Assembly: GCA_030378035.1 (NCBI GenBank)
Contig: JAUCGI010000015.1
Location: 1 to 52,197, forward strand
Reading direction: 5' to 3'
Source of the DNA: Desulfobacterales bacterium HSG2
GTDB lineage: Bacteria; Desulfobacterota; Desulfobacteria; Desulfobacterales; 4be13
Length of the DNA stretch: 52,197 bases
The position numbers and the translations under genes were made by a program. Of this stretch, positions 1 to 52,197 are shown one piece after another. Under the pieces are notes generated by a model, which ran no database searches, was not told the DNA's origin, and saw only the letters and a program-made list of their open reading frames with translations. The stretch's first letter is position 1; every line of letters begins with the position of its first letter.

Positions 1-3000
1 GGGGTGTTCGATGGCGGTCATTCCCGCGGAAGCGGGAATCCATTTGCCCCTTGCTGTCATTCCCGCGAACGCGGGAATCCATTTGCCCCCTTGCTGTCAT
101 TCCCGCGAACGCGGGAATCCATTGTTTGGAGGAGAGTGGATTCCTGCTTCCGCAGGAATGACAGCGGAGCGTTTGACGGCGGCTCTTGCTGTCATTCCCG
201 CGAACGCGGGAATCCATTGTTTGAAAGTCGGAGAGTGGATTCCTGCTTCCGCAGGAATGACAGCGGGGGTGTTCGATGGCGGTCATTCCCGCGGAAGCGG
301 GAATCCATTTGCCCCTTGCTGTCATTCCCGCGAACGCGGGAATCCATTTGCCCGGAACAGCGGGGCCTTCGAGGGCGGCCCCTTGCTGTCATTCCCGCGA
401 ACGCGGGAATCCATTTGCCCCCTTGCTGTCATTCCCGCGAACGCGGGAATCCATTGTTTGAATGGAGGAGAGTGGATTCCTGCTTCCGCAGGAATGACAG
501 CGGGGTGTTCGGCGGCGGTTCCTTGCTGTCATTCCCGCGGAAGCGGAAATCCATTGAAAGTCGGAGAGTGGATTCCTGCTTCCGCAGGAATGACAGCGGG
601 GGTGTTCGATGGCGGTCATTCCCGCGGAAGCGGGAATCCATTTGCCCCTTGCTGTCATTCCCGCGAACGCGGGAATCCATTGTTTGGAGGAGAGTGGATT
701 CCTGCTTCCGCAGGAATGACAGCGGGGTGTTCTATGGCGGTCACTTGCTGTCATTCCCGCGGAAGCGGGAATCCATTTGCCCCTTGCTGTCATTCCCGCG
801 AACGCGGGAATCCATTTGCCCGGAAACAGCGGGCCTTCGATGGCGGCCCTTGCTGTCATTCCCGCGAACGCGGGAATCCATTGTTTGGAGGAGAGTGGAT
901 TCCTGCTTCCGCAGGAATGATAGTGGGGCGTTTGACGGGGCCTTCGACGGCGGTCCCTTGCTGTCATTCCCGCGAACGCGGGAATCTATTTGTCCCTTTG
1001 CTGTCATTCCCGCGAACGCGGGAATCCATTGTTTGAATGGAGGAGAGTGGAATGACAGCGGGGCGTTTGACGGCGGCCCTTGCTGTCATTCCCGCGAACG
1101 CGGGAATCCATTTGTCCCCTTGCTGTCATTCCCGCGAACGCGGGAATCCATTGTTTGAATGGAGGGAATGACAGCGGGGCGTTTGACGGCGGCCCTTGCT
1201 GTCATTCCCGCGAACGCGGGAATCCATTGTTTGGAGGAAAGTGGATTCCTGCTTCCGCAGGAATGACAGCGGGGCGTTCGGCGGCGGCCCCTTGCTGTCA
1301 TTCCCGCGAACGCGGGAATCCATTTGTCCAGAAACAGCGGGGCCTTCGAGGCGGCCCTTGCTGTCATTCCCGCGAACGCGGGAATCCATTGTTTGAAGTC
1401 GGAGAGTGGATTCCTGCTTCCGCAGGAATGACAGCGGGGGTGTTCGATGGCGGTCATTCCCGCGGAAGCGGGAATCCATTTGCCCCCTTGCTGTCATTCC
1501 CGCGAACGCGGGAATCCATTGTTTGAATGGGAGTGGATTCCTGCTTCTGTAGGAATGACAGCGGAGCGTTTGACGGCGGCCCTTGCTGTCATTCCCGCGA
1601 ACGCGGGAATCCATTTGCCCCCTTGCTGTCATTCCCGCGAACGCGGGAATCCATTGTTTGAATGGAGGAGAGTGGAATGACAGCGGGGCGTTTGACGGCG
1701 GCCCTTGCTGTCATTCCCGCGGAAGCGGGAATTCATTTGCCCCCTTGCTGTCATTCCCGCGAACGCGGGAATCCATTGTTTGGAGGAGAGTGGATTCTTG
1801 CTTCCGCAGGAATGACAGCGGGGTGTTCGATGGCGGTCATTCCCGCGGAAGCGGGAATCCATTTGCCCCTTGCTGTCATTCCCGCGAACGCGGGAATCCA
1901 TTTGCTCCCTTGCTGTCATTCCCGCGAACGCGGGAATCCATTGTTTGGAGGAGAGTGGATTCCTGCTTCCGCAGGAATGACAGCGGGGCGTTTGACGGCG
2001 GCCTTTGCTGTCATTCCCGCGAACGCGGGAATCCATTTGCCCCCTTGCTGTCATTCCCGCGAACGCGGGAATCCATTGTTTGGAGGAGAGTGGATTCCTG
2101 CTTCCGCAGGAATGACATCGAAGGGGCCTGTCATTCCCGCGGAATCGGGAATCCATTGTTTGAAAGTCGGCGAGTGGATTCCTGCTTCCGCAGGAATGAC
2201 AGCGAGGGCCTGACATCGGAGGGACATTCCCATGCCTGTCATTCCCGCGGAAGCGGGAATCCATTGTTTGAATGGAGGAGAGTGGATTCCTGCTTCCGCA
2301 GGAATGACAGCGGGGTGTTCTATGGCGGTCACTTGCTGTCATTCCCGCGGAAGCGGGAATCCATTTGTCCCTTGCTGTCATTCCCGCGAACGCGGGAATC
2401 CATTTGCCCGGAAACAGCGGGCCTTCGAGGGCGGCCCTTGCTGTCGGAGAGTGGATTCCTGCTTCCGCAGGAATGACAGCGGGGTGTTCGATGGCGGTCA
2501 TTCCCGCGGAAGCGGGAATCCATTTGCCCCTTGCTGTCATTCCCGCGAACGCGGGAATCCATTGTTTGAATGGATTCCTGCTTCTGTAGGAATGACAGCG
2601 GAGCGTTTGACGGCGGCCCTTGCTGTCATTCCCGCGAACGCGGGAATCCATTTGCCCCTTGCTGTCATTCCCGCGAACACGGGAATCCATTGTTTGAATG
2701 GGAGTGGATTCCTGCTTCTGTAGGAATGACAGCGGAGCGTTTGACGGCGGCCCTTGCTGTCATTCCCGCGAACGCGGGAATCCATTTGCCCAGAAACAGC
2801 GGGGCCTTCGAGGGCGGCCCCTTGCTGTCATTCCCGCGAACGCGGGAATCCATTGTTTGAAAGTCGGAGAGTGGATTCCTGCTTCCGCAGGAATGACAGC
2901 GGGGTGTTCGATGGCGGTCACTTGCTGTCATTCCCGCGGAAGCGGGAATCCATTTGCCCCTTGCTGTCATTCCCGCGAACGCGGGAATCCATTTGCCCGG

Positions 3001-3900
3001 AAACAGCGGGCCTTCGAGGGCGGCCCTTGCTGTCGGAGAGTGGATTCCTGCTTCCGCAGGAATGACAGCGGGGGTGTTCGATGGCGGTCATTCCCGCGGA
3101 AGCGGGAATCCATTTGCCCCTTGCTGTCATTCCCGCGAACGCGGGAATCCATTGTTGAAAGTCGGAGAGTGGATTCCTGCTTCCGCAGGAATGACAGCGG
3201 GGTGTTCGATGGCGGTCATTCCCGCGGAAGCGGGAATCCATTTGCCCCTTGCTGTCATTCCCGCGAACGCGGGAATCCATTTGCCCCCTTGCTGTCATTC
3301 CCGCGAACGCGGGAATCCATTGTTTGAAAGGAGGAGAGTGGATTCCTGCTTCCGCGGGAATGACATCGAAGGGGCCTGTCATTCCCGCGGAAGCGGGAAT
3401 CCATTGTTTGAAAGTCGGCGAGTGGATTCCTGCTTCCGCAGGAATGACAGCGAGGGCCTGACATCGGAGGGACATTCCCATGCCTGTCATTCCCGCGGAA
3501 GCGGGAATCCATTGTTTGAAAGTCGGCGAGTGGATTCCTGCTTCCGCAGGCCATTTGCCGCGGAAGCGGGAAACCATTTTTGAATGGAGAGTAGATTCCT
3601 GCTTCCGCAGGAATGACATCGAGGAGCGTTCCATTGTCATTCCCGCGGAATCGGAAATCCATTGTTTGAAAGTCGGAGAGTGGATTCCTGCTTCCGCAGG
3701 AATGACATCGGAGGGGCGTTCTCCTTGCCCGTCATTCCCGCGGAAGCGGAAATCCATTGTTTGAAAGTCGGAGAGTGGATTCCTGCTTCCGCAGGAATGA
3801 CATCGGAGGGCGTTCCTTTGCCGCGAAAGCGGGAATCCGCCTTTGAATGAGGGGAGAGTGGATTCCTGCGGAAGCGGGAATCTGTCTTTGAAAGCCGGAT
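1..3900. repeat. Dense field of short palindromic elements (TGTCATTCC...GGAATCCA family)
   Basis: Non-coding stretch made almost entirely of 27-30 bp hairpins. Forward-facing units read TGTCATTCC, then a core such as CGCGAACGCG or CGCGGAAGCG, then GGAATCCA. Reverse-facing units read TGGATTCC, core TGCTTCCGCA, then GGAATGACA. I count by eye about 53 forward and roughly 25 reverse units. They are joined by short recurring spacers (TTTGCCCCTTGC, TTGTTTGGAGGAGAG, AGCGGGGTGTTCGATGG). Long overlapping reading frames run through the field on both strands in all phases because the units contain few stops; they encode only repeat peptides such as SFPRTRESI and IPASAGMTA. I see no gene. The field ends in degenerate units just before the helicase gene. 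Confidence 0.95.
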
Positions 3901-3956
3901 AGTTCCTCGGCTCTTATCGCCATTGGAAACAAAAACGATTGGCTATACAAAAATCC

Positions 3957-5375
3957 ATGCAAGCCCCGCGCGCCCGCTTTGTGGGAGGAACGATTGTCCT
4001 CGATAACGTGAACCAGGAGGCGCGCCCGCCTGAGCCGTTCCAATGGCATGAGGGCAAATGGCGCTCGCCCGCGTTTCATTATCGCGCTGTGCGCTCCTGG
4101 CTCAGAAAAGAACACATCCGGGACACGATTCCCCGCTGGCAGAAAATACCGCTCCGTCTCAGCGACAACCGGCGTCCGCATCCTTACCAGACCCTGGCGC
4201 TGAACGCTTGGCTGAAATCGGACCGATGGGGCAGTGTTGTCCTGCCCACCGGGGCAGGTAAAACCTTCCTGGCACTGAAAGCCATGAGCAGAACAGGTGT
4301 CAGCACCCTGATTGTCGTGCCGACGATTGATCTGCTTCATCAATGGTACGCGTGTTTGGAGAATGCGTTCGGAGAGAGCGCCGGCCCGGTGGGCGTCTGG
4401 TACGGTCTGGAAAAAGAGGCTCATCCGCTCACCGTGACGACCTATCACAGCGCGTGGGCGGATGCAGAGACATTGGGGAATCAGTTCAAACTGCTTATTT
4501 TTGATGAAATTCATCATCTGCCCGCGCCCTCGTGGCATGAAATCGCCCTGATGTGCGCCGGGCCGTACCGCCTCGGTCTGACAGCCACTTATCCTGACTA
4601 TGCCGGCGTTTCAGGCAGATCCGGAGGCATTCGCGAGAGGCAGCGACGGTATGGCTCGATCACTGACTCCTCTGCTTTGTTGGATGAGATTGTCGGCCCC
4701 GTAACCTATCGCAAATCGATTGACGATCTGACAGGGAAACAGTTGGCCGAATATCGCACCCAGCGTATCCGGATCGATCTGCGCGAGGAGGAGCGGACAG
4801 CTTACGACGCGGCTTATGCGGTTTACACCGGCTACTTAAACAAGGCGCGGCTGCGGGGGCAGTACGGCCCGGCTTGGTGGGATGAGTTCACCCGCCGCAG
4901 CGCGTTCGACGCCGAGGCCCGCCGGGCCAAAGTGGCCGAACTCAAGTTAAAGGAGATTGTTCACCAAGCCCGGGCAAAGCTCGACATTCTCGACCAGTTG
5001 CTGCGGGAGCATTGCACTCGTCAAATGCTGGTTTTCACAGCGCACAACCGATTCGCATATCGCATCTCCGGAAGACATCTCATTCCGGTTATCACCCATC
5101 AGACCAAGGCGGCTGAACGGAAAGCCGTTTTGGACAATTTCCGGGCAGGATCCTATCGGGCGATTGTCACCAGCAGAGTGCTGAATGAGGGGATCGATGT
5201 GCCGGAAGCCAAAATTGCGGTTGTTTTGGGAGGGACCGCGGGAGCGCGTGAATATATCCAGCGACTGGGACGGGTGCTGCGCAAACAGGGAAACACTGAG
5301 GCGGTCCTGTACGAAGTCATTGTCCGCAAGACGGTGGATGAAAGCATTGCCCGGCGCAGGAGAGGTAAGGGTTAA
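3957..5375 (+). CDS. SF2 DEAD/DEAH-box helicase, XPB/Rad25-like
   Basis: ATP-dependent superfamily 2 helicase of about 472 residues, probably acting on DNA. Motif I (LPTGAGKT, about residue 97), motif II (FDEIHHL, about 183), motif III (GLTATY, about 207), and the C-terminal TSRVLNEGIDVPE and QRLGRVLRKQG motifs are all visible, so both RecA-like lobes are complete. The N-terminal segment with FHYRAVRSWL resembles the region before motif I in archaeal/bacterial XPB-type helicases, which take part in DNA repair and strand separation. The ATG at 3957 is chosen. An in-frame TTG at 3939, eight bases after a weak GGAAAC, is an alternative. The stop TAA lies inside the GGGTTAA array that follows. 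The usual Bax1-type nuclease partner of XPB is not adjacent. Confidence 0.85.
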   Translation: MQAPRARFVGGTIVLDNVNQEARPPEPFQWHEGKWRSPAFHYRAVRSWLRKEHIRDTIPRWQKIPLRLSDNRRPHPYQTLALNAWLKSDRWGSVVLPTGAGKTFLALKAMSRTGVSTLIVVPTIDLLHQWYACLENAFGESAGPVGVWYGLEKEAHPLTVTTYHSAWADAETLGNQFKLLIFDEIHHLPAPSWHEIALMCAGPYRLGLTATYPDYAGVSGRSGGIRERQRRYGSITDSSALLDEIVGPVTYRKSIDDLTGKQLAEYRTQRIRIDLREEERTAYDAAYAVYTGYLNKARLRGQYGPAWWDEFTRRSAFDAEARRAKVAELKLKEIVHQARAKLDILDQLLREHCTRQMLVFTAHNRFAYRISGRHLIPVITHQTKAAERKAVLDNFRAGSYRAIVTSRVLNEGIDVPEAKIAVVLGGTAGAREYIQRLGRVLRKQGNTEAVLYEVIVRKTVDESIARRRRGKG

Positions 5376-5525
5376 GTTTTAAGGGTTAAGGGTTAAGGGG
5401 TTGCATACTATCTCAATCTGATTCTGACCTATTTCAGCAACAGTTAAGTATCCTCAACCTCAACCCTTAACCCTTAAAACCCTCAACCCTTAACCCTTAA
5501 CCCCCTTAACCCTTAACTCTTAAAA
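5360..5525. repeat. GGGTTAA heptamer array, inverted
   Basis: After the helicase the + strand reads AAGGGTTAAGGGTTAAGGGG. About 80 bp later the complement appears as CAACCCTTAACCCTTAA, so the gap can fold into a long hairpin. The helicase stop TAA is one of the array's own TAA triplets. The motif resembles telomeric repeats but sits inside a gene-dense region. Confidence 0.9.
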
Positions 5526-5539
5526 CTTCGGAGAAAAAA

Positions 5540-7147
5540 ATGAAAGAGGAAATTCTTATAAATATCAGGTCATGTTTTTCTGTCCGCAAAGGAAAAAATC
5601 GTCTGGCCCATCGTCTGCTGCTTTCTGTCGTGCTTTGCAGCGCATTCTTTTCCATGCTGACAACAGGATTCCAACTGTATCTGGAATACAGGAGGGATCG
5701 GGCGGTCATACAGGCCAACATTCACTTCATCCGGGACAGCTATCTTGAACCGGTTACAATCAGTGCATATATGCTGGACGAGAAACATACAAGTCTCCAA
5801 CTGCAAGGGGCGCTGAAACTTCAGGACATCGTATATTTGGAGGTCATCGAGTCAGATGAGGAGACCCCATGGGTGATTGAGGGAGACCCGGAGGCAGGCA
5901 GGGACATTCTGAGTGAGTTCCCGCTGATATACGACAATTCCGGCGACGAAGAGGAATTTTGTTTCGGTCTGTTACGCGTGGTCGCCAGTATGGACGGTTT
6001 GTATCAACGGCTTTGGGAGAAAGTTCTGATCATTCTCTCGTCAAACGCGGTTAAGACATTTCTCGCTTCGTTCTGTATTCTGCTCATCATTCAGTTTATG
6101 GTGACACGTCACCTGGGCTCAATGGCCGAGTACGCGCGACAGTTAAACCTGGATAAATTGGATGGCCATCTGGCTCTGGATCGCAGTTCATCAAAATTCT
6201 CCGAATCGGACGAGTTGGATCAGGTTGTTTCGGCAATAAACGATATGCAACTCAGAATAAGAGACGACATCATCAAATTCAGGGAGGCGGAAGATGCGTT
6301 GCGCAGATCACACGATGAGCTGGAGCTGGCAGTGGAAAGACGTACCCGGGAACTGGTGGAAACAAATACGAAGCTGAAAGAGGAAATCGAGGAACGCAAA
6401 CGGGCAGAAGCGGCATTGCGGGAAAAGCAGGTTCAACTGGCCCATGCCGGCCGACTCACCTCTCTCGGTGAGATGGCAACCGGCATTGCCCACGAACTGA
6501 ACCAGCCCCTTTTCCTTATCCGATTAAGTGCGGAGTCATTAAAGTTTCAGTTAAAAAAAGCAGGATATCCTGACTCCCAATCTGATGGCGAATTGGATTC
6601 TGTCATCAAATCAGTTGACCGTGCGGCGAATATTATCGACCATATGCGGGGGTTCGCCAGAATAGGCCCCGGGAACCAGGAGGAAATCAGTCTGGCGGAA
6701 CCTGTTGAGAACGGCCTGACGTTCTTCAGACAGCAGTTTAAGAATCATCAGATATCACTCGAAACCGATTATGAGGAAAATTTGCCGAAAGTGGTTCTGG
6801 ATCCCCAGCGGTTTGAGCAGGTAGTGGTCAATTTTCTGTCCAATGCCCGATATGCGGTGGACAGGCGGGGAGAAAGGGAATCCGACGGGTATCAGAAAAA
6901 GATTGCATTACGTCTGTTTTATGATAAAGAAAAAAAGGGAAATGTGTTTGAGATAACAGATAACGGGATTGGGATGACTGATGATGAAAAAGAACGATGT
7001 CTGGATCCGTTTTTCACCACAAAAGAGGTGGGAGAAGGGACGGGCCTGGGGATGTCCATTGCGCACGGAATTGTCAGAGAGTTTAAGGGAAAATTGGAAA
7101 TTGAAAGCGAAAAGGGGATGGGGACGACGATGCGGGTGATTATATGA
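5540..7147 (+). CDS. Membrane sensor histidine kinase (HAMP-HisKA-HATPase)
   Basis: Transmembrane sensor kinase of 535 residues. Two hydrophobic segments (about residues 26-48 and 172-190) flank an extracytoplasmic sensor region of about 120 residues. A HAMP-like linker (about 190-245) and a coiled coil rich in RRTRELVETNTKLKEE follow. The H-box is MATGIAHELNQPL (His about 318), the N-box VVNFLSNARYAV (about 430), and the G-boxes DNGIGM and GTGLGMS (about 474-505). The ATG follows GGAG with good spacing. No receiver is fused, so phosphate probably passes to a separate protein; the next gene begins with a receiver and is a candidate partner. The stop TGA directly abuts the heptamer array. Confidence 0.93.
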   Translation: MKEEILINIRSCFSVRKGKNRLAHRLLLSVVLCSAFFSMLTTGFQLYLEYRRDRAVIQANIHFIRDSYLEPVTISAYMLDEKHTSLQLQGALKLQDIVYLEVIESDEETPWVIEGDPEAGRDILSEFPLIYDNSGDEEEFCFGLLRVVASMDGLYQRLWEKVLIILSSNAVKTFLASFCILLIIQFMVTRHLGSMAEYARQLNLDKLDGHLALDRSSSKFSESDELDQVVSAINDMQLRIRDDIIKFREAEDALRRSHDELELAVERRTRELVETNTKLKEEIEERKRAEAALREKQVQLAHAGRLTSLGEMATGIAHELNQPLFLIRLSAESLKFQLKKAGYPDSQSDGELDSVIKSVDRAANIIDHMRGFARIGPGNQEEISLAEPVENGLTFFRQQFKNHQISLETDYEENLPKVVLDPQRFEQVVVNFLSNARYAVDRRGERESDGYQKKIALRLFYDKEKKGNVFEITDNGIGMTDDEKERCLDPFFTTKEVGEGTGLGMSIAHGIVREFKGKLEIESEKGMGTTMRVII

Positions 7148-7366
7148 TTTGATGCTGGATGCTGGATGCTGGATGCTGGATGCTGGATGCTGGATGCTGG
7201 ATGCTGGATGCTTGATGTTTGATGCTTGATGCTTGATGTTTGATGCTTGATGCTTGATGCTTGATGCTTGATGTTTGATGCTTGATGTTTGATGCTTGAT
7301 GTTTGATGCTTGATGTTTGATGCTGGATGTTTGATGTTTGATGCTTGATGTTTGGCAGTTGAGTTA
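7148..7366. repeat. GGATGCT / TTGATGC / TTGATGT heptamer array
   Basis: A run of about thirty 7-bp units on the + strand, first GGATGCT, then a mix of TTGATGC and TTGATGT. It starts at the stop codon of the upstream kinase and ends about 12 bp before the next gene's GGAGG. All units face the same way, with no inverted arm. The complement is free of stops and reads as repeat peptide only. Confidence 0.95.
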
Positions 7367-7377
7367 ATGGAGGGGCG

Positions 7378-9657
7378 ATGAATAAAAAAATCAGAGTTCT
7401 GATTACAGATGACGAAGCGGAGCTGTGTGACAAGATAAAAAATGTTCTTGAGCAGGGATGGGATAACTATGTCATATCCGCTGCTTACTCCGGAACAGAA
7501 GCGATTTCCTGCCTGGAGAAAGTGGAATTTGACGTACTTGTTACCGATATCCGAATGCCGGGGATGAGCGGAATTGAGCTGATGGAAAAATCGAATCAAA
7601 TCCGGGAAGATCTGCAAACTATCATCCTCACAGGACACGGCGATATTGATAATGCCATTGAAGCGTTACGTCTGGGAGCGAATAATTACTTAAAAAAGCC
7701 GGTTTCTGCCGAGGTTCTGCATTTTGCCATTATGAACGCGTGGGAGAAGAAAGAGCTGAACCGAAAACTGCGGGAAAGCGAGGCTCAGTTTCGGAGCATG
7801 TTTGAGCAGAATGACGCTTCCATGCTTCTGACAGATCCCGATACCGGCGACATTGTCAATGCAAACATGGCTTCCTCCGAATTTTACGGATATTCTCTTT
7901 CGGAACTGACAGGCATGAATATCAGAGATATTAACATGCTGCCCGAGGAACAATTCGGCGAGGATATGCGGCATGTCAAATCCGGGAGAAAAAAGACCCT
8001 TATCTTTCCCCACAGGCTGAAAAACGGAAAGGTGCGAACGGTGGAAGCGCATTTCACCCCTTTGGAAATACACGACAAACATCTGCACTTTTCCATCATA
8101 CACGACATCGAGGAGCGCAGGCAGGCCGAGAAGGCCCTGCGGGAATCGGAGAGACGTTACAGAACATTGTTTGACAGCGCCAGTGACGCCATTTTTGTTC
8201 ATTATTTCGACGGACAGATATTTGATGTCAACCAGGCAGCCTGTGAGCGTCTCGGATATGACCGGGAAGAATTGATGCAAACGGTGCCGAAAGACTTCAC
8301 ATCCCCGGAATACGCGGCTTTGACATCAAAGCGGATGGAAGAATTAAGAGAGAAAGGTCATATCGTCTTTGAATCGGCCCAGGTGCGCCGGAACGGCGAA
8401 GTCATCCCGGTTGAGGAAAGCAGCCGAATCATTGAGTATGGCGGAAAGAAGGCCGTGCTGACCATATCCCGTGACATCCATGAGCGCAAAAAAGCAGAGG
8501 AGGAAAAAAAGAGACTTCAGGAGCAGATCCGCCAGTTTCAGAAAATGGAATCCATCGGCACATTGGCAGGGGGGATTGCCCATGATTTCAACAATATTCT
8601 CTATTCCATCATCGGGTACATCGACCTGACCATGGATGATGTCCCCCGGGATGGCGTGATCCGATCAAATCTGGAGCAGGTGTTAAAAGCGTCTTATCGG
8701 GCCAGGGGCTTGGTAAAACAGATTCTCACTTTCAGCCAGCAGGAGAGTCGGGAGCGGGTTCCCCTCAAGATTCAATATATCATTGAAGAAGTGCTGAATC
8801 TGCTCAGGATCACTTTGTCGGCAAATATTGAGATACGCCACTCGATTAAGGAATGCGGGTCCATATTGGCCGATTCCAGTCAGATGCACCAGGTTGTCAT
8901 GAATCTCTGCATCAACGCCTATCATGCCGTTGATGAAAAAGGCGGTGTCATAACAGTGCTTCTGAATGATACGGAACTCGGTGCGGACGATATCGCGGGT
9001 TACCCCGACATAGAGCCGGGAAGGTATCTGCGGTTCAGCATCAGCGACACAGGTCATGGCATGGATCGTAAGATAATGGAGCGAATTTTTGATCCGTATT
9101 TTACCACAAAAGAGCAGGGAAAAGGGAGCGGATTAGGGCTTTCAGTGGTTCACGGAATCGTCAAAGGCCATGACGGATATATCACGGTATGTAGCGAACC
9201 GGGCAAAGGAACTGCCTTTCACGTTTATCTGCCTCTGATTTCAGATCCCGAAAATGTATCGGAAATTCTGCCCGACAAGCCTCTGCCGAGGGGTAATGAG
9301 AGGGTTCTGCTGGTCGATGATGAAGAACAGATTGTTGAAATGGCGCGGCAGATGTTGGAGAAGCTCGGCTACAACATCACCGCTCTGACCAACAGTGTAG
9401 AAGCGCTGGACGCGTTTCGCAGTCATCCGGAAAATTTCGATATTGTCATTACAGATACAACCATGCCCCATATGAGCGGCGTCGAATTATCCGAGGCGAT
9501 CCTGCGCATCCGGCCGGAAATTCCGATCATCCTCTGCACCGGCTTCAGTGAATTCGTCACAAAGGATGAAGTCAAGGCCATGGGCATTCGGGAATTTGTT
9601 GTGAAGCCTGTAATCAGAAGCGATATCGCCAAGGCTATCCGGCAGGCTCTGGATTAG
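7378..9657 (+). CDS. Hybrid histidine kinase REC-PAS-PAS-HisKA-HATPase-REC
   Basis: Soluble hybrid kinase of 759 residues with no membrane segment. The N-terminal receiver (about 5-120, acceptor in VLVTDIRMPGMSG) ends in the signature NNYLKKPVS. Two PAS domains follow (about 137-255 and 262-380), each ending in a PAC-like ERRQAEKAL or ERKKAEEEK. The H-box is GTLAGGIAHDFNNIL (His about 402), the N-box VVMNLCINAYHAV, and the G-boxes DTGHGM and GSGLGLSVVHGIV. The C-terminal receiver (about 640-757, VITDTTMPHMSG) ends in FVVKPV. GGAGG precedes the ATG. It shares the kinase-REC half with the proteins at 27530-29455 and 43103-45013. The preceding membrane kinase, same strand and 230 bp away, may feed its N-terminal receiver. 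Confidence 0.94.
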   Translation: MNKKIRVLITDDEAELCDKIKNVLEQGWDNYVISAAYSGTEAISCLEKVEFDVLVTDIRMPGMSGIELMEKSNQIREDLQTIILTGHGDIDNAIEALRLGANNYLKKPVSAEVLHFAIMNAWEKKELNRKLRESEAQFRSMFEQNDASMLLTDPDTGDIVNANMASSEFYGYSLSELTGMNIRDINMLPEEQFGEDMRHVKSGRKKTLIFPHRLKNGKVRTVEAHFTPLEIHDKHLHFSIIHDIEERRQAEKALRESERRYRTLFDSASDAIFVHYFDGQIFDVNQAACERLGYDREELMQTVPKDFTSPEYAALTSKRMEELREKGHIVFESAQVRRNGEVIPVEESSRIIEYGGKKAVLTISRDIHERKKAEEEKKRLQEQIRQFQKMESIGTLAGGIAHDFNNILYSIIGYIDLTMDDVPRDGVIRSNLEQVLKASYRARGLVKQILTFSQQESRERVPLKIQYIIEEVLNLLRITLSANIEIRHSIKECGSILADSSQMHQVVMNLCINAYHAVDEKGGVITVLLNDTELGADDIAGYPDIEPGRYLRFSISDTGHGMDRKIMERIFDPYFTTKEQGKGSGLGLSVVHGIVKGHDGYITVCSEPGKGTAFHVYLPLISDPENVSEILPDKPLPRGNERVLLVDDEEQIVEMARQMLEKLGYNITALTNSVEALDAFRSHPENFDIVITDTTMPHMSGVELSEAILRIRPEIPIILCTGFSEFVTKDEVKAMGIREFVVKPVIRSDIAKAIRQALD

Positions 9658-9659
9658 AA

Positions 9660-9882
9660 ACTCTTGCTCTTGCTCTTGCTCTTTATCTTGCTCTTGCTCT
9701 TGCTCTTTATCTTTATCTTGCTCTTGCTCTTGCTCTTTATCTTTATCTTGCTCTTTATCTTAATCCTGATCGCAACAAAAACGGGTCAAGAGCAAGATAA
9801 AGAGCAAGAGCAAGAGCAAGATAAAGAGCAAGATAAAGAGCAAGAGCGAGATCGAGATCGAGATCGAGATCGAGATTAAGAG
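9660..9882. repeat. CTCTTG/CTTTATCTTG array with mirrored arm between convergent genes
   Basis: The left arm (+) is built from CTCTTG hexamers mixed with CTTTATCTTG. After a short centre (TTAATCCTGATCGCAACAAAAACGG is broken here at 9759-9785) the reverse complement follows as CAAGATAAAGAGCAAGAGC, ending in GAGATC units. Both convergent genes therefore run into the same motif in their own sense, and the whole can fold into a hairpin of about 90 bp. It could act as a bidirectional terminator, but lacks a classical GC stem with a U tract. Confidence 0.9.
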
Positions 9883-10628
9883 CAAGGCTCTTTGAGAATC
9901 TGCCCTCGTGAGCTGACAACAATTTCCTTTATCGGAATATCCTTTCCCGATGCTTCCATCCCTTTTTTCACGATCATGGGGAGGCCGGAGCAGCACGGGA
10001 CCTCCATTACAACTGTGCTGACGCTTCTGATATCCGCGGTTTTGAATATGTTGGCAAATTTGTCGATATATTCCTGAACGTCATCAAATTTCGGACATCC
10101 CACCATCACGGTTTTTCCTTTCAGCAAATCCCCGTGAAAGTTCGGAAAGGCAAAAGGAACGCAATCCGCCGCGACCAGCAGGTCTGCTCCCCTGAGAAAC
10201 GGGGCGTTTGCGGGGACAAGCCTGATTTTCACGGGCCAGTGGGACAACGCTGATTCTTCGCGTCCCTGAACGGACGCGGGCCGGTTTGCGTCCTGGCAGG
10301 TTGCGGAGGGCATGAAGCTCTGAATCTGGGTTGAAGGACATCCGCAGGGCATGGTCGATGATTCGTCCTTGGTCTCTTTCTCTTTTTCCGCCAGATATTT
10401 TTCCACCGCGGCCTCATCAAACTCTTCCGCGTCCCGCTCGACGATTTTGAGCGCGCCTGTAGGGCATTCTCCGATACACGCGCCGAGTCCGTCGCAATAT
10501 TTATCCTCAACAACCCGCGCCTTGCCATCAATAATCTGCAACGCCCCTTCAGCGCATCCGGGCGCGCACAATCCGCAACCGTCACACAATTCTTCGTCAA
10601 TCTCGATAATTTTACGCAATACTTTCAT
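9876..10628 (-). CDS. Dicluster 4Fe-4S ferredoxin-type protein
   Basis: Iron-sulfur protein of 250 residues. The N-terminus carries two 4Fe-4S motifs, CDGCGLCAPGC (about 15-25) and CDGLGACIGEC (about 44-54), each followed by the usual P or A. Further cysteines occur in MPCGCPS and in the C-terminal half (VAADC, VGCPKFDD, VPCCSG), which resembles a second redox or metal-binding domain. The ATG at 10628 follows AGGAGA; codons upstream of it are only heptamer repeat. The role is likely cytoplasmic electron transfer, with the partner unknown. The stop TAA is inside the hexamer array shared with the convergent kinase. Confidence 0.88.
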   Translation of the reverse strand: MKVLRKIIEIDEELCDGCGLCAPGCAEGALQIIDGKARVVEDKYCDGLGACIGECPTGALKIVERDAEEFDEAAVEKYLAEKEKETKDESSTMPCGCPSTQIQSFMPSATCQDANRPASVQGREESALSHWPVKIRLVPANAPFLRGADLLVAADCVPFAFPNFHGDLLKGKTVMVGCPKFDDVQEYIDKFANIFKTADIRSVSTVVMEVPCCSGLPMIVKKGMEASGKDIPIKEIVVSSRGQILKEPCS

Positions 10629-10637
10629 GGAGTCTCC

Positions 10638-10912
10638 TTTCAACAAAACATCAAACATCAAACACCAAACATCAAACATCCAGCATCCAGCATCAAACAT
10701 CAAGCATCAAACATCCAGCATCCAGCATCAAGCATCAAACATCCAGCATCAAACATCCAGCATCAAGCATCCAGCATCCAGCATCCAGCATCCAACATCC
10801 AGCATCCAGCATCAAACATCCAGCATCCAGCATCCAGCATCCAGCATCCAGCATCAAACATCCAGCATCCAGCATCAAACATCCAGCATCAAGCATCAAG
10901 CATCAAGCAACA
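10638..10912. repeat. ATCCAGC / ATCAAGC / ATCAAAC heptamer array
   Basis: About forty 7-bp units, the complement of the array at 7148-7366. Read on the - strand, the sense of both flanking genes, it is GATGCTTGATGCTGG. It begins inside the last codons of the HD-domain gene and ends about 10 bp before the ferredoxin ribosome site. The + strand is stop-free and gives only SIQHPAS-type peptide. Confidence 0.95.
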
Positions 10913-11627
10913 CCTTCCCAGCCTCCTCGCGCCCGCTTTCGGTCAGAAAGGATTTTTCAATGATCTGGGTCAGTCTGTCCGGGTCAATCGGATTTTCATT
11001 ATGTTTTTCTTCAAGGTTTACAATAAGATCAGCGTCATAAAGCGCCTTGAAATTGGCGGTTTCATCCGGCCGGGGGTGATGGTGATGCCCGACGATATCG
11101 CAGACCTCCTCAATCAGTTCTTCCCTTGCGCCCAGCCGGCTTAAAATATCCCTTGCAATGGGAGGCCCTTCCTGCTCCTGATATTTTGCGGCGGTGCTGT
11201 CGTATTTCCGTTCGGCTTCATGGATGCCGATGTCATGCAGATACGCGGAAGCCAGAATCACGGCCATGTTTCCCCTTTCGGCTCTGCCGATCCGTTCCGC
11301 GTGACGCGCCACTTTTGTTGCATGGCCGATTCGCCTGAAATCCCGTCTGAAATATTTTTTCATTTCAATGGCCACCCGATCCTTTAAAAGGTTCTCCTTC
11401 TGAGCCATCAGCTCCGGCGGAAGATTTCCCAGGCACTGTTCAGCATACTGACAGTATGCTGCACAGCCGAAATCCATGCTCGGGTTGACAAATCTGTGAC
11501 CGCAACTGTCGCATTTCCGAGAGGTGTCGTCTTTGAAAAACTCCACTTCGCTGCCGCACTTGGGGCATTTCACCTCGAAGACTGCTCCCGGTTTCCAATA
11601 CCGGGTATCCTGTCCGGGACATTTCAT
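10896..11627 (-). CDS. HD-domain phosphohydrolase-like protein with zinc ribbon
   Basis: Protein of 243 residues. A zinc-ribbon-like N-terminus has CPKCG and CDSCG pairs (about 20-42), followed by a cysteine-rich [11 protein letters not shown] segment. The HD domain (about 95-215) shows H-x-x-x-V-A-R-H-A, then [20 protein letters not shown] and LYDADLIVN, the expected metal-binding set. Such domains hydrolyse phosphomonoester or phosphodiester bonds; the substrate cannot be told. The second of two close ATGs (11627) is chosen because it lies seven bases from CGGAGG, while the ATG at 11633 abuts it. The final residues LLDA and the TGA stop are written by the heptamer array. It probably shares a transcript with the ferredoxin gene. 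Confidence 0.85.
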
Positions 11628-12367
11628 GATCATACCTCCGTAGTTGGGAACTTGAAAGTTAAAATTTGAAAGTTAAGGACTGATCCCTGTTCCGGATTGT
11701 CAAATCCGGCGGTTCGGATTTCCCAATCCGAACCGGGCAAGGAAAACCCTGCTGAATTGGCAAATCTGACGGGTACAATTAATTTTTAGCATATTTATGG
11801 TATATTCAAAAGTTTTTTGCATTGACTTATGTCAAAAAAGATTATTTTTCAAAAAAAACGATCTGATTCACTATGTGAAACTCCTTTTTTGTTGTCTAAA
11901 GTAAATTTGCATGGTATAAGAGTCCCTCTTATTAATGATGCAAATGATTTGTTGATTGCATAACGTGATGGACTTGAACTTGAACTTGAACGTGCCAATG
12001 AGCGATCAAGTTTACGGTGTTTGTCATGTTTACTTTCACGTTTACGTTTACGTTCAAGTTCAAGTTCAAGTTTACGGAATGCAGTGTTTCCTTGTGAATA
12101 TATCCTGCAAGGTAAACCTTGCACTCCGGAGGAGGAAGGAGGAGGAGGAGGAGGAGGAGGAGGAATTGGCAAGAGCTTCCGGAGTTTTTAAAACTCCGGA
12201 ATGAATTGTTCAAACCATTATACTATCGGGGCTTCATAAATTAGGGAGCCTGTTAAAGTTATAAGTTTGAAAATTGAGGCGATTAACTTAACTTTCTATT
12301 TTAAACTTTCAGCTTTCAGCTTTCAAAGACTGATGTCCCATAATGACATGAAAGGAGAGGGAATTAA
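11628..12367. other. Intergenic region with hairpins, hexamer repeats and a GGA run
   Basis: No gene seen in 740 bp between two divergent genes. Hairpins at about 11693-11735 (TTCGGATTTCCCAATCCGAA) resemble the unit of the array at 39.8-40.2 kb. An A+T-rich part holds a weak sigma70-like pair on the + strand: TTGTCT (11892-11897), a 17-bp spacer, TATAAG (11915-11920). TTGAAC hexamers near 11967-11990 are mirrored by GTTCAAG hexamers at 12053-12072. A GGA triplet run lies at 12128-12164. A perfect 12-bp inverted repeat with a 1-base centre (TTCCGGAGTTTT arm) lies at 12177-12201. The Fe-S oxidoreductase promoter is probably in here. Confidence 0.6.
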
Positions 12368-14422
12368 ATGGAAACAGCTTTGATTCCGCCTGCGAATGCA
12401 GGCATGCTCGCGATAATCTTTTCTGTTCTGATTCCGATTATCGGGGTAGGTGTCTTTACTTACATCATGGCAAAACGAATTGCACCGCTTGTTTTGTCAT
12501 CGCCCGATCATCGGTTTGATCGTATCCCGACGCGAGTTGTCAACCTGATCAAACTGTGGCTGATCCAATGGAAACAGCCGAGGTACATGATGGCCGGTGT
12601 TCTTCACATTATGATTTTTGCCGGTTTTATCATCCTGTCCCTTCGTTCCATATCGTTGGTGATAATCGGGGTATCCGAAGATTTTGTGATACCGGGATTC
12701 AGTGGCAAACTGGGGCATGTTTACAGCTTTTTCAAGGATTACGCGGCGACAATGGTACTTATCGCGTGTATTCTTGCAGCGATCCGGAGGGGCATTTTCA
12801 AACCTCTGAGGTACGCGGTTCCCCCCAAGTATGGAAAGGAACACACCGGGGAGGCGATTTTCGTTCTGTTCCTGATCTCCCTGCTGATGCTGTCCGAAAG
12901 CTGTTTTGAAGGCACCGCGGTTGCAGCCAATATTCAGAAGGGACTGCCGTTCGAAGCGCCGGCGGTTCTGAGCCTCGGCTGGCTCTGGAAAAAGATACTG
13001 ATCGGCACACCGATTGAAACGCTTCAGAAAATGCATCTGGTGGCCTATTATGTTCACGATCTGACGTTTTTCTTTTTCCTGTGCTTTTTGCCGCTGGGGA
13101 AACATTTTCATGTGATTACGTCGATCTTCAACGTCTGGTTTATGAAACTTGACAAAGGCTCGGTCAAACCGGTCAGATGGGGTGTTACGGATGAGCAGTT
13201 GGATGACCTTGAATCCTTTGGCGTTAAAAAGTTCCAAGACTTCACCTGGAAGCATGTCCTCGATTTTTATTCATGCGCGGATTGCGGAAGGTGCTCGGAT
13301 CAGTGTCCGGCCAACGCGGTGGGACGGCCTCTGTCCCCCCGGTTTGTCACCATCAAATCGAGGGATTACTGTTACAAACACTTTCCCATAAGAGGAGACT
13401 GGATCAGGAAGGAGCCGCTGGTCGGTGACATATTTGAGGAGGATGAAATCTGGTCCTGCACCACCTGCGGCGCGTGTGAGGAGGAATGCCCGCTCGCCAT
13501 CGAATATATTGACAAGATGGTTGACCTGAGGCGGGGCATGGTGGATGAGGGGAATGTTCCCCAGTCCCTGCAAAAGCCGCTGAGCGCGTTGGAAAAACGC
13601 GGCAATCCCTGGGGCAAAATGGAGAAGAAACGGGCGGACTGGACAAAGGATAAGGAATTCGCCCAGGTCTGCAATGTCAAGGTCCTTGACGGTAAAAATG
13701 TTGCTGACACGTTGTTCTTTGCGGACAGTATCACCTCTTATGATGACCGGATCCAGGAGATCGCCAGAGCCACGGCGCGGGTGCTTTCAGCCGCGGGCGT
13801 CGATTTCGGCATCCTGGGAAAAGCGGAGAAGGATAGCGGCCATGATGTGAGAAGATTCGGTGAGGAGATGCTTTTCCAGGATCTGAAGGAGCAGAATACC
13901 GAGGCCATCCTCAAATCGGGCGCGGGCAGCATTGTCACCGCGGACCCGCACGCGTTCAACGCTCTGACAAAGGATTACAAAGGGCTTCCGCGTGTGGAGC
14001 ATATCAGCCAGGTTATCGCGAGGAACATCAGAGAGGAGAATATCCGCCTGAAGACTGCTGATGGAAGCGCGGTTTACACCTATCATGATCCGTGCTATCT
14101 GGGCCGGCATAACGGCATCTATGATATCCCGAGAGATGTGATTGACGCGATTCCGGGGATCAGACGGGTGGAGATGACCAAGTGCAGGGATCGCTCCTTC
14201 TGCTGCGGCGGCGGCGGACTGATGCTGTTCTATGAGCCGATTGAGGAGACCCGGATGGGGAAACTGAGGGTCGAGATGGCCAAGGAAGCCGGCGCGACCG
14301 TCATTGTCACGGCCTGTCCGTTCTGCATGGTCAATATCGAGGATGCCATTAAAACCAGCGGCCTCGAAGGTGAGATGGAAGTGATTGATCTGGTGGAACT
14401 GATTGAGCGGCATCTGGCATAA
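12368..14422 (+). CDS. Membrane Fe-S oxidoreductase, EMO/HdrD-like (ETF:menaquinone type)
   Basis: Integral membrane iron-sulfur protein of 684 residues. The N-terminal third has about five to six hydrophobic helices (first at 12-34) resembling the nitrate-reductase-gamma/heme b fold. Two 4Fe-4S motifs follow, CADCGRCSDQC (about 302) and CTTCGACEEEC (about 363). The C-terminal cysteine-rich (CCG) domain has HDPCYLGRHNGIYD (about 574), FCCGGGG (about 611) and ACPFCMVN (about 651); an earlier CCG copy is degenerate. This architecture matches proteins that pass electrons from reduced electron-transfer flavoprotein to menaquinone in deltaproteobacteria. No etfAB is in the window. The ATG follows GGAGAGG. 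The assignment to ETF rather than another soluble donor is inference. Confidence 0.88.
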   Translation: METALIPPANAGMLAIIFSVLIPIIGVGVFTYIMAKRIAPLVLSSPDHRFDRIPTRVVNLIKLWLIQWKQPRYMMAGVLHIMIFAGFIILSLRSISLVIIGVSEDFVIPGFSGKLGHVYSFFKDYAATMVLIACILAAIRRGIFKPLRYAVPPKYGKEHTGEAIFVLFLISLLMLSESCFEGTAVAANIQKGLPFEAPAVLSLGWLWKKILIGTPIETLQKMHLVAYYVHDLTFFFFLCFLPLGKHFHVITSIFNVWFMKLDKGSVKPVRWGVTDEQLDDLESFGVKKFQDFTWKHVLDFYSCADCGRCSDQCPANAVGRPLSPRFVTIKSRDYCYKHFPIRGDWIRKEPLVGDIFEEDEIWSCTTCGACEEECPLAIEYIDKMVDLRRGMVDEGNVPQSLQKPLSALEKRGNPWGKMEKKRADWTKDKEFAQVCNVKVLDGKNVADTLFFADSITSYDDRIQEIARATARVLSAAGVDFGILGKAEKDSGHDVRRFGEEMLFQDLKEQNTEAILKSGAGSIVTADPHAFNALTKDYKGLPRVEHISQVIARNIREENIRLKTADGSAVYTYHDPCYLGRHNGIYDIPRDVIDAIPGIRRVEMTKCRDRSFCCGGGGLMLFYEPIEETRMGKLRVEMAKEAGATVIVTACPFCMVNIEDAIKTSGLEGEMEVIDLVELIERHLA

Positions 14423-14428
14423 GTTGAA

Positions 14429-14457
14429 AAACCGGGTTTTTTTTTGAAACCCGGTTT
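14429..14457 (+). terminator. Hairpin terminator after the Fe-S oxidoreductase
   Basis: Arms AAACCGGGTTT and AAACCCGGTTT flank a T-rich loop, starting seven bases after the stop codon. The T run is in the loop rather than after the stem, so it is an atypical but plausible intrinsic terminator. Confidence 0.6.
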
Positions 14458-14496
14458 ATCCTCAAAAACGAATTAGGATTAGGAATTAACAGTCTA

Positions 14497-14601
14497 AGTA
14501 CCTGTCCATAAGTTTTTTGGCATTTCATATCTCACACAAAGGCACAAAGGCACAAAGAAAGGCACAAAGGTGAGAACAAAAGAATTTATGGCCAGGTACT
14601 T
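14497..14601. repeat. Palindromic element with 16-bp ends
   Basis: Ends AAGTACCTGTCCATAA and TTATGGCCAGGTACTT are inverted repeats with one mismatch. The interior holds CACAAAGG-type short repeats (CACACAAAGGCACAAAGG). The same kind of CACAAAG motif follows the phosphatase gene at about 47569-47597. No coding potential seen. Confidence 0.7.
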
Positions 14602-14617
14602 ATCACAAATATCACTG

Positions 14618-14746
14618 ACGGATTTTGTGGTCTGAATCTGTTTTCCAAACGCAGAGGATGCAACAGAGATTCGGATGACTTCGCGGTTCTCTGCGGCCTC
14701 TGCATTTTCCCGACCGCCTGAAATGATGCGTAACCACAAAATCCGT
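14618..14746. repeat. Palindromic element with 14-bp perfect ends
   Basis: Ends ACGGATTTTGTGGT and ACCACAAAATCCGT are perfect inverted repeats enclosing about 100 bp without a reading frame. It looks like a small non-autonomous element. Confidence 0.7.
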
Positions 14747-14791
14747 TAGAACCAGATATATCAAAAGCCCTGTAAGACTGATAAAATAAAA

Positions 14792-14965
14792 GGGATGTGT
14801 CCCATCTGCCCATCATGTCAAATTGAAAGACGGACATTTTCCGAGTTCGGCAACTGTGGATTCCGGGTCAAAACTGAAAAAATGTCCCATTTTTTCAGTT
14901 TTGCCCGGAATGACAGGCGGAGGTGGGACACACCCAATAAAAGACCCCAGGTTGTAAATACGCCC
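14792..14965. repeat. Nested palindrome plus one end of the MITE-B family
   Basis: An outer imperfect pair (GGGATGTGTCCCA at 14792 and TGGGACACACCC ending 14935) encloses a hairpin at 14857-14915 bounded by TGGATTCC and GGAATGACA, with a perfect 16-bp inner stem CAAAACTGAAAAAATG. Just after it, 14945-14965 matches the terminus of the element found at 47241-47400 (TTGTAAATACGCCC). No gene is present between the terminator and 14996. Confidence 0.65.
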
Positions 14966-14995
14966 AAAACTGACCGCAATCAACGGAGGTAAATC

Positions 14996-16843
14996 ATGCA
15001 AAACATGACGTATGCGCTTGAAGAACGAATCGGCGATCCCTCGCTTTTCTGCGGACGGAAGAGGGAAATGGAACTGCTGCTGAACTGGGCCGGAGACATA
15101 CCCCGGAAAATATCAAAGTCCCGCGCGCTCCTCGGCAGGCGCAAAAGCGGAAAAACGGCCATCATGCAACGACTGTTCAATATTCTGTGGAATCAGGAGG
15201 GGAGGGTGGTTCCGTTTTATATCGAGGTGCCCAAGCATGAACAGTGGCTTCTCGATTTTTCGGACCTTTATTTCCGCACATTTGTAAGTCAGTACTTTTC
15301 GTTTCAGACCCGGACGGTTCTTCTCCCGGACAACGCCCCCTGGGATATGGATGATCTCGAGTCCATGGGCAGAGACATGGGACATGACAATGTTATCAGA
15401 AGAATCGGAACCTTTCGGAAATATTTTGAAGCCGGGAGGATTGAGAACGCAAGAAGTCTGGCTTTTCACACGCCCGGCTGGTTTGCCGGTATGGAGAATT
15501 TCTTTGCTCTTGTAATGATCGATGAAATTCAGTTTATGACCAAGTATATTTTCTGGGACAGAGAGCGAAAAGTCCAGGCCCGCAATCTTCCCGGAGCGTA
15601 TCACGGCCTTTCCGAGTCAAAGATCACGCCCATGCTCGTGTCCGGCAGCTATGTGGGCTGGATGACCCGGATGATGCGGGAGATGTTCAAGGGGGGCAGG
15701 CTGAAACGGACGCCGATTTCGCCGAAACTTGCTCCCGACAAGGGGCTGGAGGCTGTTTACAGGTATGCGGAAAACAGGAGAGAGGCGGTCAGCGACGAAA
15801 GCGCCGTTGTCATAAATTTTCTGACCCAGAGCGATCCCTTTTACATCGCCGCCCTTTTCAGAAGCGACTGGCCGGACCGGGATTTCACATCCGTTGACGG
15901 TGCCATCAGAACCCTGGCTTATGAGGTCATGAACCGGGATGGCGAAATTTTCGGGACCTGGTCCGAGTATATTGACTCGACCATGAAAGAAGTCAATGAC
16001 AGACATGCGAAGAAGATTCTCCTCTTTCTTTCCCGGGAACGCTTCAGGGAATGCACCCGTGACGAGATCAGGGATCATCTCGCCGGCAAACTGGATGACC
16101 GGCAGCTTGAGAAAAGACTCGGTACGCTTGAATACGGGGATCTCGTCAGCAGAGGCAGCAGCAATTTTCGTTACTGCGGCATTCCCGACGACATCCTTGA
16201 TCTGATATTCCGGGATCTGTACCAGGAGGAAATCGACAGGGACCGTCCGGATGTTGAGTCCGAGCTGGCAGCCAAGGTCCGAAAACTGGAGAGGGAGAAA
16301 AAATCATTGCAGGGAACAGTCAACGAACTCAGGGGGCGGATACCCGAACTTATGGTCTATCGGGAGCTGAACAAGTGCGGAAAAGAGAGAAAGCTGGTGA
16401 GGAATTTCAGGCAGAGGCTGCGCCCCGCGGCCGGTGCCCGCCACGCAGACAGAATGGAGGAAATTCTGACGGCCTGCTGCAAAAGCAGATTCGACACGGT
16501 ACGGATGAATTACCATGTTCAGTTGCCCGGAATCGCCGCCCGCGAACTCGATGTTCTGGCAGAGGGATCGGATGCCGACACTTGCCATGCCCTGGTTTTC
16601 GAGATGAAAAACAGGGATGAGAAAAATCCGCCTTCGGAGGACGATGCGGAATCTTTTGTCACAAAGGTGGATATGCTGAAACAGCATATCAGAAAGAAAG
16701 GGAAAAACCTCCGGTTTGTCTGCCCGGTGTATCTGAGTGCGAAGGGATTCGAGCCTGATGTCGAGGCATGGCTGCACGAACATGGGGTGTTCACCTCGGA
16801 TATGGAATACTGGGATCGCCGTTCTGATCCGGCAGGGGGATAG
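14996..16843 (+). CDS. ATPase-nuclease, tandem copy 1
   Basis: Protein of 615 residues. The P-loop GRRKSGKT (47-54) and Walker B LVMIDEIQF (about 171-179) define a STAND/archaeal-ATPase-like NTPase. A winged-helix-like segment (about 338-405), a coiled coil (about 425-455) and a C-terminal PD-(D/E)XK-like core follow: ELDVLAEG (about 516) then LVFEMKNR (about 532-539). The E-L-D...F-E-x-K spacing suggests nuclease activity. The start follows CAACGGAGGTAAATC. The copy is followed 45 bp later by a second gene with the same upstream box. The pair differs mainly at residues 187-196 and at the C-terminal tail. Function is unknown; a role in defence or mobile-element control is an inference from architecture and neighbours. 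Confidence 0.85.
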   Translation: MQNMTYALEERIGDPSLFCGRKREMELLLNWAGDIPRKISKSRALLGRRKSGKTAIMQRLFNILWNQEGRVVPFYIEVPKHEQWLLDFSDLYFRTFVSQYFSFQTRTVLLPDNAPWDMDDLESMGRDMGHDNVIRRIGTFRKYFEAGRIENARSLAFHTPGWFAGMENFFALVMIDEIQFMTKYIFWDRERKVQARNLPGAYHGLSESKITPMLVSGSYVGWMTRMMREMFKGGRLKRTPISPKLAPDKGLEAVYRYAENRREAVSDESAVVINFLTQSDPFYIAALFRSDWPDRDFTSVDGAIRTLAYEVMNRDGEIFGTWSEYIDSTMKEVNDRHAKKILLFLSRERFRECTRDEIRDHLAGKLDDRQLEKRLGTLEYGDLVSRGSSNFRYCGIPDDILDLIFRDLYQEEIDRDRPDVESELAAKVRKLEREKKSLQGTVNELRGRIPELMVYRELNKCGKERKLVRNFRQRLRPAAGARHADRMEEILTACCKSRFDTVRMNYHVQLPGIAARELDVLAEGSDADTCHALVFEMKNRDEKNPPSEDDAESFVTKVDMLKQHIRKKGKNLRFVCPVYLSAKGFEPDVEAWLHEHGVFTSDMEYWDRRSDPAGG

Positions 16844-16888
16844 TACACCCGAAAAGTGACAACTGACTGCAATCAACGGAGGTAAATC

Positions 16889-18724
16889 ATGCAAAACATG
16901 ACGTATGCGCTTGAAGAACGAATCGGCGATCCCTCGCTTTTCTGCGGACGGAAGAGGGAAATGGAACTGATGCTGAACTGGGCCGGAGATATCCCCCGGA
17001 AAATATCAAAGTCCCGCGCGCTCCTCGGCAGGCGCAAAAGCGGAAAAACGGCCATCATGCAGCGACTGTTCAATATTCTGTGGAATCAGGAGGGGAGGGT
17101 GGTTCCGTTTTATATCGAGGTGCCCAAGCATGAACAGTGGCTTCTCGATTTTTCGGACCTCTATTTCCGCACATTTGTAAGTCAGTACTTTTCGTTTCAG
17201 ACCCGGACGGTTCTTCTCCCGGACAATGCCCCCTGGGATATGGATGATCTCGAGTCCATGGGCAGAGACATGGGACATGACAATGTTATCAGAAGAATCG
17301 GAACCTTTCGGAAATATTTTGAAGCCGGAAGGGTTGAGAACGCAAGAAGTCTGGCTTTTCACACGCCCGGCTGGTTTGCCGGTATGGAAAATTTCTTCGC
17401 TCTTGTAATGATCGATGAAATCCAGTTTATGACCAAGTATATTTTTCGGGATGAGGATTGCAAAATACCGACAAAAAATCTTCCCGGAGCGTATCACGGC
17501 CTTTCCGAGTCAAAGATTACGCCCATGCTCGTGTCCGGCAGCTATGTGGGCTGGATGACCCGGATGATGCGGGAAATGTTCAAAGGGGGCCGGCTGAAAC
17601 GGACGCCGATTTCGCCGAAACTTGCTCCCGACAAGGGGCTGGAGGCTGTTTACAGGTATGCGGAAAACAGGAGAGAGACGGTCAGCGACGAAAGCGCCGT
17701 TGTCATAAATTTTCTGACCCAGAGCGATCCCTTTTACATCGCCGCCCTTTTCAGAAGCGACTGGGCAGACCGGGATTTCACATCCGTTGACGGTGCCATC
17801 AGGACCCTGGCTTATGAGGTCATGAACCGGGATGGCGAAATTTTCGGGACCTGGTCCGAATATATCGACTCGACCATGAAAGAGGTCAATGACAGACATG
17901 CGAAGAAGATTCTCCTCTTTCTTTCCCGGGAACGCTTCAGGGAATGCACCCGTGACGAGATCAGGGATCATCTCGCCGGCAAACTGGATGACCGGCAGCT
18001 TGAGAAAAGACTCAGCACGCTTGAATACGGGGATCTCGTCAGCAGAGGCAGCAGCAATTTCCGTTACTGCGGCATTCCCGACGACATCCTTGATCTGATA
18101 TTTCGGGATCTGTACCAGGAGGAAATCGACAGGGACCGTCCGGATGTTGAGTCCGAGCTGGCAGCCAAGGTCCGAAAACTGGAGAGGGAGAAAAAATCAT
18201 TGCAGGGAACAGTCAGCGAACTCAGGGGGCGGATACCCGAACTTATGGTCTATCGGGAGCTGAACAAGTGCGGAAAAGAGAGAAAGCTGGTGAGGAATTT
18301 CAGGCAGAGGCTGCGCCCCGCGGCCGGTGCCCGTCTCACAGACAGAATGGAGGAGATTCTGACGGCCTGCTGCGAAAGCCGGTTCGACACGGTACGGATG
18401 AATTACCATGTTCAGTTGCCCGGAATCGCCGCCCGCGAACTCGACGTTCTGGCAGAGGGATCGGATGCCGACACTTGCCATGCCCTGGTTTTCGAGATGA
18501 AAAACAGGGATGAGAAAAATCCGCCTTCGGAGGAGGATGCGGAATCTTTTGTCACAAAGGTGGATATGCTGAAACAGCATATCAGAAAGAAAGGGAAAAA
18601 CCTCCGGTTTGTCTGCCCGGTGTATCTGAGTGCGAAGGGATTCGAGCCTGATGTCGAGGCATGGCTGCACGAACATGGGGTGTTCACCTCGGATATGGAA
18701 TGTTGGGATCAGTCTTCCGAGTGA
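16889..18724 (+). CDS. ATPase-nuclease, tandem copy 2
   Basis: Protein of 611 residues with the same layout as the preceding gene: P-loop GRRKSGKT at 47-54, Walker B at about 171-179, winged helix, coiled coil, and ELDVLAEG/LVFEMKNR nuclease-like core. By eye only about ten substitutions separate the copies over the alignable length, except for residues 187-196, where eight of ten positions differ (WDRERKVQAR against RDEDCKIPTK), and the last few residues. The ribosome-site box CAATCAACGGAGGTAAATC is duplicated too, so the repeat unit is about 1.89 kb. It is likely co-transcribed with copy 1 and with the SMC-like ATPase gene 41 bp downstream. Confidence 0.85.
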   Translation: MQNMTYALEERIGDPSLFCGRKREMELMLNWAGDIPRKISKSRALLGRRKSGKTAIMQRLFNILWNQEGRVVPFYIEVPKHEQWLLDFSDLYFRTFVSQYFSFQTRTVLLPDNAPWDMDDLESMGRDMGHDNVIRRIGTFRKYFEAGRVENARSLAFHTPGWFAGMENFFALVMIDEIQFMTKYIFRDEDCKIPTKNLPGAYHGLSESKITPMLVSGSYVGWMTRMMREMFKGGRLKRTPISPKLAPDKGLEAVYRYAENRRETVSDESAVVINFLTQSDPFYIAALFRSDWADRDFTSVDGAIRTLAYEVMNRDGEIFGTWSEYIDSTMKEVNDRHAKKILLFLSRERFRECTRDEIRDHLAGKLDDRQLEKRLSTLEYGDLVSRGSSNFRYCGIPDDILDLIFRDLYQEEIDRDRPDVESELAAKVRKLEREKKSLQGTVSELRGRIPELMVYRELNKCGKERKLVRNFRQRLRPAAGARLTDRMEEILTACCESRFDTVRMNYHVQLPGIAARELDVLAEGSDADTCHALVFEMKNRDEKNPPSEEDAESFVTKVDMLKQHIRKKGKNLRFVCPVYLSAKGFEPDVEAWLHEHGVFTSDMECWDQSSE

Positions 18725-18765
18725 AAACAGAAGTTACATTTCAAATTTCAAATTTCAAACAAAAC

Positions 18766-20118
18766 ATGATTACCCGCATCGAAATAAACGGATTCAAAAC
18801 TTTTCACGATTTCAAGCTTGACCTAAGCCCTTTTCAGGTGATCGTAGGCCCGAACGGAGCAGGCAAGAGCAATCTGTTTGACGCGCTTCGTATGTTGTCC
18901 AGCTTGACGGATTCGGACCTGCGGACCGCTTTTCATGACTTGCGGGGTGAAGCCGGCGAATTGTTCAGCATGTTTCCGGATGGCCGATCTTCCGACCGAA
19001 TGCAGTTGGCTGTTGAAATGCTTGTTGAACGCCAAGCTCAGGACAACTGGGGCGCTGAGGCCGATTTGAAACATACCCGTCTCCGTTATGAACTGGAAAT
19101 CGCTCGCCGCAGTGACAAACGAGGAATAGAGCGGCTTTATGTGGATAAGGAATCGCTCCTTCCGATCCGGCAGGAGGATGATGCTTGGATAAAGCGATAT
19201 AATCTTTCTCAGAAAAACCGGATGCCCAACTTGACAGAAGAACGGAATGAGCCCTTTATCTCAACATTTCGGAAGGGAAAAACCAAAGGTATCAAGCTTC
19301 ATACAGATGGACGGGAAGGGAAACGGGTGATTGTTGCGGAACGAGTTAAGCGCACGGTATTAAGCGGAATAAATAACGTCGAATTTCCCCATGCCTTTGC
19401 AGCACACGAAGAGATGCGTTCATGGAAATTTCTGCATATCAACCCTGAAGTATTGCGGCAGCCCAGTTCCATGCTGGCTCAACCATTTATTGATTCGGAC
19501 GGGAGCAATTTACCCACCGCGCTTGCCCGTATGCAAAGCGAAGATCCTTTTATTCTGAATGATGTTTCACGGGATTTGGCAAATCTTGTACCGGGCGTTT
19601 TAAAAGTGGATGTTGAGGAAGAGAGGAGCAGGGATCAGTATCTTGTCCGCATTCACACCCAGGACGGATGCTCTTTCTCGTCACGCGTGATCTCCGATGG
19701 CACACTGCGGGCCCTGACCCTGGTTTCGCTCAAAAATGACCCGGAACATCGCGGCGTGCTCTGTTTTGAAGAGCCGGAGAACGGCGTTCATCCGCTCCGG
19801 CTCAGAAATCTGGTTGGTGTGTTAAAAGAGCTGTCAACAGATTTCTCTGACCCGGAGCAGACAGATGAACCTTTACGCCAATTGCTGGTCAACACCCATT
19901 CCCCGGTTCTGGTTGCACAGAAAGAAGAAGTGTGGCCAAACATATTGTTCGCTTATATGACGACCCAGGTTGCCGTCCACGGTCAGCCCCATAGAATTAC
20001 GAGAATTATTCCTGTGGAATCCGGTGTTCAGACCAAACTTGATCTGGGCATAGATGAGCAGGAAGAAAAATATACGCTTGATCAGGTGAAGCATTATATA
20101 GAACAGGTGAAACCATAG
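18766..20118 (+). CDS. SMC/OLD-like AAA ATPase (AAA_21 type)
   Basis: ABC-fold ATPase of 450 residues. The Walker A is GPNGAGKS (28-35) after an N-terminus typical of RecF/SMC heads (ITRIEINGFKTF). The signature-like VISDGTLRAL lies near 306, Walker B CFEEPENGVHP near 333, and the H-loop NTHSPVLV near 375. There is no long coiled-coil arm. ATPases of this kind commonly pair with a TOPRIM-like protein in OLD, Gabija or PARIS-type defence modules, and the next gene is such a protein, here broken. The ATG at 18766 is chosen because homology to SMC heads starts there. The ribosome site is weak (AAACAAAAC), so coupling to the upstream gene is possible. Confidence 0.88.
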   Translation: MITRIEINGFKTFHDFKLDLSPFQVIVGPNGAGKSNLFDALRMLSSLTDSDLRTAFHDLRGEAGELFSMFPDGRSSDRMQLAVEMLVERQAQDNWGAEADLKHTRLRYELEIARRSDKRGIERLYVDKESLLPIRQEDDAWIKRYNLSQKNRMPNLTEERNEPFISTFRKGKTKGIKLHTDGREGKRVIVAERVKRTVLSGINNVEFPHAFAAHEEMRSWKFLHINPEVLRQPSSMLAQPFIDSDGSNLPTALARMQSEDPFILNDVSRDLANLVPGVLKVDVEEERSRDQYLVRIHTQDGCSFSSRVISDGTLRALTLVSLKNDPEHRGVLCFEEPENGVHPLRLRNLVGVLKELSTDFSDPEQTDEPLRQLLVNTHSPVLVAQKEEVWPNILFAYMTTQVAVHGQPHRITRIIPVESGVQTKLDLGIDEQEEKYTLDQVKHYIEQVKP

Positions 20119-20142
20119 CCGGGTTAAAGCAAATCATAATCA

Positions 20143-21048
20143 ATGAAGACAATAATTTTTGCTTTTTATGCTGAAGGACGGACTGATGAACGCTTTCTAC
20201 CGATCATCATCCGACGCACGGCTGAACAAATAATTATGACCCAGGGAAAATCGCCTGCGAATGTATCCGATCCAATTATACTGATTATAACGCTTTTCGG
20301 GGAGGCTCCGAACCGCGAATGAACGCGAATGAACGCGAACGGACACAGAACCGTGTGACCGGAATGACGGCCGGGCATCCCCGGATCCGGAGGACGCCCG
20401 ACCGGGGAACGGTGTGACTCCTCCCCGTGATCCGTGCGATTCGCGTTCATTCGCGTTCATTCGCGGTTCGGAGCCTCCCCTAAATCCGTTATAATCAGCA
20501 ATTATATTTTTGGAACCCGATTCTCCCATCCCTCAGACACGGGCAGAATGTATTCTGAAAGTGGCGCGTCAGGCAAGCGGTTATCATGCGCTTATCGTTC
20601 ACGCGGATGCGGATCATCCTACAGCGGATCGGGCGATGAATGAAAGAATCAGCCCCGGTTTTGATCTGGTTTTCAAAGAAAAAGATGAAGGTGATGTTTG
20701 CAGCCAGCTTGTACCTATCATTCCCATCCGAATGACTGAGGCGATGTTGGCCGATATTGAGGCACTACAGAGAGTCATCGGTACAGAACTTGATGCGGAT
20801 GGAATGGGAGTTCCTAAAAAACATCGGGAAATTGAAGCGGATGCCGATCCTAAACAGAGACTCAGAGAGGCGATTAAAAAGGTACAAACCATCGTTCCAG
20901 CGGCCGACGCCGTCGGATAAAACTGGGATCTCTTTACGAACCATTAGCCGGACATATTCGATTAGAACGCTTAAAATCTCTTTCAGCTTATCGGCAGTTT
21001 ATGAATGATCTGACAGAGACACTGACAGAACTGCGTTTGGTGAGATAG
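20143..21048 (+). pseudogene. Broken TOPRIM-like (DUF4276-type) partner of the AAA ATPase
   Basis: Reading from ATG 20143 gives a TOPRIM-like start (FAFYAEGRTDERFL). After 46 codons it runs into a 218-bp element and stops at a TGA inside it. Removing 20281-20506 (the element plus one 8-bp duplication) joins SDPII to FLEPDSP in frame and continues through HALIVHADADHPT, a DxD motif. A second lesion follows: frame 1 stops at 20918-20920, while the -1 frame continues with KLGSLYEPLAGHI to a TAG at 21046. Restoring one base in the GGCCGAC stretch near 20905 would give about 226 residues. The motif MTEAMLAD also seems to lack a tryptophan usual in this family as I recall it. The gene is presumably inactive. 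Confidence 0.85.
20281..20498. mobile_element. MITE-A, 218 bp, with perfect 8-bp target duplication
   Basis: Terminal inverted repeats CTGATTATAACG (20281-20292) and CGTTATAATCAG (20487-20498) bound the element. After a short mismatch the arms remain complementary for about 40 bp (GGCTCCGAACCGCGAATG and its complement). The flanks CAATTATA at 20273-20280 and 20499-20506 are identical target-site duplications. It has no reading frame of its own, so it needs a transposase supplied elsewhere. Related copies are at 45041-45235 and 47458-47484. Confidence 0.92.
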
Positions 21049-21050
21049 AC

Positions 21051-21126
21051 AATCAAACACCAAACACCAAGTTTGGTAAGCTAAACAATCAAACACTAAA
21101 CACAAAACCAAACACCAAAACACAAA
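21051..21126. repeat. AATCAAACACCAAACACC heptamer-like repeats
   Basis: Short AAACACC and ACACTAA repeats fill the gap between the pseudogene stop and the uvrA start codon. There is no clear ribosome site in it. The motif is the same as the CheR-side array at 34922-35150. Confidence 0.75.
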
Positions 21127-23949
21127 ATGACAAATAACAACAAAATCACCATACGCGGGGCGCGGCAGCACAACCTGAAAAACATCGATGTCGAACTGCC
21201 CCGAAACAAACTGATCGTGGTAACGGGCCTCTCCGGGTCCGGCAAATCAACCCTTGCCTTTGACACCCTTTACGCGGAGGGGCAGCGTAGATATGTGGAG
21301 TCCCTCTCCACTTATGCGCGCCAGTTTTTGGAGCGCATGGACAAACCGGATGTGGAACTGATAGAGGGACTCTCCCCGGCCATTGCCATTGAGCAGAAGA
21401 CAGCCAGCCACAATCCCCGGTCAACGGTGGGGACGGTCACGGAGATTTATGATTACCTCCGCCTCCTTTATGCCAGGGTCGGCTCGCCCCACTGCTACAA
21501 GTGCGGACAGCCGATCAGCTCACAGACCATCGATCAGATTATCGACCAGGTCCTCTCCCTGCCTGAACGAACCCGGATCATTATCTTATCCCCCCTTGTC
21601 ACGGGTCAGAAAGGGACCCATGAAAAGCTCTTCAAACGCCTGAAAAAAGACGGGTTTGCCCGGGTGCGTGTTGACGGGGAGACCCTGGAAATCGAAGAGG
21701 TCGGCAAATTAAATAAAAACAAAAAACATATCATTGATGTGGTTGTGGATCGGCTGATCATTAAGGAAGGAATTAAAAACCGGCTGGCAGATTCCCTGGA
21801 ACTGGCCCTGTCCCAGTCGGACGGCCTTGTCACGGTTGACATTCCCGACAAGGAACCGATCCTTTTCAGCGAAAAGTCGGCATGTATTCAGTGCGGCGTC
21901 AGTTACCCCGAATTTACGCCGGCGAGTTTTTCGTTCAATTCCCCCCAGGGCGCGTGCCCGAACTGCGACGGTCTGGGAACAACCACCGAATTTGATCCGG
22001 AACTGATCATCCCGGACCCCGACATCTCTCTGAGGAACGGCGCCGCAGCGCCGTGGGCCAACAGAAACTCCCCGTATTTTGCCGAATTTTTGGATAGCCT
22101 GACTTCGCATTACGGCGTTGACATTTACACCCCTTATAAGAACCTTCCGAATCGGTTTAAAAACGCCCTGCTCTATGGCACGGGAGAGGAGAAGATCACC
22201 TTCCATTTTGAACGGGATAACCGCCGGTTTACCTATCAGAAGACCTTTGAAGGGATTATTCCGAGCATGGAGCGACGGTACAGGGAGACAGATTCACGCT
22301 ACTCCAGGGAAGATATCCAGCGGTATATGAATTTCCGCCCCTGCCCGGAGTGTAACGGCGAAAAACTGAGCAGGGCCTCCAGGGCGGTTAAAACAGGAGG
22401 AATTTCCATATCCCAGGCGACGGCGTTTTCAGTGGCAGATGCGCACACTTTCTTTAATGAACTGAAATTGGAAGGGAAAGAAGCGATCATCGCCGGAAGA
22501 ATTCTGAAGGAGATCACGGAGCGGCTCGGTTTTCTCAAAAACGTGGGGTTGTCGTATCTGACCCTTGACAGGGCCGCTCATACGCTTTCCGGGGGCGAGA
22601 GCCAGCGGATACGCCTTGCCACACAGATCGGATCAAAATTGACCGGTGTGCTGTATGTCCTGGACGAACCGAGCATCGGCCTGCATCAGCGGGATAATCA
22701 GCGCCTTCTCTCCACCCTTTCACAGATGCGCGACCTGGGCAACACGGTTCTGATTGTGGAGCATGACGAGGAGACTGTCCGTTCCGCCGATTATGTGGTG
22801 GATATGGGACCCGCTGCGGGGGTTCACGGCGGGGAGGTGGTCTTTGCCGGAACGCCGAAGGCGCTGCTCAGAAGCAAAAAATCCCTTACCGGTCAGTATT
22901 TGTCCGGTCAGAGGCGGATTGAAGTTCCCTCGGAGCGGCGCGTCGGTAACGGGAAGAAACTTGTTCTCACAGGCGCCTCGGAGAACAACCTCAAAAAGAT
23001 CAGAGCGGAATTTCCCCTGGGATGTTTTATCTGCGTCACCGGCGTATCCGGCTCCGGAAAGTCTTCCCTTGTTCTGGAGACACTGTACCGAATTCTTGCC
23101 CGGAAACTGTATCAGACCCGGACACGGGCAGGCGCGCATTCCGGCATATCCGGGCTTGAATACATGGATAAGGTGATACACATTGACCAGTCCCCCATCG
23201 GAAGGACGCCCCGCTCCAATCCCGGAACCTATACCAATCTCTTCACCCACATCCGGGAGTTGTTCTCCAAAACCGAGGAGTCCCGGGTGCGAGGCTACAA
23301 ACAGGGCCGATTCAGCTTCAATGTCAAAGGCGGACGGTGCGAAGCCTGTCAGGGAGACGGCATCATCAAGATCGAAATGCACTTTCTCCCGGATGTCTAT
23401 GTGGCCTGCGATGTGTGCCGCGGCAAGCGATACAACCGGGAGACCCTCGAGATCCGGTACAAGGGGAAAAACATCGCGGATGTTCTGGATATGACCGTGA
23501 ATCAGGCGCTCGCCTTTTTCGAGAATATCATTTCAATCCGGTCAAAGCTGCAAACCTTGGTGGATGTGGGCGTGGGATACATCAAAATCGGTCAGCCGGC
23601 CACCACGCTCTCCGGTGGCGAGGCCCAGCGGATCAAGCTCTCCAGGGAACTGAGCAAGAAGGCCACCGGCAGGACCGTTTACATTCTCGACGAACCGACC
23701 ACCGGCCTGCACGTCTATGATATTCAGAAGCTCCTGAATGTCCTGAACCAGCTCACCGACATGGGGAACACCGTGATCGTGATTGAGCATAACATGGATG
23801 TGATCAAGTCCGCAGACCACATCATTGATCTCGGGCCGGAAGGCGGAGACGAAGGGGGATATATTGTGGGATGCGGGACGCCCGAGGAGATAGCGGAGAT
23901 TGAGGGGTCTTATACCGGGCAGTTTTTGAACAGGATAGTTGCTGAATAA
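21127..23949 (+). CDS. uvrA: Excinuclease ABC subunit A
   Basis: DNA damage recognition ATPase of nucleotide excision repair, 940 residues, full length for the family. The first Walker [10 protein letters not shown] is near residue 34 and the second GVSGSGKSS near 640. ABC signatures [11 protein letters not shown] (about 488) and [11 protein letters not shown] (about 830) are intact. Zinc-binding pairs are [13 protein letters not shown] (about 255-283) and [18 protein letters not shown] (about 738-768). It works with UvrB, UvrC and UvrD, none of which is in the window. The ATG at 21127 is chosen from the conserved [14 protein letters not shown] start. No strong ribosome site precedes it, the upstream DNA being repeat. 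Its stop is 10 bp before a hexamer array. Confidence 0.98.
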
Positions 23950-23957
23950 CATGAAAA

Positions 23958-24085
23958 CTTGAACTTGAACTTGAACGTGAACGTAAATATTTATAAGTTC
24001 AAGATTGACGAGAATGCTTGAGATGCCTATTGTTAAGGTTCAAGTTCAAGTTTAAGTTTAAGTTCAAGTTTAAGTTTGAGTTTTA
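23958..24085. repeat. TTGAAC / GTGAAC hexamer array, inverted
   Basis: Direct TTGAAC and GTGAACG units after uvrA are answered about 60 bp later by GTTCAAGTTCAAGTTTAAG, so the gap can form a hairpin. It ends just before GAGGAGG of the next gene. Confidence 0.85.
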
Positions 24086-24100
24086 TGAGGAGGTTTGATA

Positions 24101-24733
24101 ATGCTATCTTTCAATGAATGCACTTTGGAAATGTTGGACAGCACATTTGGTTTAAAACAGATCAGAACAAGCCAGTCTTTACAAAACCTGCTTGACGGTG
24201 AGGCTGAACTTTCGGATCTTGAGCATAATATTTTGCTTAATTTTCGCGAATTACTCCTGATAAACGTGGATAACTGGAATGAGCAGGAATTGGCATTAAA
24301 CTTCATCGGGCCTGTCTTTGCCTTAATAAACTTTACAGGCGAAAATTTTAATCTTTTTGCTGACAGGCTTCTCAAAGGTGTCGTTGACGGCATTGAGATG
24401 AAAGGAAAACCTGACAGTATGATCGCCAGCGGCTGGCGTGTGCCCAAAAAGCCTTATTTTTGTTTTCAGGAGTACAAGAAGGAAAAGGACGCAGAGGGTG
24501 ATCCTGCTGCCCAGGCATTGGCCGCCATGCTGGTTTCCCAGGAGATTAACGAACATAAAATACCTGTTTACGGCTGTTATGTAAGAGGCCGCTTCTGGTT
24601 CTTTATGGTATTAAAGGACAAATCGTATTGTATCAGTGATGCCTACACTGCAACGAAGGATGATCTTTTTGACATATTCAGAATCCTGAAGGTCTTAAAG
24701 CAGTTTGTCATGGAAATAGCCGAACAGAATTAG
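24101..24733 (+). CDS. Small PD-(D/E)XK-like protein, family uncharacterised
   Basis: Protein of 210 residues, cytoplasmic, without membrane segments. A nuclease-like core is visible: GKPDSMIASG (about 104-113) followed by CFQEYKKEKD (about 123-132), fitting PD...E-x-K. Later conserved-looking blocks are VYGCYVRGRFWFF and SYCISDAYTAT. The first ATG after GAGGAGG with seven-base spacing is at 24101; an in-frame TTG two codons earlier overlaps the spacing and is unlikely. I recall similar hypothetical proteins in Desulfobacterales and large sulfur bacteria but know no function. It converges with the next kinase, with only four bases between the stops. Confidence 0.75.
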   Translation: MLSFNECTLEMLDSTFGLKQIRTSQSLQNLLDGEAELSDLEHNILLNFRELLLINVDNWNEQELALNFIGPVFALINFTGENFNLFADRLLKGVVDGIEMKGKPDSMIASGWRVPKKPYFCFQEYKKEKDAEGDPAAQALAAMLVSQEINEHKIPVYGCYVRGRFWFFMVLKDKSYCISDAYTATKDDLFDIFRILKVLKQFVMEIAEQN

Positions 24734-24737
24734 GGAG

Positions 24738-27278
24738 TTATCTCTCAAGTATTTTCAGCTTCTCAAACGCTTTCTCAATCTTCTCAAAGAGCAGACCGCA
24801 CTTTTCCATATCCCCCTTTCTGACGGCAAGCTGGAACCGGAAGGTTTCGTCCCTGAGCTTATACGCTCCTGCCACAGATGCCATATCTTTCAACTTTTGC
24901 GCCTGATTTTCCATCGATCTTTCGTCCCCGGACGAAATCGCATCCCGCAATTGCCGTATTTTGTCGTCCGCCTCTTTGAAAAACTGATTGAATGTGGGGT
25001 GCGCCGCGTCCTGCGTCTCAGTTTCAGCCTTCGGGACAAATCTTTCAACAACTGTCAAAAGCTCCTTTTTGTTTATCGGCTTGGAGATGTAATCATCCAT
25101 ACCGGCCGCCAGGCACCGTTGCCGGTCATCTTTGAAGGCATGGGCTGTCAGGGCAATAATCGGAATCGGGGAGTTCCTCAATCCTTCAATTCCGCCCTTC
25201 CCTGATTCCCAATCCCGTATTGCCTTTGTCGCCTTAATGCCGTCCATTTCCGGCATTCGGATATCCATAAGAATGAGGTCAAAACGAATGCACCTGAGCG
25301 CTTCCAGGGCCATTTTGCCGCTGGTGACTCCCATCACCATATAGCCGCAGGCACCCAGAATACTTGTGACCACCTTCTGACTGGTCAGATCGTCCTCGGC
25401 CGCCAATATCCTGATCTTATCCCCTGATGGACGCCTCGGGTATCCGGAAGCTTGAAGTCTGCTCTCCTGCTCTCCGGGAAGTATTGAATCCTCCGAAGTT
25501 TTGGGTTCCCGGGTTCTCTGAATCCCGTTTGAATCCGCAGGTTCCGGGTGCGGGGCGAAGGGGATGGTAATATGGAAAGCGCTTCCCTTACCGGTCTCAC
25601 TTTCCGCCCATATCCGGCCACCCATCCGTTCCGCCAACTGCCGGCAGATATTCAAGCCGAGTCCGACACCTCCGTAGCTTTGCTGAACTGGGCCATCAAC
25701 CTGGAAAAACGGGTCAAAAATTTTGTCAAGTTTATCGCTCGAAATCCCGATCCCGGTGTCTTTTACGGAGAATTGAAGACAAGGGACTGAGGATTGAGGA
25801 TCGTGAAGAGGTTCTTCTGTCTCAGACCGGTGATCTTCGGCGCTGTTATCCGGTCTCACCTGAATGAAAAGCCCGCCTTTTTCCGTAAACTTGATGGCAT
25901 TTCTCAGCATGTTCACAATGATCTGACGCAGACGATCCGGATCGCCTGTGAGGAGGACGGGAATGTCAGGAGAAATATCATATTTCAATTTCAGCCCCTT
26001 CTCATTAACTTTCAGTTTCAGAGGGGCTATCGCGGATTCAATGACCGAAGAGAGATTAAAAGGGATATGATTTATATCCAGTTTTCCGGCCTCAATTCTG
26101 GACAAATCGAGGATCTCATTCAGAAGGTGCAGGAGCGAATCCGCGGAATACTTCGCCATCGTAAGGTATTCCCTCTGTTGCTCATTTAAGGCTGTGTCGA
26201 GCGTCAGTTCCAGCATCCCCAGAACGCCGTTCATCGGAGTTCGGATATCGTGGCTCATATTGGCCAGAAATTCGCTTTTGGCCCGGTTGGCAGATTCTGC
26301 GTCCTCCCTGGCTCTGACCAGTTCGTCTTCTGTCCGCTTGCGCTGAATTGCAATCGCGTAGAGAGTTGCCAGACGTTCGACCAGTTTAAGGTCCTGTTCC
26401 GTATAGTCCGTGTCCGAATTGAAAAGTACAATCTGGCCCACGAGTTTCTGATCGATCTGTGCGGGCGCTGATAAAAACCGCCGGATCGGCCTAGATCCGG
26501 CCGAAGGAGTATCGAATGAACGCGGGTCTTTTTCAGGGGCATTGCTCAATAAAGGCTTTCTTTTTTTCAGCACCCATCCGCACAACCCTTTTAATTCCTT
26601 CGGGACAGGCTTTTTATCCGCCGAATCACAGGTATCCCCTTCCTTTGTAGCTGTATCGGGAGAGACGAGATATCCGGTTGACTGATCAATGTAGCCGACG
26701 CAGCCATGCCTGCTTTTTGTGAGGCTCTTGGCTTTATCAAGCACAAGAGAGGAAATATTTTCAATGGATAACGGCGAGAGCAGCGCGGCGGACAGTTCGG
26801 CTACGGCTTCGTTGACAGATGCCTCCCAAGTCAGACGCCGGGTCCTTTCCTGTACTGCTTCCTCCAGATGACTCTTTTCTATGCGCAGGAGGTCCTCAGT
26901 CCGTTTGATCCGAAGCATCACATTGATCTGACTCACCAACTCGGCCCCTTTGACGGGCTTGGGGAGAAACGCATCCGCGCCCAGGTTCAGCCCTTTGATA
27001 CGGCTTCCGGAATCCGTCTGGTCGCCTGTAAAAAAAATGATCGGGATATGCTTTGTCTCTTCTCCGGATTTCAGCCGCGTACAGACTTCAAACCCGTCCA
27101 TGTCCGGCATATTAATATCGAGGAGAATGGTATCGGGTTGTTCCGCATTCGCCTTTTCTATGCCTTCAGCACCTGATTCCGCCTTCAGCACCGCGCAGTC
27201 AGGAATGAACTCTTCCAACAATACCGAAACAATCTCCTGAATATTTTTTTCATCATCAATCACCAAAATTTTTCTCAT
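24738..27278 (-). CDS. Hybrid histidine kinase REC-GAF-HisKA-HATPase-REC-Hpt-like
   Basis: Soluble hybrid kinase of 846 residues. The receiver (about 3-120, acceptor in [12 protein letters not shown]) is followed by a GAF-like domain (about 155-325) similar to that in the phosphatase at 47600-50383. The H-box is [15 protein letters not shown] (His about 341), the N-box [12 protein letters not shown], and the G-boxes DTGIGI and [13 protein letters not shown] second receiver (about 622-740, [13 protein letters not shown]) follows. The last 85 residues look like a helical Hpt domain, but the expected histidine is glutamine (Q794 in AQKLKDMA), so it may not carry phosphate. Its HisKA type resembles the BarA/ArcB class. 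The ATG follows a weak GAGG. Confidence 0.92.
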
Positions 27279-27291
27279 ATTATCTGCACCT

Positions 27292-27545
27292 CAGTTTACG
27301 GTTTACGGTTTACGGTTTACGGTTTACGGTTGACGGTTGTCAGTTGACGGTTGACGGTTGACGGTTGTCAGTTGACGGTTGACGGTCAACAGGCTGGTAC
27401 GCCGGATACTGGATGAGACGACTGTCAACCGCCAACCGTCAACCGCCAACCGCCAACCGCCAACCGCCAACCGCCAACTGTCAACTGTCAACTGTCAACC
27501 GTCAACCGTAAACTGTCAACCGTCAACCGTCAACTGTCAACCGTC
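27292..27545. repeat. GGTTTAC / GGTTGAC heptamer array with inverted arm
   Basis: The left arm reads GGTTTACGGTTTACGG, then GGTTGACGGTTGTCA. The right arm is its complement (AACCGTCAACCGCCAACCGCC). Between them, 27396-27422 is a 27-bp inverted copy of the 3' end of the adjacent kinase gene. The kinase stop TGA (27530-27532) lies inside the array. Confidence 0.92.
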
Positions 27546-29455
27546 GTCTCATCCAGTATCCGCCGTATCATTCTGGCCAGCTTGTCTTTGGGTACAGGTT
27601 TCATGGCATATTCCCGGATGCCCATGGCTTTGGCCTTCTCTTCCGTGATATGCTCGCTGAATCCGCTGCAAATGATTATCGGGATGTCCGGACGGATACG
27701 CATCATCTCTCCGGCCAATTCCACGCCTGTCAGGTTCGGCATGGTTGTATCTGTGATGACAAGATCAAAGTCGGCCGGATGTTTCTGAAATATTTTCAGG
27801 GTCTCCAGACTGTCGGTCAGTCCCGTAACCTTATAGCCTAAGCGTCCCAGCATCTGCTTTTGCATGGAAACAATCTGTTCCTCATCATCGACCAGCAGAA
27901 TTCGCTCCCTGCCTCCCTGCAAGGGTTCCTCGGGCAGAGATTTCTGTGCGGGCGGAGAAGATTCAATCAGCGGCAGCCAGATATGAAAAGCGGATCCCTG
28001 TCCCGGTTTGCTGTAAACAGAGATATGCCCGTTGTGACTTTTGGCAATTCCGTGGACTATGGAAAGCCCCAGTCCGGTTCCCTTATCCTTCTCCTTGGTG
28101 GTAAAGTACGGATCAAAAATCCGTTCCGTTATCTCATCTGTCATGCCCTGACCTGTATCGGTCACACTCAGCTTCATATACGGCCCGGGTTGCATGTCAG
28201 GGAAATCATTCGGACCGAGTTCTGTCTCCCTGAGACTCACTTCCAGAGTTCCGCCGTTTTCAGCCATCGCGTGATAGGCATTCGTGGAGAGGTTCATGAT
28301 AATCTGATGGATCTGAACAGGATCAGCCATAACCGGCCCGCATTTGTCATCCATGGAATAGCGGATATGAATGGTTGAGGGCAATGAAGCTCTCAGCAGT
28401 TTGACGATCTCCTTGATGATCGGTTGAAGAATCAGAGGTTTAAGTTCTTTGTCAGTCTGGCGGCTGAATGTGAGGATTTGCTGAACAAGTTCTCTGGCGC
28501 GATTTGCCGCGTTCAGCACCTGTGTGAGATTTTTTCTGAGCCGGTTATCCTGGGAAGCATGGTCCATACTCATTTCTGTATATCCGATGATGGGGAAAAG
28601 GATATTATTGAAGTCATGGGCAATCCCTCCGGCCAGGGTGCCGATTGCCTCCATTTTCTGCGCCTGACGGAGCTGGGATTCCAGATGCTTTCGTTCCGTT
28701 GCGTCGTCGAAAATAATCGCAACCTGACCCGGTTGCGGACAGTAAGCCACCCCTTCAAAATACTTGTCAAATTCCCAGAAATAGCTTTCAAATCGGGCTG
28801 AGTTCCCTTTCGCGGCTTCACCGAAAATTTCTGTCCAGGATGGTCCCGTTTTCGGTAAAACTTCTTTCATCCCCTTGCCTGTCACTTCTTCGGATTTGAG
28901 GCCGGTCAGGATCTCAAACGCGGGATTGACCTCTGTGAAACGGTAATCAGGAGGGTCGCTCTCATTGCCGCGGATGATCTCGAATAAGGCAAATCCGTGA
29001 AGCATGGTGTTGAACAGCAGGCGATATCGCTCCTCGCTTTTATCCCTGTCGCGGCGCAGAGTGTCTTCTGCTTTTTTAATACGGAGCATCACTTTTATCT
29101 TGGCGATGAGTTCATGGCTGTCAACGGGTTTGGTGATGAAGTCATCCGCGCCGGCATCCAATCCTTTTACTTTCAGTTGGGGAGTTGACTTGTGGGCAGT
29201 CAGAAGAATAACCGGCATGTTTGCAGTGGCATCGTCGGATTTGAGACGCCGGCACATTTCAATACCATCCATACCGGGCATCTGAACATCGATTACTGCG
29301 ACATCCAAAGGGGTTTCAGCAGCAATAGCCAGTCCGGCTTCGGCGTTTTGCGCGGTGACCACCCTGCATTCGGGGCAGTAAGTAGCGATCAACTGTTCAA
29401 GAACGAACAGATTATCCGGTTTGTCATCAACAGCCATCAGGATAGCGTTATTCAT
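27530..29455 (-). CDS. Hybrid histidine kinase REC-PAS-HisKA-HATPase-REC
   Basis: Soluble kinase of 641 residues. The receiver (about 4-120, VAVIDVQMPGMDG) ends in DDFITKPVD. A PAS domain (about 150-255) with FTEVNPAFEILTG is followed by the H-box GTLAGGIAHDFNNIL (His about 286), N-box IIMNLSTNAYHAM, and G-boxes DTGQGM and GTGLGLSIVHGIA. The C-terminal receiver (about 520-636, VITDTTMPNLTG) ends in YAMKPVP. It is closely similar in layout to 43103-45013 and to the last three domains of 7378-9657, so these are paralogues. The final codons (TTVDS) and the TGA are within the GGTTGAC array. The gene upstream on the same strand is the CheD-HDOD fusion. Confidence 0.93.
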   Translation of the reverse strand: MNNAILMAVDDKPDNLFVLEQLIATYCPECRVVTAQNAEAGLAIAAETPLDVAVIDVQMPGMDGIEMCRRLKSDDATANMPVILLTAHKSTPQLKVKGLDAGADDFITKPVDSHELIAKIKVMLRIKKAEDTLRRDRDKSEERYRLLFNTMLHGFALFEIIRGNESDPPDYRFTEVNPAFEILTGLKSEEVTGKGMKEVLPKTGPSWTEIFGEAAKGNSARFESYFWEFDKYFEGVAYCPQPGQVAIIFDDATERKHLESQLRQAQKMEAIGTLAGGIAHDFNNILFPIIGYTEMSMDHASQDNRLRKNLTQVLNAANRARELVQQILTFSRQTDKELKPLILQPIIKEIVKLLRASLPSTIHIRYSMDDKCGPVMADPVQIHQIIMNLSTNAYHAMAENGGTLEVSLRETELGPNDFPDMQPGPYMKLSVTDTGQGMTDEITERIFDPYFTTKEKDKGTGLGLSIVHGIAKSHNGHISVYSKPGQGSAFHIWLPLIESSPPAQKSLPEEPLQGGRERILLVDDEEQIVSMQKQMLGRLGYKVTGLTDSLETLKIFQKHPADFDLVITDTTMPNLTGVELAGEMMRIRPDIPIIICSGFSEHITEEKAKAMGIREYAMKPVPKDKLARMIRRILDETTVDS

Positions 29456-29467
29456 TATGGGTTCCTT

Positions 29468-29622
29468 TTAAATTTGATGTTTGATGTTTGATGCTTGATA
29501 TTTGATGCTTGATGCTTGATACTTGATATTTGATACTTGGTGCTTGGTGCTTGATCAAATATCAAGCATCAAATATCAAGCATCAAGTATCAAGCATCAA
29601 GCATCAAATATCAAGCATCAAG
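29468..29622. repeat. TTGATGT / TTGATGC / TTGATAT heptamer array, inverted
   Basis: Direct TTGATGTTTGATGC units (29464-29555) are followed by the complement ATCAAATATCAAGCATCAA (29554-29620), giving a possible hairpin. The last codons and TGA stop of the CheD-HDOD gene are part of the right arm. Confidence 0.92.
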
Positions 29623-30908
29623 TTTCTTAATTCCAATTCCCTGAACACGCCCGGCAGGATACCGGCGAGGCCGTTTTTCAGGCCGATTTTCTCTAAGACG
29701 TCTGAAGAGAATTTGAATTCTCCCGGTTCCGCTGTGGGCGTTATTTCCAATAACCGGCTGATTCCGCAGCCTGCATGTACAAATGCGGCCATGGGCTGAA
29801 TCTTATGGGCCGGTCCCGGTGATTCATAAGATGAGATCGCGGTTATGATATGTTCGGGCATTTTCCATGCTGAAAGAACAAGCCCCCCCAATTCACTGCC
29901 GCTCATATCCCATTCAACGGACTCCGTTCGGGACAGGCTGTTCAAAATCATCAGACTCAAATTCCCTATACCATGAAGCAGACCTGTTGTAAAGACATCT
30001 TCCTGAAATTGAAGCGGCATGGCAGTTGCCAGATACCGGGCAATCACAGCGGAAGCCAGACAATGCCGGGATAGCATTGTTCCTGAAATTTCAGAATAAT
30101 CAAACTGGCTTTCGGATTTCCGGGTAACTGATGCCAGTATGCAAATCCGTCGCAGTTGTCTGGTGCCTAACACCGTCAGTGCCTGTCTGAATGATGATAT
30201 TTTCCCGGGCCGGCCGTAATAGGGCGAGTTGGCAATTCGGAAGATATGCATGGTCAGAATCACACAGCGTGAAACAATCCGGCTGACCTCCTCCCAGTCG
30301 ATTGCAGCGTCATGCACAGCCTTTATAAGCCTTTCTGAATGACCGGGGCACGGTTTCAGGGCGGCCAGTTCTGAAAGAATCATTTTCAGATGTCCCGATG
30401 GAAGAGATCGCTCCCTTTCACAGGGAACAGGGGATCGGATTCTCTGCTTTGACAAGATAGGCTCCACCTTTGCCTGACCGGTGGCGACAGGGAGTGTAAC
30501 ACGGCGTCCGATCTTTCCACCGATATGTTTCATAACAATGGGAATCCCCTCTTTTTCCAATAAAGCGGTCACCGCTTTCACATTTCTGAGGCCGATATTT
30601 GTCCCGTTTGAAAGAAGCGACGCGCCGCCGGCAACCGTTGCTTTCAGGTTTTTCCGTCTGGCACCGCTCCGGATCATCTCTTCCACAAGCAGGGGTGTGC
30701 CGGTATCGGCAAAGAAGCTCTTCCGATCCCCCTTACGCCTGACGCTTCTGCGGCCGGGCAGAACGACGTGAAGCATCCCGGCCATCCGCTTTTCAGCGTC
30801 GTACAGGGCAAGCGCCACACACGAGCCTGTCACAGTGACAAGGACAGTTTCTGTATCGGCAGATATTCGAAGTTCACCGACAGGGACAATTTCAAGTCGT
30901 GAATTCAT
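29604..30908 (-). CDS. cheD: CheD-HDOD fusion protein
   Basis: Two-domain protein of 434 residues. Residues about 1-160 match CheD, the chemoreceptor glutamine deamidase: TGSCVALALYD with the catalytic-type Cys30, GMLHVVLPG with His47, and a later GGAS/NIGLRNV segment. The threonine of the usual triad is less clear. Residues about 175-400 form an HDOD domain (AIDWEEVSRIVSRCVILTMHIFRIANS, FRQALTVLGTRQLRRI, FTTGLLHGIGNLSLMI), a non-catalytic HD relative used in signalling. CheD normally acts alone with CheC and CheY, so the fusion suggests that deamidation is tied to another signal. GGAGG precedes the ATG. LMLDI and the stop are encoded by the repeat. CheR lies two genes upstream. Confidence 0.87.
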   Translation of the reverse strand: MNSRLEIVPVGELRISADTETVLVTVTGSCVALALYDAEKRMAGMLHVVLPGRRSVRRKGDRKSFFADTGTPLLVEEMIRSGARRKNLKATVAGGASLLSNGTNIGLRNVKAVTALLEKEGIPIVMKHIGGKIGRRVTLPVATGQAKVEPILSKQRIRSPVPCERERSLPSGHLKMILSELAALKPCPGHSERLIKAVHDAAIDWEEVSRIVSRCVILTMHIFRIANSPYYGRPGKISSFRQALTVLGTRQLRRICILASVTRKSESQFDYSEISGTMLSRHCLASAVIARYLATAMPLQFQEDVFTTGLLHGIGNLSLMILNSLSRTESVEWDMSGSELGGLVLSAWKMPEHIITAISSYESPGPAHKIQPMAAFVHAGCGISRLLEITPTAEPGEFKFSSDVLEKIGLKNGLAGILPGVFRELELRNLMLDI

Positions 30909-30929
30909 AATCCGTTTTTTCCTCCTTTC

Positions 30930-30988
30930 AAGTTCGTAGTTCCGCCTTTAGGCGGTGGGGCACCGCCTAAAGGCGGAACTACGAACTT
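30930..30988. repeat. Perfect 28-bp inverted repeat with 3-base loop
   Basis: Left arm 30930-30957 and right arm 30961-30988 are perfect complements around GGG. Each arm contains the smaller palindrome CCGCCTTTAGGCGG. It sits between the stop of the 1303-residue kinase and the ribosome site of the CheD-HDOD gene, and overlaps neither. No T run follows, so it is more likely a repeat element or mRNA processing site than an intrinsic terminator. Confidence 0.9.
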
Positions 30989-31004
30989 TGAAGCCCCGGA
31001 TGAT

Positions 31005-34000
31005 CTATTGATATTTCCTGATCAGTTCTATCAGATCCGACGGATCAATCGGCTTGGACAGATAATCGTCACATCCTGCCGCGAGTATCTTCTTCCGGTC
31101 CCCCCGCATTGCCCTCGCGGTCACTGCGATAATGGGAATTTGGGCAAGAGATGGATCGGATTTGATCTGTCTGGTTGCATCCAAGCCGCTCAACACAGGG
31201 AGTTGGACATCCATAAGGATCAGGTCAGGATGAGATTCCGCTGTCGCCCTGACCGCGGCCTCGCCATCCCCGGCGGTGATATACGAATATCCGAATCCGT
31301 CCAAGATGGTTGACATGGTGAACAGGTTGTCAGGATTGTCCTCCACAATCAGAATGACGGTCTCCCCGGGATCATCTGATCCTGTCGGCCTCTCCTCTGC
31401 ACAAACTTCCTGCCGCGGTTCCGGCGCTGTCGGTTCCGCCGGGGCCTTTCCGTCATGATCCGGCCGTTTTCGGCTTTCAAGAAGTTTTGTCACACACGCG
31501 ACCAGTTGATCCCGGTCAACCGCCCCTTTCTGAATGAGCTGCTGGATATTGTTGTGACTCAGACGGGCCTTGTCCGCTGCGGTCAGTTCTTTGGCAGTGA
31601 GCACCAGCACCGGCAGGTCGGCTGTTCTGGAAGTTGACCGGATCTGTTCCAGAACTTGGAACCCGTCAACCTCCGGCATCATCAGGTCAAGAATCACCGC
31701 ATCCGGAATCTCCTGCTCAACAGACGCCAGTGCCTCGCTCCCGCCAAAAGCGGAGTGAACATCATAGTCTTTTTCCTCCAGGATCGAACGGATTTGCAGG
31801 ATCGCCACTTCGTTATCCTCCACGATCAGAATGAGAGGCTTCTCCCTTGCTTTGGGAGTGGTCGGTTTCGGTGCCGTCAGTTTTGCCAGAGTCTCTTCAA
31901 TTTTGTGCAGGAGCTGGTCCTTATCCACCTTTCCTTTCGTGATAATGTGATGCACCGCGTCCGCCAGGCGGACAGTTTCTTCCCGGGTGAGCGTTTTTGC
32001 AGTCAGGATGATCACTGGCACGTTTCGGGTCGAGGGCTCCCGGCGTATCCGGTCGAGAACAGTGAATCCGTCTGTTCCCGGCATCATCAGATCCAGAATC
32101 ATAATATCGGGCGGATACGCGACAGCCTGAGCAATGCCCTCCTTTCCGTCCGCCGCGGTTTCAACCACATAGCCCTTGTCACCCAGAAGATCCTCAAGAT
32201 AATCACGGACGATGGGATCGTCATCCACCACCAGGATGCGCTGTACCTTATGAAAAACCGACACCTTTTCAATCTCTGAGAGGAGAACGTGACGGTCAAT
32301 CGGTTTGAGCACATATCCCGAGGCCCCCAATGCCGTTCCGGTTTCCCGATCCTCACTGACAGAGACGATAATTACAGGGATGTCCGCGGTCTCTTCCAAA
32401 GCCTTGAGTCTTCGAATCACCTCCCATCCATCCATTTCCGGCATCAGAATATCCAAGGTGATGGCAAAAGGCTTCAGTTCACTCGCAAGCTTCAGACCCT
32501 CTTTCCCATTTCTCGCTGTGGCCGTCTGATACCCGGCATCTGTCAGATAGTCTTTGATAAGATTACATATCTCTTCATCATCCTCGATGATCAGGACGGT
32601 TTGACGATTGTCAGTGGTCAGTTGACGGTTGACGGTTGGCGGTTGGCGGTTGGCGGTTGGCGGTTGGCGGTTTCCGGTTTCCGGTTTCCGGTTTCCAGTT
32701 GACGGTTGACGGTTGACGGCTGTCCTCTGTCCTCTGTCGTCAATCATAAGGGGAAGGTTCAGGGTGAAGGTGCTTCCGAGGCCCACCTCAGATTCAGCGG
32801 ATATTTCTCCGCCGATCAGTCCGGCGAGTTTCTGGCATATTGCCAGGCCCAGGCCCGTTCCCTGGTGCTGTCTCGTGGTTGATCCGTCGGCCTGCCGAAA
32901 CTCGTCGAAAATGTGAACAATGTCCTCCTTGCTGATCCCGATTCCCGTATCTCTGACAGCAAGGGAGACCTCTCCATGGGATTCCCACATCCGTATCCTG
33001 ATCTCACCCTGCTCTGTGAACTTCACCGCATTGGAGAAGAGGTTCAGCAGGATCTGGTGAACTTTGTCTTCATCAGAATGCATTGAAAGGCCCTCCCCGA
33101 TGTCGCTGATTATCCTCAGTCCCTTTTCATCAGCCAGCGGATGAATGGTATCCAAGGAGCGGTCAACCACATCCCGGGGATCAAAATCCGACAGATAGAG
33201 ATCCATCCGGCCGGCCTCAATTTTGGACAGGTCCAAAATATCATTGATCAGGGAGAGAAGACTTCGGCCGTTGCGCTCGATAACCCGCAGATATTCCGCC
33301 TCCTGGTCCGGATCCTTTCCTGTCCCCCGTGCGATCATCAGTTGGGACAGGGCGAGCACGCTGTTCAGCGGCGTCCGCAGTTCATGGCTCATATTGGAAA
33401 GAAACTCCGACTTGAGCCGGTCGGCCTCTTCCACCTGGCTCTGCTGGACTTCCAGTTCATCTTTCTGCACCTTGAGTTCATCAGCCTGCGCTTTCAGTTC
33501 ATTTGACTGCGCCTGAAGCTCATCTGACTGCGCCTGAAGTTCATCGTTCACGGCCTTCAGTTTTTCGTTGGCCTCGTTGAGCTCCTCGCCTCTGATCTGC
33601 AATGCCTCGTTTGATTTCCGGGCGGATTCCAGAAGTTCTTTGATCTGCTGGTTCTGGAATGCGGTATAAAGAGCGGTTGAAATAATCTGTGCAGAGGAAT
33701 CAAGGAATTCTATTTTGGTGCCTTTAATCTCTTCAAAAGAGGCAATTTCCAGGATTCCGTACAATTCTTCCTCGTAAAGCATCGGAACAGCGTAAATATT
33801 TTTCGGAGGCTCGCTCACCGTTCCGGTATTTCCGACCGCCTCTTCTCTCGTTATGTTCCTGAGCAGAATCGGCTTTTTTTCAACAGCCGCCTGCCCGACA
33901 ATCCCTTCACCGGCATTGAACTGATTGGAGAGGTATTTTCTTTCGACAAATGCATAAGATGCTCTGAGTTCGCACAGTGCTTCGTCACTGTTGTATGTGT

Positions 34001-34916
34001 AGAGGACCCCGGCGCATGCATCCGCATATCTTGAAACAAAACAGATGCTCTTTGTCGCAAGATCGTTGTATGAAAGCTTGCCGGACAATTCCTGATTCAG
34101 TGAATTCTTGCCGTCTCTGAGCCAGAACTGGTTTTGCAGTTTCTGGATCAGCACGTTGAAATGCCGGGCCATCTCTGTAATTTCGTTATTTCCGGTCAGT
34201 TCTGATTTGGTTAATGTTCCGGTCTTGGTGATTTCAGACATGGTAGCCCTGAGCGCGGACACACTCGAGAGAATGCTTCTTATTATCAGAAAAGCGATAA
34301 GGGCTGAAAACAGAGCAACCCCCGGGATAATCACCATCGTGATTCTGAATATCCGATGCTGTACTTTTCTTGCGTTATTCATGAAGCCGTCAGCTTTGTT
34401 TCTGGCATAAGAAGTCAGTTCCAGCATTTTTCTCTCTAAAACAGAAACATAGTCGGCACCTTTTTCTCTGGTTATGCGAGCCGCCGTATTTTTATCTCCA
34501 TCCATAACATGTGCGATCACTTCGTCTCTGATCGGTTTCCAGTTTGCAAACAGTTCCCGCGTCTCTTTCTCCAGAGTTTCGCCTTCCTCTCCCAATATCT
34601 GCTGTTTTATAATATCGAGATGTTTGTAAACGATATCCTCTTCAAGCCGGACGGCTTGAATCGCCTCCTGTAACTCCATGTCCGATTCCGACATGGAGAC
34701 ATCTTTCATACTTCTGTGCATCTTGATAACGCCCATGCTGGCCCTCAGCGCGGCGTTGGAGACCCGGAGCGGATGTTCATACAAAGTGGATGTCAAACCG
34801 CCCAGCCTCTCCATTTCAAAGACTGAAAGAACCCCGAAGCCGGCAAACAGAAGAATGGTCATCGTGAATGCCAGGATCAGCCTGGCCCTGATTGTGATTT
34901 TGTTTAGCAGGTTCAT
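31005..34916 (-). CDS. Large membrane hybrid kinase 4HB-HAMP-GAF-HisKA-HATPase-REC x4
   Basis: Membrane sensor kinase of 1303 residues. Helices at about 12-32 and 190-215 enclose a chemoreceptor-like four-helix bundle, then HAMP (about 215-270) and GAF (about 285-430). A coiled coil of heptads (LQAQSDE, LKAQADE) leads to the H-box FLSNMSHELRTPLNS (His about 508). HATPase follows (about 620-718; DTGIGI, GTGLGLAICQKL). Four receivers occupy about 772-886, 892-1005, 1027-1143 and 1185-1300. The second and third have KG where KP is usual. Residues about 726-771 are an NRQPPTA-type linker encoded by the heptamer repeat. The chemoreceptor-like bundle next to CheR and CheD genes makes it a possible modification target. 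Confidence 0.93.
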   Translation of the reverse strand: MNLLNKITIRARLILAFTMTILLFAGFGVLSVFEMERLGGLTSTLYEHPLRVSNAALRASMGVIKMHRSMKDVSMSESDMELQEAIQAVRLEEDIVYKHLDIIKQQILGEEGETLEKETRELFANWKPIRDEVIAHVMDGDKNTAARITREKGADYVSVLERKMLELTSYARNKADGFMNNARKVQHRIFRITMVIIPGVALFSALIAFLIIRSILSSVSALRATMSEITKTGTLTKSELTGNNEITEMARHFNVLIQKLQNQFWLRDGKNSLNQELSGKLSYNDLATKSICFVSRYADACAGVLYTYNSDEALCELRASYAFVERKYLSNQFNAGEGIVGQAAVEKKPILLRNITREEAVGNTGTVSEPPKNIYAVPMLYEEELYGILEIASFEEIKGTKIEFLDSSAQIISTALYTAFQNQQIKELLESARKSNEALQIRGEELNEANEKLKAVNDELQAQSDELQAQSNELKAQADELKVQKDELEVQQSQVEEADRLKSEFLSNMSHELRTPLNSVLALSQLMIARGTGKDPDQEAEYLRVIERNGRSLLSLINDILDLSKIEAGRMDLYLSDFDPRDVVDRSLDTIHPLADEKGLRIISDIGEGLSMHSDEDKVHQILLNLFSNAVKFTEQGEIRIRMWESHGEVSLAVRDTGIGISKEDIVHIFDEFRQADGSTTRQHQGTGLGLAICQKLAGLIGGEISAESEVGLGSTFTLNLPLMIDDRGQRTAVNRQPSTGNRKPETGNRQPPTANRQPPTVNRQLTTDNRQTVLIIEDDEEICNLIKDYLTDAGYQTATARNGKEGLKLASELKPFAITLDILMPEMDGWEVIRRLKALEETADIPVIIVSVSEDRETGTALGASGYVLKPIDRHVLLSEIEKVSVFHKVQRILVVDDDPIVRDYLEDLLGDKGYVVETAADGKEGIAQAVAYPPDIMILDLMMPGTDGFTVLDRIRREPSTRNVPVIILTAKTLTREETVRLADAVHHIITKGKVDKDQLLHKIEETLAKLTAPKPTTPKAREKPLILIVEDNEVAILQIRSILEEKDYDVHSAFGGSEALASVEQEIPDAVILDLMMPEVDGFQVLEQIRSTSRTADLPVLVLTAKELTAADKARLSHNNIQQLIQKGAVDRDQLVACVTKLLESRKRPDHDGKAPAEPTAPEPRQEVCAEERPTGSDDPGETVILIVEDNPDNLFTMSTILDGFGYSYITAGDGEAAVRATAESHPDLILMDVQLPVLSGLDATRQIKSDPSLAQIPIIAVTARAMRGDRKKILAAGCDDYLSKPIDPSDLIELIRKYQ
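32599..32740. repeat. Heptamer array inside a coding region
   Basis: GGTTGAC, GGTTGGC and GGTTTCC units, the same type as in the gap at 27292-27545, run in frame through the kinase gene between HATPase and first receiver. On the coding strand, 21 nt equals three heptamers and seven residues, giving NRQPPTA-like periodicity. Confidence 0.93.
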
Positions 34917-34921
34917 TGTTT

Positions 34922-35150
34922 TTTCCTTGTGTTTGGTGTTTGGTTGTTTGGTGTTTGGTTGTTTGGTGTTTGGTTGTTTGGTGTTTGGTTGTTTGGTTAT
35001 TTGGTGTTTGGTTGTTTGGTTATTTGGTGTTTGTTATTTGGTGTTTGGTGTTTAGTCCGGGTGTATGCGAAACACCAAACACTAAACACTAAACACTAAA
35101 CACTAAACACTAAACACAAAATAACCAAACACCAAATAACCTAAACACTT
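34922..35150. repeat. GTTTGGTGTTTGGTT array with inverted ACACTAA arm
   Basis: Direct units of GTTTGGT and GTTATTTG (34930-35055) are followed by AAACACTAAACACTAAAC (35070-35150). The CheR stop TAG is the array's own GTGTTTAG triplet on the - strand. The left arm is the leader of the large kinase gene and ends four bases before its start, leaving only CAAGGAAAA as ribosome site. Confidence 0.9.
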
Positions 35151-35971
35151 TTCTGATATATCCGATTCCTGGAGTCTATGGCAATCAGATTGCGTTCTGT
35201 ATCCGGATCCGGAGATTCGGAATCGCCGAGGATCAGAAAACCGCCTTTGTTCAAAGTTTTATAAAGTTTGTCGCATATCCTTTTCTGATGTTCCCGTGAG
35301 AAATAAATCAGCACATTCCGGCAGAGTACAAGGTCAAAGTTGCCGAAGACGCTCTCCGCAGGCGCGATCCGGTCCTTTGATGAAAGATCATCCCGGGAGA
35401 AACGGACCATCTTTTGAATGAAAGGCAACACCTCATAAGCATCGCCTCTGTCGGTGAAATATCTGTCGAAGATATCCAGCTTCGTATTTTCCAGGCTTTT
35501 GCGCTGATATATCCCTTTTCCTGCCGTGTTCAGCGCGTCCTGACTGATATCTGTGGCGAAAATATAAGGATGGCATCGGGCCGTCTCCTTTAAAGCTGCC
35601 TCGCAGATCAGGATCGCTATGGAATAAGCCTCCTCTCCATCGGCGCATCCCGCGCTCCATACCCGTATCTCGCAGATTCCGTCGCGTTTGTTCCGCTTGA
35701 TGATCTGCGGCAGGACCCGCTGGGCAATGATCTCAAAGACAATCGGATTTCGGAAAAACGAACTGACTTTTATTGCCAAGGCTTCAATCAGACGCTCGCA
35801 CTCCGACGGGTCAGCCCTGAGATACTTCAAATATTCAGATGCCTCCTCAATTTTCAGAATCGCCATCCTTTCCGCGAGACGTTTTTCCGAATGGCTGCAT
35901 TTGTAACTGCTGAAATCTATCCTACTGAACCAGTGCAGCTCCTCGAATATCCTGTTCAAAGAATCTTCCAT
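35141..35971 (-). CDS. cheR: Chemotaxis protein methyltransferase CheR
   Basis: S-adenosylmethionine-dependent glutamate methyltransferase for chemoreceptors, 276 residues, normal length. An N-terminal helical domain (IDFSSYKCSHSEKRLAERM, about 18-36) is followed by FFRNPIVFE. The SAM site is VWSAGCADGEEAYSIAIL (about 102-119), then FATDISQDALNTA (about 136-148) and LVLCRNVLIYF (about 214-224). It would act with a CheB esterase, not present in the window. GTAGG-type ribosome site precedes the ATG. QKSV and the TAG stop are encoded in the flanking array. The 1303-residue kinase with a chemoreceptor-like sensor lies directly downstream. Confidence 0.95.
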   Translation of the reverse strand: MEDSLNRIFEELHWFSRIDFSSYKCSHSEKRLAERMAILKIEEASEYLKYLRADPSECERLIEALAIKVSSFFRNPIVFEIIAQRVLPQIIKRNKRDGICEIRVWSAGCADGEEAYSIAILICEAALKETARCHPYIFATDISQDALNTAGKGIYQRKSLENTKLDIFDRYFTDRGDAYEVLPFIQKMVRFSRDDLSSKDRIAPAESVFGNFDLVLCRNVLIYFSREHQKRICDKLYKTLNKGGFLILGDSESPDPDTERNLIAIDSRNRIYQKSV

Positions 35972-36013
35972 TATAACCTACCTGTCTCATGAACACCTTT
36001 TGATCGGGTGCCT

Positions 36014-36038
36014 CTTGAACTTGAAGTTCAAGTTCAAG
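36014..36038. repeat. TTGAAC-type near-perfect palindrome
   Basis: A 12-bp arm CTTGAACTTGAA and its complement around one base, in the 90-bp gap between the CheR start and the kinase stop. It is a minimal two-unit version of the hexamer arrays seen elsewhere. Confidence 0.75.
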
Positions 36039-36061
36039 GGGCCCGGAAGGCATTATAACCA

Positions 36062-37597
36062 TCAGTCGTTCATCAACACATTGCACAATGTATCATTCAG
36101 GTCTTTCAGCGTGGAAGGTTTGGGCACGGCCCCCCTGAAGCCGTATTCCCTGAAATTTGCCATTATCGGATCATCGGAATATCCGCTGGAGATAATTGCC
36201 CTGACATCAGGATCGATCTCCTTCAGGTGATACAAAGTTTCCCTGCCTCCCATTCCTCCCTGCACGGTCAGGTCCAGAATGACCGCATCAAAAGGCGCGT
36301 CGGATTCTTTGGCGCTTCTGTACAAACTGACCGCCTCATCGCCTTCCCGCGCACATTCAATTTCCCATCCCATGCGACTCAGCACCTGTTTCAGAAAATC
36401 CCGGACGATCTTCTCATCATCCATCACAAGAATTTTCTTTTTTCCGACAACAGGGCCGGACGTTTTTCTGACGGCCTTCTCTTTGCTGACTTTTTTTTCA
36501 AAAGCAGGGAGATAGATGTGGAAAGTCGTCCCGATGCCGATCTCAGATTCCGCGGTGATATGTCCCTTATGCTGTCTGACAACGGAATAGGCGACGGCAA
36601 GACCGAGCCCCATCCCTCTCTGGCCTCCCCGTTCCCTGGTGGAAAAATAAGGATCAAATATCAGGGAGAGGTTTTCTTTGGAAATGCCGATGCCTTTGTC
36701 TTCGACAGATATTCTTACATACTTTCCATCTTGCAATGAAAAAACCTGTTTTCCCTTTCCCGCATCGACGCGGAAATTTTCCGCACGGATTTTTATGATT
36801 CCTCCTTCGGGCATGGCCTGATCCGCATTCATTATGATGCTGTTGATGACATGCCTCATCTGAGCCTCATCAAAACTGACGGACCACAGATCATCGGGAA
36901 TATGAAACTCACACGCCACATTGGTGCCTGCCAGAGCCAAGTTTGCCGATTCTTTTATCAGTTTCACGACTGAACCTGTTCTTTTTACAGGTTCCCCGCC
37001 TTTTGAAAGCGTGATCAACTGATGCGTCAGATCTTTTGCCCGCAGGGATGCTTTTTCCGCTTCAGCCAGATAGTTGAAAAGGTCATCGGATTTCGATGCC
37101 ATCTCTTTTGCCATGCTGATATAACCCAGGATGACAGTCAGAAGGTTATTATAATCATGGGCAATGCCGCCGGCAAGAATACCGACGGATTCAAGTTTTT
37201 TGGCTTTCAGAAGCTCCTCTTCCATTTTCGCTTTATAAATCGTCATCTCGATGTTGGCGAACAGTTCCCGATCTTCAAACGGCTTGAGCAGATATCCGAA
37301 CGGCTCGGTGACTTTGGCACGCTCAAGGATATCTCCGTCTGAAAAAGCTGTCAGATAGATAATCGGGATACCGAAACGGGCGCGTATCCGCTCTGCCGCT
37401 TCAATGCCATCCATGTCACCCTTCAGCATGATATCCATCAGCACCATATCCGGCATCTCTTCCCCCGCCTTTTGAATGGCCCCTTCACCTGACGCCTCGG
37501 ATCCGCAGACGGTGTATCCCTTTTTTTCCAGCATTGCCTGTAAGCTTTCGGCAATAACATACTCGTCTTCAACAATCAGAATTCTTATGTTTGTCAT
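36062..37597 (-). CDS. Hybrid histidine kinase REC-HisKA-HATPase-REC
   Basis: Soluble kinase of 511 residues. The receiver (about 3-120, MVLMDIMLKGDMDG) ends in FGYLLKPFED. The H-box follows closely: VGILAGGIAHDYNNLL (His about 146). HATPase has VINSIIMNADQAM and DKGIGI/GMGLGLAVAYSVV (about 255-375). The C-terminal receiver (about 395-510, AVILDLTVQGGMGG) ends in AVPKPSTLKD. The ATG at 37597 is chosen because AAGGAG lies six bases upstream, while the longer frame has no homology. A good sigma70-like promoter lies 115-145 bp upstream. It may be cotranscribed with CheR downstream. Confidence 0.92.
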   Translation of the reverse strand: MTNIRILIVEDEYVIAESLQAMLEKKGYTVCGSEASGEGAIQKAGEEMPDMVLMDIMLKGDMDGIEAAERIRARFGIPIIYLTAFSDGDILERAKVTEPFGYLLKPFEDRELFANIEMTIYKAKMEEELLKAKKLESVGILAGGIAHDYNNLLTVILGYISMAKEMASKSDDLFNYLAEAEKASLRAKDLTHQLITLSKGGEPVKRTGSVVKLIKESANLALAGTNVACEFHIPDDLWSVSFDEAQMRHVINSIIMNADQAMPEGGIIKIRAENFRVDAGKGKQVFSLQDGKYVRISVEDKGIGISKENLSLIFDPYFSTRERGGQRGMGLGLAVAYSVVRQHKGHITAESEIGIGTTFHIYLPAFEKKVSKEKAVRKTSGPVVGKKKILVMDDEKIVRDFLKQVLSRMGWEIECAREGDEAVSLYRSAKESDAPFDAVILDLTVQGGMGGRETLYHLKEIDPDVRAIISSGYSDDPIMANFREYGFRGAVPKPSTLKDLNDTLCNVLMND

Positions 37598-37712
37598 ATT
37601 GCACTCCTTGTTCTTTCTTGCCCTCTGTCCCGAAGAAACCTGTCCTGAAGAAAGATTCCCATGGAAATATCCTCTATATGTCTGCCTTTGACACAATTCT
37701 GACTCTGTTTGT

Positions 37713-37742
37713 ATTATAAGACTTAAATAAGGCGTTTGTCAA
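37713..37742 (-). promoter_or_regulatory. Sigma70-like promoter for the kinase at 36062-37597
   Basis: On the - strand, TTGACA (37742-37737) and TATAAT (37718-37713) are both perfect consensus hexamers with an 18-bp spacer. The expected start leaves a leader of about 110 nt. The opposite strand also shows TTGACA...TATTAT but points away from any gene start. Confidence 0.65.
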
Positions 37743-37772
37743 GTCTGTAATTTTGTGTTGCAAAAATTTCGC

Positions 37773-39737
37773 CTAGGGGCTGCCATTTTTGCACTCCGGA
37801 ATTTTGAGGCTTACCATAAACGTACTTCCTTTCCCAACTTCGCTTTGTACTTTTATCGCGCCTTCGTGTCCTTTTGCCAGAATTTTAGCGAACGCCAGAC
37901 CCAGACCGATCCCAGTGGCCCGGGTTGAGAAGAGCGGTTCAAAAATCTTTTCCAGGTTCTCCTCAGGTATCCCTGCTCCTGTATCCGTAAAAGAGATCAG
38001 TGTCTCCGCGCCTGATGACTCGGTTCTGATGATCAATCGCCCCCCTTCGGGCATTGCCTGTACGGCATTGCGGATGAGATTTCCGAAAATCTGAGCGAGT
38101 TGTTCCGCGTCCGCGGGAATAGCGGGGACTGAGGGTATAATGGCCAACTGTCTCACAATCTCCACATTTTTCGGAATATCTGTACGGGACAATGCCTTCA
38201 GGACAACCTCGTTGATATCTGTCTTCTGCTTTACAGGGCCTTTCAGTTGGGCAAAGTTAAGCAGTGTGGTGATAATTTTATCGGATATTGCCACCTCCTT
38301 CTCCATGATTTCAAGGGAAGTATTCACCTCCGGCTCCTTTTCTTTGAGAACCATGTTGAGAAAATAAGCGGCGTTTTTAACAGCGCTCAGAGGGTTGCGA
38401 AGCTCGTGAGCCACATTCCCGGCCAGTTGACCGAGTGTGGCCAGTTTCTCCTGATATACCAACTGGTTCTGGGTATCCCGGAGTTCCTTTGTGCGATCCT
38501 CCACCATCTCTTCCAAGCGTTCTGAGTAATCTTTCAGGGCTGCCTCGGCCCGCGTCCGTTTCTCAATTTCACCTTCAAGCCCTCTGTTTGCTGAGGCTAA
38601 CGCTTCTGTCCGCTTGGCAACCGTCCTGCGGAGCATCCGTACCCAGCATAATGAGAGAGTTGCGAGAGCGAAGATGGAAGAAAGCCCGATAATCAGCATC
38701 CTCTGAATTCCGGCCGTTTTTTCCTGTTTCTGCCGAATCAGATCGAAGATGAAATCTCTGACATTAAATGTATCCTTTATCACCCCGACCTCTTTCATGA
38801 AGGTATGCATACGCCGCCAGCGGTTCGGATTGACGTGCCCCAACTGGACAATCGGATACAGGGTAAGTTCACGGATACCTTTCGCCTGAAAGCGATTAAA
38901 AGCGGCAAAGTCTCCCCCTGTTATATGAGCGGTGCGCGGCAGTTCGCGAGAGATTTTCTTTATGATTTCATCAGGATGCTCCAACGCGTATTTCCACCCC
39001 TTTAAACTGGCTTCAATAAAACGCTTTGTAGAATCCTGATGGTCTTCAAGCCAGCGATGATGTGTGAAAAGCGAGTCTCCGTAAAAATCGATGCCGTAAC
39101 TTGACGGACGTAAAGTGGTCAGCTTCAGCCCCGCCCGGTGCGCTTCATAAGGAACGGATATTCTGTATCCGGGCATCATGTCAACACGCTCCTCTATGAG
39201 ATGACCAATTCCGCTTTCATGGGGATGCGGAGGCACAAGGGAAATATCGATCCCTTCGGACCGAAGCATGGCCTGCAACTCCACATCAATCAGATCGTTC
39301 ACTTTCCGGGCCACACGCAGACGGGTCAGGTCTGCCAGAGAATTCAGTTCTGTTCCCTCCCTGGCGTAGAATTCCGCCGCGCTTTGCTGGAAGATCACGG
39401 CCAGAACAACCAGCGGGGCACCCTTGTCCTTTGCCATGATAATATCGGCAGCGCCCACGCCGAAATCAGCATCTCCTTCCGCGACGGCTTTCACGGCACT
39501 GACGATCTGACCGTCCGGTGTAAGCGCGGATCGTATTTCCACATCAAAACTGGCCTCGGAATAATAGCCCTGCCATTTGGCCGCATAGTAACCCGCAAAC
39601 TGGAACTGGTGGTCCCAGCGGAGTTGAAGCGTAACCTTTTCCGCCGCGTTTACGCCTTTCCCGGGAATCACAACCAGGAAAGCCCAGACAACCAAAGCGG
39701 CAATCTGCTTTCCGAACTTACAGAAAAAATTGTTCAA
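37773..39737 (-). CDS. NMT1/THI5-type periplasmic sensor histidine kinase (copy 1)
   Basis: Membrane kinase of 654 residues. An uncleaved signal-like segment (IAALVVWAFLVVIPG) is followed by an NMT1/THI5-like solute-binding domain (about 25-330; TLQLRWDHQFQFAGYYAAKW, GDADFGVGAADIIMA). Members of this fold bind pyrimidine or similar small ligands. A second membrane helix (about 345-367), coiled coil, H-box LGQLAGNVAHELRNPL (His about 443) and HATPase (IFGNLIRNAVQAM, DTGAGI, GIGLGLAFAKIL) follow. The start is taken as TTG 39737, eight bases after GGAGG; upstream codons are the 51-bp array. It ends without a receiver. It is a paralogue of the next gene upstream. Confidence 0.9.
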   Translation of the reverse strand: MNNFFCKFGKQIAALVVWAFLVVIPGKGVNAAEKVTLQLRWDHQFQFAGYYAAKWQGYYSEASFDVEIRSALTPDGQIVSAVKAVAEGDADFGVGAADIIMAKDKGAPLVVLAVIFQQSAAEFYAREGTELNSLADLTRLRVARKVNDLIDVELQAMLRSEGIDISLVPPHPHESGIGHLIEERVDMMPGYRISVPYEAHRAGLKLTTLRPSSYGIDFYGDSLFTHHRWLEDHQDSTKRFIEASLKGWKYALEHPDEIIKKISRELPRTAHITGGDFAAFNRFQAKGIRELTLYPIVQLGHVNPNRWRRMHTFMKEVGVIKDTFNVRDFIFDLIRQKQEKTAGIQRMLIIGLSSIFALATLSLCWVRMLRRTVAKRTEALASANRGLEGEIEKRTRAEAALKDYSERLEEMVEDRTKELRDTQNQLVYQEKLATLGQLAGNVAHELRNPLSAVKNAAYFLNMVLKEKEPEVNTSLEIMEKEVAISDKIITTLLNFAQLKGPVKQKTDINEVVLKALSRTDIPKNVEIVRQLAIIPSVPAIPADAEQLAQIFGNLIRNAVQAMPEGGRLIIRTESSGAETLISFTDTGAGIPEENLEKIFEPLFSTRATGIGLGLAFAKILAKGHEGAIKVQSEVGKGSTFMVSLKIPECKNGSP

Positions 39738-39778
39738 CTGATACCTCCTTTCAAAGTCATCTCTTCCGTTCCTGCCGT

Positions 39779-40235
39779 TCCCCTTCCGTCGGCCCGGATT
39801 TGGCAATCCGAGCCGAGCGGTGAGGGTGCGTCCCTTCCGCCGGCCCGGATTTGGCAATCCGAGCCGAGCGGTGAGGAGGGCGTCCCTTCCGACGGCCCGG
39901 ATTTGGCAATCCGAGCCGAGCGGTGAGGGTGCGTCCCTTCCGTCGGCCCGGATTTGGCAATCCGAGCCGAGCGGTGAGGAGGGCGTCCCTTCCGCCGGCT
40001 CGAATTTGGCAATCCGAGCCGAGCGGTGAGGAGGGCGTCCCTTCCGACGGCTCGGATTTGGCAATCCGAGCCGAGCGGTGAGGGGGCGTCCCTTCCGGCG
40101 GCCCGGATTTGGCAATCCGAGCCGAGCGGTGAGGGGCGTCCCTTCCGCCGGCCCGGATTTGGCAATCCGAGCCGAGCGGTGAGGGGGCGTCCCTTTCGGC
40201 GGCTCGGATTTAGCAATCCGAGCCGAGCAGGGGAG
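39779..40235. repeat. Nine tandem units of about 51 bp with internal hairpin
   Basis: Each unit contains GGATTTGGCAATCC within a 10-bp-stem hairpin (GGCTCGGATT/AATCCGAGCC), then CGAGCGGTGAGG and CGTCCCTTCCG. The period of about 51 is divisible by three and stop-poor, so long repeat-peptide frames cross it. It separates two paralogous kinase genes and includes the stop codon of the upstream one. Confidence 0.92.
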
Positions 40236-42117
40236 GGGAGGATGGAAGCTTCACCGTAAACGTCGTCCCTTTTCCCTCTTCACTCTCCACCTCAACTGTG
40301 CCGCCATGCCCTTCTGTCAGAGACCGGGTCAGCGACAGCCCCAGACCGATTCCGGCCGACTTTGTGGTAAACAGCGGCTCAAAAATCTTGCCCAGCCGGT
40401 CCTCATCGATTCCTTTCCCTGTGTCGGTGAAAGAGATGATTACCCAATCCGGATTCCGAACCTCGGAGATGATGGTCAGGGTTCCGCCCTCCCACATTGC
40501 CTGAACAGCATTCTGGATAAGATTTCCGAAGACCTGACCCAGTTGATCGGGGTCGGCCTCGATGTCAGGCAGCGTCTCATCTGATCGGAGTTCCACCTTA
40601 ATGCTTTCCGGTATGGCGAGCTGGGAGAGTATCTCCCGGACAAGCCTGTTAATATTGATCTTTTGCAGGACAGGCGGTTTTGAACGGGCAAAATTGAGAA
40701 GACTGGTGATGATCCTCTCAGAGTTTGCCACTTCCCTCCCGATAATCCCCACAGTCTCTTTCATCTCGGGCGCTGCTTCTTCCATGGTCATATTGAGAAA
40801 ATAGACCGCATTTTTGATCGCTCCCAGGGGGTTGCGCAGTTCATGGGCGATCCCACCGGACAACTGCCCCATCACGGCCAGTTTTTCATGCCGAACCAGT
40901 TGGTCCCGGGTCTCTCTGAGGTCTTTTACCGTCTCCTCCAGCAGTTTCTCCGCGTGTCTGCGTTCTTTGATTTCGCATTCAAGTTCTTCATTGCTCAGAA
41001 CCAACGCCCGGGTTCGTTTCGCCACTGCCCTGCGAAGCAGCAAAACCCAGCATAATGACAGCGCCGCGAGAACGAAAACGAAGGAAAGCCCGATAATCAG
41101 TATTTTCTGGACCCTGGCAGCCTTTTCCTGTCTCCGCCGGACAGGATCGAAGATGAAGTCTTCAGCATCAAATTCACCCTTTATCACCCCGACCCCTTTC
41201 AGAAAGGCGTGCATACGCCGCCAGCGGTTCGGATTGACATGCCCCAACTGCACAATCGGATATAAGGTCAGTTCACGCACCCCCTTCATCTGAAAGTGGT
41301 TCAGGCCGGCGAAATCAGCTAAAGGACTGTTGCGCGGTAATTCTCGGGTGATCTTTCCGGCAACTTCATCCAGATGTTTCAGGGCATACTCCCACCCTTT
41401 CAATGTTGCAACAACAAAACGCTTCACAGCATCCTGATCTCGTTCAATCCTGCGCTCATGCGTGAAAAGCGAGTCTCCGTAAAAATCGATGCCGTAAGCA
41501 GAAGGGCGCAGAGTTGTTATTTTCAGACCTCTGAGCTTTATATGATAAGGAGCGCTTATTCTGTATCCGGGTATCACGTCAACACGCCCCTCTGTGAGAT
41601 GATCCATCCCGGGTTCATGGGGATACGGAGGAACAAGGACAGGATCTATCCCTTCGGACTGAAGCATGGCCTGCAATTCCACATCAATCAGACTGTTGAC
41701 TCTTCTGGCCACACGCAACCGAGTCAGGTCTGCCAGAGATTTCAGTCCCGCTTCTTCTCTCACATAGAACTCCGCCGCGCTTTGCTGGAAGATCACGGCC
41801 AGAACAACCAGCGGGGCACCCTTGTCCTTTGCCATGATAATATCGGCCGCGCCCACGCCGAAATCAGCGTCTCCTTCCGCGACGGCTTTCACCGCGCTGG
41901 TGATCCGGCCGCCCGGCTTGACCGCGGATTGTATCTCCACATCAAAACCTGCCTCGGAATAATAGCCCTGCCATTTGGCGGCGTAATATCCTGCAAACTG
42001 GAACTGATGGTCCCAGCGGAGTTGAAGCGTAACTTTTTCCGCCGCGTTTATGCCTTTCCCGGGAATCACAACCAGGAAAGCCCAGACAAACAAAGCAGCG
42101 ATTATTTTTTGTATCAT
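40210..42117 (-). CDS. NMT1/THI5-type periplasmic sensor histidine kinase (copy 2)
   Basis: Membrane kinase of 635 residues, paralogous to the preceding entry. The signal-like segment IIAALFVWAFLVVIPG leads into an NMT1/THI5-type domain (TLQLRWDHQFQFAGYYAAKW; about 25-310). A membrane helix (about 325-347), coiled coil, H-box MGQLSGGIAHELRNPL (His about 424), N-box GNLIQNAVQAM and G-boxes DTGKGI/GIGLGLSLTRSL follow. The first 60 residues of the mature sensor are nearly identical to copy 1, then the two diverge. The ATG at 42117 follows AAGGAAA; upstream codons are repeat. The last residues LLGSDC and the TAA are in the first unit of the 51-bp array. Confidence 0.92.
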   Translation of the reverse strand: MIQKIIAALFVWAFLVVIPGKGINAAEKVTLQLRWDHQFQFAGYYAAKWQGYYSEAGFDVEIQSAVKPGGRITSAVKAVAEGDADFGVGAADIIMAKDKGAPLVVLAVIFQQSAAEFYVREEAGLKSLADLTRLRVARRVNSLIDVELQAMLQSEGIDPVLVPPYPHEPGMDHLTEGRVDVIPGYRISAPYHIKLRGLKITTLRPSAYGIDFYGDSLFTHERRIERDQDAVKRFVVATLKGWEYALKHLDEVAGKITRELPRNSPLADFAGLNHFQMKGVRELTLYPIVQLGHVNPNRWRRMHAFLKGVGVIKGEFDAEDFIFDPVRRRQEKAARVQKILIIGLSFVFVLAALSLCWVLLLRRAVAKRTRALVLSNEELECEIKERRHAEKLLEETVKDLRETRDQLVRHEKLAVMGQLSGGIAHELRNPLGAIKNAVYFLNMTMEEAAPEMKETVGIIGREVANSERIITSLLNFARSKPPVLQKININRLVREILSQLAIPESIKVELRSDETLPDIEADPDQLGQVFGNLIQNAVQAMWEGGTLTIISEVRNPDWVIISFTDTGKGIDEDRLGKIFEPLFTTKSAGIGLGLSLTRSLTEGHGGTVEVESEEGKGTTFTVKLPSSPPLLGSDC

Positions 42118-42668
42118 AACAGTTTCCTTAAAAAGCCTGTCATTCCTGCGAAAGCAGGAATCCACTTAAAAGCCTGTCATTCCTGCTTCGGCGAAAAGCC
42201 TGTCATTCCTGCTTCGGCAAAAAGCCTGTCATTCCTGCTTCGGCAAAAAGCCTGTCATTCCTGCTTCGGCAAAAAGCCTGTCATTCCTGCTTCGGCAAAA
42301 AGCCTGTCATTCCTGCTTCGGCAAAAAGCCTGTCATTCCTGCGAACGCAGGAATCCACTTTCGTAGGAATGACAGTGGATTCCAAGTGACAGTGGATTCC
42401 CAGTGACAGTGGATTTCCGATTCCCGGTGACACTGGATTCCTGCGTTCGCAGGAATGACAGCGGGTTTCCGATTTCCGGTGACACTGGATTCCTGCGTTC
42501 GCAGGAATGACAGCGGGTTTCCGATTTCCGGTGACACTGGATTCCTGCGTTCACAGGAATGACAGTGGGTTTCCGATTTTCGGTGCCCCTGGATTCCTGC
42601 GTTCGCAGGAATGACGATGGGTTTCCGATTTTCGGTGCCCCTGGATTCCTGCGTTCGCAGGAATGACA
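42118..42668. repeat. 26-bp and about 58-bp tandem repeats of the TGTCATTCC family
   Basis: At 42169-42325 there are six units of AAAAGCCTGTCATTCCTGCTTCGGC (broken here as a 26-bp period at these positions). At 42366-42665 there are about five units in which TGGATTCCTGCGTTCGCAGG is followed by AATGACAGCGGGTTTCC. Full hairpin elements flank the first block. No gene is present in this 570-bp gap. Confidence 0.9.
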
Positions 42669-42688
42669 GATGATCGAGTGTTCAGGAT

Positions 42689-43066
42689 CTAAGATCGCAT
42701 TTTCTCCCGGATGTCTTCTATCATCTGGATCACTTCGTCCATGTCGAGAGGCTTATGCAGGACTCCGTAAGCGCCTTCCTGCATAGCCTCCTGAACCAGT
42801 TCCTCAACGGTATAAGCGGTCATCATTATCACCACCGAGTCATCTCTGATCTTCCGTATCTCTTTACATATCTCCACCCCGTTCATGGGAGTCATCCTGA
42901 TATCTATGAATATTATATCAAAAGGCCTTTCCGCAGCCTTTCCGACAGCCTCCTGCCCGTTGCTGGCGATAGCGACGGCATAGCCTTTGTGCTTCAGCAC
43001 AAAGGACATGGTCATGCTCAGACTGGTATTGTCATCCACAATCAGGATGCTGGCTTTCTCTTCCAT
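42689..43066 (-). CDS. Single-domain response regulator (CheY-like)
   Basis: Lone receiver of 125 residues. The acidic pocket is in ILIVDDNTS, the acceptor in IIFIDIRMTPMNG (about 50-62), the conserved threonine in VIMMTAYT and the lysine in GVLHKPLD. There is no output domain, so it acts by binding a partner or as a phosphate shuttle. The second ATG (43066) is chosen: GAGGAGG is eight bases from it and only two from the ATG at 43072. It follows the hybrid kinase at 43103-45013 by 36 bp on the same strand, so the two are probably one operon and functional partners. Confidence 0.93.
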   Translation of the reverse strand: MEEKASILIVDDNTSLSMTMSFVLKHKGYAVAIASNGQEAVGKAAERPFDIIFIDIRMTPMNGVEICKEIRKIRDDSVVIMMTAYTVEELVQEAMQEGAYGVLHKPLDMDEVIQMIEDIREKMRS

Positions 43067-43102
43067 GATCATTTCCTCCTCTCAATCCTCAATCCTCTGT
43101 AT

Positions 43103-45013
43103 TCAATCCCCCAGAGCCCGTCTGATCGTTTCAGCCATCTCCCTTCTAAGCGCAGGCTTCATGACAAATTCCCGGATTCCCATGGCCTCAGCTTTCTCTT
43201 TCGTGACCATCTCGCTGTATCCGGTACAGAGGATTATGGGCATATCCGGCCGGATACGCAGGATATTCTCGGATAATTCCAGACCTGTCATGTTCGGCAT
43301 GGTCATATCTGTGATAATGAGATCAAATCCTTCCGGGTCCCCAGCGAATACCTCCAGTGTCTTCAGGCTACCGGTAAAAGCCGTGACATCATAACCGAGC
43401 TGCTCCAACATCTGTTTCTCCATCTCAACAATCCGTTTTTCATCATCGACCAGCAGGATACGCTCCCGGCCTGTCAGAAGAGGTGCGTCATCAGGCGCGG
43501 TTTTCAGGGATCCGGTATCCGCGTCGATCAGGGGGAAATAGATACAAAACGCGCTTCCCTTGTCAGGTTCACTGTAAACGGTAATATATCCGCCATGATT
43601 TCTGACAATCCCATGGACGATGGAAAGCCCTATCCCGCTGCCCTCGCCTGTATCCTTGGTGGTGAAATACGGATCAAACACCCTTTCCACTACTTCGGGA
43701 GACATGCCATGGCCGCTGTCCCTGACAGTCAGTTTCAGATATAATCCGGGAGTCATATCCTGCTTGAAGGCCAGCTCTTCGGCACTGATCTCCGTCTCAT
43801 TCAGGGAGATTTCCAGCATCCCCCCTTTTTCCCGCATGGCATGATAGGCATTGGTGCAGAGGTTCATCATCACCTGATGGATCTGGCTCGGATCGGCCAG
43901 CACATGGCCATGTGCCTTCCCGATATTGTGACGGATGTTAATCGTTGTCGGCAGCGAAGACCTGAGCAGATTTAACACTTCCTTAATGACAAAATGAATC
44001 TGAATCGGCAGCTTTTCCGCCTCCCTCTCACGGCTGATGATGAGAATCTGCTGAACCAGATCCTTGGCGCGGTGCGCGGCTTTGAGTATCTCATCCATAT
44101 TCCTTCGGATCATACCCTCTTCAGGGACTTCTTCCATGGTCATCTCAGTGTAGCCGATAAGGGGAAAAAGGATGTTGTTGAAATCATGAGCGATGCCGCC
44201 GGCCAGCGTCCCTATGGCCTCCATCTTTCTTGACTGGCGCAGTTGCATTTCAAGATTTTTCCGATTTGTTATGTCCATCAGATACCCCTTGATCTCCTCC
44301 AAGTCACCCTGATCATCGAAAACCCCGACAATATTCGCGATGACATGAATGAAGGTGCCGTCGATGCGGCTCATTTTTAATTCAAGGTTCTCCAGTCTTT
44401 TTTCATCCCTGACCCGATCCGGAACCGTTGTCGGCATGGAAGGATAAAGCAGTTCAAAATTTGTGTTCATCGCCTCTTCCACGGATGAAAACCCGAACAT
44501 GCGGACAAATGCGGGATTGCAGGCAATCATACGCCCGTCCGGCTTACAACTGTATGCCCCTGAAAGGTCGTCTTCAAAGAACTGACGGTAACGCTCCTCA
44601 CTCTCCCGCAATGCCTCGGTCGCGGCGTTCCGTTCCGCCTGTAATTTCTGTTTCTCCACAGCTTTGTCGATAATGGCCAGCAGGTGATCCATATCAACTG
44701 GTTTGATCACATAACTGAACGCACCGTCATGCATTGCCTGAACTGCCGTATCCACTGAGGCATGTCCGGTGATGATGACAGCCTCGGTAGCCGGAGAGAA
44801 TGTCTTGATTTTTTCCAGAACCTCGATGCCCTGCATATCAGGAAGTACCAGATCGATCAGCGCGAGGTTGAAAAAACTCTCTGAGACACTTTCAGTCGCT
44901 TTTTTTCCGTTGCCGACGGAAACGGGGTCATATCCTTTTGCCTTCAGGACCGTCGCCAGCGTTTCACACGTCCCCGGATTGTCATCGACAATCAGAATTC
45001 TTTGTTTGTCCAT
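43103..45013 (-). CDS. Hybrid histidine kinase REC-PAS-HisKA-HATPase-REC
   Basis: Soluble kinase of 636 residues. The receiver (about 5-120, LALIDLVLPDMQG) ends in SYVIKPVD. A PAS domain (about 145-258) has YSCKPDGRMIACNPAF. The H-box is GTLAGGIAHDFNNIL (His about 276), N-box VMMNLCTNAYHAM, G-boxes DSGHGM and GSGIGLSIVHGIV. The C-terminal receiver (about 515-632, IITDMTMPNMTG) ends in FVMKPAL. AGGAGATATCA precedes the ATG. It is a paralogue of 27530-29455. A small lone receiver gene follows immediately. The leader contains a MITE-A copy 28 bp before the start, which could change its promoter. Confidence 0.94.
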   Translation of the reverse strand: MDKQRILIVDDNPGTCETLATVLKAKGYDPVSVGNGKKATESVSESFFNLALIDLVLPDMQGIEVLEKIKTFSPATEAVIITGHASVDTAVQAMHDGAFSYVIKPVDMDHLLAIIDKAVEKQKLQAERNAATEALRESEERYRQFFEDDLSGAYSCKPDGRMIACNPAFVRMFGFSSVEEAMNTNFELLYPSMPTTVPDRVRDEKRLENLELKMSRIDGTFIHVIANIVGVFDDQGDLEEIKGYLMDITNRKNLEMQLRQSRKMEAIGTLAGGIAHDFNNILFPLIGYTEMTMEEVPEEGMIRRNMDEILKAAHRAKDLVQQILIISREREAEKLPIQIHFVIKEVLNLLRSSLPTTINIRHNIGKAHGHVLADPSQIHQVMMNLCTNAYHAMREKGGMLEISLNETEISAEELAFKQDMTPGLYLKLTVRDSGHGMSPEVVERVFDPYFTTKDTGEGSGIGLSIVHGIVRNHGGYITVYSEPDKGSAFCIYFPLIDADTGSLKTAPDDAPLLTGRERILLVDDEKRIVEMEKQMLEQLGYDVTAFTGSLKTLEVFAGDPEGFDLIITDMTMPNMTGLELSENILRIRPDMPIILCTGYSEMVTKEKAEAMGIREFVMKPALRREMAETIRRALGD

Positions 45014-45040
45014 TGATATCTCCTGGTAATATGAAATCTG

Positions 45041-45235
45041 CTGATTATAACGCCCGTGAACGTGAACGTGAACGTAAACGTGAACTTATACCTGAACCTG
45101 TCTGTAAATGAATGTTCAGGTTCAGGTTCAGGTTCACGTTTACGTTCATGTTCATGTTCACGTTTACGTTCACGTTCACGTTTACGTTCACGTTCTACGT
45201 TCACGTTTAAGGCTCTCCAAATTCGTTATAATCAG
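45041..45235. mobile_element. MITE-A copy, 195 bp
   Basis: It has the same 12-bp ends as the 20-kb copy, CTGATTATAACG (45041-45052) and CGTTATAATCAG (45224-45235). The interior is GTGAACG/CGTTCAC hexamers arranged as a large inverted repeat. The flanks (GAAATCTG, AAACTGCA) give no clean target duplication. It sits between two kinase genes without breaking either. Confidence 0.88.
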
Positions 45236-45250
45236 AAACTGCACATAAAA

Positions 45251-46771
45251 TTAAGCATTTTTAAATCTGATGATAAATTCGGTTCCTTCACCTCTTATCA
45301 GTTTCACTTTTCCGCCCAGTTGATGTTCGGCAAAGCCTCTGACAAGTTTTAACCCCAGAGATGAAACATTGCTCAGGTTCAGATCTTCCGATATCCCGAT
45401 TCCGTTATCACTGACAATCAGTTCGATTTCATCCTTGTCAGTTGATCGGAGAGAAATTCTGATTTTCCCCTCTCTCTCTTTCGGAAACGCATATTTCAAC
45501 GCATTGGAGATCAGTTCGTTAAGAATCAGTCCCAGGGGGATTGCAATGTCAATTCCCACGGAAACATCCTCGATATCCCTCTTGAGTTCGATTCTGCCGG
45601 CGCTGATCTGGTACGATCTGAACAAGGTGTTTATCATATCCGTAATGTAGGTTTTGAAATCAATTTCCGAGATGTCTTCGGATCTGTAAAGTTTTTCATG
45701 AACAATTGCCATGGAGCGGATACGGTTTTTGTTCTCTTTTAATATCTTAAGTGTTTCTTCATCCGTGGTATGCATGGACTGAAGATCGAGCAGGCCGGAG
45801 ATTACCTGCATGTTGTTTTTGACCCGGTGGTGAATTTCCCTGAGAAGCACCTCTTTTTCGCGGAGGGCCGCTCTGATCTGTTCATTGGCCTGCTTTAACT
45901 CCGATTCTGCTCTCTTTCGCCTGATTTCAAGGCGGACGCGATCCGTCACGTCATCCATCCTCAGCACCGCGCCTTCCACGTCGTTAGCCAGGGGATAGAA
46001 CATGATATCGGAATAGCGTATTTCTCCGCCTGCCTGAGCTTTTATATTTTCTGTCTTTTGCGGCCTCCGTGACATCATGGTCTGACGCACTTTTTCCATC
46101 TGTCCGGTCAGTTGGGGAAACATCTTTTCCAACTGTTCCCCCTTCGCTTTTTCGGCAGTAATTCCGGTGGACTTCTCCGCTTTGAAATTCCAATGCGTGA
46201 TCCGTTCATCAGCGTTGATTCCCACTAAAACAGAGGGCATGGAATTGATAATGTTGTCAAGATAATTTTCGGTTTTTTTCAGATCTGTGAGGCCCTGATA
46301 AGCTCGTAAAGAGGTTAGCACAGCCGTAAACAGTTTCTCGCTCGTTAATTCGGTTTTGGATTTATAGTCATTGATGTCATAATCGACAATCACTTTTCTT
46401 TCAGGGACCTGTCCCGGCTGACCAGTTCTTAAAATAATCCTGACCAGATGATTCTCTAATTCTTCACGAACATATCTGACCACCTCAAGTCCGGAATCAT
46501 CTTCCTCCATAACCACATCCAGCAGAATTAACGCGATATCCGGATGCCTGCGCATCAGTTCCTTTGCTTCCTTGCCGGAGCACGCGCTGATAAACTGAAT
46601 CGTCTTGTCTGAAAATGAAAAATCCGACAGCACCAACTGGGTCATTTGATGAACCTCAGGGTCGTCATCCGCAATCATGACCTTCCATTCTCCTGCTGTT
46701 TTTTTTATATGCGCGCCATCCGATTTTTCAGTTGCAAAGATCAGCGGCGTTTCCTTTGACAGTTTTTCCAT
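45251..46771 (-). CDS. REC-PAS-HisKA_2 histidine kinase
   Basis: Soluble kinase of 506 residues. The N-terminal receiver (about 30-150) carries ALILLDVVMEEDDSG with the acceptor aspartate, and continues with RIILRTGQPGQVPE and YDINDYKSKTEL, typical of DUF3369-linked receivers. A PAS domain (about 165-285, MPSVLVGINADERI) follows. The phosphoacceptor region is of the HisKA_2 type, LLREIHHRVKNNMQVISGLLDLQ at about 311 (motif split here: LLREIHHRVKNN, MQVISGLL). HATPase has LILNELISNALKYAF and DNGIGI. It resembles soluble kinases that phosphorylate separate receivers. CAGGAGGGAT precedes the ATG, which lies inside the 3' end of the kinase remnant upstream. Confidence 0.92.
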   Translation of the reverse strand: MEKLSKETPLIFATEKSDGAHIKKTAGEWKVMIADDDPEVHQMTQLVLSDFSFSDKTIQFISACSGKEAKELMRRHPDIALILLDVVMEEDDSGLEVVRYVREELENHLVRIILRTGQPGQVPERKVIVDYDINDYKSKTELTSEKLFTAVLTSLRAYQGLTDLKKTENYLDNIINSMPSVLVGINADERITHWNFKAEKSTGITAEKAKGEQLEKMFPQLTGQMEKVRQTMMSRRPQKTENIKAQAGGEIRYSDIMFYPLANDVEGAVLRMDDVTDRVRLEIRRKRAESELKQANEQIRAALREKEVLLREIHHRVKNNMQVISGLLDLQSMHTTDEETLKILKENKNRIRSMAIVHEKLYRSEDISEIDFKTYITDMINTLFRSYQISAGRIELKRDIEDVSVGIDIAIPLGLILNELISNALKYAFPKEREGKIRISLRSTDKDEIELIVSDNGIGISEDLNLSNVSSLGLKLVRGFAEHQLGGKVKLIRGEGTEFIIRFKNA

Positions 46772-47240
46772 ATCCCTCCTGATTCATCACTGGAAAATGA
46801 GTTGTGAACGTGGTTCTCTGACCGACGGCGCTCTCACATCGGATCGTACCCCCGAATTTCTGCGTGACGATATTGTAAACAATGTGTAATCCCAGCCCTG
46901 CCACTCCCTGTCCGCGTCGGGTGGTGAAAAAGAGGTCAAAGATTTTCTTTACATTCTCTTCAGGAATTCCTTTTCCGTCATCAGAGTATCTGAAAACAAT
47001 ATACTTCTTTATCTGGTCAATGTCAAAAAAAATGTTTCCGGCGTCATCCTGTTCAAAGGGACACACTCTTAAAATTTCATTCAGGTGTTTTTTACGGTTG
47101 AATTTCCGCTGTTTTTCACCGGACTGATCCACTGCGACCTGTTTGAAACTGCGAATCAGTTCAGATGCGCGACGCAGATTTGAAAGAATCATCCAGGTCA
47201 GTTCATTACACAGTTCCAAATAGGCTTCAAGGCTTCAAGG

Positions 47241-47400
47241 GGGCGTATTCACGACTTGGGGGAGGATGTTCAAATTCCCCCTGATCAGGACGCTGACGAA
47301 CGCGAAAGCACGCTGACAACAAAAAAAATCCGCGTGTGTCCGCGTTCATCCGCGTCCCCTCGGGGGAACAAGCGATGTCCCCCAATTTGTAAATGCGCCC
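47241..47400. mobile_element. MITE-B, 160 bp, with 9-bp target duplication
   Basis: The 23-bp ends (47241-47263 and 47378-47400) are inverted repeats with four mismatches; the outermost bases are GGGCG and CGCCC and the inner parts end in TTGGGGGA and TCCCCCAA. GCTTCAAGG at 47232-47240 and 47401-47409 is a perfect duplication. An extra 8-bp copy (47224-47231) precedes it. No reading frame of its own. A matching end occurs at 14945-14965. Confidence 0.85.
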
Positions 47401-47457
47401 GCTTCAAGGTCTTCCTGACACATTTCTCTATTCTGCCAGAGTTCATTAAAAAAATGT

Positions 47458-47484
47458 CTGATTATAACGCTTTTCGGGGAAGCC
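47458..47484. repeat. Solo MITE-A end
   Basis: CTGATTATAACGCTTTTCGG and the next bases GGA match the left end of the 20-kb MITE-A almost exactly, but no right end is found nearby. It lies within the N-terminal part of the kinase remnant and is read through as SPKSVIIR. Confidence 0.7.
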
Positions 47485-47599
47485 ACGATTACAATCAAGG
47501 TTCCGATTAATCTTCGTCCAAACAAAGAGATTCTCCTTTCTGTTATGGTGTCAACCATTCTTATACTGTCTCACACAAAGACGCAAAGATGCAAAGCCT

Positions 47600-50383
47600 C
47601 TATAGCCTGTATAATAAAGTGGCTCTGTTTCCTTTGGAATTGTAAACGACCCGGTCCGCATTCATTTTTGCAAGATGAATGCCTCTGCCTGACATTCTGA
47701 GGGTATTTTCTTTCGGATCAGGAACCGCCTGAGGATCAAATCCCGGCCCATCATCTTCCACCGAGATTTCGAGATAATCGCCACGGTGCAGGCATTCCAT
47801 GCGGATCAGTTTTTCACCATATCTGTCCGATTGTGACCGCTCCCGGAAAACCTGACGATACCTTTCCGAATCAAGAAACACAGGAACATTCTTCAATGCG
47901 CTCATCTCCAGATTCCCATGCTCGACCGCGTTCGTCAGAATTTCGGAAAATGCGATTTTCAGCCTTTTCAGTCTCTCGTAAGGCACCTCTGCTTTCTCCG
48001 CAACATGGTTTATAAAAAGGCTGACAGTTTCGTCAATATTGACGGATTTCGTTTTTATTTTAAAAAGGAACTTGTCCGGCCCGCAAAACCGGCTCCATCC
48101 GGTTGCGGAAGTTTTCTCTTCTTCATCAGAAAGACGGACTGCAAAGAGAATGACATCATCCTGAAATGTATCTTTCTGTTGAAACAGCGTCGCCTTTTTT
48201 ACAAGATGTTCAACAGCATCATGCACATTCGGCATTATCTTTCCGATAAGCTCCTCCGCGCCCCTGTATCCGAAAAGCCTGCCGTCTTGGGATATCGCTT
48301 CGGTGATGCCGTCCGTGAACGCAATCAGCATGTCATTTTTCCGGATCGGAACGCATTTGCAACCGGCAATCAGGTCATCCATAAAACAGATCGGCAGTCC
48401 GGTGGGTTTCAGACGTATCAGTTCATGGTCTCTGAGAATGAGAGGAGATGGCAGGCCGCTGTGATAATAGGTTAATGTCATGGCCTCCGGATCGATCTCC
48501 CCGCAAAAGACGCTGACCGCATCGTCCGGAGAAGTGATCCGGGATACTTTCCTGTTCAGATATTCGCATATCGCAGCGGGATCGGCGGTTGTTTCCGCTA
48601 TCTCATTGAAGAGCATTTTCAGGACATTGGCTGTCATGGCCGCGGGAATGCCGTGACCCGTAACATCGGCAAGGAAGATGAGAAGCCGGTTTTCGCCCCT
48701 TTTCAGAACTTCGAACACATCGCCGCCCACAAGTTCCGCAGGCATACACTTCACAGAGATTGCCATATCTGTCATAACAGGCAACCGGGGCTCCAGAATC
48801 CGGTCGTAAATCTCTTTTGCTCTGGACATTTCCAATTCAAATGCCGCTTTCCTCTGCTCTTTTTCGGTGATGTCCGTAATGACCGAAATGACTCCTGTCA
48901 CCTGGTCCTGTTCATCCCGTTTGTATCCCAAGTCAATCTGGGCATCGATGATGCTTCCTTCTTTCTTCTTCATCTTCCCTGTCAGTGAGTATCCATGAGG
49001 CTGCTCTCTTACCAGCTTTGGGAAATAGTTTTTTACCCGTTCTCTTTCGGAATCAGGGGTAAGCAGGCTCCATACCGGTTTCCCTGTCACCTCTTCTTTG
49101 TCATACCCCGTAATTCTGAGATAAGATCGGTTTACAAAGGTCCTGATGCCGGAAATGTCTGTCTCCACGATTCCGTAAGGCGTCGCTTCCACAAGGGTCC
49201 GATAACGGGTTTCGCTCTTCCTCAGCGCGTCTTCGTATCGGCAGCGTTGCAGGTCCATGGCATAGAGGGCGGCAAGCCGGGTAACTGCCTCAAGGTTTTC
49301 ATCCGTATATCCGTTTTCCGCGTTTGCCAGCGCGATCTGTCCGACCAGTTCCTCACCCAGCAACACCGGCACAGAAAGAAAATTCCCGAGGGGGATGTGG
49401 CCCGGCGGGATTCCCCGTGACATCTCATGGGTATCCGGCGAGTTTGTATAAAATGCTTCTCTGGTATTCAGAGCGTGTCCCCAGAGTCCGGGATAGCGGC
49501 CATCAGGTCCCACGGGAAAAGCAATTTTTTTATCTTTGCTTTCGACAATACATGATTTTCCCATCATCCCGGTAAGCGTGTGATCGACGTTATCCTTTGT
49601 ATCCGGATCTATGGAAGAGACATATCCGTGATCACTGTTTGTCAAATTCCTGGCATGTTTAAGAACAACATCTGTAATTTCCGTGATTCCGAGGCCGGGT
49701 GTGATTAATGCGGTCGATAATTCGGCCAGGGCCGAATTCACTTTCAGCTCCCAGCGAAGTCTCTCCTTGTCCTGCTTATGCGCTCTGATTTCATCCCTGA
49801 GTTCGGCCGTGCGTTCTCTTACCAGTTCCCGGAGATGCTCCCGATGCCTTTCTAACGCTTCTTCAGCCCGCCTGCGCTCACCGATCTCTGTCCGAAGGTT
49901 CTTGTTAAGTGCTTCCAAGTCTGCTGTCCGTTCCGATACCCGCTGCTCCAGTCTCCTGTTGGCTTTCTCCAGTTGTGTCTGCAGATGCCGGATTTCCAGA
50001 TGGGTTTCAACTCGGGCAAACAGTTCTTCACGCCAAGACGGTTTGGTGACATAATCCACGCCTCCCACTTCAAATCCTCTGATTATATCTTCCGGGCTTG
50101 TCATGCCTGTTAAAAAGATCACCGGGATATCTCTGGTATCTTCATCCTGTTTCAGTCGCCGGCATGTCTCAAAGCCATCGATCCTCGGCATGCTGACATC
50201 CAGCAGGATAAGATCGGGCCGGACAGATTTTGCCTGCCTGAACCCGTTTTCCCCATCCTCGGAAATGGCGGTCCGAAAACCGCGTGTACTCATCTGCCTC
50301 GCTATCATTTTCAGAACAAGGGGGTCGTCGTCAATAATCAGGACAGTATATGTCCCGTAATCCGTTTTCGCAAATGCTGACAT
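47600..50383 (-). CDS. REC-GAF-PAS-PP2C phosphatase with C-terminal HATPase
   Basis: Soluble regulator of 927 residues. The receiver (about 12-130, LILLDVSMPRIDG) ends in DYVTKPSW. A coiled coil (about 130-220), GAF-like domain (about 225-390) and PAS (about 395-520) follow. A PP2C/SpoIIE-type phosphatase spans about 545-745: VGGDVFEVL, LADVTGHGIPAAM, YYHSGLPSPLIL and AFTDGITEAIS carry the metal-binding aspartates. The last 130 residues are an anti-sigma-type ATPase domain (FSEILTNAVEHGN, DDGPGFDP, GRGIHLAKMN). This is the RsbU plus RsbW combination in one chain, expected to control an anti-sigma antagonist by phosphorylation state. No antagonist gene is in the window. GGAGAAAAAGAG precedes the ATG. 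Confidence 0.93.
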   Translation of the reverse strand: MSAFAKTDYGTYTVLIIDDDPLVLKMIARQMSTRGFRTAISEDGENGFRQAKSVRPDLILLDVSMPRIDGFETCRRLKQDEDTRDIPVIFLTGMTSPEDIIRGFEVGGVDYVTKPSWREELFARVETHLEIRHLQTQLEKANRRLEQRVSERTADLEALNKNLRTEIGERRRAEEALERHREHLRELVRERTAELRDEIRAHKQDKERLRWELKVNSALAELSTALITPGLGITEITDVVLKHARNLTNSDHGYVSSIDPDTKDNVDHTLTGMMGKSCIVESKDKKIAFPVGPDGRYPGLWGHALNTREAFYTNSPDTHEMSRGIPPGHIPLGNFLSVPVLLGEELVGQIALANAENGYTDENLEAVTRLAALYAMDLQRCRYEDALRKSETRYRTLVEATPYGIVETDISGIRTFVNRSYLRITGYDKEEVTGKPVWSLLTPDSERERVKNYFPKLVREQPHGYSLTGKMKKKEGSIIDAQIDLGYKRDEQDQVTGVISVITDITEKEQRKAAFELEMSRAKEIYDRILEPRLPVMTDMAISVKCMPAELVGGDVFEVLKRGENRLLIFLADVTGHGIPAAMTANVLKMLFNEIAETTADPAAICEYLNRKVSRITSPDDAVSVFCGEIDPEAMTLTYYHSGLPSPLILRDHELIRLKPTGLPICFMDDLIAGCKCVPIRKNDMLIAFTDGITEAISQDGRLFGYRGAEELIGKIMPNVHDAVEHLVKKATLFQQKDTFQDDVILFAVRLSDEEEKTSATGWSRFCGPDKFLFKIKTKSVNIDETVSLFINHVAEKAEVPYERLKRLKIAFSEILTNAVEHGNLEMSALKNVPVFLDSERYRQVFRERSQSDRYGEKLIRMECLHRGDYLEISVEDDGPGFDPQAVPDPKENTLRMSGRGIHLAKMNADRVVYNSKGNRATLLYRL

Positions 50384-50396
50384 TCTCTTTTTCTCC

Positions 50397-50662
50397 GTTG
50401 CTTTCTATCCTGTTCCTATGGATTCGGGTCAGAAAGGATAAGAATCCTGCCGATTCTTATCCTTTCTGCCCGGAATGACAGGGGGTTGGGCCTTCCTTTC
50501 TGCCCGGAATGACAGGGGCTGGGCCTTGTTGACGCAAGTTCCCCGGTCTGTTGCTTTCTATCCTGTTCCTGTGGATTCCGGGTCAGAAAGGATAAGAATC
50601 CTGCCGATTCTTATCCTTTCTGCCCGGAATGACAGGGGTTGGGCCTTGTTGGCGCAAGTTCT
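50397..50662. repeat. Duplicated hairpin unit (TGGATTCC...GGAATGACA with long core)
   Basis: Two copies, 50419-50480 and 50572-50634, each have a perfect 17-bp stem CAGAAAGGATAAGAATC around CTGCC. Their ends TGGATTC(C)GGGTC and GCCCGGAATGACAGG are shared with the hairpin at 14857-14915, which has a different core. The surrounding TTGCTTTCTATCCTGTTCCT and TTGGGCCTTGTT are duplicated too. No gene is present in this 304-bp gap. Confidence 0.9.
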
Positions 50663-50687
50663 CCGGAATACATTATCATCGGCCTGT

Positions 50688-52139
50688 TCAGAGAAGAAAC
50701 TCCGCTGGTTGGATATTATAGTCCGCAGGATTGAGGCTCCTGACAATGTTTATCCGGTACTCGCCCGTCTGAGGATCATGCTCCGACAAATCCGCGGTCT
50801 CTCCTTTTGTGATTTTTCCTTTCTTATCCCGTTTTAACAGCACGACCCGGGGTCTTTTACAATCTGACACAGGCGTCTCTGTCACCAGTCCCACTCCCTT
50901 ATCCAGTTTCAGGAGCGTTCCCACCGGATAGACTCCGAGCATATTGATAAACACCTTCAGCAGAATCGGATCAAAGTCCTTTCCCGCGCCTTCCAGCATC
51001 AGACCGAGCGCGCGGTCAGGACTTAGCGTGGTGGGACGATATATCCGCGGAGAAGTGATCGCGTCATAAACATCCGCTATGGTAATAATTCGTCCGAAAA
51101 GACTCACTTCCTTCTTTCTGCTGGTCTGCGGATATCCTGAAAGGTCATACTTGAGATGATGCTCAAAAGGAGGAAGGAGAATGTCGGCCTTCCGATCCCG
51201 GTCTGTCTGTATTTTGGTGATCAGGAGAACGCTGATCAGGGAATGCTTCTTCATCACTTCGAACTCCTCATCAGTCAGCTTCGCCGGTTTGTTGAGAATC
51301 CCCTTCGGGATTTCCAGTTTCCCCAGATCATGTAGCAGCGCGCAGAGTCCGAGTCTCTCCATGGATTTTCGCGACAGCATGATACGTTTCCCCATGCACA
51401 TGGAGAGTATGGCCACATTTACCGAATGGACAAACGTATAGTCATCATAAATCCGGACGGTGCTTAACGCCCTGAACAGCGGATCATCCTCCATAATAAG
51501 GTCAACCATGTTCTGTATGACCCTTATGCTCTTGGTAAGCCCTGCCTGCTGTCCGCAAGACAGTTTCTGACTAATCTCCCTGACTGACGCCAGGACATGC
51601 AGGTAAGATCTTTTTGCCCTTTCCTTTCTATCCTCCTGATTTGCTACCGGCTTGTTCAGAAGTTCCACCCATGAAAACCCCCTTGCCTTCAACTGTCGGA
51701 GAAGCCAGTCCCGAGGAGATTTCTGCTGTTCGGAATTTTTAAGAAGATGTATGAAAGTCATGAGTTGCTTAAAAGATGCCTTTCGTATGCCGATATGAAA
51801 ACGGAATCCGAATACCCCCCGCTTTTCAAAGTAGCGGAGTATATCATCAAAGAGGTTACTCGTTTCCGGGCGATATAAAAGTTTTCTTTCTTGCAGCCAG
51901 ATCCGTTTATCAATAAAACGAACTGTCAGGGAACCCTTATCCGAGCCTAACAGAACCACGACGCGAACAAAGTTCCTGGCAGAATCGATAAGCAGCCGGT
52001 TGTTTTCCCGATGGATTCTGGCCATCTGAATCAGACTGTAAAAAGCTTTGATGCACGTTTCCTGCAAAATAATCTGACTTTTTTTTGGGTTCACATTTTT
52101 TATTCCCCTTTCAGTGTGGTGCCAGGTGTTTTCTGTCAT
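50688..52139 (-). CDS. HD-GYP domain protein
   Basis: Cytoplasmic protein of 483 residues, probably a cyclic di-GMP phosphodiesterase or its regulator. The N-terminal half (about 1-190) is an uncharacterised helical region. The HD-GYP domain (about 225-400) shows TFVHSVNVAIL, ALLHDLGKLEIP, EEFEVMKKHSLI, and the HH-x-x-YD-x-SGYP motif in FEHHLKYDLSGYP, followed by IITIADVYDAITSPRIY. A short C-terminal domain (GTLLKLDKGVGLVTE) is common in this group. The start is uncertain: the ATG at 52139 has no clear ribosome site, whereas an in-frame GTG at 52094 lies ten bases after AAAGGGG. It is the last gene of the - strand signalling run; its promoter is near or beyond the window edge. Confidence 0.9.
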   Translation of the reverse strand: MTENTWHHTERGIKNVNPKKSQIILQETCIKAFYSLIQMARIHRENNRLLIDSARNFVRVVVLLGSDKGSLTVRFIDKRIWLQERKLLYRPETSNLFDDILRYFEKRGVFGFRFHIGIRKASFKQLMTFIHLLKNSEQQKSPRDWLLRQLKARGFSWVELLNKPVANQEDRKERAKRSYLHVLASVREISQKLSCGQQAGLTKSIRVIQNMVDLIMEDDPLFRALSTVRIYDDYTFVHSVNVAILSMCMGKRIMLSRKSMERLGLCALLHDLGKLEIPKGILNKPAKLTDEEFEVMKKHSLISVLLITKIQTDRDRKADILLPPFEHHLKYDLSGYPQTSRKKEVSLFGRIITIADVYDAITSPRIYRPTTLSPDRALGLMLEGAGKDFDPILLKVFINMLGVYPVGTLLKLDKGVGLVTETPVSDCKRPRVVLLKRDKKGKITKGETADLSEHDPQTGEYRINIVRSLNPADYNIQPAEFLL

Positions 52140-52197
52140 GTGTTGTTTGTCCGTCTGCAGTTCCTGTTTGCCACATGTCTCCTGATAGTGCTCGTCT

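Follow-up and report, generated by a model that had tools for sequence, protein, structure and literature searches.

The L and M opsin genes of primates are a paralogue pair that gene conversion homogenises around a selected island (PMC3213168). Like the bacterial genes described here, they are tandem duplicates that are nearly identical, apart from a single short segment of functional importance that has diverged, and synonymous divergence is raised near it. Compared with the opsins, the ATPase-nuclease pairs differ in being bacterial, in showing the island in eight pairs and in having island types that are common to genera and phyla. Type I restriction specificity subunits are known for the shuffling and movement of target-recognition domains (PMC3077401). 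Here the likeness lies in recognition segments swapped between conserved flanks; however, our patch spans about ten residues beside an ATPase Walker B motif rather than a whole DNA-binding domain, and silent cassettes were not seen. A third system is found in the conflict sensors of multicellular bacteria that are diversified by diversity-generating retroelements, in which a variable CLec domain is written by reverse transcription (PMC10907252). Localised variation, NTPase-linked proteins and multicellular hosts are features in common, whereas the ATPase-nuclease patch lacks a template and comes in just two types, both of them old. Close in domain content are the archaeal-type (PF01637) and STAND-like P-loop ATPases with a C-terminal nuclease, with which the present family shares the Walker A and B motifs, a lid, a PD-(D/E)XK tail and perhaps a winged helix. 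Unlike them, it scores under all the Pfam, NCBIfam and PADLOC cut-offs that were applied, and has undergone a large expansion and carries a two-state loop.

The window analysed here is a stretch of 52,197 nucleotides on contig JAUCGI010000015.1 of Desulfobacterales bacterium HSG2.

A tandem gene pair differs in one ten-residue patch

Two ATPase-nuclease genes lie in tandem on the + strand, copy 1 at 14996-16843 (615 residues) and copy 2 at 16889-18724 (611 residues). The initial annotation had picked out residues 187-196 as differing at eight of ten positions between otherwise twin proteins, and the ORFs and their alignment bear this out. The patch reads WDRERKVQAR in copy 1 (15554-15583, + strand) and RDEDCKIPTK in copy 2 (17447-17476, + strand), so that residues 187, 189, 190, 191, 193, 194, 195 and 196 are unlike, together with 16 of 30 nucleotides, while protein identity outside the patch is 97.7%. 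The same annotation had put the scattered substitutions at about ten; they are few, but slightly more numerous than that, with 14 in residues 1-611 outside the patch and a C-terminus that also differs. Upstream of the diverging C-terminal tail, the alignment contains 61 nucleotide differences, and the clustering of 16 of these in the 30 patch nucleotides out of 1836 is highly non-random (binomial P = 2.6e-15); one more, synonymous, is at 15553. As had been claimed, the DNA on both sides is nearly identical: the 23 nt upstream (15530-15552) and the 41 nt downstream (15584-15624) in copy 1 match those of copy 2 without change.

A replacement this short and sharp-edged, set in near-identical flanks, might come from a diversity-generating retroelement or from silent copies that act as cassette donors. 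No donor-like DNA beyond the family genes was found, however, in the organism's own genome (about 73% complete) or in the single-contig genome G002 of a relative, nor did the latter contain retroelement template-like DNA for either patch, and we regard such a mechanism as very unlikely.

Walker B and a sensor-1-like strand flank the patch in an AAA+-like ATPase

Two motifs in copy 1, at residues 47-54 and 173-179, mark a P-loop ATPase of the AAA+/STAND type. The Walker A motif, GRRKSGKT (residues 47-54; 15134-15157, + strand), was recognised from the sequence, with weak ATPase_2/AAA_16 matches below cut-off; PF01637 (ATPase_2) scored 15.5 bits with the window protein and 21.4 bits with the homologue L010, both under the Pfam gathering threshold of 33.2. 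The Walker B motif, VMIDEIQ (residues 173-179; 15512-15532, + strand), sits between two variable modules, and its D176, E177 and Q179 are invariant in an 18-row family alignment, as are L214, G217 and S218 of a sensor-1-like strand, LVSGS (residues 214-218; 15635-15649, + strand). The patch is positioned after Walker B and before this strand. A predicted AAA+ helical lid at residues 240-319 (15713-15952, + strand) was assigned by structural match to RuvB (1in4). The predicted model resembles RuvB/RuvBL with a Z-score of 8.3 and an rmsd of 2.2 Å over 68 residues to 1in4 (VIA-align); the match spans about residues 240-311/319, and the Z-score is moderate for a helical domain that is small. Beyond the lid, a winged-helix search returned an HTH_20 match in the homologue L103 (E 7.6e-4), below cut-off.

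A PD-(D/E)XK nuclease fold in the C-terminal residues 448-611 (16337-16828, + strand) is supported by the predicted model, which matches AF1548 (1y88) with a Z-score of 11.5 and Can2 nucleases with about 10, at an AlphaFold2 pLDDT of about 73-92. The catalytic D...ExK residues D519, E536 and K538 are at least 90% conserved. The P-loop core and the patch were predicted poorly by AlphaFold2, both in the full protein and in the ATPase domain alone, with a pLDDT of about 30 in the patch. In Pfam, NCBIfam and PADLOC, no model gave a match to the window protein above cut-off or with a meaningful E-value, and HMMER matches to known ATPase families were all below cut-off. Among anti-phage defence models, the best PADLOC E-value was 0.08 and an NCBIfam model reached 10.4 bits against the 790 needed. 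Searches of solved structures by sequence returned chance-level matches only.

Several other features were noted in the window. The AAA_21-type ATPase encoded directly downstream of copy 2, at 18661-20118, strongly matches PADLOC HEC-01A (E 2.9e-151), and the product of a short ORF at 20510-20920 matches HEC-01B (E 5e-23); these two are a candidate defence pair. An XPB-like helicase (3903-5372) matches the C-terminal two thirds of the PADLOC PbeA model (E 1e-46), and a small protein (24089-24730) matches the PADLOC PD_DExK CRISPR-associated model (E 7e-14). Long ORFs of short repeats at 1-3900 and 10351-11040 (CHSRERGNP.../FRRND... and SNIKHQTSNIQHQ...) seem to be dispersed arrays of repeats and not genes.

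The family is expanded in few genomes

The organism's own genome contains 28 family matches. Matches were found in 11 of 58 genomes of order-level relatives, several of which have 20 or more, and strong matches in only 1 further genome of a phylum sample of 297. Named relatives with the family include Thiomargarita, Parabeggiatoa, Desulfobacterales and one Aminicenantes MAG. No homologues were found in phages, plasmids or viral contigs, neighbouring genes compared by eye at 16 loci revealed no conserved candidate partner, and literature searches on the family or on such a patch returned nothing specific. Contigs of draft genomes (L090, L100, L101, L102, L103, L112 and others) often end at or inside family genes; tandem arrays therefore probably break assemblies and are undercounted. 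Broken copies with a frameshift or stops were seen at L036:5803-7354, L011:846-2602 and G002:C1:928727-928975, and since they occur in several genomes, gene turnover looks high.

The patch is a two-state module

About 110 homologues from nine related genomes were typed at the patch. In type A, to which copy 2 belongs, position 187 is R, in rare cases K, and position 191 is C, in rare cases E. In type B, that of copy 1, position 187 is P, W, Y or another residue and position 191 is R, K, Y, F or H. The two positions are coupled, the strict table of R187 by C191 being 45/3/1/61. Unclean types, with R187 but without C191, occur in L034, L111, L124 and several Aminicenantes copies. Among A/B pairs that are phylogenetically independent, of which there are 31, every one differs at residue 191 and all but one at residue 187 (30/31). 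No column outside the patch tracks the type among these 31 pairs, which indicates that the patch is self-contained. On a family tree built without the patch, there are at least 32 switches of type, statistically much as with shuffled labels (35.3 +/- 2.7), and a tree that omits both variable modules gives the same number; type assorts freely across the family. Both types are present in the genomes of Thiomargarita and Parabeggiatoa, giant sulfur bacteria of the gammaproteobacteria. The patch is thus a two-state, self-contained module of an unnamed ATPase-nuclease family.

If the patch were located at a subunit interface, types A and B could form an obligate mixed oligomer, with one of each encoded per array. 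The residues set opposite each other would suit such an arrangement, with R/K187 in type A facing an aromatic residue or proline in type B, and C/E191 facing R/K/Y/F; moreover, with the types taken in their generalised form, each of the five pairs closest on the tree is A+B. Just three close members are present in G002, two of them a tandem A+B pair and the third a lone B, and this too could be read in favour of pairing. Yet nearest same-genome pairs are A+B in 18 of 35 cases (18.3 expected), A+B combinations counted per genome and subfamily number 15 of 21 (16.2 expected), and A+A and B+B tandems also occur. Obligate A+B pairing is not supported, since A+B is not in excess, and we consider a mixed oligomer unlikely.

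The same island recurs in independent pairs

Eight close pairs in all, the window pair and seven more (one in its own genome, six in other genomes), show the same island, with 87-98% amino-acid identity outside the patch. In the additional pairs, identity outside the patch and patch differences are 98.1% and 9/11 residues (L010), 97.6% and 6/10 (L090), 96.4% and 8/11 (L153), 95.7% and 6/10 (L140/L141), 91.5% and 8/11 (L087), 91.3% and 8/10 (L076/L078) and 87.4% and 8/11 (L116/L117). In 16 close pairs that are independent of one another, no window of the protein diverges more than the patch, with 0.44 differences per site versus 0.067 elsewhere. The variability per site that had been proposed as a check on the patch confirms that its surroundings vary far less, entropy within subfamilies being 1.76-1.95 bits in the patch versus 0.39-0.78 in the flanks. 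Two types are not selected for in every case, because some tandem pairs (L100, L108 and L109) have one and the same patch. In the L100 tandem (1541-3382 and 3427-5187), the patch and residues 87-171 are identical, and the differences lie around 205-320 and in the C-terminal region.

These pairs bear on two further explanations. The patch might be an unconstrained loop that conversion has spared by chance: variation may be tolerated in loops that follow Walker B, and patch entropy is high in every subfamily. Against this, the types are discrete, their positions are coupled and they recur across phyla, and eight pairs show the same island, so that a chance origin seems improbable. Alternatively, the island could come from a chimera or collapsed repeat in the window contig, which belongs to a draft assembly of a kind in which many contigs end at family genes. 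Seven other pairs, however, six of them in independent assemblies that include the single-contig genome with the G002 tandem, show the island as well, and both patches have homologues elsewhere; we find assembly error barely credible.

Old patch types reside in young or homogenised genes

The comparison of synonymous and nonsynonymous change in windows between copies that the initial annotation had suggested was made on seven switched pairs, pooled, and both measures peak in the patch. From the patch through the 20 flanking codons to the rest of the gene, pS falls from 0.88 to 0.24 and 0.10, and pN from 0.47 to 0.03 and 0.025. The patch is saturated at synonymous sites, and both its versions must therefore be old. 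As in conversion-homogenised pairs, synonymous divergence is high at the island and its flanks and low elsewhere, and the island alleles are older than the background of the duplicates. The patch types are old within young or homogenised genes, which therefore reflects swap or maintenance, not fresh diversification.

That the patch loop has instead been changed in situ by repeated amino-acid-changing mutation, as in an arms race, could be proposed from its place as the most divergent window among close paralogues. The saturation of its synonymous sites largely refutes this, and the two conserved types, with R187-C191 coupling and recurrence across phyla, speak against it too; we hold it to be highly improbable. 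Of the two earlier proposals, then, that of copies which stay alike except for a short stretch, either exchanged or preserved, is supported, whereas that of a segment diversified as new variation is not, given a pS of 0.88 and essentially two conserved types found across genera and phyla.

The patch DNA of copy 2 is 83% identical to that of L036, a homologue in another genome with 76-77% protein identity, while the copy 1 patch is 43% identical to it. Conversely, L032, whose patch is of type B, has 73% DNA identity there to copy 1 and 43% to copy 2; over the gene outside the patch, copy 1 and L032 share 63% DNA identity. Each patch is thus matched better by L036 or L032 than is the patch of its sister copy, and it follows that both types were inherited. 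Either conversion homogenised the remainder of the genes, or an exchange took place that was confined to a very short tract. The tandem A+B pair and lone B, the only close members in G002, speak for a difference that was maintained while its surroundings were homogenised, rather than for recent import.

A second variable module precedes Walker B

Residues 87-171 (15254-15508 in copy 1, + strand) are alike in copies 1 and 2 but form a divergence island in other pairs. DNA identity in this segment is 69.0% versus 99.2% elsewhere in the L108 pair, in which the patch type is shared, 65.9% versus 93.5% in the L011 pair and 65.9% versus 96.4% in the L087 pair (3403-5157 and 1615-3372). The 87-171 island varies independently of the patch. 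In the predicted secondary structure, it forms the helical beta2-beta3 connection, and residues 187-196 form the beta3-beta4 connection. In AAA+ rings, these two connections carry the substrate-contacting (pore) loops. Placement of both islands at such positions is the main reason to suggest that together they may form a recognition surface.

Discussion

We propose that the patch is one half of a modular, two-specificity recognition surface, whose types selection keeps apart while conversion homogenises the rest, a reading to which we give an even chance. The surface would be carried by an AAA+-like ATPase with a C-terminal PD-(D/E)XK nuclease and would comprise the modules 87-171 and 187-196. 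The 187-196 loop, which would be exposed and at a pore-loop position, would come in two specificities of ancient origin, types A and B, that probably fit two classes of ligand or substrate; we favour the reading that the patch may act in ligand recognition and so determine specificity, and the earlier suggestion that it sets target or partner specificity is plausible. Homologous recombination among paralogues, through gene conversion in tandem arrays, may repeatedly re-homogenise the ATPase core and the nuclease, with gene conversion the presumed agent. Selection would retain or reintroduce both loop types, leaving paralogues identical but for one recognition module, and ATP-driven recognition may then license the nuclease.

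A broader and rather doubtful extension is that large or multicellular bacteria hold a genome-wide two-state recognition code, in which tens of paralogues with interchangeable A/B loops and a separately variable helical module would make up a repertoire, reshuffled by recombination, for non-self or kin discrimination.

For the family itself, a ten-residue segment is treated by evolution as an independent module of a large, uncharacterised group of ATPase-nucleases. Its pairs offer a bacterial example, many times repeated and common to several phyla, of a divergence island under paralogue homogenisation, and near-isogenic natural pairs such as copies 1 and 2 are ready-made swap experiments on what the loop may recognise.
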